Positions 1 to 44,109 of a stretch of DNA of 44,109 nt are shown here, piece after piece. The stretch's first letter is position 1, and the number at the start of each line of letters is the position of its first letter. Made by a program: the position numbers and the translations under genes. The notes beneath the pieces are model-generated. The model made no database searches. It worked only from the letters and a program-made list of their open reading frames with translations, and was not told the origin of the DNA. This DNA is from Prochlorothrix hollandica PCC 9006 = CALU 1027 (lineage in GTDB: Bacteria; Cyanobacteriota; Cyanobacteriia; Prochlorotrichales; Prochlorotrichaceae), in NCBI RefSeq assembly GCF_000332315.1, contig NZ_KB235936.1, forward strand, positions 315,519 through 359,627, written 5' to 3'.

Positions 1-42
1 GCCAGACATCCTGGTCTTACGCCCGTTCTTTGTCCATTTAGA

Positions 43-72
43 GTCTTGGGTTAGCCCCAACCCAGACTTTTC
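43..72 (+). terminator. possible rho-independent terminator of an upstream gene
   Basis: An imperfect stem (GTCT-T-GGGTT at 43-52 pairing with AACCCAGAC at 59-67, one bulged T) is followed by TTTT. It would end a gene lying left of the window. The stem is short, so this is tentative. Confidence 0.3.
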
Positions 73-163
73 GATATGCTAACCATGATAGCAAAGATGG
101 GGAACAGAGAGAGAAGACTATGACCCAGCTTGTGGAAGACTGGATAGATCGGTTGCAGGAAGA

Positions 164-190
164 AAAGCCGTCCTAGAAGGACGGGGCTTT
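164..190 (+). other. hairpin next to an 18-codon ORF; possible IS200/IS605-type end
   Basis: AAAGCCGTCCT (164-174) pairs with AGGACGGGGCTTT (178-190), leaving a 3-nt loop and a two-base bulge. The end of a tiny frame starting at ATG 120 (18 codons, stop at 174-176) overlaps it. Hairpins of this look occur at the right ends of IS200/IS605 elements in cyanobacteria, but no TnpA or TnpB is present, so it could equally be a terminator. Confidence 0.3.
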
Positions 191-228
191 AGACCCAGAT
201 TTTCGGTAATGGAGAGATGGAGAGATTA

Positions 229-534
229 ATGGACATACAGGAAGCTTACGATCGCCTGGGGGTTGACCCGGAAGCCACCCCCGCCGCCCTGAAGACCGCG
301 TACCACAAAAAATTACGGGAATTTCCGCCCCAGAAATATCCTGAAGAGTTTAAGGTCATTCGTCAGGCCTACGATCTCCTCAAAAACCCGGTAAAAAGTC
401 TGAATTTCCCTAACTTTTGGGATCCGGATGCCTATAAGACCTTGCCGGATCCGGCTTTGGTGCAACGGGTGCGACTCCAGGTGGAACAGGGCCAGGAAGC
501 CACTTTAGCGGACTTAATTAAGCTTAGTTTTTAG
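229..534 (+). CDS. small J-domain-like protein lacking the HPD motif
   Basis: The product is about 101 residues. The first 55 look like a DnaJ J-domain: helix I around DIQEAYDRLGV, helix II around ALKTAYHKKLREF, and helix III around EEFKVIRQAYDLL. The HPD tripeptide that stimulates DnaK ATPase is absent; the loop between helices II and III reads FPPQKYPEE. It therefore resembles J-like proteins that do not act as normal DnaK partners. An ATG at 217 is also in frame, but ATG 229 has GGAG six bases upstream, while 217 has its purine run too close. It stands alone after a possible terminator. Function unknown. Confidence 0.6.
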   Translation: MDIQEAYDRLGVDPEATPAALKTAYHKKLREFPPQKYPEEFKVIRQAYDLLKNPVKSLNFPNFWDPDAYKTLPDPALVQRVRLQVEQGQEATLADLIKLSF

Positions 535-547
535 GTCGGTTTTTAGG

Positions 548-627
548 GCTTACCGCTGCAAGCGGGACAAGATTAACGGGATAGTGAGGTGCTCCCCGCC
601 CCCCTGTCCCGGCTTAAGTTCATACCC
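548..627. repeat. dispersed hairpin repeat, copy 1 of 3
   Basis: An 80-bp unit beginning GGCTTACCGCT, with a central GC-rich hairpin (GGGATAGTGAGG against CCCCCCTGTCCC, degenerate here) and ending CCCGGCTTAAGTTCATACCC. The same unit recurs at 13262-13341 and 30174-30258. It lies just after the J-like gene. Confidence 0.7.
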
Positions 628-1040
628 GTTTTCTGGTCGGTTTTTAGGTCTGGGATCGCTGCGATCGTGGCCATCGGGGGGAGGAGAGGACACCGGAGTA
701 GGGGACAGGAACCGTAAACCATTCCGGCTGGCCTACCACCAGGGGTAGATTGGGGGGTGCCTTGGCGATCGATCCCCGTCATTCCTCGACCATGGCACGG
801 GTTGCCTCACCCTAGGGGGGGGGTAGGGAACCTTCGATAACCCCCTATAATAGATCCCCGGTGCCTTACACTTGGAGCCAGTCACTAACTCCGCTCTAAA
901 GAACGGAGCTGACCTGAACCACCTTAGATGAATCCGTGGGCACTCCAGCGTCCTGGCTCGATTCTTGCCATAGTCGTCAACGTCATGGTGGCAAACCTGA
1001 GTGCCTTGTTTTTTAAGAGAGCGGTCTTGCGATTCCCCCT
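628..1040. other. intergenic stretch, no gene seen
   Basis: This 413-bp stretch is GC-rich with poly-G and poly-C runs and contains a TATAAT at 845-850 but no convincing -35 box. I see no conserved protein on either strand and no structured RNA that I recognise. It probably holds the promoter of the DUF3038-DUF4335 pair. Confidence 0.4.
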
Positions 1041-1661
1041 ATGAGTACCTCTGTGAGCGTTACGTCTCCACCTCCACCGGCTGGGGCAATCCCCACTGTG
1101 TTGGAGAATTTGCCGGATATTCCCCTGCGGGGCGGAGAGTGTCCCCGTCGTGCCCGTCAGCAATTGGATTTAATGTTGCTGGCGATCGAATCCCTACAAC
1201 TGGGGGGATCCGAGGTCATGTTAGCGGTGGCGAGGGATTTAAGCTTGCTGGATGTGCTCAAAAACCGGGTTTATCTCTGGCAAATACGCAGCAGTAACCC
1301 CATGCGACGTTGGACCCAGCGTCGTTCCCTCAGTCCCCTGGAAGCCAAAGCCCTGGTGGCCATTATTTGCTATATGTCCCGCCGCTTAACGGTGGTGGTG
1401 CGGGAGTTGCTCCTAGCGGCTCAGCAACTGTCGGGTAAAGGTCAACCCTTGGCCAACCACTTTCGCTTGGCGGACTATTTGGAGCGGTTCCGTGCCCATT
1501 TCCGATCGCGGATGAACCCCAAGCGATCGGCGGTGCTGGTGTATGGGGACGACGATCGCCTCAATGCCCTAGCCTTAGAATTGCTGCGGCAGTTGTTATT
1601 TTGCACCGGCACCTCCGGAACCCAGCGGTTCTGGATCAGTTTATTTGATGGAGAGGTTTAG
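1041..1661 (+). CDS. DUF3038 family protein
   Basis: The 206-residue product matches the cyanobacterial DUF3038 family over its whole length: a Pro-rich N-terminus, the block PRRARQQLDLMLLAIESL (about 35-52), a middle segment with NRVYLW, RRSLSPLEAKALV and RLADYLERFRAHFRSRMNP, and the family's C-terminal ending FCTGTSGTQRFWISLFDGEV. No membrane segment or catalytic motif is visible. Its role is unknown. The next gene (DUF4335) starts 5 bp after the stop, so they are likely co-transcribed and translationally coupled; this pairing is usual in cyanobacteria. Confidence 0.85.
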   Translation: MSTSVSVTSPPPPAGAIPTVLENLPDIPLRGGECPRRARQQLDLMLLAIESLQLGGSEVMLAVARDLSLLDVLKNRVYLWQIRSSNPMRRWTQRRSLSPLEAKALVAIICYMSRRLTVVVRELLLAAQQLSGKGQPLANHFRLADYLERFRAHFRSRMNPKRSAVLVYGDDDRLNALALELLRQLLFCTGTSGTQRFWISLFDGEV

Positions 1662-1666
1662 GATCC

Positions 1667-3268
1667 ATGCAGTTGCAACGCCGTTATCACTTACCCAACT
1701 GCACCTTAGTGTTGGATGGCCTGCCGGACTCTGCCAACACCAGTTTTGAAGCCTCTCAACGCTTAAGTATTTTACTCAATGCCGAGTGTCACTTGGCCGG
1801 TCATGATCCCTTTATTAGCGGCGGTCGAGTCTTCTTCACCGATCTGGTGACCAGCGTTAGCCACTATGCCCAGCAGTGTCTCAGCGGGGTTCCCGGCCCA
1901 GAACCCACCGCCTCTAGCTTGGTGCGCCTGACCCGCACGGGGGACGATCGCCACCAAATGCAAATTTCCCCCGAAGACCACGATGGGACACCCTCCCGCT
2001 ACCCCGGCCTTGCCAATGCCCTGCGCACCCTGGATCTGACCACGGTGCAACTGTTTGATTTGGTGGAAGCCATCGACCAGTTCTTTGCGGACCCCCTGGC
2101 TTTGCCGAACTTTACCCTGGCCCTGCGGCCCGTCTCCAAACGAGCCATCGCCCCCGTGGAACCCTTAGCCCAGCGGGTTTTGACCCCAGCCCTAGGGGTG
2201 GTGACCTTAGCCGCTGCCGGGATTATGCTCTTCAATCTGCCTATCCCCAAGGTGGAAACCCCTCGGGAACTGTTGCCCGAAGGTCAAACCAGCAGCGCCC
2301 CCGATACCCCTGGGGCTGGGGTCAATGGTGACGGTGAGGGCACTGAGTCCCCGACTGCTGAAGGGGCAGAGACGACAGCCCCAGAGTCCGAAACCCCAGA
2401 GTCCGAAACCCCAGATTCCGAAACCCTGGATCCGGCGACCCTCGATCCGGCAACCCTGGCAACCGTAGCAGCAGAAGCCCTCACCACCGCTCTGGATCAG
2501 TCCCCCGTCATTGGCGATCGCCAGCAATTATCCCAAATCACCGCCACCCTCTTCGATCGCCTCAATAGCACCTGGGCCGATATGGACAAGCCCACCTTCA
2601 GCGAGTCCCTCCTCTATCGCCTGGGGGTCAGTGCCGATGGCAATATTCTGGGCTATCGCAACGAAAATGCGGCGGCTCGCACCTATGTGGATGAGACTCC
2701 CCTCTTGGATCTGCTCTATTTGCCTGCCCCTGGGGCACCGGTTCCGACGGAGCCGTTGGCGGAATTCCGGGTGGTGTTCACCCCCTCCGGCAAGCTGGAA
2801 GTCAGTCCCTGGCATGGCTATCCCCCCGAAGGGGAAGTGCTGGCCTCGCCCACACCCCAGGCGCAACCCACCCCCCAAGGGCAACCCAGGGTCACCCCAT
2901 CTCCCTCGGCCACGCCCCAACCCTCTCCCCGTCCCCAGGCCCAGACCCCCAGGGGCACCTCCGGCACTCTCATTACCAGTGGGGATACTCTGGGTGATAT
3001 GACTCAATCCCTGTATCAAAGCCTAGATAAAGCCTGGGATCAGTCCCCCACCTTTAGCGATCGCCTCACCTATCAGGTGACGGTCAATGCTAAGGGTGAA
3101 ATCTTGGACTATAAAGCGGTGACGGTGGGGGCCGATCGCTTCGGCTCCGAATTACCCTTGACTGACTTGGAACAGGCGGATGCTGACAATAGCTCTTTTG
3201 GCATTTTCCGGGTGGTGTTCACCCCCTCCGGGGTGCTGGAGGTCAGTCCCTGGGACGGGACGGAGTAA
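1667..3268 (+). CDS. DUF4335 family membrane protein
   Basis: The 533-residue product begins with the DUF4335 signature MQLQRRYHLPNCTLVLDGL and forms a pair with the DUF3038 gene just upstream. After about 165 residues comes one transmembrane segment (about 171-193), then a low-complexity linker with ESETP/DPATL repeats (about 235-265). The C-terminus carries two related modules (about 290-385 and 435-530), each ending FRVVFTPSGxLEVSPW, separated by a Pro-rich spacer. This suggests an internal duplication exposed on one side of a membrane. Function unknown; the sequence shows no enzyme motif. Confidence 0.8.
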   Translation: MQLQRRYHLPNCTLVLDGLPDSANTSFEASQRLSILLNAECHLAGHDPFISGGRVFFTDLVTSVSHYAQQCLSGVPGPEPTASSLVRLTRTGDDRHQMQISPEDHDGTPSRYPGLANALRTLDLTTVQLFDLVEAIDQFFADPLALPNFTLALRPVSKRAIAPVEPLAQRVLTPALGVVTLAAAGIMLFNLPIPKVETPRELLPEGQTSSAPDTPGAGVNGDGEGTESPTAEGAETTAPESETPESETPDSETLDPATLDPATLATVAAEALTTALDQSPVIGDRQQLSQITATLFDRLNSTWADMDKPTFSESLLYRLGVSADGNILGYRNENAAARTYVDETPLLDLLYLPAPGAPVPTEPLAEFRVVFTPSGKLEVSPWHGYPPEGEVLASPTPQAQPTPQGQPRVTPSPSATPQPSPRPQAQTPRGTSGTLITSGDTLGDMTQSLYQSLDKAWDQSPTFSDRLTYQVTVNAKGEILDYKAVTVGADRFGSELPLTDLEQADADNSSFGIFRVVFTPSGVLEVSPWDGTE

Positions 3269-3467
3269 GCCAGCGGTTCCCTGGGGGATTTTGAGCCAAG
3301 GGCTAGGACTGATGGTCTTGGTCGGCTGCTCCCCTGGAACGCTGTCCCTGGGATAGCGGCCTGTACTTTGGCCTGCGTCCCATCGCCCTCCCCCTCCACG
3401 CCGTTACCCTGGTGCTGCTCCTCTTGTTTGCATCGTTTCTTCTTAAACCCTTACCGCCTATTTCCCG

Positions 3468-4763
3468 ATGATTGAACGCTACACCCTCCCGGCCATGGGC
3501 AACCTCTGGACCGAGGATTATAAATTGCAAACCTGGCTCCAGGTGGAAATCGCTGTTTGCGAAGCTCAGGCAGACCTGGGGTACATTCCAGCGGAGGCCG
3601 TCGCGGAGATTAAAGCCAAGGCTCAGTTTGATGTGGCGAGGGTGCGGGAGATTGAAGCCGAAACCCGCCATGATGTCATCGCATTTCTCACCAACGTCAA
3701 TGAATATGTGGGAGATGCGGGCCGCTATATTCACCTGGGTCTCACCAGTTCCGATATGTTGGATACGGCCCTGGCGCTGCAATTGGTGGCTAGTGTCAGT
3801 GAGCTGCTGGAGCAGTTGGAAGACCTGATCCATGCCACCCGTAGCCAAGCCCAGGCCCACCGCTACACCATTATGGCTGGGCGTTCCCACGGCATTCATG
3901 CCGAACCCATTACCTTTGGCTTTAAGGTGGCTGGGTGGCTGGCGGAATTGTTGCGGCACCGCGATCGCCTGATTCGCCTGCGGGAAACCGTGGCCGTGGG
4001 CAAAATTTCCGGGGCCGTGGGCACCTATGCCAATGTGGATCCCCAGGTGGAAGCCCTCACCTGCCAGAAGCTGGGACTGACTCCCGATATGGCCTCAACC
4101 CAGGTGATTTCTAGGGATATCCACGCCGAGTATATGCAGGTGTTGGCCCTGCTGACGGCCTCCATTGAGCGGGTGGCGGTGGAAATTCGCAACCTACAAC
4201 GCACCGATGTCTTGGAAGTGGAAGAGTATTTCGCCAAGGGCCAAAAGGGATCCTCCGCCATGCCCCATAAACGGAACCCGATTCGATCGGAGCGCCTCAC
4301 CGGCTTAGCGCGGGTGGTGCGGGGCTATGCCATGGCGGCCTTGGAAAATGTGGCCCTGTGGCATGAGCGGGATATTTCCCACAGTTCCGTGGAGCGGATG
4401 ATGTTGCCCGATGCCTCCACGGTGACCCATTTCATGGTGGCGGAACTGACGGATCTCATCAAAAATCTGCTGGTCTACCCCGAAAATATGGAGCGCAATC
4501 TTTATTGCTATGGGGGGGTGGTCTTTAGTCAGCGGGTGTTGCTGGCTTTGGTGGATAAGGGTTTGAGTCGAGAGGATGCCTATCGCTGGGTGCAGGGGGC
4601 GGCCCATGGAGCTTGGAATCAGGAGGGGGGTAATTTCCGGGCCTTGGTGGAACAAAGTCCAGACATTACGGCCCATCTGTCAGCCCCAGAGATTGCCGAG
4701 TGCTTTGATGCCAAGCATCACCTCAAGCATCTGGATACCATTTTCCAGCGGCTAGGCATTTAG
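3468..4763 (+). CDS. purB: adenylosuccinate lyase
   Basis: PurB catalyses two beta-eliminations in purine synthesis: SAICAR to AICAR plus fumarate, and adenylosuccinate to AMP plus fumarate. The 431-residue length is typical. The fumarase/aspartase superfamily signature SSAMPHKRNP lies around residues 262-271, and TSSDMLDTA around 88-96 and GRSHGIHAEP around 138-147 are the other conserved blocks with the catalytic histidine. The ATG at 3468 overlaps the stop of a short hydrophobic frame (about 3350-3470) that lacks a clear start codon; I do not call that frame. The solute-binding protein gene is convergent 11 bp downstream. Confidence 0.95.
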   Translation: MIERYTLPAMGNLWTEDYKLQTWLQVEIAVCEAQADLGYIPAEAVAEIKAKAQFDVARVREIEAETRHDVIAFLTNVNEYVGDAGRYIHLGLTSSDMLDTALALQLVASVSELLEQLEDLIHATRSQAQAHRYTIMAGRSHGIHAEPITFGFKVAGWLAELLRHRDRLIRLRETVAVGKISGAVGTYANVDPQVEALTCQKLGLTPDMASTQVISRDIHAEYMQVLALLTASIERVAVEIRNLQRTDVLEVEEYFAKGQKGSSAMPHKRNPIRSERLTGLARVVRGYAMAALENVALWHERDISHSSVERMMLPDASTVTHFMVAELTDLIKNLLVYPENMERNLYCYGGVVFSQRVLLALVDKGLSREDAYRWVQGAAHGAWNQEGGNFRALVEQSPDITAHLSAPEIAECFDAKHHLKHLDTIFQRLGI

Positions 4764-4774
4764 CAGCCCCAACC

Positions 4775-6058
4775 TTAGTTTTGGGGCCAACTGGCTTCGA
4801 TGTCTGCGAGGACCCGATCGCGATCGCTGCCGCTGACATAATCCACCATCCCGGACCAAAAGGTACCCGTCCCCACCTCGCTGGGCATCAGATCGGACCC
4901 ATCAAAGCGAATCACCGTCGCCTCTTGCAACAACGCCGCCTGCTGACGGGACAAGTCATCCGGGTAGAGATCCAGAGACACCTGGCGATGGGGGGAGAGA
5001 TAGCCGCCAAAATTAACCCAGGCTTCATGGGGTTTGACCGTGGCGAAATAGGCCATCAGCGATCGGGCCTCCGGCGTATCCTGGAGCATTCCCAAGGCAA
5101 TGCCCCCCACCAATAGGGGAGTGCCCTGGGCCGGGTCAATGGGGGGCAGGGGGAAGAAGGCCACATCCGTGGTCAGATCCAGATCTTCTGGGAAAAAGGA
5201 CTGGACGAAACTCGCCTGCCGATGGAGGTAGCAACCGGGGGGATCCGTAAACAGGGGGTTAATGGCATCTTGGAACGAGGTACTAATGACCCCCACACTG
5301 CCCCCCAGCACCCACTGGGGATTGCGGACGATCGCCCCAAAATAATCCAAGGCCCGTTGCACCGTTGGATCCGTGAAGGGAATGTCATGGTTAACCCACT
5401 GGTCATAGACCGCTGGACCTGCCGTGCGCAACATAATATCTTCGATCCAATCCGTGGCTGGCCAGCCGGACGCATCCCCCCCCTCAATGCCCACACACCA
5501 GGGCACTTGACCCGCCGCCACCATGGTTTCCCCCAGGGCTGTCATCTCGGCCCAGGTGGTGGGAACGGTGTAGCCCTGGGCGGCAAATTGGCGGGGACTA
5601 TACCACACCAGACTCTTGACATTGGCCCGTAACCACAGCCCATAGGGGCGATCGTCCACGCTGCCCAACTCTAGCCACTGTTCCCCAAAAGCATCCTCCA
5701 GGGTCCCCGCCTGCAGCACCTGATCTAGGCTCACCATGTGGCCCGATCGCACCAAATTTTTCATCAGTCCCGGTTGGGGGAAAATGGCGATCTGGGGCAC
5801 ATCTCCCGCTTCCACCCGCAGGGGCAAGATGGTGGCAAACGCCTCGGTTCCCTCATAGATCACGTCAATGCCACTGCTGGTTTCAAAGTCCCTAAAGACC
5901 TCCTCCAGTTGGTCTGCACCGTTGCCCGTTAAGGATCCCAGCACGGTTATGGTGGGGCGATCGGCGTTAGAACCCGTGGGATTCCCCCCACAGGCTGATA
6001 GCAAAACAGCAAGGCTCAGCACCAGGCATCTGTGGCGTAAGGACAAGGGTAGGGGCAT
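4775..6058 (-). CDS. ABC transporter extracellular sugar-binding lipoprotein
   Basis: The N-terminus is a lipoprotein signal peptide with lipobox LLSAC (Cys23), so the 427-residue protein should be anchored outside the plasma membrane. The body is a family 1 extracellular solute-binding protein: TITVLGSLTG at the start, IAIFPQPGLMKNLVRSG and ATDWIEDIMLRTAGPAVYDQWV resemble alpha-glucoside or glucosylglycerol binding proteins of the AglE/GgtB type. Those proteins deliver a sugar to a permease pair. No permease or ATPase gene is adjacent, so it either works with components encoded elsewhere or serves another uptake system. The substrate is an inference. Confidence 0.8.
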   Translation of the reverse strand: MPLPLSLRHRCLVLSLAVLLSACGGNPTGSNADRPTITVLGSLTGNGADQLEEVFRDFETSSGIDVIYEGTEAFATILPLRVEAGDVPQIAIFPQPGLMKNLVRSGHMVSLDQVLQAGTLEDAFGEQWLELGSVDDRPYGLWLRANVKSLVWYSPRQFAAQGYTVPTTWAEMTALGETMVAAGQVPWCVGIEGGDASGWPATDWIEDIMLRTAGPAVYDQWVNHDIPFTDPTVQRALDYFGAIVRNPQWVLGGSVGVISTSFQDAINPLFTDPPGCYLHRQASFVQSFFPEDLDLTTDVAFFPLPPIDPAQGTPLLVGGIALGMLQDTPEARSLMAYFATVKPHEAWVNFGGYLSPHRQVSLDLYPDDLSRQQAALLQEATVIRFDGSDLMPSEVGTGTFWSGMVDYVSGSDRDRVLADIEASWPQN

Positions 6059-6161
6059 GGGAGGCGGTGGGGTAGAGGTGGGCGATCGTCTGGGGCACGG
6101 TTGCCCTAGCCTACCCTAGCCTACCAAGCCCTGGGTATGGGGATCGCGGTTAAGACGGCGG

Positions 6162-6830
6162 TTAAGGCCGATGGCTCCCGAAGACTTGGCTGACAAGGCG
6201 CTGTTGCTCTGACACCGTTAAATCCCGCCACTGACCGGGCTGCAACCCCTCTAGGGTCAGCCGTAGGGGGGGCCGTAGGCTGTGTAATTCTAGGGCCACC
6301 CGCACCAGGCGCAGGGTGGGAAAGCCGACAGCGGCGGTCATGCGCCGCACTTGGCGATTGCGGCCTTCCTGGAGGGTCAGGGCCAGCCAGCAGGTGGGAA
6401 TGGCTTTACGGAAGCGGATCGGGGGCGTGCGGGGGGGGAGATCGGGTTCTCGGTCTAGGCGATGCACTTGGGCCGGTTTGGTGCGGTAGTCTTTGATGGT
6501 GACCCCCCGTTGGAGCTGGGCTAGGGCGGCTGCATCGGGGATACCCTCCACCTGAACCCAGTAGGTGCGGCTGTGGCCAAAGCGGGGATGAATGATGCGG
6601 TGCTGCACTTGGCCATGGTTGGTCAGCAGCAGCAAGCCTTCGCTGTCCCGATCGAGGCGGCCCACTGGATAAACCGACTTGACCGGGATATAGTCCTGAA
6701 GGGTGGGGCGGGGGTTCTGCTGGTCGCTGTCGGGGCTAGGGCTGGGTCCGCGATCGTCCGCCGTCCCGTCACTAAATTGACAGAGGACGTTATGGGGCTT
6801 ATGGAACAGTAAATAACGGTAGCGAGCCAT
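6162..6830 (-). CDS. rRNA pseudouridine synthase, RsuA/RluE type
   Basis: The 222-residue product begins directly with YLLFHKP, the N-terminal strand of the RsuA/RluB/E/F catalytic domain, without an S4 RNA-binding domain, as in RluE (23S rRNA). The catalytic aspartate sits in [16 protein letters not shown] (Asp60). [12 protein letters not shown] near residue 150 is the second conserved block. A low-complexity insert rich in Asp, Pro and Ser occupies about residues 21-44, where most relatives have a short loop. The gene is divergent from nadK across about 540 bp of repeats. The exact rRNA target is inferred from domain layout. Confidence 0.85.
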
Positions 6831-6985
6831 GGAAACCCAGGGAATACGGCAGCGAATCTGGGAACGTCCCCGATGGAGAGGGCAATCCCCTTAAAATTTG
6901 ACGGGGTGGGGGGGAGCAGAGTCCACAACTCCCAGCATCATAGAGCAAGCACCTAGGCCGGGTTGCCCACGGTTAGCTTTAGCTA

Positions 6986-7009
6986 GACAAGGGGCTTAAG
7001 CCCCTTGTC
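6986..7009. repeat. perfect 24-nt palindrome
   Basis: GACAAGGGGCTT at 6986-6997 is immediately followed by its exact reverse complement. It lies between the divergent rluE-like and nadK genes, so it is not an obvious terminator for either. It could be an operator or a small repeat. Confidence 0.6.
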
Positions 7010-7043
7010 CCTGACGGACACCAGTGCCTGACGCGACGCAAAG

Positions 7044-7272
7044 TAACTATTCAGGGGGGAGGAAGTGAGTAGGGTGTCAGCCCCACGATCGCCGGTCGGA
7101 GCCGGATCAACGGGGTGCATTGCACCTTGGAACCATCGACTTCGGGTAGGGTTCTTGCCCCTGTGCCGACCCTCTTGGCGACCCACAGCCGGGGCAACCA
7201 CGGGGGGATTGCCCCTACCAAAATCGGTGAACCCACCCCAGGGAAATGGATCCTCTCCAATCGCCTAAGGTC
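7044..7272. mobile_element. MITE-like dispersed element, copy A (one end missing)
   Basis: This starts with TAACTATTCAGGGG and continues as a close reverse-orientation match to the element at 12235-12622: the ATCAACGGGGTGCATT, CCTTGGAACCATCGACTTCGG and GGATTGCCCCTACCAAAATCGG blocks all recur. Similarity stops after GCCTAAGGTC, so the second terminal repeat is missing. Copy A contains one internal unit, where copy B has two in tandem. Confidence 0.7.
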
Positions 7273-7367
7273 GGTTTGTCTGTCACGCCGGGGATAGTCG
7301 CGATGGTTTTGCAACAGAAAACTGCCTGAACACCGCTTAGGGATAGGGTCATGCCAGAGGGGAAACC

Positions 7368-8303
7368 GTGGAACTGAAACAGGTCATTATTGCCCATAAA
7401 GCCAGGGATCAAGACAGTCAGCGTCAAGCCGAGAAATGTGCGCGGGAACTGGAAAAGCTGGGTTGCAAGGTGCTGATGGGTCCCAGTGGTCCCAAGGATA
7501 ATCCCTATCCCGTGTTTTTGGCTTCAGCGGGTGAACCCATTGACTTGGCCATTATTTTGGGGGGGGATGGCACGGCCCTGGGGGCGGCGCGGCAATTGTC
7601 CCCGGAAGGCATCCCCATTTTGGCCATTAATGTGGGGGGACACCTGGGGTTTTTGACGGAATCCTATGAAGTCCTGGAGGATACCCAGACCATTTGGCAA
7701 CGGTTGCAGGGCGATCGCTATGCGGTGCAACGGCGGATGATGCTCCAAGCCACCCTCTATGAAGGCAACCGCACCAACCGGGAACCCATGAGCGATGTGT
7801 TTTTTGCCCTCAATGAAATGTGTGTGAAACCGGCGGCGATCGATCGAACCCCCGTTTCTGTGCTGGAAATGGAAGTGGATGGAGAAATCGTCGATCAATA
7901 CCATGGGGATGGCTTGATTGTGGCGACCCCCACGGGTTCCACGGGCTACACGGTGTCCGCCAATGGTCCGCTGCTGCATCCGGGGATGGATGCGATCGTG
8001 GTGACCCCCATTTGCCCCATGAGTTTATCCAGTCGTTCCATTGTCTTACCCCCCGGTTCCACCGTCAGCATTTGGCCCTTAGCAGACCATGATCTCAGTA
8101 CCAAGCTGTGGCTCGATGGAGTCCATGGGACGGCCATTTGGCCCGGTCAACGGGTGGATGTGTCCATGGCCAATTGTGTGGCGGAATTTATTATTTTGCG
8201 GGAAAACTATTCCTATTTCCGCACCCTTCGGGACAAGTTGCAGTGGGCTGGGGCTAGGATTCATTACACCAATAACCATCGCAATGGCTACTCATCCCCC
8301 TGA
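7368..8303 (+). CDS. nadK: NAD kinase
   Basis: NadK phosphorylates NAD to NADP with ATP or polyphosphate. The 311-residue product has the family's diagnostic GGDGT (residues 65-69), NVGGHLGFLTE (about 88-98), the NE motif in ALNEMCVKP, and the Gly-rich ATPTGSTGYTVSANGP segment. It starts with GTG at 7368, preceded by AGAGGGG at a suitable distance. Cyanobacteria often have two NAD kinase genes; this looks like a full-length copy. It stands alone, with a repeat-rich gap on each side. Confidence 0.95.
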   Translation: MELKQVIIAHKARDQDSQRQAEKCARELEKLGCKVLMGPSGPKDNPYPVFLASAGEPIDLAIILGGDGTALGAARQLSPEGIPILAINVGGHLGFLTESYEVLEDTQTIWQRLQGDRYAVQRRMMLQATLYEGNRTNREPMSDVFFALNEMCVKPAAIDRTPVSVLEMEVDGEIVDQYHGDGLIVATPTGSTGYTVSANGPLLHPGMDAIVVTPICPMSLSSRSIVLPPGSTVSIWPLADHDLSTKLWLDGVHGTAIWPGQRVDVSMANCVAEFIILRENYSYFRTLRDKLQWAGARIHYTNNHRNGYSSP

Positions 8304-8330
8304 GTGCCTGACGGGTGCCGCTTTGGCTGC

Positions 8331-8425
8331 CCTCACCCTAAATCCCTCTCCCAGAACGGGAGAGGGACTTTGAACGTTCTGGCTCCCCGTCTCCCGTCCT
8401 GGGAGAAGGGGCTGGGGGATGAGGG
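8331..8425. repeat. palindromic intergenic repeat, CCCTCTCCC/GGGAGAGGG type
   Basis: CCTCACCCTAAATCCCTCTCCC is followed by GGGAGAGGG and a second arm CTCCCGTCCTGGGAGAAGGGG. The same consensus recurs on the other strand at 40269-40413. It is a common style of bacterial intergenic palindrome and may act as a terminator after nadK. Confidence 0.6.
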
Positions 8426-8491
8426 ATGAAGAACACGTTGCCACACTGGGATGCTCCCCTAACGCTTTGATGAACGCATGGGCTTTGAGCT

Positions 8492-9796
8492 ATGGTTTTC
8501 ACCCTTCGGTTTTATCTGATTTTTCTGCTGGGGACCACGATCGCCCTGGCCCTGGCGGTGGTCATTGAACTCAACCTAGCCCTAGGCTTAGCGGTCCTAT
8601 TTGATGGGGCGCTGGTGTTGGTGGCAGCGGCGGATAGCTGGCGAGTGCGGGGGCAACGCATTAGCCTCAGCCGCTCCCTGGATCCCCGCCTCTCCATCGG
8701 TCGGGACAACCCCATCAGCCTGACCCTCACCACCACCCAAGCCGCCACGGTGCAGATCCAAGATCAGCACCCCACGGGACTCAGCAGCACCGGCTTGCCC
8801 TGCCTCGCCCACCTGCCCCCCCAGAGCCAACACTACCTCACCTATACGGTTCAGCCCACCCAGCGGGGGGTTTTGCAGTGGGGAGATGTGCAGATCCGGC
8901 AACGGAGTCCAGGGGGATTAGTGTGGCACAGTTGGACCCTGCCCCAAGCCGCCACCACCCAGGTCTACCCCGATTTGGTGGGGTTGCGGGACCTGTCCAT
9001 TCGCCTCACCTTGCAATCCTCCGGCAGCATTCGCCAAGCCCAACGGCGGGGCATCGGCACCGAATTTGCGGAATTGCGGGACTATGGGGCTGGGGATGAT
9101 TTGCGCTTTGTGGATTGGAAAGCGACGGCGCGGCGGGGGCGACCCCTGGTGCGGGTGTTGGAGCCAGAGCAGGAACAGACCCTGATTATTTTATTGGATC
9201 GGGGGCGGCTGATGACGGCCCAGGTGCAGGGGATGCGGCGCTTTGACTGGGCCATGAATACGGCTCTTTCCCTGGCGGTGGCCGGTTTGAACCGGGGCGA
9301 TCGCGTGGGGCTGGGGGTATTCGATCGCGAGGTCCACACCTGGATCCCCCCCCAACGCAGCAATACCCACCTCTCCCACCTGATCGAAGCCCTCACCCCC
9401 CTGGAGCCGGTGCTATTGGAGCCGGATTACCTGGGGGCTGTGACGACTGTGTTGAACCACCAAAGCCGCCGCGCCTTGGTGGTGGTGCTGACGGATCTGG
9501 TGGATGCCATCGCCTCCGCCGACCTGCTGGCGGCTCTGACCCGCCTCAGTCCCCGCTATCTGCCCTTCTGTGTGGCTCTGCGGGATCCCCTCATGGATTC
9601 CATGGCTACCACTCCCACCTCGGATATTGATAGCGCCTATGGCCGTGCGGTGGCCTTGGATCTGTTGGCCCAGCGCCGCCTTGCCTTTGCCCAACTGAAA
9701 CAGCGGGGCGTGATGGTGCTGGATGCTCCTGCCCCCCAAGTCAGCACCGATCTGGTGGATGCCTATCTGCGCCTCAAAACCCGCAACCGGTTGTAG
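8492..9796 (+). CDS. DUF58 domain membrane protein
   Basis: The 434-residue product begins with two adjacent hydrophobic segments (about 5-22 and 28-46), then a beta-rich region. The DUF58 hallmark IGTEFAELRDYGAGDDLRFVDWKATARR lies at about 188-215, and is followed by a von Willebrand A-like fold (LIILLDRGR around 230; ALVVVLTDLVDA around 330). DUF58 proteins are often encoded next to MoxR-type AAA ATPases; no moxR is visible here. Function unknown, possibly envelope-related. Confidence 0.85.
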   Translation: MVFTLRFYLIFLLGTTIALALAVVIELNLALGLAVLFDGALVLVAAADSWRVRGQRISLSRSLDPRLSIGRDNPISLTLTTTQAATVQIQDQHPTGLSSTGLPCLAHLPPQSQHYLTYTVQPTQRGVLQWGDVQIRQRSPGGLVWHSWTLPQAATTQVYPDLVGLRDLSIRLTLQSSGSIRQAQRRGIGTEFAELRDYGAGDDLRFVDWKATARRGRPLVRVLEPEQEQTLIILLDRGRLMTAQVQGMRRFDWAMNTALSLAVAGLNRGDRVGLGVFDREVHTWIPPQRSNTHLSHLIEALTPLEPVLLEPDYLGAVTTVLNHQSRRALVVVLTDLVDAIASADLLAALTRLSPRYLPFCVALRDPLMDSMATTPTSDIDSAYGRAVALDLLAQRRLAFAQLKQRGVMVLDAPAPQVSTDLVDAYLRLKTRNRL

Positions 9797-9839
9797 GCTC
9801 CCAGACGCTCCCAGCCACTGACACCAACAACCCGGAGGG

Positions 9840-10976
9840 CTAGACGGCAGCAATAGGGACATAAACCATGGCGCGATCGAACTCCCCATCCACAGAATCA
9901 GGATGGCGGCTCTGGTGGACAAATTGCTTCTGGATAAAGGGGGAGGTCATCGCCGCCAGTAGCCCCCCATAGTCCAAGTTAAAGGGAACCTCATCCCCCA
10001 CCTGCAAAGTCTGCTGAGCGCTATGGAGAACCAAGTGATCACTACTGGATCCCAGAATTTCCAAGGCTGCGGGGGACTGTAAGCCGGAGACTAGAACATC
10101 CTGTCGCCCCAGGGCGATGATCGATCGCTGACAGAACCCCCGATCGCGCACCACAGGCACCTGACCAAAGGCATCTTGGCCCACCTCTCCCCAGGGTAAG
10201 GAGGGCTTAAACTTGGCTTCAATCACCTCCGCCACCAATTGAAACGCATGGGTATGGAGACCGGGGATCACCGTGCGATTCACCGACTCACGGCCCAAAA
10301 GAATCGATTCCCCCAGGCGCAAATTATTGATTCGGCCCACCTCAGATCCCGACTGATACCAATTGTAATTGGCAGAATTTCCCCCAGAAATAATCCCTAG
10401 ATGGATCTGAAAGTTCCGTTCCAGATCCTTAACGCATTGCGACAGGTCATGCATATTGTGGTAGTCCGGCTTAATGCCCCCCTGGCAGGCTAAATTACAG
10501 CCAATACCCACAAGTTTGAGGTGGGGCAACCCCAAAACCTGTTGGACAACCGACGGCAGGTCCCCCAGCAAAATTCCTTCCCGCAGATCTCCCATCTCCA
10601 CCATTAAAATAACTTGATGCTGTTGATGGCGAATCTGGGCAAAATGGGATATTTTTTTGAGGATTTCTAGTTCAGTCTGCAAACTGATATCCACCCAGGT
10701 CGCAATCTCTTCCGCTTGACTTAAGGCCGATCGCAGCAGCACAAATGGGCATCGAAGACCCGATCGCTTCATCCGCTTGATATTTTCCAGGCGAGAATCT
10801 GCAATAAAGGCAACACCGCCCTGCACCATGGCTTCGGCAATGGATGGGTTCCCCAAGGTTGCCTTGGAAACTCCCATTAATGAAATCCCTTTTTTCCCAT
10901 ATAGATCAACCAACAGTCGGGTATTTTCCCGGATGTCCGAGAGGGAAATCTCCAGTCTTGGCAAACATAATTTCAT
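9840..10976 (-). CDS. PLP-dependent alanine/ornithine-racemase-like protein
   Basis: The 378-residue product resembles the fold III PLP racemases. The N-terminal block LEISLSDIRENTRLL leads to LMGVSKATLGNPSIAEAM (residues about 33-50), whose lysine is the expected PLP Schiff-base residue. GIISGGNSANYNW and GESILLGRES match the phosphate-binding and later blocks of ornithine racemase-like proteins rather than classical Alr. It lies 21 bp downstream of the DUF1611 gene on the same strand, so the two are probably one transcript acting on the same amino acid, possibly a D-amino acid. The substrate is not visible from sequence. Confidence 0.75.
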   Translation of the reverse strand: MKLCLPRLEISLSDIRENTRLLVDLYGKKGISLMGVSKATLGNPSIAEAMVQGGVAFIADSRLENIKRMKRSGLRCPFVLLRSALSQAEEIATWVDISLQTELEILKKISHFAQIRHQQHQVILMVEMGDLREGILLGDLPSVVQQVLGLPHLKLVGIGCNLACQGGIKPDYHNMHDLSQCVKDLERNFQIHLGIISGGNSANYNWYQSGSEVGRINNLRLGESILLGRESVNRTVIPGLHTHAFQLVAEVIEAKFKPSLPWGEVGQDAFGQVPVVRDRGFCQRSIIALGRQDVLVSGLQSPAALEILGSSSDHLVLHSAQQTLQVGDEVPFNLDYGGLLAAMTSPFIQKQFVHQSRHPDSVDGEFDRAMVYVPIAAV

Positions 10977-10997
10977 GGGTTTTATAGACCAGTTAAC

Positions 10998-12143
10998 CTA
11001 TCTGCTCTCCAGTACGGGTACCTTGCCTAAGGGGTTTTGGGCTAAGGGGTTTTGGGCTAAGGGATTTGGCCGGATTTTGGGTTGTAGTTGGGGGAAATTC
11101 TGACAGAGGGCAGCTACTAGTTTCTGACAGCCCTGGTCTAAAACATCGGTGGTGGGTAATTGCAGCGATCGCTCATAGTCTGCAATGATCCGTAAAACCG
11201 CAGCGTGGGTTAAGTCCTCGTGGCTGAGGGTAATGGCGATGACTTTAGCGGCAGAAATTGTTTCAATCAGCTTGATTTCTTGTGCAACCGTCGGCATGGC
11301 TAAATGGGGAAAATCACAGCGAAATTTCCGAGCCGGGGGATGCTGCAAAATCACACCATTGGCTAAACTACCCTTGAGAATCCCCAGGGAACTCATAAAG
11401 GCGGGGTGGCTCACGGCACTCTGGCCTTCCACGAGAATAATATCGGGATCTTCCTGATCAAAGGCTTGAACAATGGCGTGTTCAATTTCGCCCACCACAA
11501 ATTGGGAGACGAGGGCATCGATCGCAATCCCATACTTTGCCCCCTGCATTAAACCGGTTTGTCCCGTGGCAATGAAGACAGACTTAAGACCCTGTTCCAT
11601 CAGGGCTTGGTGGAGTTTCAGGGCTGTGGTCATTTTGCCGCAGGCACAGTCCGTTCCCAACACCGCAACCACTGGCACTGTGACCCTAGAAATCTCACCG
11701 GTGAACCCATGTAAGTCTGCCACTAAGGGGGGCTTACGGATATCTTGAATTTGCACCTGATGCTGGGCGGCTTGGCTGACAAATTCGGGGTCTTCCGAGA
11801 AGAATTGGTGCAACCCATTAATGATATCCATGCCCTGGGCCATGGCTTCTAAAATTAAGGTCCGTTCCGCCTGGGAAATAGAGGTTTCTAAGGGAGCTTT
11901 ACCGTAGATATAACACTGGGGCACTGTTAACAACTGGCCCAGGGCATCGTCTAGGCTGGCAAAAATAGGGATACCAACGGTGGCTTCCCCCAAGGCTTCC
12001 CCCGCATCCTGTCCGGCTAGGGAGCGATCGAGGATGCCGACGATCGTATATAAATCCGAGTACCGCACTAATCCGACGGCAGTTTTTCCGTCTGCCCGAC
12101 CAAATTCCTGGTCACAGTAAACCAAAGCCGTTTTCTTAGTCAT
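10998..12143 (-). CDS. DUF1611 P-loop protein
   Basis: The 381-residue product has a P-loop GTDCACGKMTT at about 161-171 and the DUF1611 blocks FIATGQTGLMQG, IILVEGQSAVSHPA and ITLSHEDLT. One DUF1611 member (DgcN) has been described as an enzyme of D-glutamate catabolism in marine bacteria, working with an epimerase-type partner. Pairing with a racemase-like gene 21 bp downstream fits D-amino-acid metabolism, but that is inference. The last residues, NPLAQ repeated, come from a 15-bp tandem repeat that has extended into the coding end, so the tail is variable and unlikely to be functional. Confidence 0.8.
   Translation of the reverse strand: MTKKTALVYCDQEFGRADGKTAVGLVRYSDLYTIVGILDRSLAGQDAGEALGEATVGIPIFASLDDALGQLLTVPQCYIYGKAPLETSISQAERTLILEAMAQGMDIINGLHQFFSEDPEFVSQAAQHQVQIQDIRKPPLVADLHGFTGEISRVTVPVVAVLGTDCACGKMTTALKLHQALMEQGLKSVFIATGQTGLMQGAKYGIAIDALVSQFVVGEIEHAIVQAFDQEDPDIILVEGQSAVSHPAFMSSLGILKGSLANGVILQHPPARKFRCDFPHLAMPTVAQEIKLIETISAAKVIAITLSHEDLTHAAVLRIIADYERSLQLPTTDVLDQGCQKLVAALCQNFPQLQPKIRPNPLAQNPLAQNPLGKVPVLESR
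11029..11066. repeat. 15-bp tandem repeat inside the 3' end of the DUF1611 gene
   Basis: GGGGTTTTGGGCTAA is present about 2.5 times and encodes NPLAQ in the minus-strand protein. Being a multiple of three, copy changes keep the frame. Confidence 0.75.
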
Positions 12144-12180
12144 GACTATGGCCTTTATTACTCTAAATGAATGATTGAAT

Positions 12181-12221
12181 GGGTGGTTAAATCGGTGATT
12201 AAATGGGTGATTAAATGGGTG
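12181..12221. repeat. 12-bp tandem repeat upstream of the DUF1611 gene
   Basis: GGTGATTAAATG occurs about three times with a degenerate first copy. It lies about 40 bp upstream of the DUF1611 start and may separate the gene from its promoter. Confidence 0.7.
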
Positions 12222-12234
12222 TTCTCGATGGCCG

Positions 12235-12622
12235 TAATTATTCAGGGGTCCACAGGAGAATTAGGGTTTCAGGCTCTAGACAACAGACCTTAGGCGATTT
12301 GAGAGGATCCATTTCACTTGGGGGGGTTCACCGATTTTGGTAGGGGCAATCCCCCCGTGGTTGCCCCGGTTGTGGGTCGCCAAGAGGGTCGGCACGGGGG
12401 CAAGAACCCTACCCGAGGTCGATGGTTCCAAGGTGAAATGCACCCCTTTGGTAGGGGCAATCCCCCCGTGGTTGCCCCGGTTGTGGGTCGCCAAGAGGGT
12501 CGGCACGGGGGCAAGAACCCTACCCGAGGTCGATGGTTCCAAGGTGAAATGCACCCCGTTGATCCGGCTCTGACCAGCGATCATCGGGCTGAAACCCTAC
12601 TCACTTTCCCCCTGAATAGTTA
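12235..12622. mobile_element. MITE-like element, copy B, complete, with 11-bp target duplication
   Basis: The 388-bp element has terminal inverted repeats TAATTATTCAGGGG and CCCCTGAATAGTTA (13 of 14 match). Both ends are flanked by the identical 11-mer CTCGATGGCCG (12224-12234 and 12623-12633), as expected of a target duplication. Inside, a unit of about 109 bp (starting GGTAGGGGCAATCCCCCC) is present twice in tandem. Open frames read through it are repeat-derived and not genes. No transposase is encoded, so movement would need one in trans. Confidence 0.75.
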
Positions 12623-12649
12623 CTCGATGGCCGAAACCCTTGGTGTGGT

Positions 12650-12837
12650 GTTCGTAATAACGACTTCAGTCGTTCCCCTCCAGGAAGCTACGAACCTGAG
12701 CGACTGGAGTCGCTACTACAAACCAGAGCGACTGAAGTCGCTATTACGAACCAGAGCGACTGAAGTCGCTACTACGAACCAGAGCGACTGAAGTCGCTAT
12801 TACGAACCAGAGCGACTGAAGTCGCTATGACGAACCA
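12650..12837. repeat. 28-bp palindromic tandem array (array 1)
   Basis: Five 28-bp units GAGCGACTGAAGTCGCTATT+ACGAACCA run from 12698 to 12837, each with the short palindrome GCGACT-GA-AGTCGC. A degenerate lead-in with ACGACTTCAGTCGT and CCCCTCCAGGAAGC precedes them. The same array appears in reverse orientation at 38439-38568. No unique spacers separate the units. Confidence 0.8.
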
Positions 12838-13166
12838 TGGCCTTAAATTGCTGTAACCGTCCCAGAGACTTAGACAAAACTATCCATGGATAGCGGCTAT
12901 CCCCTGGTTATGGAAAAACATGATAACAAGACTCTAGGCTACGATCGCAGCTCGATTGCATAGCCTGTACTGGTTTAAGCCTGCACTACAGGAGGTTTGT
13001 TCCAGAACCGTCGGTTATAAGGATGATCTTAAAAGAGTGGAGCGGTTTATTAAAAATGGGGCAGCAACCGTAATGTAGCCGCAAAAGGATTTGAAAGAGC
13101 TTAGGTGATGGGGATTTTTAGAATCCTAAGCTGGGTTTATGGGTTAGATTTGGATTTTAATTCTTC
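12838..13166. other. intergenic stretch with one 8-bp hairpin, no gene seen
   Basis: I find no conserved protein here. AGCTTAGG near 13098 pairs with CCTAAGCT near 13125 around an AT-rich loop, but there is no U-run after it. A small RNA is possible but not supported by any family I recognise. Confidence 0.3.
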
Positions 13167-13261
13167 CTATCGTAGCATATTTTTTTCATTCTCTCGAATC
13201 CCCTTGAAGTTAAGTATCAGAAAGTACTGTTTTTTTGAAGATTCTAGAACATAGAAATTTC

Positions 13262-13341
13262 GGCTTACCGCTGAAAGCGGGACAAGATTAACGAGACAGT
13301 GGGGCGTTCCGCGCCCCCTCTCCCGGCTTAAGTTGATACCC
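13262..13341. repeat. dispersed hairpin repeat, copy 2 of 3
   Basis: GGCTTACCGCTGAAAGCGGG begins the unit; the centre has GACAGTGGGGCG against CGCCCCCTCTC and the end is CCCGGCTTAAGTTGATACCC. The flanks GAAATTTCGG and CCGAAATCTC extend the inverted symmetry, as if the unit sits in the middle of a longer palindrome. Confidence 0.75.
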
Positions 13342-13396
13342 GAAATCTCGTTAGACTTCGGGCTGGAAGCCCCAGCCATTGGGTTTACAGGCCCGC

Positions 13397-13450
13397 CCTA
13401 AGCACTGACCCCCTCTATCCTAGGGGGGGCAGAGGGGGTCAGTGCTTAGG
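13397..13450. terminator. 20-bp perfect inverted repeat, likely bidirectional terminator or repeat
   Basis: CCTAAGCACTGACCCCCTCT (13397-13416) pairs perfectly with 13431-13450, with a 14-nt loop. It lies 39 bp beyond the stop of the minus-strand DUF2808-like gene. There is no U-run, so it may be a stable mRNA-end structure rather than a classical terminator. Confidence 0.5.
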
Positions 13451-13488
13451 AGCGAATAGTGCGTTAAGGCAACAGGGGCCAGGGATCC

Positions 13489-14166
13489 CTATTCGTTGCG
13501 GCTGTTGCTGATGGTGGCGATCCAGGTTCCTAGGGCACAGTTGCCCACAGTGGTGATCACTTGGCAGCGGTTCCGAACGCCGGGGGGGGTTTCGATCGCC
13601 AAATTAAATTGATAACTCACGGACGATCGGGGATTAATCACATCGGACAGGACAATGGATAAATTAGTCCCTGCGGGTACCATTTCCACGGGAGTTACCT
13701 CCAAGTAGGGCAGGCCATCATAGGGTTCAGGATCGAGGGTGGAAGTCCCATTGACCGCATCGTACACTTCACAGCCATTGGAGGAACAGAAGGTGACTTG
13801 CTGGAGGGGAATCGTCCCTTCGCAGGTGGGTCTGCTGAGGGCATTGCCCAGCTTGCTACACTGGCGCAGTTCTAGTTCGTTGAGTTTCCAGCGTCCCCCT
13901 TTCTGGACAAAGTTATCGGTCACCTCGGTGATGATGAAGCGACTCATGGGAATTTCAGGGGCAGGAATCTTGAAGTAGTAGCGAGCGCTGCGGGCAGACT
14001 TATAACCGCGATCCATACCTAGGGGCAATTCCCGAATGGGTTGGCCACCAAAGCGAAACGGGGGCAAAATACCTTGGGCGTTAGTGCTGCGGGGCAGGCT
14101 AGCAACCATGAGGGTGCTGGCCACCAAGGTGGTACCCAGGAGTGAGAGGGAGCGCTTCCAGAACAT
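13489..14166 (-). CDS. secreted DUF2808-like protein
   Basis: The 225-residue product has a clear Sec signal peptide with likely cleavage after STNA-Q (about residue 30). The mature part has the DUF2808-like order: RSARYYFKIPAPEIPMSRFIITE, a Cys-containing middle section (several cysteines between about 100 and 135), VPAGTNLSIVLSDVINPRSSVSYQFNLAI near 165-195, and a short C-terminal part with two cysteines. DUF2808 proteins are cyanobacterial and of unknown role. The family assignment is by pattern and moderate. Its start codon is followed upstream by an eight-copy 15-bp tandem repeat. Confidence 0.65.
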   Translation of the reverse strand: MFWKRSLSLLGTTLVASTLMVASLPRSTNAQGILPPFRFGGQPIRELPLGMDRGYKSARSARYYFKIPAPEIPMSRFIITEVTDNFVQKGGRWKLNELELRQCSKLGNALSRPTCEGTIPLQQVTFCSSNGCEVYDAVNGTSTLDPEPYDGLPYLEVTPVEMVPAGTNLSIVLSDVINPRSSVSYQFNLAIETPPGVRNRCQVITTVGNCALGTWIATISNSRNE

Positions 14167-14190
14167 AGTGACTGTGACCGTGTGACTGTG

Positions 14191-14310
14191 ACCGTGGGAT
14201 TAAGAACCGTGGGATTAAAAACCGTGGGATTAAGAACCGTGGGATTAAGAACCGTGGGATTAAGAACCGTGGGATTAAGAACCGTGGGATTAAGAACCGT
14301 GGGATTAAGA
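14191..14310. repeat. 15-bp tandem repeat, eight copies, upstream of the DUF2808-like gene
   Basis: ACCGTGGGATTAAGA repeats eight times with one variant. It occupies the space 25-145 bp upstream of the minus-strand start at 14166, so it lies inside the leader or promoter. A frame through it gives RFLIP repeats, which is not a gene. Confidence 0.85.
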
Positions 14311-14504
14311 ACCGCACCCTAAGCCCTAGGAGACACTGGGGGCAAAACCGACGGTACTGGGGAGCAGATATACCCAGCCTATCATGACGTAGAGGGGGTC
14401 AATTTGTTGCGGAGGATTGGGACAGTTATAGGGATTGGCTAGCTGGATTCTGGGTTCCCTGGGGGAGACCCTTCAGAGAAGCCCCCAGCCCGTACAATGG
14501 GAAA

Positions 14505-15167
14505 ATGTCAAAAATTCTTGACCCCGCCATGACCCGCGATCGCGAACCCTGGGCCTCTTTACTGCTCTACCATCTCTTCAAATGGAGCGTTGTTGCTCCC
14601 ATGCTCCACCTCTACTTTCGGGGACGAGTCCATGGGTTACAGAACGTGCCCCGCCGGGGACCGGTGGTCATTGTCAGCAACCATGCCAGTGACTTCGATC
14701 CGCCCCTGTTGTCCTGTGCCATGGGTCGCCCCGTCTCGTTTATGGCCAAGGAAGAACTATTTCGGGTACCGGTGCTGAAGCAGGCGATTTTGCTCTATGG
14801 GGCGTATCCGGTCAAGCGGGGCACTTCCGATCGCCAAGCCATCCGATCGGCCCTCAACTCCCTGGATCAAGGCTGGGCCACGGGGGTTTTTCTCCAGGGT
14901 ACCCGGACGATCGATGGCCGCATTACTAACCCAAAACTGGGGGCGGCGTTGATTGCTGCCAAGGCCCAGGTTCCCCTGTTGCCCGTGTCCCTGTGGGGAA
15001 CCCAGGCCATTGTCAAAAAGGGTCATTACCTGCCCCGCCCAGTGCCCCTCACCATTCGCATTGCTCCCCCCATTTCGCCCCCGCCCCTGGGCGATCGCCA
15101 AGCCCTGGAAGCCGTCACCCAGGAGTGTGCCACCGTTATTAATGCCCTGCAAGCCAAGGGCCGCTAG
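14505..15167 (+). CDS. plsC: 1-acyl-sn-glycerol-3-phosphate acyltransferase
   Basis: PlsC transfers an acyl chain to the sn-2 position of lysophosphatidic acid at the inner membrane. The 220-residue product carries the HX4D motif as NHASDFD (His60, Asp65), the VKRG block near 103-106, and FLQGTRT (129-135) where many relatives have FPEGTRS; the glutamate is replaced by glutamine here. The later PVSLWGT block is also present. A short hydrophobic N-terminal region fits membrane association. Its stop overlaps the convergent DUF4230 gene by four bases. Confidence 0.85.
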   Translation: MSKILDPAMTRDREPWASLLLYHLFKWSVVAPMLHLYFRGRVHGLQNVPRRGPVVIVSNHASDFDPPLLSCAMGRPVSFMAKEELFRVPVLKQAILLYGAYPVKRGTSDRQAIRSALNSLDQGWATGVFLQGTRTIDGRITNPKLGAALIAAKAQVPLLPVSLWGTQAIVKKGHYLPRPVPLTIRIAPPISPPPLGDRQALEAVTQECATVINALQAKGR

Positions 15168-15871
15168 GGGAGGGCTGAGGGGCTGGGAGCCGGTTCCGGG
15201 ACGGGGATGCAGGTGGCGGGATCGGGGTCCTGGGTGGTCACCACCACCGGCTGGGAGGTGGCACTGCCCAAAAGTTGGGCGACCACTAATTTGGCCCGAT
15301 CGTTGGCCTCCGTCAGAATATTTTCCTGGCAAGCAGCGGCCACAATTTTTTGGAGGGCGGTTTGGCTGGCCAAGGTTTGCAACTCTGGGGCTGAGTCCGG
15401 GCCAAAGCCCAAGAAGCCGCGATCGTAGTCATAGACCGTCGATCGCTCCACATCAATTTTGCTATCCAGAATCTTGGGGGGTGGCAGGGTGATTTGTAAG
15501 GTTTCCCCCTGCACCTGCACATCCTTGGCTTGCAACTGGCTGAGATCGACCCCCGCCCGCACTTCCCCATAGGCAATAAACAGCAGGGTGGTGGAGCCGA
15601 CGGTGAACTGTCCCACCACGCGATCGCGCTTACTGGGCACCACCGCTTCCATCACAAAAATGGCAGTGGTCAGGTCGCTGGCGGCTTGGATTTGGGTAAT
15701 GGCCACCGATCGCACATCGGCTTTCGCTGCCGGTTGGGGCGTGGTGAATAACTGGCCCAGGTTATGCCAAAACTGCTCCCCCGTGCGCCAGAACCCTACC
15801 AGGGCCACCAGCCCCGCCACCGCCAAACCGCCCGCCGCCACATTGCCTGCTCGTTTCAGTAGATAAATCAT
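15164..15871 (-). CDS. DUF4230 family protein
   Basis: The 235-residue product has an N-terminal membrane anchor (about 8-27) and the DUF4230 body: VRSVAITQIQAASDLTTAIFVME, then FIAYGEVRAGVDLSQL, LQITLPPPKIL, and a C-terminal Cys and helical region. The Pro/Thr-rich tail is low complexity. DUF4230 has no known function. It lies 12 bp downstream of ubiD on the same strand, so the two probably share a transcript. Confidence 0.8.
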   Translation of the reverse strand: MIYLLKRAGNVAAGGLAVAGLVALVGFWRTGEQFWHNLGQLFTTPQPAAKADVRSVAITQIQAASDLTTAIFVMEAVVPSKRDRVVGQFTVGSTTLLFIAYGEVRAGVDLSQLQAKDVQVQGETLQITLPPPKILDSKIDVERSTVYDYDRGFLGFGPDSAPELQTLASQTALQKIVAAACQENILTEANDRAKLVVAQLLGSATSQPVVVTTQDPDPATCIPVPEPAPSPSALP

Positions 15872-15883
15872 TAGGCGCTGCCC

Positions 15884-17389
15884 CTAGAGATCATAGCCAA
15901 AAAGATTGGGATCCACGGCGGACAAATCTAAATCTGCCAAACCATACTCAGCCCACCGCGCCTCCACCTGAGCCGCCATGGCGGGATCCGATCGCAGCGG
16001 CTCTCCCCACTCATGGTTGGTTTCCGGGGGGATTTTGGTGGTGGCATCAATGGCCATGCGGCCCCCCAGCCCCAGCTTCTCACTGGCAAAGTCTAGGGTA
16101 TCAAAGGGGGTATCGGGCAGGATAAACACATCCCGACAGGGATCCACCTTAGAGGATAAAGCCCAGACCACCTGGCGCGGATCCCGAATGTTAATCTCCT
16201 TGTCCACCACGATCACAAACTTGGTGTAGGTGAACTGGGGCAACACGGTCCAAAAAGCCATGGCCGCCCGTCGCGCTTGCCCCGGATAGGCTTTGTCGAT
16301 GGAGAGAATCGCTGCTTTATAGCTGAGGGCTTCCATGGGCAGAAAGAAATCCACGATTTCCGACACCTGTTGCCGCAGGATGGGGGTGTAGATGCGGTTG
16401 AGGGCGATCGCCATCATCGCTTCTTCCTTGGGGGGGCGACCGCTGAAGGTGGTGTGGTAAATGGGATTTTTGCGATGGGTCAGGCAGTGGAACCGCACCA
16501 GGGGAGAGTCCTCCACGCCCCCGTAATAGCCCATGTGATCCCCAAAGGGACCATCGGGTAACACTTCCCCCGGTGTAATGGTGCCCTCCAGCACAAACTC
16601 ACACTGGGCCGGCACCTCCAGATCCAGGGTTTTGCATTTGGCCAGGTGGATGCCGCTGCCCCCATACAGTCCCGCAAACAGCCATTCCGACAGATCCACG
16701 GGAATGGGGGTCGCCGCCGCCATAATCACCAGGGGATCGACCCCCACGGCAATGGCAATCTCCAGCTTTTTGCCCTGCTCTGCGGCTTTGCGCAGGTGCC
16801 GCGCCCCCCCCCGCACCGAGAGCCAATGCACTGTCATGGTGGTTTTGGATTGCAGTTGTAGCCGATAAACCCCCACGTTGGGAATACCCGTTTCGCAATC
16901 CTTGGTAATGACTAAGCCCAGGGTAATAATTTTGCCCGCATCCCCTGCATAGGGGCGAATCATGGGGATTTGGTTTAAATCCAGATCGTCCCCCTGAATC
17001 ACCACCTGCTGGCAGGGGGGAAACAGATCCCGCAGGGGCTTCGCTTTGATCACATCAAAGAGAACTTTGCCAAATTCCACGGCTTGGGCAATGGTTTTGG
17101 GGGGTTTGGGCTGTTGCAACATCCCCAGTTTTCGGCCCAGGGCTTCCAGTTCCTCCGGCTGTTCCATGCCCATGGCCCAGCAAATGCGCTCCACGGTTCC
17201 CATCAGGTTAATGGCCACGGGGTAGGGGGAGCCTTTGACGTTTTCAAACAAGAGGGCCGGTCCCCCCGTTTGCAGGAGGCGGTTGGAAATTTCGGCAATT
17301 TCTAAGTCGGGATCGACGGGGGCTGTGATGCGTCGCAATTGTCCCCGGTCTGCCAATATCTGAATAAAGCCCTGAAGATCTCGTGCCAT
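15884..17389 (-). CDS. ubiD: UbiD family decarboxylase
   Basis: UbiD enzymes are prenylated-FMN dependent (de)carboxylases; in cyanobacteria this member is placed in plastoquinone or quinone biosynthesis. The 501-residue length is typical. Family blocks are present in order: ARDLQGFIQIL at the start, GPALLFENVKGSPYPVAINLMG, IGGxG-like VRGGARHL, EFVLEGTITPGEVLPDGPFGDHMGYYGG with the conserved glutamates (about 270-300), and the C-terminal DATTK. The UbiX partner that makes prFMN is not in the window. A 14-bp tandem array begins about 50 bp upstream of its start. Confidence 0.9.
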   Translation of the reverse strand: MARDLQGFIQILADRGQLRRITAPVDPDLEIAEISNRLLQTGGPALLFENVKGSPYPVAINLMGTVERICWAMGMEQPEELEALGRKLGMLQQPKPPKTIAQAVEFGKVLFDVIKAKPLRDLFPPCQQVVIQGDDLDLNQIPMIRPYAGDAGKIITLGLVITKDCETGIPNVGVYRLQLQSKTTMTVHWLSVRGGARHLRKAAEQGKKLEIAIAVGVDPLVIMAAATPIPVDLSEWLFAGLYGGSGIHLAKCKTLDLEVPAQCEFVLEGTITPGEVLPDGPFGDHMGYYGGVEDSPLVRFHCLTHRKNPIYHTTFSGRPPKEEAMMAIALNRIYTPILRQQVSEIVDFFLPMEALSYKAAILSIDKAYPGQARRAAMAFWTVLPQFTYTKFVIVVDKEINIRDPRQVVWALSSKVDPCRDVFILPDTPFDTLDFASEKLGLGGRMAIDATTKIPPETNHEWGEPLRSDPAMAAQVEARWAEYGLADLDLSAVDPNLFGYDL

Positions 17390-17440
17390 AGTCTGCCGCT
17401 GGAATAGTCCCGTGAACTGGTGGTCGGTGGTGGTCGGTGC

Positions 17441-17636
17441 TGCTAGAACGATGTTGCTAGAACGGCGCTGCTAGAACGGTGTTGCTAGAACGGCGCTGCT
17501 AGAACGATGTTGCCAGAACGGTGTTGCTAGAACGGCGCTGCCAGAACAGTGTTGCTAGAACGGTGCTGCTAGAACGGTGTTGCTAGAACGGTGCTGCTAG
17601 AACGGTGCTGCTAGAACGGTGCTGCCAGAACGATGT
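17441..17636. repeat. 14-bp tandem repeat, 14 copies
   Basis: TGCTAGAACGGTGT and close variants (alternating -GTGT, -GCGC, -ATGT endings) repeat exactly 14 times with a fixed 14-bp period. The array lies in the leader region of ubiD. The alternation suggests growth by duplication of a 28-bp double unit. Confidence 0.9.
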
Positions 17637-17980
17637 TGAAAAACTGGGGTAGTCAGAACCTGGGGATCCTGGCCGGGGCGATCGCCCTGGGTTCAAGCAA
17701 CGATTCTGGAGATGGCAGACAAGTCCCCCACCCCTTAACCAGTATGGCAAGAAATCGGAGCATCCCACCGGAATCCATGAACCAGGGCTAAGGTGGTATC
17801 TTGTGGAGTTCTGAACTCCGGCGCTCACTGGATGCCAGACCTGTCTTGGTTTATCTCTGCAACCCATTTGACCCCGGCCTGATTCTGTTAAGCTGGGAAT
17901 CCCCTATCCCCTAGAGGTCCCCGATCGTGCCAGCACCGATCGCCCTCCGCACCATCAGCCCAAGACCCAACCCATTCTTA
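17637..17980. other. intergenic stretch, no gene seen
   Basis: This stretch between two tandem arrays contains no convincing frame with a conserved product. Nothing structured was recognised. Confidence 0.4.
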
Positions 17981-18220
17981 TTCCCCTCCTGGGAGGGGCT
18001 AGGGGTGGTGTCTTATTCCCCTCCTGGGAGGGGCTAGGGGTGGTTTCTGGTTCCCCTCCTGGGAGGGGCTAGGGGTGGTTTCTTGTTCCCCTCCTGGGAG
18101 GGGCTAGGGGTGGTTTCTTGTTCCCCTCCTGGGAGGGGCTAGGGGTGGTTTCTTGTTCCCCTCCTGGGAGGGGCTAGGGGTGGTTTCTTGTTCCCCTCCT
18201 GGGAGGGGCTAGGGGTGGGT
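17981..18220. repeat. 35-bp tandem repeat, seven copies
   Basis: The unit starts TTCCCCTCCTGGGAGGGG and ends CTAGGGGTGGTTTCTTG. Copies start at 17981, 18016, 18051, 18086, 18121, 18156 and 18191 with only a few changes. Each has a perfect CCCCTCC-TGG-GAGGGG-type hairpin, so the array would form seven hairpins as RNA. Confidence 0.9.
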
Positions 18221-18508
18221 TAGATCTGGCGATCGCAGCCCCTGGGTTTGGCATCAAGATGGGTGTACACCGTAGCCCTGAGCCGGGGATCCTATGGTGC
18301 CACTTAAGGGAATGTTGATCGACATCTAAGACCGTCCTCAGACTATGCTGAGTATGGTGCGATGTGGTGTGGTTTGATGGTCGCTGTGCTATGACAGAGA
18401 AAACAGCCTTGACTGTGCCCCAGGCTGGACGCGATCGATCCTCCCCACCCTGGCTTCTGATCCGTTCCCTCGATCCTGCCTGTTCTGACCTTGCTGTTCC
18501 CGTTTCTT
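18221..18508. other. intergenic stretch upstream of the response regulator, no gene seen
   Basis: No gene is visible in these 288 bases. It probably contains the promoter of the response regulator gene, but I see no strong consensus. Confidence 0.35.
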
Positions 18509-18577
18509 GTTAACCTGGTTCGTTAACCCTGGTTCGTTAACCCTGGTTCGTTAACCCTGGTTCGTTAACCCTGGTCC
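18509..18577. repeat. 14-bp tandem repeat, about five copies
   Basis: GTTAACCCTGGTTC repeats about five times, the first copy short by one base. It sits 85 bp upstream of the response regulator start. Confidence 0.85.
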
Positions 18578-18661
18578 GTCACAGCGTGGGGAATTGCCCT
18601 GCCCCTGCAGTTATCTATCCCAGAGACCGGGCCAATCCGCCCATCGTTTACTTGTCTGACC

Positions 18662-19891
18662 ATGGCTACTTCGGATAGACATCTGCATCTTTCTCCCACC
18701 ACCAGCTACTACCTACGGAAGCTGGTGCATCAGAACTTGGATCGGCTGCAGTCCATTTTGGTGCAGGAAACCAAGCGAGGCTTTGATCCCCTCAGTGATC
18801 TCAATGCCACGCTGGCATTGCTCTATGGGGAAAACGCTAAAATTAACGGCGCTGTTCAGGAACTGGAACGGTTGACGAAATATCACCAAATGCTGTCTAG
18901 TCAAGGGTCTCTCCACCGCCAAGAACTGGAAAAAACCCAGCAGGATTTGTTTTCAACCCTAGGGTTCAATCAGCGGCAAACGGGCAATCAGGAATCTAAA
19001 GCGACGATTCTGATCGTGGACGATCGCCCGGAAAATATTCGCTTACTGTCGGTGGCCCTCAACCGCCAAGGCTACCGGGTCGAAGGCTTGGACAATAGCG
19101 CCATGGCTGTGGGTACTGCGCGATCCCTGAAGCCCGACTTAATCCTGCTGGACATTATGATGCCGGTGATGGATGGCTATGAGGTGTGCAAAAGCCTCAA
19201 GGCGGATACGGCCACTGCTGGGGTGCCGGTGATTTTTGTCAGTGCGGTCACCAATGTCATGGATAAGGTCAAAGGGTTCCGGGCCGGGGCCGTGGACTAT
19301 ATCACCAAGCCGTTCCAGTTTGATGAAGTGCTGGCGCGGGTGGAACATCAGCTTAAAATTCAAAGCCTGCGCCGCCGCCTGGAGGATCAAAATATTCGGC
19401 TGCAACAGGAGATTGTCGATCGCCAAAAAGCCAGTCACCAGTTGGCCATGTTGCAAACTGCCCTGGAGTGCCTCAGCCAATACTATTTCTTCTGTGATCC
19501 CCAGGGGCGCATTTTCCACGCCAGCCAGTCTGCGACGACGGTGTTGGGCTATGGCCCTGGGGAACTGCTGACGTTGCGGATTCAGGATCTGGAACCCAGT
19601 TTGCAGGAGTCCCAGTGGCAGAGGCATTGGCTCCGGCTGCAACAGGAGGGCTATGTGACCCTGGCGGCTAATCCCTTAACTAAGGATCAACAACATTTGG
19701 CGGTGCATTTTTATTTCACCTATTTAATGCAAGACGGCCAAGACTATGCCTATGTGGCGGCCTATGAACCGGCTACACCCACGGATCCCCAAGGGGAGGC
19801 GGGGGCGGGGTCTGATGGGGGGGTGGAAGCCAATGCCCCCTCTCCTTCGTTGTCCAATAATCCATCGGATTGGAAGCAGTGGCGAGTTTAG
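18662..19891 (+). CDS. response regulator with REC and PAS domains
   Basis: Domains in order over 409 residues: an N-terminal helical region (about 1-108), a receiver domain (114-230) with Asp120, Asp121, the phospho-acceptor Asp164 in LILLDIMMP, and Lys216 in DYITKPF; a coiled-coil linker (about 232-262); and a PAS fold (about 265-385) beginning LQTALECLSQYYFFCDPQGRIFHAS. A kinase, DNA-binding or GGDEF output domain is absent, so it may act through protein contacts or as part of a phosphorelay. No histidine kinase is adjacent. The C-terminal tail is Gly/Ser/Pro-rich and disordered. Confidence 0.85.
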   Translation: MATSDRHLHLSPTTSYYLRKLVHQNLDRLQSILVQETKRGFDPLSDLNATLALLYGENAKINGAVQELERLTKYHQMLSSQGSLHRQELEKTQQDLFSTLGFNQRQTGNQESKATILIVDDRPENIRLLSVALNRQGYRVEGLDNSAMAVGTARSLKPDLILLDIMMPVMDGYEVCKSLKADTATAGVPVIFVSAVTNVMDKVKGFRAGAVDYITKPFQFDEVLARVEHQLKIQSLRRRLEDQNIRLQQEIVDRQKASHQLAMLQTALECLSQYYFFCDPQGRIFHASQSATTVLGYGPGELLTLRIQDLEPSLQESQWQRHWLRLQQEGYVTLAANPLTKDQQHLAVHFYFTYLMQDGQDYAYVAAYEPATPTDPQGEAGAGSDGGVEANAPSPSLSNNPSDWKQWRV

Positions 19892-19919
19892 GGCAGTTTA
19901 GGGGCTAGGGGAGGCAACC

Positions 19920-20177
19920 ATGGCTAAAAAACAGCGGTTTCCCCATTTGTTGCAGTCTAAGTGGACTTCTCGGCAAACGGTGTTTGGCTGGCGACATTTC
20001 CAGGTGGTGGGTCGCCGCAATGAGGGAGCTTGGGTGTTTGCGGAACTGGTGGCGGCTTGTGATGGGTCGGTGCGGCTGTGGGTCAATGCTAAGGCGCTCC
20101 ACGATCGCAGTCTCTGGCACGCGGGCTGGCAGTCGCTCCAGGAACAGGCCGCCACTCCCCCACCCCCTGGTGCCTAA
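19920..20177 (+). CDS. TIGR02450 family Trp-rich protein
   Basis: The 85-residue product has the short cyanobacterial Trp-rich family pattern: RFPHLLQSKWTS, then GWRHFQVVGRR, WVFAELVAACD and SLWHAGWQSL. Eleven or so residues at the end are Pro-rich. No catalytic motif is visible and function is unknown. It starts 28 bp after the response regulator, with AGGGGAGG upstream of the ATG, and is probably co-transcribed with it. Confidence 0.75.
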   Translation: MAKKQRFPHLLQSKWTSRQTVFGWRHFQVVGRRNEGAWVFAELVAACDGSVRLWVNAKALHDRSLWHAGWQSLQEQAATPPPPGA

Positions 20178-20394
20178 GGCTTACATCCCTGGCGATATCA
20201 AGGGTCTTTCCGTTGCCCTGGCTCGGATTTTTGGTTATCGTAGGGGAAATTATGGGTAGTGATTCTAAGGTAGTGAAGGTCTAAGAAAGTGCTAGGTTAG
20301 CATTATCATAGGGAATGAAGTGCCAAATAGCCCCAATGTGATTGAAAAGACTCTTAGAAAAAGATAGAGTTTTGCAAACTAGAGAGATAATCGC

Positions 20395-20472
20395 TTATTT
20401 TTTGACGGTGACAGCAAGGTTTCTGACACCGAGACGGCTGAAATCTGATGTGTTATTGGTAACCACAGTTAA
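20395..20472 (-). pseudogene. C-terminal remnant of a PIN-domain toxin (VapC-like)
   Basis: Directly after the antitoxin-like gene, in another frame, a short frame reads GLTVVTNNTSDFSRLGVRN, followed by LAVTVKK and a stop. TVVTNN and the D-F pattern match the last strand and acidic residue of PIN toxins. Upstream in that frame there is a stop almost at once, so about 100 N-terminal residues of the toxin are missing. Inference from a short stretch. Confidence 0.5.
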
Positions 20473-20687
20473 GCCTTGGCCAAGAAGTCATCAATAACTT
20501 GTTTGGGCTGATGGGTGACACCGAAGAAATCGCGTGGGTTGAATGGTGGGGTGCACTGTTGGGCTTCTGTTTCTTCAATTTTATCTTCTTGTAGTAGTTG
20601 TGCTAATACTAACTGCACTAGCTTGAGTTTATCGGTATCAGATAGGGCAGCAATGGAGGGTAGTAATTGGCTGATTAATGGGGACAT
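20469..20687 (-). CDS. antitoxin-like small protein
   Basis: The 72-residue product is mostly helical: ISQLLPSIAALSDTDKLKLVQLVLAQL then a charged Glu-rich part and a C-terminal segment FFGVTHQPKQVIDDFLAKA. Proteins of this look lie upstream of PIN toxins in cyanobacteria. Here the toxin survives only as a C-terminal remnant overlapping its stop. No RHH or AbrB signature is obvious, so the family is unassigned. It is probably an orphan antitoxin. Confidence 0.55.
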   Translation of the reverse strand: MSPLISQLLPSIAALSDTDKLKLVQLVLAQLLQEDKIEETEAQQCTPPFNPRDFFGVTHQPKQVIDDFLAKA

Positions 20688-20715
20688 TGTAGGAATACCT
20701 CTCTATTAAGTTAAT

Positions 20716-20918
20716 GGGATGGGAATAGCTGTTGCATGAGTCTTTTCTTGTGTTGTTTCAGTACCTCAATTTTTTGGGCTTTGAGAATTAGGCTACGGAG
20801 GGTTTCTAGTAAGGGGGGGGTCAAGGTTGGGGACGGTGCAGGGCGATCGGTGGTTGCGGCTAATTCATGGGCCGATGTTGTTGGCGGTGGCGTGAGGGAG
20901 TGGGGGGTGCCAGTGGTT
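20716..20918 (-). pseudogene. HsdS C-terminal tail remnant downstream of hsdM
   Basis: In the same frame as hsdM but after its stop, an open stretch ends with LILKAQKIEVLKQHKK, then RLMQQLFPSH and a stop. This matches the C-terminal coiled coil of HsdS (compare KIKALKQHKKGLMQQLFPS at 23920-23990). Only the last 25 or so residues are recognisable; the part nearest hsdM is Pro/Thr-rich and unrelated. It is what remains of a second hsdS or a rearranged copy. Confidence 0.6.
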
Positions 20919-20920
20919 TT

Positions 20921-22732
20921 TTAGGGCAGGGGTGGCAAGCCTAATTCAACGAGAAATTGATTGTGTTTGTCCTTGGCGGCTTCAATTTTTTGGGTTAGTG
21001 CTTCGAGTTCGGTATGGGTTGCTTGTAAATCAATTTCTGGTTCTTTTTGGGCGGTGCTAACGTAGCGGGAAATGTTGAGGTTGTAGCCCTCAGTTTCGAT
21101 TTTTGCCATGGTAACCAGGCGAGCATAACCATCTTCTTCCTTTGGACGGGATTTATAGGTTTCAAGAATTTTATTGATATCGCAAGGTCGTAGATAGTTT
21201 TGGCGTTTGCGCTTCTCAAAGTTTTTAGGAGCGCTGGCATTGATGAACAGCACATCGTCGGACTTCTTGCATTTTTTCAGGACGAGAATACAGACGGGAA
21301 TGCCGGTGGAATAAAACAGGTTAGGGGGGAGACCGATGACGGTATCAATGTGGCCATCTTTGAGGAGTTTGGTGCGGATGCGTTCTTCTGCGCCGCCCCG
21401 AAAAAGTACGCCATGGGGGAGGATGATGGCCATCACTCCATCGTCTTTGAGGTAGTGGAAACCGTGGAGCAAGAAAGCAAAGTCGGCGGCGGATTTGGGG
21501 GCGAGTCCGTAGTTTTTGAAGCGTATATCTTGGCCCAGGGTTTCTGTGGGTTCCCAGCGGTAACTAAAGGGGGGATTGGCCACGACTGCATCAAATTTTG
21601 GCATTTTGGCGGGGTTCATTTCTTTGAGCCACTCCCATTCGTTGGTGAGGCTGTCGCCATGGTAGATCTCGAATTCGGTATCTTTGACTCCGTGGAGGAG
21701 CATATTCATGCGGGCGAGGTTGTAGGTGGTGATGTTTTTTTCTTGGCCGTAAATTTTGCCGATGCCCTGGGGGCCAAGGCGATGGCGGATGTTGAGGAGG
21801 AGGGAGCCGGAGCCACAGGCAAAGTCGAGGATGGTATAGAGGTGGGTGCGGTTGCCGGTGGTAGGGTCTTGGCTGTCGAGGGTGACGATGCCGGAGAGGA
21901 TGCTAGAGATTTCTTGGGGGGTGTAGAATTCTCCTGCTTTTTTGCCGGAACCGGAGGCAAACTGCCCGATCAGGTATTCGTAGGCATCACCGAGGGTGTC
22001 GCTGTCGGTGGAAAATTCGGCGAGACCTTCGGAAATTTTCTGGATGATGGTGCAGAGTTTGGTGTTGCGGGCGGTGTAGTTTTTGCCCAGTTTTTCGGAG
22101 TTGAGGTTAATTTCGGAGAAGAGTCCGCTGAAGGTGCTGGAAAAGGATTCTTCTTCGATGTATTGGAAGCCTTTTTGTAGGGTACGGAGTAGATCGTTGT
22201 TTTGGGTGCGGGCTAGTTGGGCGATGTGGCTCCAGAGATGTTCCGGCTGAATGACATAATGCATTTTGCGGCGCATTTGTTTTTCAAAGTCGGTGGTGTC
22301 TGCTGGGTTTTGGGTGTACCACACGGCTAGGGGGGTGAGGTGAACCACCCCGTCAGGCTTCGCCTGCCACCCCTCCGAGGGAGGGGAATTTTTCCCCTCC
22401 TTTGGAAAGGCAGGGGTGGTTTTCCCCTCCTTTGGAAAGGCAGGGGTAGTTTTCCCCTCCTCTGGAGGGGTAGGGGAATTTTTCCCCTCCTCTGGAGGGG
22501 TGCCCCGCAGGGGCGGGGTGGTTGGATAGTCTGGCCCTAGTTCTTTTTGGGCGGCGGTTTCGTAGTTGTCGGAGAGGTAGCGGAGGAAGAGGAAGGAGAG
22601 CATATAGTCGCGGAAGTCGTCGGCGTTCATGGCTCCGCGCAGTTGGTCGGCGATGTCCCACAGGATCTTGCCAAGTTGTTTATGGTCTTGTTCGGTCATG
22701 GCTTTCTTATCTGTTTTGGGAATTTTGCTCAA
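20921..22732 (-). CDS. hsdM: type I restriction-modification N6-adenine methyltransferase subunit HsdM, with repeat insert
   Basis: HsdM, as an HsdM2S1 complex, methylates adenine in the sequence chosen by HsdS. The 603-residue product has the N-terminal helical domain (about 12-65), the SAM-binding motif I LDFACGSGSLLL (about 302-312) and the catalytic NPPF (about 384-387), and GEFYTPQEIS before them. Residues about 71-132 are a Pro/Gly/Lys-rich insert that relatives lack: it is a translated copy of a palindromic repeat found between and within neighbouring genes. The first ATG overlaps the PrrC-like gene; MTEQDHKQ at residue 12 is an equally good start. Whether the insert is tolerated is unknown. 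Confidence 0.9.
   Translation of the reverse strand: MSKIPKTDKKAMTEQDHKQLGKILWDIADQLRGAMNADDFRDYMLSFLFLRYLSDNYETAAQKELGPDYPTTPPLRGTPPEEGKNSPTPPEEGKTTPAFPKEGKTTPAFPKEGKNSPPSEGWQAKPDGVVHLTPLAVWYTQNPADTTDFEKQMRRKMHYVIQPEHLWSHIAQLARTQNNDLLRTLQKGFQYIEEESFSSTFSGLFSEINLNSEKLGKNYTARNTKLCTIIQKISEGLAEFSTDSDTLGDAYEYLIGQFASGSGKKAGEFYTPQEISSILSGIVTLDSQDPTTGNRTHLYTILDFACGSGSLLLNIRHRLGPQGIGKIYGQEKNITTYNLARMNMLLHGVKDTEFEIYHGDSLTNEWEWLKEMNPAKMPKFDAVVANPPFSYRWEPTETLGQDIRFKNYGLAPKSAADFAFLLHGFHYLKDDGVMAIILPHGVLFRGGAEERIRTKLLKDGHIDTVIGLPPNLFYSTGIPVCILVLKKCKKSDDVLFINASAPKNFEKRKRQNYLRPCDINKILETYKSRPKEEDGYARLVTMAKIETEGYNLNISRYVSTAQKEPEIDLQATHTELEALTQKIEAAKDKHNQFLVELGLPPLP
22337..22522. repeat. palindromic repeat cluster inside hsdM, in frame
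   Basis: A 186-bp block of CCCCTCC-type palindromes: CACCCCGTCAGGCTTCGCC, a series of TTTTCCCCTCCTTTGGAAAG and CCCCTCCTCTGGAGGGG units, and GCCCCGCAGGGGCGGGGTGG. Its length is a multiple of three and no stop arises in the hsdM frame. The same family lies at 26434-26580, 26998-27100 and 27124-27223. Confidence 0.85.
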
Positions 22733-23314
22733 GTTCAGGGAGATCGAAATGGTAACGATCTAAAAAAGCAGTTAATATTTTCTTAAATAGATCCTTTGTG
22801 TCTTCACCCATTGCCCTTGGTTCATAGAGCGAATATTGGCCATGACTCAAAAGGTTTAGAGCGCGAGCATATAAAACTTCGTCATTTATACCCTGAATAC
22901 AGGCGGAAAAGTCATCAAAGCCAAAAAAGGTGGCTGTTTTTTCTAAAATACTGCGTAACATATTAAAATGATGTGTATAAAGTCTATCTGAATCTGCTGC
23001 TTTTTTGAGTTCACTTAAAGCCACTACATGGTGAAAAAATGGCGTATCATTTGTGACTTGTAATGTGTATTTACCAAGGCTTTTTAGATAATTAAAGAAA
23101 TAACTCTTGTATTTTATACTTGCGCTTCGGAATTCATTCCAAATAACATTATAAAAGAGACTATGGTGTGAGGATATGACTACCTTTAGCCGTGATCTCC
23201 CTTGTTTGAGTAATTGTGCTAAATCACACGCAACGGCAATAGCATTGTTATCATCTAATGAAGAAATTGGATCATCAATATAAAGATATTTGACCCAAGC
23301 ATAGGATTGATGGT
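22707..23314 (-). pseudogene. PrrC-like anticodon nuclease/AAA ATPase, C-terminal part (separated by MITE)
   Basis: The second part of the gene interrupted at 23315-23417. Joined to the N-terminal part it continues as residues 165-366 of a 366-residue protein. It begins NHQSYAWVKY and carries Walker B and D-loop YIDDPISSLDD (176-186), then the switch VVISSHHSLF. The C-terminal domain has MLRSILEKTA with Arg285 and Glu289 (spaced R-x3-E) and LNLLSHG with His322. In PrrC the catalytic triad is Arg320, Glu324 and His356, with nearly the same spacing. No stop occurs across 23025-23314. On its own this part has no start. The end overlaps the hsdM start. Confidence 0.7.
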
Positions 23315-23316
23315 TA

Positions 23317-23415
23317 CAGCAACCCTAAATCAGTTGTAGGCATCTCGATGGCTGAAACCCTTGGTGCGGTGTGCCCCCTCCGGGGGCACACCACACAACC
23401 CATTTAGGACTGCTG
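23317..23415. mobile_element. 99-bp MITE with TA target duplication, inside the PrrC-like gene
   Basis: The ends are CAGCAACCCTAAAT and ATTTAGGACTGCTG (12 of 14 paired), flanked on both sides by TA (23315-23316 and 23416-23417). A TA duplication is typical of IS630/mariner-type transposition. The centre has GGTGTGCCCCC-tcc-GGGGGCACACC, and the segment CTCGATGGCTGAAACCCTTGGTG also occurs beside the element at 12235-12622. Removing the element and one TA restores an unbroken frame. Confidence 0.85.
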
Positions 23416-23417
23416 TA

Positions 23418-23908
23418 TCGATCGCAAGTTGGCAAATTGCCATGAAAATACACCAAATAAATATATTTTCTTCGCCACGAGATACTTTTATATTGTGTTG
23501 GTCTTGACGTGAAAAGGTGATTGTCCAATTTTCGTAATCGATTCTGAAATCGAAATCTGCATAACGCTCTAGATACTTAAAGATTTTTTCTTCTAGCGCC
23601 AGGTCTTTGAAGCCTGAGAAGAATTGGGAGTCGGAGTTTATTTTAAGGTGCCGATCGCTGTCTCCCTCTAAATCATTGTCCCAGGAAAATAGGTCTTCCG
23701 TAAAAGCATTAAAATAAAGTGTGTCGGCTATGCCGTTGGCTCTACGCTTACCATAATCTTTGAAGGTCATGGATAAGCGTGTTTTGCCTGTGCCGTTATA
23801 GGCGTAGAGTAAAATATAGTCTTGTCCTCCGTTATTCAGATCATCACGCAACCGTTGAACTAACCGATCCATTAATTGATAAGTATAAATTTTAGGTCTT
23901 GCGCTCAT
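23418..23908 (-). pseudogene. PrrC-like anticodon nuclease/AAA ATPase, N-terminal part (truncated by MITE)
   Basis: Residues 1-164 of the reconstructed protein. Walker A is AYNGTGKT (about 36-43) and the ABC-type signature SRGEE is at 143-147. The start ATG overlaps the hsdS stop (ATGA), indicating translational coupling with hsdS. The present frame runs on through the MITE and stops at 23330, giving a 192-residue product whose last 30 residues are MITE-derived and which lacks Walker B and the nuclease domain. PrrC-type proteins cleave the tRNA-Lys anticodon loop when the associated type I enzyme is inhibited; position inside the hsd operon supports that comparison. RloC-like or another AAA-HEPN protein is the alternative. 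Confidence 0.7.
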
Positions 23909-24308
23909 TTGCTCACCTCGTCAAGGGATGGGAATAGCTGTTGCATGAGTCCTTTTTTGTGCTGTTTTAGTGCTTTGATTTTTTGAGATTGTAGGGTGAT
24001 TAGTTCATCGAGAGAGGTGAGGCAATCAGCGATTTCTTGTTGTTCTTCGACACAAGGCAACCTAATCGTAAAATCACTTAAAACCTCTTTTGTGATTGTC
24101 TTAATTATTCCACCTGGAGCTTTTTGCCTTTCTATCTCGAACAAAAGTTGTATTGAATATGCAAAAAATATTTCTTTGATCGGTTGCAGAAATTTCTCAA
24201 AAAGTAGAAGCGTCCTATCGATATAGGCATCGTACTGTGTAATAGCAACTCTTCCGATTGAACCTTGAATCGTGATTATGACTGTGCCTTTTGGTATGAA
24301 AACACTTT
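23905..24308 (-). pseudogene. hsdS: HsdS specificity subunit, C-terminal part (cut by IS)
   Basis: Second half of the specificity subunit. Read across the joined target site it continues from the first half as KQSVFIPKGTVIITIQGSIG and contains the end of the second target-recognition domain, then the conserved coiled coil EIADCLTSLDELITLQSQKI and KALKQHKKGLMQQLFPS. The stop overlaps the start of the PrrC-like gene. No promoter or start of its own is evident, though the TTG at 24144 opens a short frame. Confidence 0.85.
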
Positions 24309-24316
24309 GTTTTGAT

Positions 24317-25575
24317 GGCTCTCTGGGAATGAGGCCGTATAGTGTATAATAGGTTACGTCTTGAGTGAAGTCAGCTTATGTTCCTTTCTTTAAATCAAAT
24401 CATTAAGATTCCTGGCTGGGAAGTATGGAATACCAACATAGAGAGTGACCGTATTACCTTTTTGCTAAGGTATTTGAACGAGATAGAGGTTTGTCATTTT
24501 TGTGGCTCGAAACAGATTTCCGTCCATAAAATCCGCAAAGTATCAGTAAGAGACTTAGAGTTTTTAGACAAGAAAACCTTTTTAGAATTAGAGAGACACC
24601 AATACTACTGCAATGAGTGTCGTAAATATTTTACTGAATCGTCCAGCGACATCGACTTTCAACGCGGAATGACAGAAAGATACAAAAATAGAATCTTTGA
24701 GAAAATTAAAAATTCAACGATTACCCATGTTGCTCAAGAAGAAGGTTTAACTTACGATCAAGTAAAAGGTATTTTAGAATCAAAATTTAATGGAAGCAAC
24801 AATCTGAATTGCAATATCAATAAAATAAGTATAGATGAGTTCAGTCACCGTAAAGGTCAGGGAAACTTTGCGACAGTGATTTGTGATTTAGAAACAGCAA
24901 ATCTCATCGAAGTGATTGACTCTCACCAACAGGATAAAATCATCGAAATCCTTATGGAGTGGCCGTTAGAGGTAAGAGAGGCTATTACAGAGGTTAGTGT
25001 AGATATGTGGGGCGGATTTACAAAAGTCATCCAAACTGTGTTCCCAAATGCACGTATTGTATATGATCGTTTTCATGTCATGAAAATCTTGAATGAAGAA
25101 CTTAATAAAATACGAAAACAGTGTAATTCGGTGCTTAAAGATCTCAAAATAAAGCATATCCGTAGCCTTATTCTAAAAAACGGAACAGATCTTAATGACG
25201 AAGAAAAAAAGCTCCTAGAAATCATCCTGAAATCCTCTGAAAGGCTAAGCAATGCCTATCAGCTAAAGGAAGATTTTCGTCAAATCTATGAAACAGATCA
25301 AGAACCTGAAGTGGCTAAAGTTAAATTAGAAGAATGGTTAGCCAAAGCATCCAAATTTTATAGTCAAGTAATCACGACAATCAAAAATCATTTTGATGGA
25401 ATCTGTAATTACTTTTATAACCGTACAACTAGCGGTAAAATGGAGGGAATTAATAACAAAATAAAGGTTATCAAGCGTCAAGCTTATGGATTCACAAACT
25501 TTGATCATCTGAGAATGAGACTCCTCATAGCCTGTTCTCATTAGTTTTACTTATCAGCCTCATTCCCAGAGAGCC
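24317..25575 (+). mobile_element. ISL3-family-like insertion sequence in hsdS
   Basis: A 1259-bp IS with 19-bp terminal inverted repeats GGCTCTCTGGGAATGAGGC (24317-24335 and 25557-25575, identical). The 8-bp sequence GTTTTGAT is directly repeated on both sides (24309-24316 and 25576-25583). It carries one transposase gene. It is distinctly AT-rich compared with the rest of the window, a sign of recent arrival from a different genome. The insertion is in the opposite orientation to hsdS. Confidence 0.95.
24378..25544 (+). CDS. ISL3-family transposase
   Basis: The 388-residue product has an N-terminal zinc-binding region (C39-x2-C42 and C78-x2-C81), an HTH-like middle (ITHVAQEEGLTYDQVKGIL), and a DDE catalytic domain: Asp in SIDEFSHRKGQ (about 153), Asp in SVDMWGGF (about 208) and Glu in GKMEGINNKIK (about 355). 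The order of the zinc finger and the RKGQ block are typical of the ISL3 family. Only 42 bp separate its start from the left inverted repeat, and 12 bp its stop from the right one, so the element is compact and appears intact. Confidence 0.9.
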   Translation: MFLSLNQIIKIPGWEVWNTNIESDRITFLLRYLNEIEVCHFCGSKQISVHKIRKVSVRDLEFLDKKTFLELERHQYYCNECRKYFTESSSDIDFQRGMTERYKNRIFEKIKNSTITHVAQEEGLTYDQVKGILESKFNGSNNLNCNINKISIDEFSHRKGQGNFATVICDLETANLIEVIDSHQQDKIIEILMEWPLEVREAITEVSVDMWGGFTKVIQTVFPNARIVYDRFHVMKILNEELNKIRKQCNSVLKDLKIKHIRSLILKNGTDLNDEEKKLLEIILKSSERLSNAYQLKEDFRQIYETDQEPEVAKVKLEEWLAKASKFYSQVITTIKNHFDGICNYFYNRTTSGKMEGINNKIKVIKRQAYGFTNFDHLRMRLLIACSH

Positions 25576-26407
25576 GTTTTGATGCTAATTTGCTTATCTT
25601 GCTTTTTGTATTTGGCTTTAGCTGAAGATCATCTCCTACATCGAAGACTTGTATAAAAGGCATACCATTCAACTCGTCATACCACTCAGGCAATCCATAA
25701 GGCTGAGGAAAGCTACCCCTGCGAAATTTAGCTAACTGAATCAAGGTATTCACCTCCCAGTCGCCTGTGTTGCGGAATTGGGGGAAGCGGAGTTGGGGCA
25801 GGGTTTGGCCTTCGGCGGGGAAGAGTTGTTGCATTAGCCCCTTTTTGTGGGTTTTGAGGGCTTCGAGTTTTTGGGTTTCGGTGGTGATGCGATCGTCTAG
25901 GGAAGTCAGACAGTCCGCAATTTTTTGCTGCTCTGGATAAGAAGGTAAAAGAGTCTTCCAAGTACGGAGGGCATTCAAGTAAAGCCTTGTTCTTGTCCCA
26001 CCCTTTTTTTGTGCAAAAGCAAACTCCTTAAAACTTTCCCCCTCATTTAACAAATAAAGTAAGAAGTTTGAATCTAGATTTACGGTTGTAAAAACAGGAT
26101 ATTCCCTGCTTACAGCTATTTTTCCACCCGTTTTATTTATGTTGAATCTGAAAGTTCCATCATCACTCATATGCCTATAGACAAAATAGCCTTCTGGCAC
26201 AATACCATACTCTCCCTCGTTCTCCAATTCCCTGTTGTCATAATAGTCCTTCTGAAATTTTAAGCCAGTTCTCGTTGAGCTATAGATTGGCAGTTTAGTA
26301 TCAGCTAAAACCCTTTCAGAGTATCCCTGAAAAAAGGGATCAAGCTCCATATACTTCCACTTTCCCGCATCCCAAAACTCAGGAAACCGCAACTTCGGCA
26401 CCATCAT
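25547..26407 (-). pseudogene. hsdS: HsdS specificity subunit, N-terminal part (cut by IS)
   Basis: HsdS chooses the DNA sequence for a type I enzyme through two target-recognition domains separated by coiled coils. This part has TRD1 (about 1-150), the first coiled coil with IADCLTSLDDRITTETQKL and KTHKKGLMQQLFPAEG (about 160-200), and the start of TRD2 (LRFPQFRNTGDW onward). The genuine sequence ends at 25576-25584; the last nine codons (RLSGNEADK) come from the IS end. Joined with 23905-24308 it gives 411 residues, a normal HsdS length. Its ATG overlaps the stop of the DUF559 gene (ATGA). Confidence 0.85.
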
Positions 26408-26973
26408 ACCCCACCCCCTTGATTCCCCAAGTTCACCACCCCGTCAGGCTTCGCCTGCCACCCCTCCAAGGGAGGGGAATTACTCAAACCTCCACCATTC
26501 CCCTCCACTGGAGGGGTGCCCCGAAGGGGCGGGGTGGTATTCCCCTCCACTGGAGAGGTGCCCCGAAGGGGCGGGGTGGTTCCCTCTCCCTCAACCGCAG
26601 TAGTCAAAGCCGGATGACCTCGCAAAAAATCCATAACACCCGTTAAATTCCGTTTCACATCACCATCCCGTAGATGAATCACCGTTAAATCCAACCCTAT
26701 CAAAAAAGCGTCTCGCTCTGCATCATACTCAGCTTTGTCATCATGGCTACTGCCATCCACCTCAATCACCACCGCTTTCTCAGCGCAATAAAAATCAACA
26801 ATATAGTTACCGATGATCTTTTGGCGATCGAAATCTAACCCAAAAAACTGCTTTCTTTTGAGTTGATTCCAGAGCAAAACCTCAGCCAGATTCCCAGCAC
26901 GCCGCAATGCTCTCGCTCGTTCTTTGAGCGCTGGATTGTAAGGGAGGGACATATATTTTTTTGTATCACGCAT
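26404..26973 (-). CDS. DUF559 endonuclease-like protein with repeat-derived C-terminus
   Basis: From ATG 26973 the product is 189 residues. Residues 1-131 form a DUF559 domain: YNPALKERARALRRAGNLAEVLLWNQLK, then NYIVDFYCAEKAVVIEVDG (the D, E and following residues match the PD-(D/E)xK-like core), then a final helix. Residues 132-189 are encoded by the palindromic repeat cluster and read TTPPLRGTSPVEG and similar. The stop overlaps the hsdS ATG, so the repeat now couples the two genes. DUF559 genes are related to Vsr-type nucleases; their place in type I operons is not established. A longer frame reaching 27129 is repeat-derived. Confidence 0.75.
   Translation of the reverse strand: MRDTKKYMSLPYNPALKERARALRRAGNLAEVLLWNQLKRKQFFGLDFDRQKIIGNYIVDFYCAEKAVVIEVDGSSHDDKAEYDAERDAFLIGLDLTVIHLRDGDVKRNLTGVMDFLRGHPALTTAVEGEGTTPPLRGTSPVEGNTTPPLRGTPPVEGNGGGLSNSPPLEGWQAKPDGVVNLGNQGGGV
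26434..26580. repeat. palindromic repeat cluster forming the 3' end of the DUF559 gene
   Basis: ACCACCCCGTCAGGCTTCGC at the left edge and three CCCCTCCACTGGAGGGGTG-type palindromes with GCCCCGAAGGGGCGGGGTGG. Read on the minus strand it gives GWQAKPDGVVNL, matching GWQAKPDGVVHL in hsdM, in the same frame. Confidence 0.85.
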
Positions 26974-26997
26974 AGTAGTACCTAATTGAACTCTATG

Positions 26998-27223
26998 AAC
27001 CACCCCGTCAGGCTTGCGCCTGCCACCCCTCCGAGGGAGGGGAATTTTAAACCCTCTAATTCCCCTCCCCTGGAGGGGTGCCCGAAGGGGCGGGGTGGTC
27101 TTACTCATTTCTAAAATCTTCTGAACCACCCCGTCAGGCTTGCGCCTGCCACCCCTCCGAGGGAAGGGAATTTTAAACCCTCTAATTCCCCTCCCTTGGA
27201 GGGGTGCCCGAAGGGCGGGGTGG
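26998..27223. repeat. two direct copies of the palindromic repeat between hsdR and the DUF559 gene
   Basis: Two nearly identical copies (26998-27100 and 27124-27223), both starting AACCACCCCGTCAGGCTTGC and ending GGGCGGGGTGGTC, followed each time by TTACTCAT. The second TTACTCAT is the end of hsdR, which suggests the copy between the genes arose by duplication that included the hsdR terminus. Confidence 0.8.
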
Positions 27224-27225
27224 TC

Positions 27226-30093
27226 TTACTCATAGACCTTTAACCCCGAAATTTCTCGCCCCTGTGCCAGTTTCTTTAATAGCGGAATCAGATCCTCCAT
27301 CAGCGCTAACTCCGCCTTAGTACGAGCCTTCCAGCCCAACTCCATCGGCGCAAACAGATCACTCAAACCATCCCCATTAAAGACCATGCGGCGCAAAATC
27401 GTATTGACAAACGTTTGTAGGGCACCAGGTTCCAGCCCGTGCTTTGTAGCCATGGCCACCAGTTCCCGACCCTGCTTTTCCGCCTTAAAGCGCTCATAAC
27501 CCGCCCGAATCGCCGCCTCATCCAACTCCTGACCCAACTCCAGGGTATTGATATAGTCCGTAATATCCTCGCGATCGTCCATAAACTTCGCATCGGACAC
27601 AATCAAACCAATCAACTCATCGCGGCTCATGGTCTGCTTGCCCGGAGCTTGCTGAGCATAGCGAGTAATCAGCCCCATAATGTAGTCATAATCAATCACC
27701 GCCGATGCAAATAACACAAACTCAAAATCCAGTTGATCCACCTGGGGATCAATTTCTTTATCCTTATCCTGCTGCTCCTTCAAGCGTTGAGCCGTTTCCA
27801 GGTAAACCCCCTTAAAGCCCTGTAATTGCTCCTGGGGTAACAGTCCCTCGATCTCCGCCTTATCTTCCGCCGTTAAATCCGTATACTGATCCAGTTGAGT
27901 CTTGCAACGCTGCACCTCCTTAAACAAATTAATAAACTGACTCCGTGCCGTATCCCCCTTCAGATTGGGGACCGCTTCCGGCTTATTTTCCAGCCCCTGG
28001 GATTCCATAAATTTCCCTAGATTTTGCACGGCTGTGGCCAGCGTCCCAATCACCACCGGGGCTTTGTCCACCAACCAAATTTTCTTGGCTTGTTCCCTGG
28101 ACTGCCCAGAAAACAGGGCGATCGCCTCATCCACTGCATCCCCCTGCTGGCGGAAATCGACAATATTGCCATAGGGCTTCGTATCATTAAGGACGCGATT
28201 GGTGCGGGAAAATGCCTGAATTAACCCATGATATCTCAATTTTTTATCAACATAGAGGGTATTGAGGTATTTAGAATCGAAGCCCGTCAGTAACATATCC
28301 ACCACGATCGTAATATCAATTTTCTGGGTATAGGGTAAGTCACTGTTAGGATATTGCTGATCCTTAATTCGCTTTTGTACATCCTGATAGTAAAGGTCAA
28401 AATTGCTAACACTATGGTTAGTGCCATAATGGGCATTATAATCGGCAATAATGACCTCTAAAGCAGCCTTTTTTTGCTTTGGCTCCTGTCTATTATCAGC
28501 CTTTTCCTGGGGCAAATCTTCCTGCATTTGCTGAGAATCCCTGTTTCCTTCCGCAGGAGGCGAAAAGACACAGGCAATATTGAGAGGTACAAAATCCCCC
28601 CCTTGTTTTTGCTTCTTAGTCTGGATTTTTTTGAATAAATGATAATAGTCGATCGCATCATTAATGGACGCAGTGGCCAGCAGTGCATTAAACTTGCGCC
28701 CCGCAGTAGCATCATCATGCTTGGCTAAAATTGCTTCAATAACTGCTTTCTTGGCAAGAGCTTCCCCCGGTTGGGGTGGCTTTTGGCCCTTCGGTTTGTA
28801 ATAATCTACATGGAAGCGTAACACATTGCGATCTTCAATGGCGTGGGTGATGGTATAGGGGGGAAATTGCTGCTCAAAAATAGATTCAGTGGTTACATAG
28901 GAAGCCTCCTGGCCTTCGATCTGTTGGTATCGAGCATTGCACTCGAAGATGGGCGTGCCCGTGAAGCCAAAAAGTTGGGCATTGGGGAAAAATTCCTTAA
29001 TCGCTTGATGGTTCTCACCAAATTGCGATCGATGACATTCATCAAAAATAAAAACTATCCGTTGCTTGCGGAGGGGTTCCAGGCGTTTTTTATAGTTGCG
29101 CTTATGATTACCATCCAACGCAAGACCTAGCTTCTGAATCGTGGTCACAATGACTTTATCTGCATAGTCATCGGACAGCAGCCGCCTCACCAACGTTTCA
29201 GTATTGGTATTTTCCTCAACACAACTCTCCTGAAAGCGGTTGAACTCTTCCCGTGTTTGGCGATCGAGGTCTTTGCGATCGACCACAAACAAGCATTTAT
29301 CAATGTCAGGGTTATCCTTTAGCAAAGTGGATGCTTTGAAGGAGGTTAGGGTTTTACCGCTGCCCGTAGTATGCCAGATGTAGCCGTTGCCAATGCCACG
29401 GTGAATACATTCCACGATCGCCTTGACCGCATAAATTTGATAGGGGCGCATGATCATGATTTTTTGTTCACTTGCCACTAGCACCATATAGCGACTAATC
29501 ATCTCGCCTAGATCACACTTGGCAAGGAACCTGTCAGCAAAATCATTAAGATGGGTAATTTTCTGATTGTCAACATCTGCAAACTGATAAATTGGCAAAA
29601 ACCGCTCATCGACATTAAAACCAAAGTGGCGGTCATTGTTGTTGGCAAAATACCAAGTATCACTGCGGTTACTGACGATAAATAACTGAATAAAACAGAG
29701 CAAAGTCCTGCCGTAGCCATTGCCTGGATCATTTTTATAATCGACGATCTGCTGCATGGCACGACGCGGGCTGATGGTCAGGGTTTTTAGCTCGATCTGT
29801 ACCACAGGCACACCATTGATCAGCAAAATCACATCATAGCGATGGAAACTGCTGTCAGTATTGATACGAAGCTGGTTAACGACCTCAAAATTGTTTTTAC
29901 ACCACTGCTTGATATTAACCAAAGTATAAAAAAGTGGCGTACCATCATCCCGCTCAAAGCTATTGCGCTCCCGCAAATGTTGAGCATTGATAAAGATATC
30001 TGGATTAATAATCGACTCCAGCAGGCGAGAAAATTCGTTATCAGTTAGGCGAACACGGTTGAGTACCTCAAACTTTTCCCGAAAGTTTTGCTC
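27226..30093 (-). pseudogene. hsdR: HsdR type I restriction subunit, 5' end missing
   Basis: HsdR adds ATP-driven translocation and DNA cleavage to the type I complex; this one is of the EcoR124 (type IC) kind. The nuclease residues are present (RYDVILLINGVPVVQIELK, D and E-x-K), as are helicase motifs GSGKTLTS, FIFDECHRSQ, FTGTPIF and QAFSRTNR. The open frame runs back from the TTG at 29976 through 39 more codons (EQNFREKFEVLNRVRL and on) to 30093, where a TGA is formed across the junction with the element at 30095. By comparison with EcoR124 HsdR about 60-65 N-terminal residues are missing. No promoter or proper start is left, so it is probably not made at full function. Confidence 0.85.
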
Positions 30094-30173
30094 TCAGGGT
30101 AATCGCATCTAATTTAGTATAAATTGTACTTGACAAGAAGTAAGTGTTTGATGATGGGTCATTATCATCATTC

Positions 30174-30258
30174 GGGTTTCCGCTTAAAGCGGGACAAGAT
30201 TAACGGGACAGTGGGGCGCTCCGCGCCCCACTGTCCCGGCTTAAATTGATAGCCCATC
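30174..30258. repeat. dispersed hairpin repeat, copy 3 of 3
   Basis: The centre GGGACAGTGGGGCGC-tcc-GCGCCCCACTGTCCC is a perfect 15-bp stem. The flanks ATGATGGG (30151-30158) and CCCATCAT (30253-30260) extend the symmetry. It is the best preserved of three copies in the window. Confidence 0.85.
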
Positions 30259-30422
30259 ATTCATCTCTGCTCCTCCTCTGAAGGGGAACTCAGGGGTTCC
30301 GACTATTTTGCAGGGGGGGGAGTGAAGACTGACTTGGTCATTGGTAATCATGGATACAGAGCGAGTCCTAAAAAACGGGGTGAATGAGAGGTAGTTATAC
30401 TGATTAGAGTGGAGAAGACACT

Positions 30423-31658
30423 ATGGCCAAAGGTTTTGGACCCCGTACGCTGAACCCTCAGCAAGCTCGTGAAGCCAAGATTTTAAGCCGCAGTGTCCTC
30501 CAGTATTTTCAGAATTTGCCAGATCCCCGTGTAGAACGAACCCGGCACCACAGCTTAAGTACCATCATCACCATTGCCATATTGGCCGTACTAGCGGGAG
30601 CGGATGGATTTGTGGCTATAGAGCGCTATGGTCGAGCGAAGCAATCCTGGCTAGAGACCTTTTTAGACTTACCCCACGGAATTCCCTCTCACGATACCTT
30701 TGGGCGAGTGATTGGGGCACTAGACCCCCAAGCATTGGCAGCTAGTTTCCTGGACTGGGTAACGGGGGTCAGCGAGCGTTTAGGTCTAGACATGATTCAT
30801 ATTGATGGGAAAACAGCGAGAGGCTCTTATGACCGGGAAGGCAAACTGAAGGCGTTGCATAGTGTGAGTGCCTGGAGTAGTGACCATAGACTGGTGCTGG
30901 CTCAGCAACGGGTTGACTCTAAAAGCAACGAGATCACCGCTGTTCCCTTACTGCTTAAACTTCTAAACCTCAAGGGTGCGGTAGTGACCTTAGATGCCAT
31001 GGGGACTCAGACAGCGATTGCCCGTCAGATTAGGCAGGGTGGTGGGGACTATGTGTTGGCCCTCAAAGGCAATCAAGGCACCCTGAGTCGGGCGGTCGAG
31101 ACTTGGTTTAAGCAGACGGAGGTAGACGGTTGGGACGGCATCGACTATGACTATCACGAGACCCTCGAAGCAGCTCACCACCGCCTGGAAATCCGTCAAG
31201 TCTGGACACTGCCTGTGAGTGAATTACCCTCGTTGCCGCGCCAGTCGCAGTGGGTTGACTTAAACACGGTGGTGATGGTTCGCAGTACCCGCCACCTCTG
31301 GAACAAAATCACCACTGAGGTGCGCTTCTATATCAGTAGTTTACCGTCCAATGCCGCCCGCCATGACCAGGTGGTTCGCTCCCACTGGAGTGTGGAGAAT
31401 AGTCTCCACTGGGTGCTCGATGTTACTTTCAACGAAGATGCCAGTCGCATTCGCCAAGGCTATGGAGCTGAAAACTTTGGCCTGCTCCGACGACTCTGCG
31501 TTAGTTTACTCAATCGCGAACCGTCGAAGCTTAGTTTGAAGATGAAGCGTTATACAGCGGCCCTGGATAATGACTTTCTGCTCAAGATCCTGGCCGCTAG
31601 TGCCGTTGATGAGGTCTTACCCAAGGAGGGGGTGCTCTCGGAGAAAACCGACTACTAG
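30423..31658 (+). CDS. ISAs1-family transposase
   Basis: The 411-residue product is full length for the ISAs1/H-repeat family. The N-terminal part has LSRSVLQYFQNLPDPRVERTRHHSL. Catalytic residues: Asp in HIDGKTARGS (about 127), Asp in TLDAMGTQ (about 190) and Glu in SHWSVENSLHWVLD (about 325). It starts with ATG after GTGGAGAAG. Unlike the ISL3-type element nearby, its base composition matches the host, suggesting a longer residence. The gene is intact in frame and could still be active. Confidence 0.9.
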   Translation: MAKGFGPRTLNPQQAREAKILSRSVLQYFQNLPDPRVERTRHHSLSTIITIAILAVLAGADGFVAIERYGRAKQSWLETFLDLPHGIPSHDTFGRVIGALDPQALAASFLDWVTGVSERLGLDMIHIDGKTARGSYDREGKLKALHSVSAWSSDHRLVLAQQRVDSKSNEITAVPLLLKLLNLKGAVVTLDAMGTQTAIARQIRQGGGDYVLALKGNQGTLSRAVETWFKQTEVDGWDGIDYDYHETLEAAHHRLEIRQVWTLPVSELPSLPRQSQWVDLNTVVMVRSTRHLWNKITTEVRFYISSLPSNAARHDQVVRSHWSVENSLHWVLDVTFNEDASRIRQGYGAENFGLLRRLCVSLLNREPSKLSLKMKRYTAALDNDFLLKILAASAVDEVLPKEGVLSEKTDY

Positions 31659-31961
31659 TGACCTGAGGAGGACTTTGACCCTGCTCCCATTAAGAAGAGC
31701 TGAACCCAGAAGCTGGGTGCCCCCTAAACTTAGACCTTCTTCTGCGTCAGCCTGCTGAGTTTGTACCCCATGCTATCTGGGCACTCCATTAAGATGCCGT
31801 CACCCTCAATGACTACCCATGGAATACTTGCTTTTTATGGGATTAAGGCGAGACAGCTTGAACAGTAAGAATTTTAGCCTTGTAGAGCCAGTGTTGCGGC
31901 CATTCCTATCAGTTGAGGACTATCCCACGGTAACCGTTCAGATCCCCCCCGTCTGAACCCT

Positions 31962-32172
31962 ACATTCCGCAGGTTATTTTATGAGACTGACAATTTCTGC
32001 CAAAACTCTTTCTTCAAAGGGATTTCAGCGATTTTTAAAAAATTTTCTCTTATTTGAGACTCAGAATAGGACTTAGATATAGAGCCACTATTGAGAATGA
32101 TGTCAATAGTGATCGCTGAAACAACCTATCTTCGTGGAAATTATTTTTTGTGCTCAGAGACCTGCGGAATGT
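31962..32172. mobile_element. MITE-like unit, 13-bp terminal inverted repeats
   Basis: ACATTCCGCAGGT (31962-31974) and ACCTGCGGAATGT (32160-32172) are perfect inverted repeats bounding 211 bp of AT-rich, non-coding DNA. A second inner inverted pair TTTCAGCGAT and ATCGCTGAAA lies inside. There is no transposase and no clear target duplication. It sits between the transposase gene and the right terminal repeat of the larger element. Confidence 0.55.
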
Positions 32173-32410
32173 GTGCTGAACAGAAACTCAGGGGTCTTAG
32201 CTATTTTGCAGGGGGGAGAAAATGAATACTTACATCCCCTGTTGTGTTGTCACCCCTTTTTGTCAAGTACAATTTATACAAAATTAGATGCGATTACCCT
32301 GTGGGCTAATCTTAGTCTTGAGGTTGAGATCCGGGTAGTCCGTTAAGCTCAATTACTCAACATGAAAATCGATAAAGATCGTTCAATCTTTTCGCTAATC
32401 CTAGAAGCTG

Positions 32411-32493
32411 GCTAACACTGCGTTGGTGCGGACGGTATCGAGATTATCGGTGAGCGTTCGAGTTATCTGCCGCCTCACAACTAGACCGTTAGC
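32411..32493. other. attC-like palindrome (possible integron cassette site)
   Basis: GCTAAC (32411-32416) and GTTAGC (32488-32493) are perfect inverted arms. After spacers of 5-6 nt come a second pair, GTTGGTGCGG and CCGCCTCACAAC, largely complementary. This arm-spacer-arm layout resembles attC. A consensus GTTAGGC core occurs at 32974-32980, beyond the toxin-antitoxin pair. GTTAGCT departs from GTTRRRY by one base, and no integrase is present, so this is tentative. Confidence 0.35.
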
Positions 32494-32583
32494 TGGCTCC
32501 GCTCTTGGGTTGGCACTGTACAAGGGGCTACAATTGGATATAAATGCTAAACTTGACCCAAGAACATTAAGAGAGCGATCGCT

Positions 32584-32781
32584 GTGGCTTCTATTACCCT
32601 TGACCTTTCAGATACCCAATTCCAAAAGCTACAAGATTTAGCAGTAGCGCATGGGATTGAACTCGAAATTTTATTGAAGGCAAGCATCGAGGATTGGCTT
32701 AACTCTCAAAAGAGCGAGTTTGTTGATGCGGCCAATTATGTGCTGACAAAAAATGCTGAGTTGTATCAGCGGTTAGCATGA
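32584..32781 (+). CDS. antitoxin-like protein paired with Doc remnant
   Basis: The 65-residue product starts at GTG 32584 and reads [20 protein letters not shown], then [17 protein letters not shown] and [18 protein letters not shown]. Proteins like this precede Doc/Fic-type toxins in cyanobacteria. The stop overlaps the toxin start in an ATGA. It has a strand followed by helices, similar to ribbon-helix-helix antitoxins. With the toxin truncated it is likely an orphan. Confidence 0.65.
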
Positions 32782-32924
32782 TGCGTTTCCTGACGTTAAT
32801 CGAGGTGCTAGAACTACATCGTAGAGTCATTGAGCAATCCGGTGGAGCATTCGGTATCCGAGATGTTGGGTTGTTGGAGTCAGCGATCGCTCAACCCCGA
32901 ATGACGTTTAATGCGGACTGTTGA
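32778..32924 (+). pseudogene. death-on-curing (Doc/Fic) toxin, truncated
   Basis: The 48-codon frame reads [20 protein letters not shown], then [20 protein letters not shown] and RMTFNADC. This is the N-terminal third of Doc-family toxins, which modify EF-Tu or other targets by Fic-type phosphotransfer. The catalytic HPFxDGNKR segment and everything after is missing. The break comes just after RMTF. Sequence beyond is unrelated and leads to a GTTAGGC site and a MITE copy. Confidence 0.75.
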
Positions 32925-32988
32925 GATCCCTCGGTGGTGTTGCAAAGGCTATTTGCAGCCGCTCAGCCGGAACGTTAGGCATTTGAGG

Positions 32989-33119
32989 TAGCCGTTCAGG
33001 GGGGGACGAAGTTAGTGGGTTTCAGCCCTTCGATCGAGGGTTACAATGGCCTGAAGTGGGACGATCCTAGATTTTCGGAGCCTGACACCCGCATTCGCCC
33101 GTGGACCCCTGAATAGTTA
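32989..33119. mobile_element. MITE-like element, copy C (short form)
   Basis: The left end TAGCCGTTCAGGGGGGGACG and right end GGACCCCTGAATAGTTA match the ends of the element at 12235-12622, while the internal tandem units are absent (131 bp). CAGCCCTTCGATCG and GAGCCTGACACCC also match the outer parts of copies A and B. No target duplication is visible. Confidence 0.65.
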
Positions 33120-33150
33120 CCCCTGAATTTGCTGGATCTGCCTTGAGATT

Positions 33151-35145
33151 ATGCGCTTATACACCCTGGTTGCTGCTAACACCCTGGTTGCTGCTACCAC
33201 CTTGGTTGCTGCTACCACCTTGGTTTCTGCTACCACCCTGGCTCTGCCCCTACCTTGGCTCTTTTTCCTCCCCTTTCCTCAGTCGATCGCCGAATCCCAG
33301 AACCCTGCCCCGGAGCCGATCGCCGTTGCAGTCCCAGCCGAACCCACAGGAACAGGGAGGGTTGGAAACGACACCGAGGGCGATCGCAGCTCCCCAGCCC
33401 CCAGCCCCCTCTCGGATCCCTTAGCCCTGGCCGAGGGTCTCAAACCCCCAGCCCCCGTAGCTTTGCACCAACCCGATGGCCGTGCCTGGGATCGGCTGTG
33501 TGCGGTGCCCCAGACCTGGCAGGAAGAAGTGGGGGTGCAGGTGGCCACGGGTTTGGGATGGCTGGAGGGTCTGCCCCGATCGCTCCAGGGCTACCTGCAA
33601 AACTCCAGCAGCGAAATTCTCGCCCAAGTCCACGCCGCCCCTTGGCCCCAACTTCACCCCCAGGCCACCCAGGCACGGGTGCCGGTGATCATGTATCACG
33701 ATGTTTTGTCGGAAAAACAGGTGTTCTTTGATGTCACCACGGCGGAACTGGAGGCGGATTTCGAGTTGATCCGCGATCGGGGACTCACCCCCATTGCCTT
33801 AGACGATCTGGTGTTACATCTCCAAACGGGGCTACCCTTGCCCCCCAAACCAATTTTGCTGACCTTTGATGATGGCTACGAGGGGCACTACAGCCGGGTC
33901 TTGCCCCTGTTGGAGCGCTTTGGCTATCCGGCGCTGTTTTCGGTGTTTCCCGCCAAGGTCAATGGGGATATTGTGGGGCGATCGACCCTGACCTGGGCAC
34001 AACTGCAAACCATGGCCAGTAAACCGTTGGTGACCATTGCCTCCCACAGCGTGACCCATCCCCGTGACCTGACGCTGCTCCCAGAGGCGGACCTCCTGCG
34101 GGAAGTGGTGGACTCGAAGCAAATCCTGGAGGACAAGCTGGGGATGTCTATCCCCTATTTCACCTATCCCGAAGGTCACTATAACGAGGCGGTGACGGCG
34201 GCAGTGACGGCGGCGGGATATCGGGCCGCGTTAACCATGGATGATGGGGGGGAAGCCATGGCTGGGGAGTCGGAGAGCCTCTTGGCCATTGACCGCTATG
34301 GCCAGTCCAGCCTAGAAACGGTGGTGGATTTGGCCTGGGGCGGCTCCCCCTTACCCAACCCCTGGCAGGGGTTTGACTTCACAGCCCCGGTCACCGAACC
34401 CCAGTATGTGGATCTCGATCGCATTCCCCTGATCCTGGTCTCCGGGGGCAAACCGATCACTGTCCATGCCGATAGCCGCTACCAAGTGGCGGAAATCATG
34501 GCCCAAACGGAAGCCGTGGCGGCGGTGGATGGCACCTTTTTCTCCTTGGAGTTTCTGGATTCCAATACCTTGCTCGGTCCCGTCTTAAGCCAGTCCACCA
34601 ACCAGTTTTTACCGGGAAACCGGGGAGAAAACCCCCTGATTAACGATCGCCCCCTGGTGTTGATTAGCCCCCATGCCGTGGCCTTTGTGCCCTACAGTGC
34701 CAGCCGCCATACCACCCGCGCAGCCCTGGAAGCAGAACTACCGGGGGTCACCGATGCCTTTGTGGGGGCGGCCTGGTTGGTGCGGGAGGGGGAACCCCAA
34801 CCGGCGGAAAATTTTGGCACGCTGTTTGATTTTGATGCGGCCCGCGATCGGGCTTTCTGGGGCATTAACCAGGCGGGTCAGCCAGTGGTGGGGGTGTCCC
34901 GGTTACCGGTGGATTCCGTTACCCTGGGCCAGGTGTTGGCGAAGGCAGGGCTGCGGGATGCCATTATGTTGGATTCGGGGGCCAGCACGTCCCTGGCCTA
35001 TGAGGGCCAGTCCTTGATGGACTATGAACCCCGCCCCGTGCCCCATATCATCGGTCTGGTGCCGCCCAAAGGGGAGTCGATCGCCCCTCAGCCCTGTTTG
35101 CCTATCGGGGCGATCGCCCCCCAAATCGCCACCCAGGCTGAATAA
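33151..35145 (+). CDS. secreted NodB-type deacetylase fused to phosphodiester glycosidase (NAGPA) domain
   Basis: The 664-residue product has a signal peptide or anchor with six-residue TLVAAT repeats (about 5-28), then a Pro-rich linker. A carbohydrate esterase 4 (NodB) domain follows at about 175-395: LLTFDDGYEGHY near 233-244 provides the catalytic Asp and metal Asp, and ASHSVTHP near 298-305 the two metal histidines. A NAGPA domain lies at about 425-650: VAAVDGTFFSL and IMLDSGASTSLAYEG. Together it should act on cell-wall or exopolysaccharide N-acetyl sugars or phosphodiester-linked sugars in the periplasm or outside. It stands alone. Confidence 0.85.
   Translation: MRLYTLVAANTLVAATTLVAATTLVSATTLALPLPWLFFLPFPQSIAESQNPAPEPIAVAVPAEPTGTGRVGNDTEGDRSSPAPSPLSDPLALAEGLKPPAPVALHQPDGRAWDRLCAVPQTWQEEVGVQVATGLGWLEGLPRSLQGYLQNSSSEILAQVHAAPWPQLHPQATQARVPVIMYHDVLSEKQVFFDVTTAELEADFELIRDRGLTPIALDDLVLHLQTGLPLPPKPILLTFDDGYEGHYSRVLPLLERFGYPALFSVFPAKVNGDIVGRSTLTWAQLQTMASKPLVTIASHSVTHPRDLTLLPEADLLREVVDSKQILEDKLGMSIPYFTYPEGHYNEAVTAAVTAAGYRAALTMDDGGEAMAGESESLLAIDRYGQSSLETVVDLAWGGSPLPNPWQGFDFTAPVTEPQYVDLDRIPLILVSGGKPITVHADSRYQVAEIMAQTEAVAAVDGTFFSLEFLDSNTLLGPVLSQSTNQFLPGNRGENPLINDRPLVLISPHAVAFVPYSASRHTTRAALEAELPGVTDAFVGAAWLVREGEPQPAENFGTLFDFDAARDRAFWGINQAGQPVVGVSRLPVDSVTLGQVLAKAGLRDAIMLDSGASTSLAYEGQSLMDYEPRPVPHIIGLVPPKGESIAPQPCLPIGAIAPQIATQAE
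33163..33234. repeat. 18-bp tandem repeat in the signal peptide coding region
   Basis: Four copies of ACCACCTTGGTTGCTGCT-type units encode TLVAAT and variants. The period is a multiple of three, so copy number changes only lengthen or shorten the hydrophobic core. Confidence 0.85.
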
Positions 35146-35268
35146 CCGATGCCGTGGTGAATGTCCAGAACGGGTTGGGATGGGGTTGCTAGGTCCGCGA
35201 TCGCAACCCCGCTAGGGTCAGGCTTATCTAGTACTGTAGATCTACACCCCATTCACGTCACAGGATCC

Positions 35269-36141
35269 ATGGCACCTCGCACTAAAAATAAGTTAGTACG
35301 TCCTTTCCTCAAATGGGCCGGAGGCAAAAGACAACTGATCACGGAAATTACCCGCTATTTTCCCAAGGGTCGCTTTACCTACTATGAGCCTTTTCTGGGG
35401 GGAGGTGCCGTTTTTCTAGATACCCAGTTTCCCCAAGCCATTGTCAATGACAAAAATGCAGAGTTAATTAACTGTTATACCGTTATTCGCGATCGGGTTG
35501 AAGATCTGATTGAAGCCCTAAAAATCCACAAAGAGCAGCACTCGGAAACCTACTATTACGACATTAGGGAGCAAGATAGACACGCTCAGTTATATGCAAA
35601 TCTGACCGCGATCGAACGAGCCGCTAGAATCATTTACCTCAACAAAACCTGCTATAACGGCCTGTTTCGGGTTAACTCCCAAGGCCAGTTTAATGTGCCC
35701 TGCGGTAAATACAAAAATCCCAGCATTTTAGATGAAGGGGTTTTAAGGGCAGTGAGTTTATACCTCAGTAAACACAAGGCTATTAAGTTTCTCTGTGGCG
35801 ATTTTGAGGAAGCAACTCAATCCGCCAAGAAGGGAGATCTCATTTATTTTGACCCCCCCTATGATCCAGTATCCAATACAGCATCGTTCACGGGATATGA
35901 TGTTAATGGTTTTAAGCGATCGCAGCAGAAACAGTTAAGAGATCTAGCCAATAACCTACATAAAAGAGGCTGTAGGGTAATGATTAGTAACTCTGCCACT
36001 GACTTTATTAAGGATTTATACAGCGACCCTATTTACACCATTAAAATTATCAAAGCCTCACGGGCCATAAACTCCAATTCCCTTAAACGGGGAAAAATCG
36101 ATGAAGTTTTGATTATGAATTATAGCGTTCAAGCTGGTTGA
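35269..36141 (+). CDS. dam: Dam-type DNA adenine methylase (GATC)
   Basis: The 290-residue product from ATG 35269 carries motif I FLKWAGGKRQL (about 13-23) and motif IV YFDPPYDP (about 191-199), both diagnostic of D12-class/Dam N6-adenine methyltransferases. YYEPFLGGGAVF and AARIIYLNKTCYNGLFRVN are other conserved blocks. A longer in-frame reading from 35161 lacks family similarity in its first 36 residues, so I use the ATG at 35269. Dam-type enzymes methylate GATC, the core of the abundant HIP1 octamers here; that the two are related is inference. It is not part of the hsd operon. Confidence 0.9.
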   Translation: MAPRTKNKLVRPFLKWAGGKRQLITEITRYFPKGRFTYYEPFLGGGAVFLDTQFPQAIVNDKNAELINCYTVIRDRVEDLIEALKIHKEQHSETYYYDIREQDRHAQLYANLTAIERAARIIYLNKTCYNGLFRVNSQGQFNVPCGKYKNPSILDEGVLRAVSLYLSKHKAIKFLCGDFEEATQSAKKGDLIYFDPPYDPVSNTASFTGYDVNGFKRSQQKQLRDLANNLHKRGCRVMISNSATDFIKDLYSDPIYTIKIIKASRAINSNSLKRGKIDEVLIMNYSVQAG

Positions 36142-36160
36142 ATGATAAAAGAGGATCGCT

Positions 36161-36247
36161 GTAGGTTGGGTAGAGGAACGAAACCCAACAGCCACAATGA
36201 TAGCCACAATGGTTGTGTTGGGTTTCGCAAGGCTCAACCCAACCTAC
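36161..36247. repeat. nested inverted repeat
   Basis: Outer arms GTAGGTTGGGT (36161-36171) and ACCCAACCTAC (36237-36247) and inner arms GAAACCCAACA (36180-36190) and TGTTGGGTTTC (36216-36226) are both perfect. It lies just after dam, and may end that transcript. It is a common bacterial intergenic repeat type. Confidence 0.75.
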
Positions 36248-36290
36248 GGGAATATGAGCCGTTCAGAAGTTTTGTGAGTCCAGTAGGCTT

Positions 36291-36425
36291 TTAAGTCCAT
36301 GGTTCAGAGCCAAAAAGCGAACACATGTCATAGTCATCAAGATGGAACGTGAGATCCCAAAAAAGAGTGTTATCTTGAGCCGATCGCACCGCTGGCACAG
36401 GGCTAGACCTCAGGCGATCGCCCAT
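36291..36425 (-). CDS. small ORF, 44 codons, unknown
   Basis: A minus-strand frame from ATG 36425 with AGGGG just upstream reads MGDRLRSSPVPAVRS, then AQDNTLFWDLTFHLDDYD and MCSLFGSEPWT. I recognise no family. The second half is acidic and aromatic, not repeat-like. It could be a fragment of a decayed gene or a small real protein. Confidence 0.25.
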   Translation of the reverse strand: MGDRLRSSPVPAVRSAQDNTLFWDLTFHLDDYDMCSLFGSEPWT

Positions 36426-36486
36426 CCCCTATAACAGGATGAACTCCTGGGGTCCGAGCCATCGAGAAACCTGAGGAGACTGAGCC

Positions 36487-37815
36487 ATGGAGACCCCACC
36501 CAGGGCTGGGATCTTAAGGCTAAGCCAGGAGTATGGTTCAACAGCAGAACGTGATAGGCCCATGTTTAGTTTCTTACGTCGCATCGCTCGAATTTTTGTC
36601 CGAAAATCGACCCGCCTCTCCCAGACTCCCTTAAACACCGTCAGTCTGGTGATCCTGATTATTGTCGATTTATTTGTCCTCTTTAATGTGTTTGGAGGAT
36701 TAGACAGTGTTTCCTCATTTCCCCTTAGCCCCAACGAGGAATATCCCTGTTATGAAGACTATCAAACCTACCACGGGACGAGTAACCTTAGCCCCTTCGA
36801 TCGCCAGGTCAATGCAGTTACTTCGTCCCTGAATGTTCTGGAAAATTATAATCTCAACCCTGTCCCCAACCAAGAACGCCGTCTGGGATCGATCGCCAAC
36901 CTCTGCCTAGACTATCAAACGCTACAGCAAGGCTTAAACACCCCAGAACATCAAGACTTTATTGATCAGGTCAGAGGATTAGAGAACAATATCACCATCA
37001 AGCAAGGTGAAGTTTCTCAACTGCAAGATCAATATGACTCAACGCTGTTAGAAAAAATTGCGGGTCAAGATGCCAACAATTCTATTAACCAGTCCACGGC
37101 GGAGCAAACAAAACAGGACATTGCAACGGCCCAAGCTGAGATTAGCCGCTGGAAACAGGAGATCATCGACACCCACACCGCGTTAATCAACACGGAGCCA
37201 GCGGTGGCCTATCTGAAAGCCTTGGGTAACGCCAACACCTATGCCTCCCTGAAAAAGGGGTATGAGTCAGCGGATTTTTGGTATCCCAACCTTCAGTTTC
37301 TCCTACAGCTTTGCTTTTTGACCCCGTTGATTGCCATCGCCTATGGGTGGCAGTCTATTTCCATTAACCGCGATCGCGGCCTGCAAACTCTCCTCAGTTG
37401 GCACCTATTGCTGATTTTCTGTGTGCCCTTGGTGGTTCGCCTCTTCCAGTTTCTGCAATTTAGCAATCTGGTGCGCTGGGTTGTGGATGCGATCGTGGTG
37501 CTGGTGGGGGGGCTGATGTTTATCGCCAGCTATCTCTTTATTCTGGTGATTCCCTTAGTGGGATTTGGCCTGATTAAATTCCTGCAACATTTTGTTTTCA
37601 ACCCCCGCGTTCAAGCCAAGAAACGCATTCAAAAACAGCGCTGTCTGCAATGCAATGCCCGCTTACAAACGACGGATCCCCATTGTCCCCACTGTGGGTT
37701 TAATCAATATCAAAACTGCCACCACTGCCACAGTTTGACCCATCGCTATGCCCCCTTTTGTCGAGTCTGCGGGGAAGATTTGGGTTCATCAGCGGGGGTT
37801 GGTGGCAATGGGTAG
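36487..37815 (+). CDS. membrane protein with coiled coil and C-terminal zinc ribbons
   Basis: From ATG 36487 (GAGGAG nine bases upstream) the product is 442 residues; an internal ATG at 36562 gives a start closer to the first membrane segment but has no ribosome binding site. Order: transmembrane helix (about 50-70), a soluble region with a coiled coil (about 150-250), then three transmembrane helices (about 268-290, 300-325 and 330-365), then two or three CxxC zinc ribbons at the C-terminus (RCLQCNARL, HCPHCGF, NCHHCHSL, FCRVCGEDL). I do not recognise a family. The C-terminal ribbons should face the cytoplasm. Its 3' end overlaps the convergent TolB-like gene by 27 bp. Confidence 0.65.
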   Translation: METPPRAGILRLSQEYGSTAERDRPMFSFLRRIARIFVRKSTRLSQTPLNTVSLVILIIVDLFVLFNVFGGLDSVSSFPLSPNEEYPCYEDYQTYHGTSNLSPFDRQVNAVTSSLNVLENYNLNPVPNQERRLGSIANLCLDYQTLQQGLNTPEHQDFIDQVRGLENNITIKQGEVSQLQDQYDSTLLEKIAGQDANNSINQSTAEQTKQDIATAQAEISRWKQEIIDTHTALINTEPAVAYLKALGNANTYASLKKGYESADFWYPNLQFLLQLCFLTPLIAIAYGWQSISINRDRGLQTLLSWHLLLIFCVPLVVRLFQFLQFSNLVRWVVDAIVVLVGGLMFIASYLFILVIPLVGFGLIKFLQHFVFNPRVQAKKRIQKQRCLQCNARLQTTDPHCPHCGFNQYQNCHHCHSLTHRYAPFCRVCGEDLGSSAGVGGNG

Positions 37816-38331
37816 GGGTCTGCCGTTGCGATCGTAGACCGCAATATCCCACTGTCCCCCGACATTGACCCCAAAGGCCACGGTGCTGCCATCGGCGCTG
37901 ATGCTGGGATGCTGCACTTGACCGGGGAGGTTGCTGGTGAGGGAACGGGTGCGTTGGGCGATGCGATCGTAGAGATAAATCTGCGATCGCCCGTCGCGAA
38001 TGCCCACAAAGACGATGTAACGCCCATCCTCCGACACCGCCGGATCGGCAGCGAGGGTATCAAAGCGGTTGAGACCGGGCAGGGGGATGGGGCGTTGGTC
38101 TACGAGGTCAAACAGATAAATGGCTTGACTGCCCTGGCGATCGGAGGTGTAGACCACATAGCGACCAGCCACGGCGGGATCCTGTTCACCATAGGGGCTG
38201 TTGACGCTGATCCCACTATCCCCAAAGGGCAGGTTCAAGACGCGAGGCCGATCGCCACAACTGGCAACTACCCCACCGAGGCCCAGCACCAGGAGGGTTC
38301 TAAGGAAGAAACGGCGATCAAACACAGGCAC
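37789..38331 (-). CDS. TolB-like beta-propeller lipoprotein
   Basis: The 180-residue product has a twin-arginine-like start DRRFFLRTLLVLGLGG with lipobox VASC (Cys25). Three or so WD40-like PD40/TolB repeats follow: DPAVAGRYVVYTSDRQGSQAIYL, DPAVSEDGRYIVFVG and HPSISADGSTVAFGV. TolB has six such blades plus an N-terminal domain, so this is a short relative, not TolB itself. It probably works in the periplasm or at a membrane. It may be secreted folded through Tat. Confidence 0.75.
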   Translation of the reverse strand: MPVFDRRFFLRTLLVLGLGGVVASCGDRPRVLNLPFGDSGISVNSPYGEQDPAVAGRYVVYTSDRQGSQAIYLFDLVDQRPIPLPGLNRFDTLAADPAVSEDGRYIVFVGIRDGRSQIYLYDRIAQRTRSLTSNLPGQVQHPSISADGSTVAFGVNVGGQWDIAVYDRNGRPLPIATNPR

Positions 38332-38438
38332 AAGGCGACCTTATTTATGGGCTTGTTTCTAGGTGGGATTGTTAAACTATGCTATGACGATCCAGGCTGC
38401 GGGACTCACAAAATTTGCCGTAACCGTCCCAGGCTCAG

Positions 38439-38568
38439 GTTTGTAGTAGCGACTTCAGTCGCTCTGATTTGTAGTAGCGACTTCAGTCGCTCAGGTTTGT
38501 AGTAGCGACTTCAGTCGCTCTGATTTGTAGCTTCCTGGAGGGGAACGACTGAAGTCGTTATTACGAAC
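38439..38568. repeat. 28-bp palindromic tandem array (array 2), reverse of array 1
   Basis: Three 28-bp units of TTTGTAGTAGCGACTTCAGT+CGCTCTGA, then CTTCCTGGAGGGG and ACGACTGAAGTCGTTATTACGA. This is the reverse complement of the array at 12650-12837, including the terminal variant. Confidence 0.8.
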
Positions 38569-38732
38569 GTAACTTTAGCCGGTATTTAATGAAGATTAAT
38601 CGTTTCGGACTGAAATAGCTGAAACCTTTTAAACTCGTTCGCTACCAACCTCGATCGCAGTATCTGGGACGGTTACCCATCGACCCTACCCTGTACATAT
38701 CACTCGACGTATTGCTAATCCAAGGAGGCGTT

Positions 38733-39347
38733 ATGAATCCTGCCATGCTTCTAACTCGATCGACGGATTTATGCCCCTTGCTGTTAGACATCAGCAATAC
38801 GGTGTTGCGAGTGACACCGGAACAGTTCGATCAGCTTTGCCGTGATAACCCAGAGTTAAGGCTTGAGTTAACCAAACAGGGGGAACTGATTGTTATGACT
38901 CCAGCGGGGGGAGAAAGTAGTGAGAAAAATTTTGATTTAGCCTTGGAGGTAGGTCTTTGGAATCGGCAGAGTGGTTTAGGGCGGGCCTTTGATTCTTCCT
39001 GTGGGTATGATTTTACAGCGATCGGGGGCGGCAAGTTATCGCCGGATCTGTCTTGGATTGAGAAGTCCCGGTTGGTGGGGGTCGATATTGTTGGTTTTAT
39101 CCCGGTGGTGCCGGATTTTGTGATTGAGTTACGATCGGCCACGGATAATCTCAAACCGCTACAGGAGAAGATGCAGGAATACCAAAGGCTGGGGGTTCGG
39201 TTGGGGTTACTGATTAATCCCCAAGGTGGGCAGGTTGAGGTGTACCGTCCGGGGCAAGAGGTGGAGGTGGTGGAGTCGCCCACGGCGATCGATTGCAGTG
39301 AGGTGATGCCCGCTTTTGTCCTCAATCTCAACCCAATATGGGGGTGA
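38733..39347 (+). CDS. Uma2 family (DUF820) endonuclease-like protein
   Basis: The 204-residue product starts at ATG 38733, which has AAGGAGG at a perfect distance. It has the Uma2/PD-(D/E)xK layout: VTPEQFDQLCRDNPELRLEL, then LIVMTPAGGESSEKN, the acidic LSPDLSWI (about 105-112) and FVIELRSATDNLKPLQEKMQEY (about 128-150). Uma2 genes are extremely common in cyanobacteria and mostly solitary; their role is unclear. A longer reading from TTG 38712 is less likely. Confidence 0.85.
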   Translation: MNPAMLLTRSTDLCPLLLDISNTVLRVTPEQFDQLCRDNPELRLELTKQGELIVMTPAGGESSEKNFDLALEVGLWNRQSGLGRAFDSSCGYDFTAIGGGKLSPDLSWIEKSRLVGVDIVGFIPVVPDFVIELRSATDNLKPLQEKMQEYQRLGVRLGLLINPQGGQVEVYRPGQEVEVVESPTAIDCSEVMPAFVLNLNPIWG

Positions 39348-39439
39348 TGGAGGGATGGAGGTTACAGGCAGTGGTTCCCATCACTTGAGACCGTAACTTA
39401 GCATCTGCATCCGCTAAAACCTTGAGAAAGCGAAAAGGA

Positions 39440-39558
39440 CGGGATTGTCGAGTTGTACTCGACCTAAAGCCGACTACAAGTCGGCTCTCCCAGAGGGTAG
39501 GGGGCGGGATTGTCGAGTTGTACTCGACCTAAAGCCGACTACAAGTCGGCTCTCCCAG
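39440..39558. repeat. 65-bp direct repeat with two palindromes
   Basis: Two copies, 39440 and 39505, each with GTCGAGT-TGT-ACTCGAC and AGCCGACT-ACAA-AGTCGGCT. Non-coding, and likely structured in RNA. It resembles the 28-bp array in using perfect short palindromes. Confidence 0.8.
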
Positions 39559-39689
39559 GGGGGGGGTAAACCCTGGAGCTACTCAATGCTTAAAGTCAAG
39601 CTGGGCATGAGGCGTTGCAAATTTTTTAGGGACTTCGTTTGCCAGAAGATTTGACTTGAGCCTTGAATTAATAACTCCAATGGAGCGGC

Positions 39690-40223
39690 TTATCCCCCGT
39701 CAAAGGCATGGGGAATATAGGTGTGGAGGGCAAAATAGCCACTGCTATAACGGATGGGATGGTGCCAGGTGATGGGACGATCGGGCACCGGAGTGAGGGC
39801 AGAGGGGACGATCGCGGCAGCATCTGACCCCGCCCTAGGGCCACAATCCTGCACCAGGGCCACATCAAACCGACAGACCAGGGCCGTGAACTCTGGCCGT
39901 TGCCCCAGAAAATGCTGGGCAGATTGGAGCAGTTTGACCTGTTTTTGGGGAGTGATGGCCAGCAAACCCTGGTGATCCCAGTTGCCTCGGCTGCGGGTTT
40001 TCACTTCAATGAAGGCGATCGTCGGTTCGGCTGGATTCAGGGCGATCGAGGCCAAGGCACCAGCCCCCCCCTGCCCCGCATCCCACTGGGCCACGAGATC
40101 CACCTCCCCCCCCCGACAGCGCCAACGGTGGTGCAAAATCTGCCAACCCTGTTGTTGCAGCCAATGGGCAACAAGGATCTCGCCATCGAGTCCCCGCTGG
40201 AACGTGTTTTTAGATTGGCCCAT
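39690..40223 (-). CDS. YraN family (UPF0102) nuclease-like protein
   Basis: The 177-residue product has the UPF0102 core: [17 protein letters not shown] near 11-27, GGEVDLVAQ near 39-47 with the acidic residues, and [14 protein letters not shown] near 70-83 with the E-x-K motif typical of Holliday-resolvase-like folds. The C-terminal half is longer than in E. coli YraN (131 residues) and ends [15 protein letters not shown]. Biological role is uncertain. It stands alone. Confidence 0.85.
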
Positions 40224-40225
40224 AG

Positions 40226-40432
40226 ATGCCGGGTAATAGATGCCGGGTAATGGATGGGAAAGGGAAAGCCCTCATCCCCCAACCCCTTCTCCCACCAGGG
40301 GCGAAGGGGAGCAAGAATGCTTCAAAGTCCCTCTCCCGCCCTGGGAGAGGGATTTAGGGTGAGGGTCTTTATTCCCCCGCCCGCCCTGGGAGAGGGATTT
40401 AGGGTGAGGGTCTTCGGCAACGTCGCAGCTCC
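40226..40432. repeat. intergenic repeats after yraN: short tandem and CCCTCTCCC palindromes
   Basis: TAGATGCCGGGTAA occurs twice in tandem (about 40224-40251). From 40269 a palindromic block with CCCTCTCCCGCCCTGGGAGAGGG is present twice about 55 bp apart. The second type matches the repeat after nadK at 8331-8425. Confidence 0.75.
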
Positions 40433-40518
40433 CAGGAATTAGGGTTCAAGGAATTAGGGTTCGATCGCCTGAACCAAACACCTCATCGTCAGCCCGCGCT
40501 TACCGGTCTAGCCCGCGC

Positions 40519-40566
40519 CTAGTTTTCCGCCTAGTTTTCCGCCTAGTTTTCCGCCTAATCTTCCGC
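40519..40566. repeat. 12-bp tandem repeat overlapping the pdhA stop codon
   Basis: CTAGTTTTCCGC three times (40519-40554) and CTAATCTTCCGC once (40555-40566). The last copy contains the pdhA stop (minus strand TAG at 40555-40557 with GCGGAAGAT before it), and each copy adds another in-frame TAG beyond it. Confidence 0.85.
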
Positions 40567-41583
40567 AAAGATATAGCGGGTCAAATCCTTGGGATCGGGT
40601 TCAGGACTGTCTAGGGCAAACTGTACCGCCTCTTCCACCAGGTTTTGGATCTTGCGCTCAATGTCCTTGAGTTCCTCAGGGGTGGCCAAATTGTATTGGG
40701 TGAGGTGGGCCGCCAGACGCTTAATGGGATCGCGGGAGAACCAGAAATCTTTCTCGCTCTTCGATCGCAGTTCATCGGGATCCGCCAAAGAGTGACCCCG
40801 GAAGCGATAGGTCATAGCCTCGATCAGGGTCGGTCCTTCCCCCGCCCGCGCCCGCGCAATGGCTTTCTTAGCCACAGCCCGCACCGCTAAGGGATCCATG
40901 CCGTCTACCTCATAACCGGGCATCCCGAAGGCTTCCCCTTTTTTGTAGATCTCCGGGACAGAGGTGGCTCGCTCATGGGCCATGCCGATCGCCCACTTGT
41001 TATTTTCCACCACATAAATAATCGGCAACTTCCACAGCACCGACATATTGAGGCACTCGAAGAACTGGCCATTATTAGCCGCCCCATCCCCAAAGAAACA
41101 GGTGCTGACCTGATCCGCGTTGTCATCCTTCATCACTTCCCGGCGATAGCGGGACTGGAACGCCGCCCCCATGGCCACGGGGATCCCTTCCGCCACAAAG
41201 GCAAAGCCCCCCAACAGGTTATGCTCCGAGGAAAACAGGTGCATGGAACCGCCCCGACCTTGGCTACAGCCCGTGACCTTGCCGAACAGTTCCGCCATGA
41301 CCTGCTTGGCGGGAACCCCCGCGCTGAGGGCATGGACATGGTCTCGGTAGGTGCTGCACACATAGTCATCGGAGCGCAGGGAGGTGATGACCCCCGATGA
41401 GACGGCTTCCTGGCCGTTATAAAGGTGGACAAAGCCAAACATTTTGCCCCGGTAATACATTTCAGCGCACTTGTCCTCAAACAAGCGCCCCAGGGTCATG
41501 TCTTCATAGAGCCTCAGTCCTTCCTCACGGGAAATCTCATCGGCGCTGGCCTGATAAACGGGTGCGGTTCTTTCTTGCGTCAT
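40555..41583 (-). CDS. pdhA: pyruvate dehydrogenase E1 component, alpha subunit
   Basis: PdhA with PdhB forms the thiamine-diphosphate E1 of the pyruvate dehydrogenase complex. The 342-residue product has [15 protein letters not shown] (about 50-64), [21 protein letters not shown] and the thiamine-diphosphate motif [23 protein letters not shown] with ENN (about 163-195), and [15 protein letters not shown] near 265. Phosphorylation-site loops like those of mitochondrial E1 alpha are similar but not informative. pdhB is not adjacent, as is usual in cyanobacteria. Tandem repeats lie on both sides. Confidence 0.95.
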
Positions 41584-41690
41584 GGGTTTCTAAATCCTGT
41601 CCCTGCTGAATGGCAAGCAGCGGCGCACCTTGGGTCTACCTGGGTCCAAGGTGCGCAGCACGCCCACTGCGTTGGTCGGGTTGGTGAGTG

Positions 41691-41767
41691 GGTTAACGAC
41701 ACGGGGTTAACGACACGGGGTTAACGACACGGGGTTAACGACACGGGGTTAACGACACGGGGTTAAC
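41691..41767. repeat. 14-bp tandem repeat upstream of pdhA
   Basis: GGTTAACGACACGG repeats 5.5 times. It lies 108 bp upstream of the pdhA start, so probably in the leader or promoter. Confidence 0.85.
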
Positions 41768-42002
41768 TCCATGGGGTCAAACCCATCGGTCAACCCTGGG
41801 TAGGTTGCTGACGGGGAATCGGGGCTAACAGCGGGGCAGTGCCCTGGGTCTAACCCTGACTAACCCCACCCTGGAAAGACGGGTTTCCCACCGTTCACGG
41901 TGAGCAGCAGCAACGCCCAATGATCTACGGAGTACAATCCCCAACAGTATCACAGAAACCCTAGCCAGATTAGGCACCGAGTCCCTAACCCAGTCTCAAC
42001 AC
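41768..42002. other. intergenic stretch, no gene seen
   Basis: A 235-bp region between the 14-bp and 15-bp arrays without a conserved frame. Probably the promoter region of pdhA, with no clear consensus boxes. Confidence 0.35.
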
Positions 42003-42091
42003 CACGGGTCTAAAAATCACGGGTCTAAAAATCACGGGTCTAAAAATCACGGGTCTAAAAATCACGGGTCTAAAAATCACGGGTCTAAAAT
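42003..42091. repeat. 15-bp tandem repeat, six copies, at the end of the amine oxidase gene
   Basis: CACGGGTCTAAAAAT repeats six times, the last copy short by one A. The final residues (ILDP) and TGA stop of the flavin amine oxidase at 42077-42091 are encoded by the last copy, so the array touches the coding sequence. Confidence 0.85.
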
Positions 42092-43450
42092 CCCTTGGGC
42101 TGCACGGATTCCCGACAGATAGGCACCATGGACGGTGGCAAAGTAGTCTGGGGAGGTGGCTTCCCCGGCCAAGAAGAGGCGATCGCCCACGGGCTGCGCT
42201 AGCGTCTTGCGGGTCTTAGCATTGGTTCCCACCGGATTGTAAGAATAAGATCCCAGGCTAAAGGGATCCTGCGCCCAGCGGGTAATTTGGTAATCCACGG
42301 GGTCTGGAATCTTGGATCCATGGATGCGCCGCAACACCGTCAGGGCATCAGCCACAATGGTCTCATCGTCCCAGGTCTCCAGGGCTTGACCAAACTGCCC
42401 CGTACTGAAGGCCAGGAGCAGGGGCTGTTGACTGCTACGCTCCAAGTTGAGCCACTCAGACCACTGGCCTTTTTCAGGGGAAATATAGCCCAACCAGTCA
42501 TAATCCGGGGTCCAGAAACGGCGGGGAAACCGCAGACAACATTTGTTGAGCAGCCCCATGGCCAAGGTGGCCAACGCCTCCTGCTGGGGAGCGGGCAGGG
42601 GAGGAGAGAAGGTCACGGCACCGGACTGCAATACACCGAGGGGCAGGGTGATGATGGCCCGATCGGCCTCAAATTCCCCCTGGTTGGTCACCACGGTCAC
42701 CCGGCGATCGTCATAGCGAATGGCGGTAACCACCTGATTCAGCTTAATGGGGATATCTTGGGCCAGATATTCAATGATTTTTCCGTAACCCTGGGGCAAT
42801 AGGGCATCTTCACCCCCAAATTCCTCACCAGCATCAAACCAGTGGGCTGACAGTTGGGCCACGTCGGACCCATACTCCTGTTCGATGAAGCTATTGAGGA
42901 CAAAGTTAAGCTGCTGGCGACGGCTGGGGCTGAGTTGGGCCGGTTTGAAGGCGCGATCGACGGCGGCTTGAATGCTTTGATCCCCATCCTGATCTTGGGC
43001 GGCGGTGAGGGCGGCTACCAGAGCATCTTCCAGATCCCCTAAGGCTGCTTCGCCCTTGGCTCCCAGGGGCTGACCTGAGGTGTCGTAGATTAATGCGGAT
43101 TCATAGCTGGTTTCCACCCTGGGGGCGGCGATGGCATCGGCTAAGGCGGTGATGGGGTTGCCCTGAACTCCATGGATCCAGGATGCCCCCAGATCCACGG
43201 GAACATCGGGCCAGTGTTGGCTGGTCCAAATCCGTCCCCCCAGGCGATCGCGCCCCTCCAACACGGTCACGGCCACCCCCCGATCCGCCAACTGCCGCGC
43301 CGCCGCCAACCCCGCGATGCCCGCCCCCACAATCAGCACTGAGGATCCAGCAGCCCCACGGACTACCCCTGAGGAATTGGCGGCACAGTGGCTGAGGAAA
43401 GGCGCGAGAGCCGCAAAACTAGATAGGGTCAGAAAATGTCGTCTATCCAT
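42077..43450 (-). CDS. FAD-dependent amine oxidase, exported lipoprotein
   Basis: The 457-residue product starts with a twin-arginine-like signal DRRHFLTLS and a lipobox ending in Cys22 (LSHC). The FAD-binding Rossmann motif VLIVGAGIAGLAAARQL is at 38-54, with GGRIWTS, then IHGVQGNPI, and the C-terminal FAD motif LFLAGEATSPDYFATVHGAYLSG around 430-450. This matches the flavin monoamine/polyamine oxidase family. The substrate is not apparent. A Tat signal fits export of a folded, cofactor-loaded protein. It stands alone. Confidence 0.85.
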   Translation of the reverse strand: MDRRHFLTLSSFAALAPFLSHCAANSSGVVRGAAGSSVLIVGAGIAGLAAARQLADRGVAVTVLEGRDRLGGRIWTSQHWPDVPVDLGASWIHGVQGNPITALADAIAAPRVETSYESALIYDTSGQPLGAKGEAALGDLEDALVAALTAAQDQDGDQSIQAAVDRAFKPAQLSPSRRQQLNFVLNSFIEQEYGSDVAQLSAHWFDAGEEFGGEDALLPQGYGKIIEYLAQDIPIKLNQVVTAIRYDDRRVTVVTNQGEFEADRAIITLPLGVLQSGAVTFSPPLPAPQQEALATLAMGLLNKCCLRFPRRFWTPDYDWLGYISPEKGQWSEWLNLERSSQQPLLLAFSTGQFGQALETWDDETIVADALTVLRRIHGSKIPDPVDYQITRWAQDPFSLGSYSYNPVGTNAKTRKTLAQPVGDRLFLAGEATSPDYFATVHGAYLSGIRAAQGILDP

Positions 43451-43684
43451 AGAAATTAAGCTCAGGGGGTTAAGTGACAGAAGGTTAGCAGAAAAAATCC
43501 CTAGGGTTGTATGCCTACCATTCGGACTGGAAACCCGATACCCTCATTCGGTTTCACCTTGTGATTTACCAACGCCTCCATTTCTGACCACGTGGGGGTG
43601 AGTGCACTAGGGGCAGTATTCAGGCATTGGACAATTTTTTACGCCGAGTGACGGTTTCTATAAGTTTAGATTACGATTTCCTGG
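43451..43684. other. intergenic stretch upstream of the amine oxidase, no gene seen
   Basis: No conserved frame is visible. It probably carries the amine oxidase promoter on the minus strand and leads to the strong plus-strand promoter at 43685. Confidence 0.35.
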
Positions 43685-43713
43685 TTGACACTCTCTGCTA
43701 TCTAAGGGATAAT
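43685..43713 (+). promoter_or_regulatory. strong sigma70-type promoter
   Basis: TTGACA at 43685-43690 and GATAAT at 43708-43713 with the optimal 17-bp spacer. The best promoter match noticed in the window. It would drive the small ORF at 43788 and possibly the gene starting at 44037. Confidence 0.65.
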
Positions 43714-43787
43714 AGGGCAAATTCTGGCATCTTACTTATAAATTCTGATAAATAGAGCAATTTCAGGTTACCCCAAGCCAGCTTTTA

Positions 43788-43913
43788 ATGCAGTCTGAGG
43801 CTCTATCATCTCTGATTGAGAAGGAGTGGTTTGATACTGAGGAAGACGCTCAAGATGCGATAGGATACGCCGAAAAAATTCTAGGAAGAATAGCCCCTGC
43901 CAATGCCCACTAG
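43788..43913 (+). CDS. small ORF, 41 codons, unknown
   Basis: The frame reads MQSEALSSLIEKEWFDTEED, then AQDAIGYAEKILGRIAPANAH. It is strongly acidic and helical, with no family I recognise. It lies 75 bp downstream of a near-consensus promoter. No good Shine-Dalgarno is seen. It may be a small regulator, an antitoxin or a fragment; I cannot tell. Confidence 0.4.
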   Translation: MQSEALSSLIEKEWFDTEEDAQDAIGYAEKILGRIAPANAH

Positions 43914-43925
43914 GATCTGCCAGCG

Positions 43926-44013
43926 CCTCTCCTGGATGTACCCCCCACCGGGCGCATCCAGAGGTTGGGGGGGTACTACAATAAGAGAAAGAGCGCCCCT
44001 ATCGAGACGCTCT
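43926..44013 (+). promoter_or_regulatory. leader hairpins before the last gene
   Basis: GTACCCCCCA (43938-43947) pairs with TGGGGGGGTAC (43966-43976). An overlapping pair, TGGATG (43933-43938) with CATCCA (43955-43960) and CCTC with GAGG beside it, is mutually exclusive with the first. AGAGCG/CGCTCT (43990-43995, 44008-44013) forms another hairpin. They could be alternative leader structures; no known riboswitch is recognised. Confidence 0.35.
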
Positions 44014-44036
44014 GAAAAAACAAAAAATGTACAACC

Positions 44037-44109
44037 ATGGTAACAAAAATTGAACTTCCTGTGGCCTCCCTCTCAGAGTGGGAAAAACAGATCGGCAGCT
44101 TACAGCAAG
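44037..44109 (+). CDS. start of a gene running off the window
   Basis: ATG 44037 opens a frame of 24 codons to the edge, reading MVTKIELPVASLSEWEKQIG then SLQQ. Too little to identify. The ATG sits after an A-rich stretch without a clear Shine-Dalgarno. Confidence 0.45.
   Translation, partial: MVTKIELPVASLSEWEKQIGSLQQ

What the first reader, a model, noticed from the sequence alone, without database searches (positions are those of the whole stretch)
22707..23908. PrrC-like anticodon nuclease embedded in a type I restriction operon, now broken
Seen: on the minus strand, between hsdS and hsdM, an AAA/ABC-type ATPase with Walker A AYNGTGKT, signature SRGEE, Walker B YIDDP and a C-terminal domain with R285-x3-E289 and H322. 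Known: E. coli PrrC, encoded in a type I locus, has ATPase motifs and an Arg320-Glu324-His356 triad; its activity on tRNA-Lys is unleashed when the restriction enzyme is blocked. The spacing here (4 and 33) nearly equals 4 and 32. Inference: this is a cyanobacterial relative, in a different gene order (R, DUF559, S, ATPase, M). Its loss may have been favoured once restriction decayed, because a free nuclease would be toxic.
Basis: partly seen in the sequence, partly recalled or inferred. Interest (0 to 1): 0.85.

Follow-up and report, generated by a model that had tools for sequence, protein, structure and literature searches.

The report
Broken PrrC phage-defence tRNA cutter
This cyanobacterium carries the remains of PrrC, a known tRNA-cutting phage-defence enzyme kept inside a restriction operon; a small mobile element has cut its gene in two, and the same operon is intact in many other bacteria, so the find is a recognisable but ordinary relic.

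Summary
Window 22707-23908 (-) is a PrrC gene between hsdS and hsdM, split by a 103-bp MITE (23315-23417; at least 40 near-identical copies in the genome). Searched apart, both halves match the PADLOC PrrC model strongly (1.7e-60, 4.8e-73). Against a retrieved 396-aa E. coli PrrC, the C half carries the Arg-Glu-His catalytic triad exactly at R320/E324/H356, and the N half carries Walker A and the PrrC box; RloC-like proteins score far lower. The gene is a member of PrrC, not merely PrrC-like. The 'different gene order' is not special: PrrC splits into two deep lineages, M-S-PrrC-R (the E. coli prototype) and R-S-PrrC-M (this gene; hundreds of relatives). The lineages also differ in the tRNA-recognition segment, so the tRNA target of this lineage is unproven. 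Intact copies exist in other cyanobacteria in R-S-PrrC-M operons. The whole window operon has decayed: hsdR has lost its start, hsdS holds a high-copy insertion sequence, hsdM carries a repeat insert. The idea that prrC loss was favoured because a free nuclease is toxic is not supported: other loci keep prrC open beside apparently broken hsd genes.

The parts
27226..30093 (-). hsdR (type IC-like restriction/translocase subunit); about 50 N-terminal residues and the start codon are missing, with a stop just upstream
   Evidence: PADLOC REase_I 1070 bits; homologues align only from residue ~48-56 onward, at 71-75% identity for most; high-copy repeats lie upstream
26404..27129 (-). DUF559 gene (PF04480) with repeat-rich ends, between hsdR and hsdS
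   Evidence: Pfam 2e-28
25577..26407 (-). hsdS, first part
   Evidence: Methylase_S and PADLOC Specificity_I 3.4e-56
24318..25576 (+). insertion sequence (transposase ORF 24378-25544, ISL3-like by eye) inside hsdS; terminal repeats GGCTCTCTGGGAATGAGGC, 8-bp target duplication TTTTGATG (24310-24317 and 25577-25584)
   Evidence: about nine near-complete copies at ~100% identity plus many fragments in the genome; the family name ISL3 is my reading of the transposase sequence and was not tested by a search
23905..24309 (-). hsdS, last part; its stop overlaps the prrC start (ATGA)
   Evidence: tblastn with homologous HsdS; sequence
23418..23908 (-). prrC, N-terminal half: Walker A AYNGTGKT, PrrC box NAFTEDLFSWDNDL, ABC signature SRGEE
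   Evidence: PADLOC PrrC 1.7e-60; alignment with E. coli PrrC
23315..23417 (.). 103-bp MITE splitting prrC (ends TACAGCA...TGCTGTA; TA target)
   Evidence: at least 40 matches, mostly 97-98% identical, in the genome; shared ends across copies
22707..23314 (-). prrC, C-terminal half: Walker B/D-loop YIDDPISSLD, linchpin His, recognition segment NDTPFFHHV, catalytic R/E/H
   Evidence: PADLOC PrrC 4.8e-73; alignments; AlphaFold model pLDDT 78
20921..22699 (-). hsdM with an in-frame repeat-rich insert of about 57 residues (roughly 22330-22530)
   Evidence: TIGR00497 1.4e-110; 65-68% identity to homologues with a gap at the insert
20717..20815 (-). fragment of the C-terminal end of a second hsdS, downstream of hsdM
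   Evidence: tblastn with HsdS of several relatives

Best explanation
The gene is a pseudogene of PrrC, the latent anticodon nuclease that guards a type I restriction enzyme. In its intact relatives the ABC-type ATPase half holds the protein silent while bound to the Hsd complex; when a phage blocks restriction, the C-terminal ribonuclease (Arg-Glu-His) is released, cuts a host tRNA in its anticodon loop and stops translation, so that the phage cannot multiply. This copy belongs to the R-S-PrrC-M lineage, probably reached this cyanobacterium by horizontal transfer, and was put out of action when a MITE inserted between the ABC signature and Walker B motifs. The rest of the operon has decayed too. 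Shown here: membership, motifs, operon setting, the insertions, and the decay. Inferred from the E. coli system: silencing by Hsd, the trigger, and tRNA cleavage. Not known: which tRNA this lineage cuts.
For: PADLOC PrrC on both halves, consecutive in the profile. E. coli PrrC scores 489 bits on the same model, RloC-like (PDC-S06) proteins only 41-48. The triad aligns with R320/E324/H356 and is near-invariant in 34-40 relatives. The PrrC box is present in nearly all relatives that cover it. The R-S-PrrC-M order is compatible with almost all of 87 loci and is found in intact cyanobacterial operons L148 and L151. An AlphaFold model of a full-length relative gives an SMC/Rad50-type ATPase head plus a helical C-terminal domain with the triad on or next to its helices. 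Breakage: MITE, IS in hsdS, hsdR start lost.
Against: Pfam AAA_13 stays below its curated cut-off for the separate halves (31 against 36 bits). No solved structure matches the C-terminal domain by sequence or fold, so the HEPN assignment rests on the literature and the motif. The tRNA-recognition segment differs from the E. coli one. Horizontal transfer is inferred from nearest relatives and scattered cyanobacterial placement; the window's exact place in the tree is weakly supported.
Confidence: 0.95

Rival explanations
1. It is an RloC-type or other ABC-ATPase/HEPN protein rather than PrrC.
For: RloC shares the ATPase motifs and triad (PMC2610378); weak hits to PDC-S06 models.
Against: RloC is 658-897 aa with a zinc-hook coiled-coil insert and is rarely linked to type I loci (PMC2610378); this gene is about 370 aa, has the PrrC box, and scores more than 200 bits per half on PrrC against at most 28.5 on PDC-S06 (control).
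Confidence: 0.02
2. The decay of prrC was selected because, with restriction gone, a free nuclease would harm the cell.
For: hsdR and hsdS are also broken here; overproduced PrrC is lethal in E. coli (PMC3014915).
Against: Loci L034, L035, L150 and L152 keep prrC open beside apparently frameshifted hsdR, hsdM or hsdS; only one other locus has prrC broken with an intact hsd set (L082). Free E. coli PrrC is very labile (PMC3014915). MITE and IS are both high-copy and young, so their order cannot be read. Some frameshifts may be assembly errors.
Confidence: 0.15
3. The split halves still make a working two-piece protein or a useful truncated ATPase.
For: Both halves lack other stops or frameshifts; the N-terminal ORF is 192 aa.
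Against: The C half has no listed start near its beginning (first ORF start is GTG at 23024, after Walker B) and the N piece lacks Walker B; no precedent found.
Confidence: 0.03

Closest known systems
E. coli PrrC / EcoprrI (tRNA-Lys anticodon nuclease in a type IC locus)
   Same: Domain layout, Walker motifs, PrrC box, Arg-Glu-His triad, location directly after hsdS in a type I operon
   Different: Order R-S-PrrC-M instead of M-S-PrrC-R; about 32% identical in the C half; recognition segment NDTPFFHHV instead of GDSNKSFSYHL; this copy is broken
R-S-PrrC-M lineage (e.g. E. coli chromosome L036, IncC plasmid L033, Synechococcus elongatus plasmid L031, Samsonia L056, Comamonas L040)
   Same: Gene order, recognition segment, 52-74% identity in the C half
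   Different: Those operons are mostly intact; here there is also a DUF559 gene between hsdR and hsdS
RloC
   Same: ABC ATPase plus the same type of catalytic triad (PMC2610378)
   Different: Twice the size, zinc-hook insert, rarely in hsd loci, no PrrC box

Membership tests
PrrC | Profile match to PrrC along the whole length | tested here: met
   PDLC02360, profile positions 20-164 and 165-355 of 372
PrrC | Catalytic Arg-x3-Glu ... His triad at R320/E324/H356 | tested here: met
   Alignment with the 396-aa E. coli protein
PrrC | PrrC box in the N-domain (PMC2610378, PMC3014915) | tested here: met
   NAFTEDLFSWDNDL against NAFTEDLFYWDNDL in E. coli; I took this shared stretch as the box because the passages read do not print its letters
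[quoted passage not shown]
PrrC | Embedded in a type I R-M operon | tested here: met
   hsdR, hsdS, hsdM on the same strand
PrrC | tRNA-Lys recognition segment (E. coli residues 284-303) | tested here: not met
   NDTPFFHHV here against GDSNKSFSYHL; only a subset of PrrC proteins has the E. coli form (PMC3014915), so this defines the E. coli-like subset and not the family
PrrC | Anticodon nuclease activity, silenced by the Hsd complex | not testable with these tools
   Needs an experiment; this copy is a pseudogene
RloC | 658-897 aa with zinc-hook coiled coil | tested here: not met
   About 370 aa in relatives, no insert
HEPN superfamily | Rx4-6H motif in an all-helical domain | tested here: inconclusive
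   R-x6-H (RALNLLSH) conserved and the domain is helical in the models, but no solved HEPN structure was matched

The most novel reading that the evidence does not exclude
PrrC consists of two ancient lineages, each locked to its own operon order (M-S-PrrC-R or R-S-PrrC-M) and its own tRNA-recognition segment; the second lineage, to which this relic belongs, may cut a different tRNA or respond to a different anti-restriction signal than the E. coli prototype.
Probability: 0.35. Interest if true: 0.5.

Novelty: new member of a known kind. Interest (0 to 1): 0.28.

Why it matters
The locus itself is a relic. What may be of use is the comparison it prompted: gene order, tree and recognition segment all divide PrrC into two lineages, and intact members of the second one are now listed, cyanobacterial ones included, which makes the question of their tRNA target directly testable.

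Tried and rejected
Searches of solved structures by sequence found no relative (the ATP synthase gamma hits are probably chance). Fold search of the C piece gave only the Walker B part of SMC/Rad50 heads. No PrrC was found in the phage collection with the Enterococcus protein as query. RloC was considered and rejected. Two PrrC papers (PMC3261736, PMC1950546) are not held. Other literature searches found no paper on cyanobacterial PrrC, judged by title and abstract and within the open-licence library only.

Full report
What is there. On the minus strand the window carries hsdR, a DUF559 gene, hsdS, an AAA/ABC ATPase and hsdM in that order. The ATPase gene starts on the hsdS stop codon (ATGA) and ends a few bases before hsdM. 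It is split at 23315-23417 by a 103-bp element with terminal inverted repeats, of which the genome holds at least 40 matches including this one, mostly 97-98% identical (40 of 670 first-look candidates were scored). The element brings stops and a frameshift, so no full protein can be made.

Identity. The halves were searched apart. Both match the PADLOC PrrC model, in consecutive parts of the profile. Pfam AAA_13 hits are below its cut-off and NCBIfam has nothing of use for this gene. I retrieved a 396-aa E. coli PrrC from an IncY plasmid (NZ_CP116245, locus L039), annotated as anticodon nuclease in an hsdM-hsdS-prrC-hsdR operon, with D287, R320, E324 and H356 at the published places. Aligned to it, the window C piece has R121, E125 and H158 at the three catalytic positions, and the N piece has Walker A and the stretch NAFTEDLFxWDNDL, which I take to be the PrrC box. 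As controls, E. coli PrrC scores 489 bits on the model, and fragments of two RloC-like proteins 41-48 bits while they prefer other models. The gene is a PrrC.

Relatives and gene order. A scan of species genomes found 451 relatives of the C half; the 80 best, none of them cyanobacterial by title, are 56-73% identical, led by beta- and gammaproteobacteria. The operon order in 87 loci is R-S-PrrC-M wherever enough sequence is held, apart from a few in which hsdS follows hsdM or was not detected. The same order is in E. coli chromosomes and plasmids, Methylomonas, Prosthecochloris and a Synechococcus elongatus plasmid. In contrast, all nine loci examined of the prototype group have M-S-PrrC-R (L038, L039, L149, L153-L157, L159). 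The two sets are separated by a fully supported long branch, for those members that were put in the tree, and they differ in the recognition segment: (D/E)TPFFHHVA against a form ending FSYHL (one of the seven prototype-group proteins checked did not match the pattern used). A review held here notes that this segment varies among PrrC proteins and that substrates may vary with it (PMC3014915), so the division may be partly known; I did not see the gene-order correlation stated in what I read.

Cyanobacteria. The host is a cyanobacterium: four PF00124 proteins. PrrC is uncommon in its class: 6 of 390 sampled genomes, this one included. Loci L148 and L151 hold intact R-S-PrrC-M operons; L150 and L152 have open prrC but apparently frameshifted hsdR or hsdS; L149 has the M-S-PrrC-R order. 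These fall in several places in the tree, which points to repeated horizontal gain; the window copy groups weakly with proteobacterial ones.

Structure. AlphaFold models of the window C piece (pLDDT 78) and of an intact relative from Samsonia (pLDDT 81) were made from relatives' alignments. The full-length model matches SMC, Rad50 and Septu/retron ATPase heads. The C-terminal domain is helical, with R and E on one helix and H at the end of another, in keeping with the published HEPN assignment (PMC3710099), but no solved HEPN structure was matched among the hits shown.

Mechanism. From the E. coli system (PMC3014915, PMC2610378): PrrC is held latent by EcoprrI; the T4 peptide Stp, which blocks restriction, releases it; [quoted passage not shown] T4 answers with Pnk and RNA ligase 1. 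That the intact relatives of this lineage work in the same way is inference from shared motifs and shared operon setting. The target tRNA is the weakest link, because the segment that reads it in E. coli is not conserved here.

Decay. hsdS holds a high-copy insertion sequence with an 8-bp target duplication. hsdR lacks about 50 N-terminal residues and any usual start upstream of TTG 29976, with repeats upstream. hsdM has an in-frame repeat insert, and a second hsdS fragment lies downstream. The halves of prrC carry no other lesion, which suggests the MITE arrived recently. Whether hsdS or prrC broke first cannot be told. Among related loci, open prrC occurs beside apparently broken hsd genes (L034, L035, L150, L152), so loss of prrC is not a necessary sequel to loss of restriction, with the caveat that some frameshifts may be assembly errors.

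Verdict. A correct and well-spotted observation of a known kind of gene, in its usual setting, as a pseudogene. The interest lies mainly in the comparison of the two PrrC lineages.

Noticed in passing
window 23315-23417 and L001-L008: A 103-bp MITE family with TACAGCA...TGCTGTA ends; 670 first-look candidates in the genome, at least 40 near-identical. Its mobilising transposase was not sought.
   Followed up: partly
window 30095-30350: An ~82-bp palindromic repeat with dozens of copies, and a ~180-bp stretch repeated at two contig ends, just upstream of the truncated hsdR.
   Followed up: partly
window 22330-22530 and 26404-27129: Repeat peptides of the type TPPLRGTPPEEG inserted in frame in hsdM and in the DUF559 gene.
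   Followed up: no
window 20717-20815: Fragment of the end of a second hsdS downstream of hsdM.
   Followed up: no
L120-L126: Seven IMG/VR viral contigs carry prrC; six show hsdR, hsdS, prrC and hsdM in the R-S-PrrC-M order, and in L124 only prrC and hsdM lie in the stretch held. Possibly prophages or satellites.
   Followed up: no
L033 2445-6232; L032 5180-6184: Extra genes between hsdR and hsdS in PrrC operons: TrlF-like ATPase plus RNA-binding protein in an IncC plasmid, a PDDEXK nuclease in Methylomonas, DUF559 in the window.
   Followed up: no
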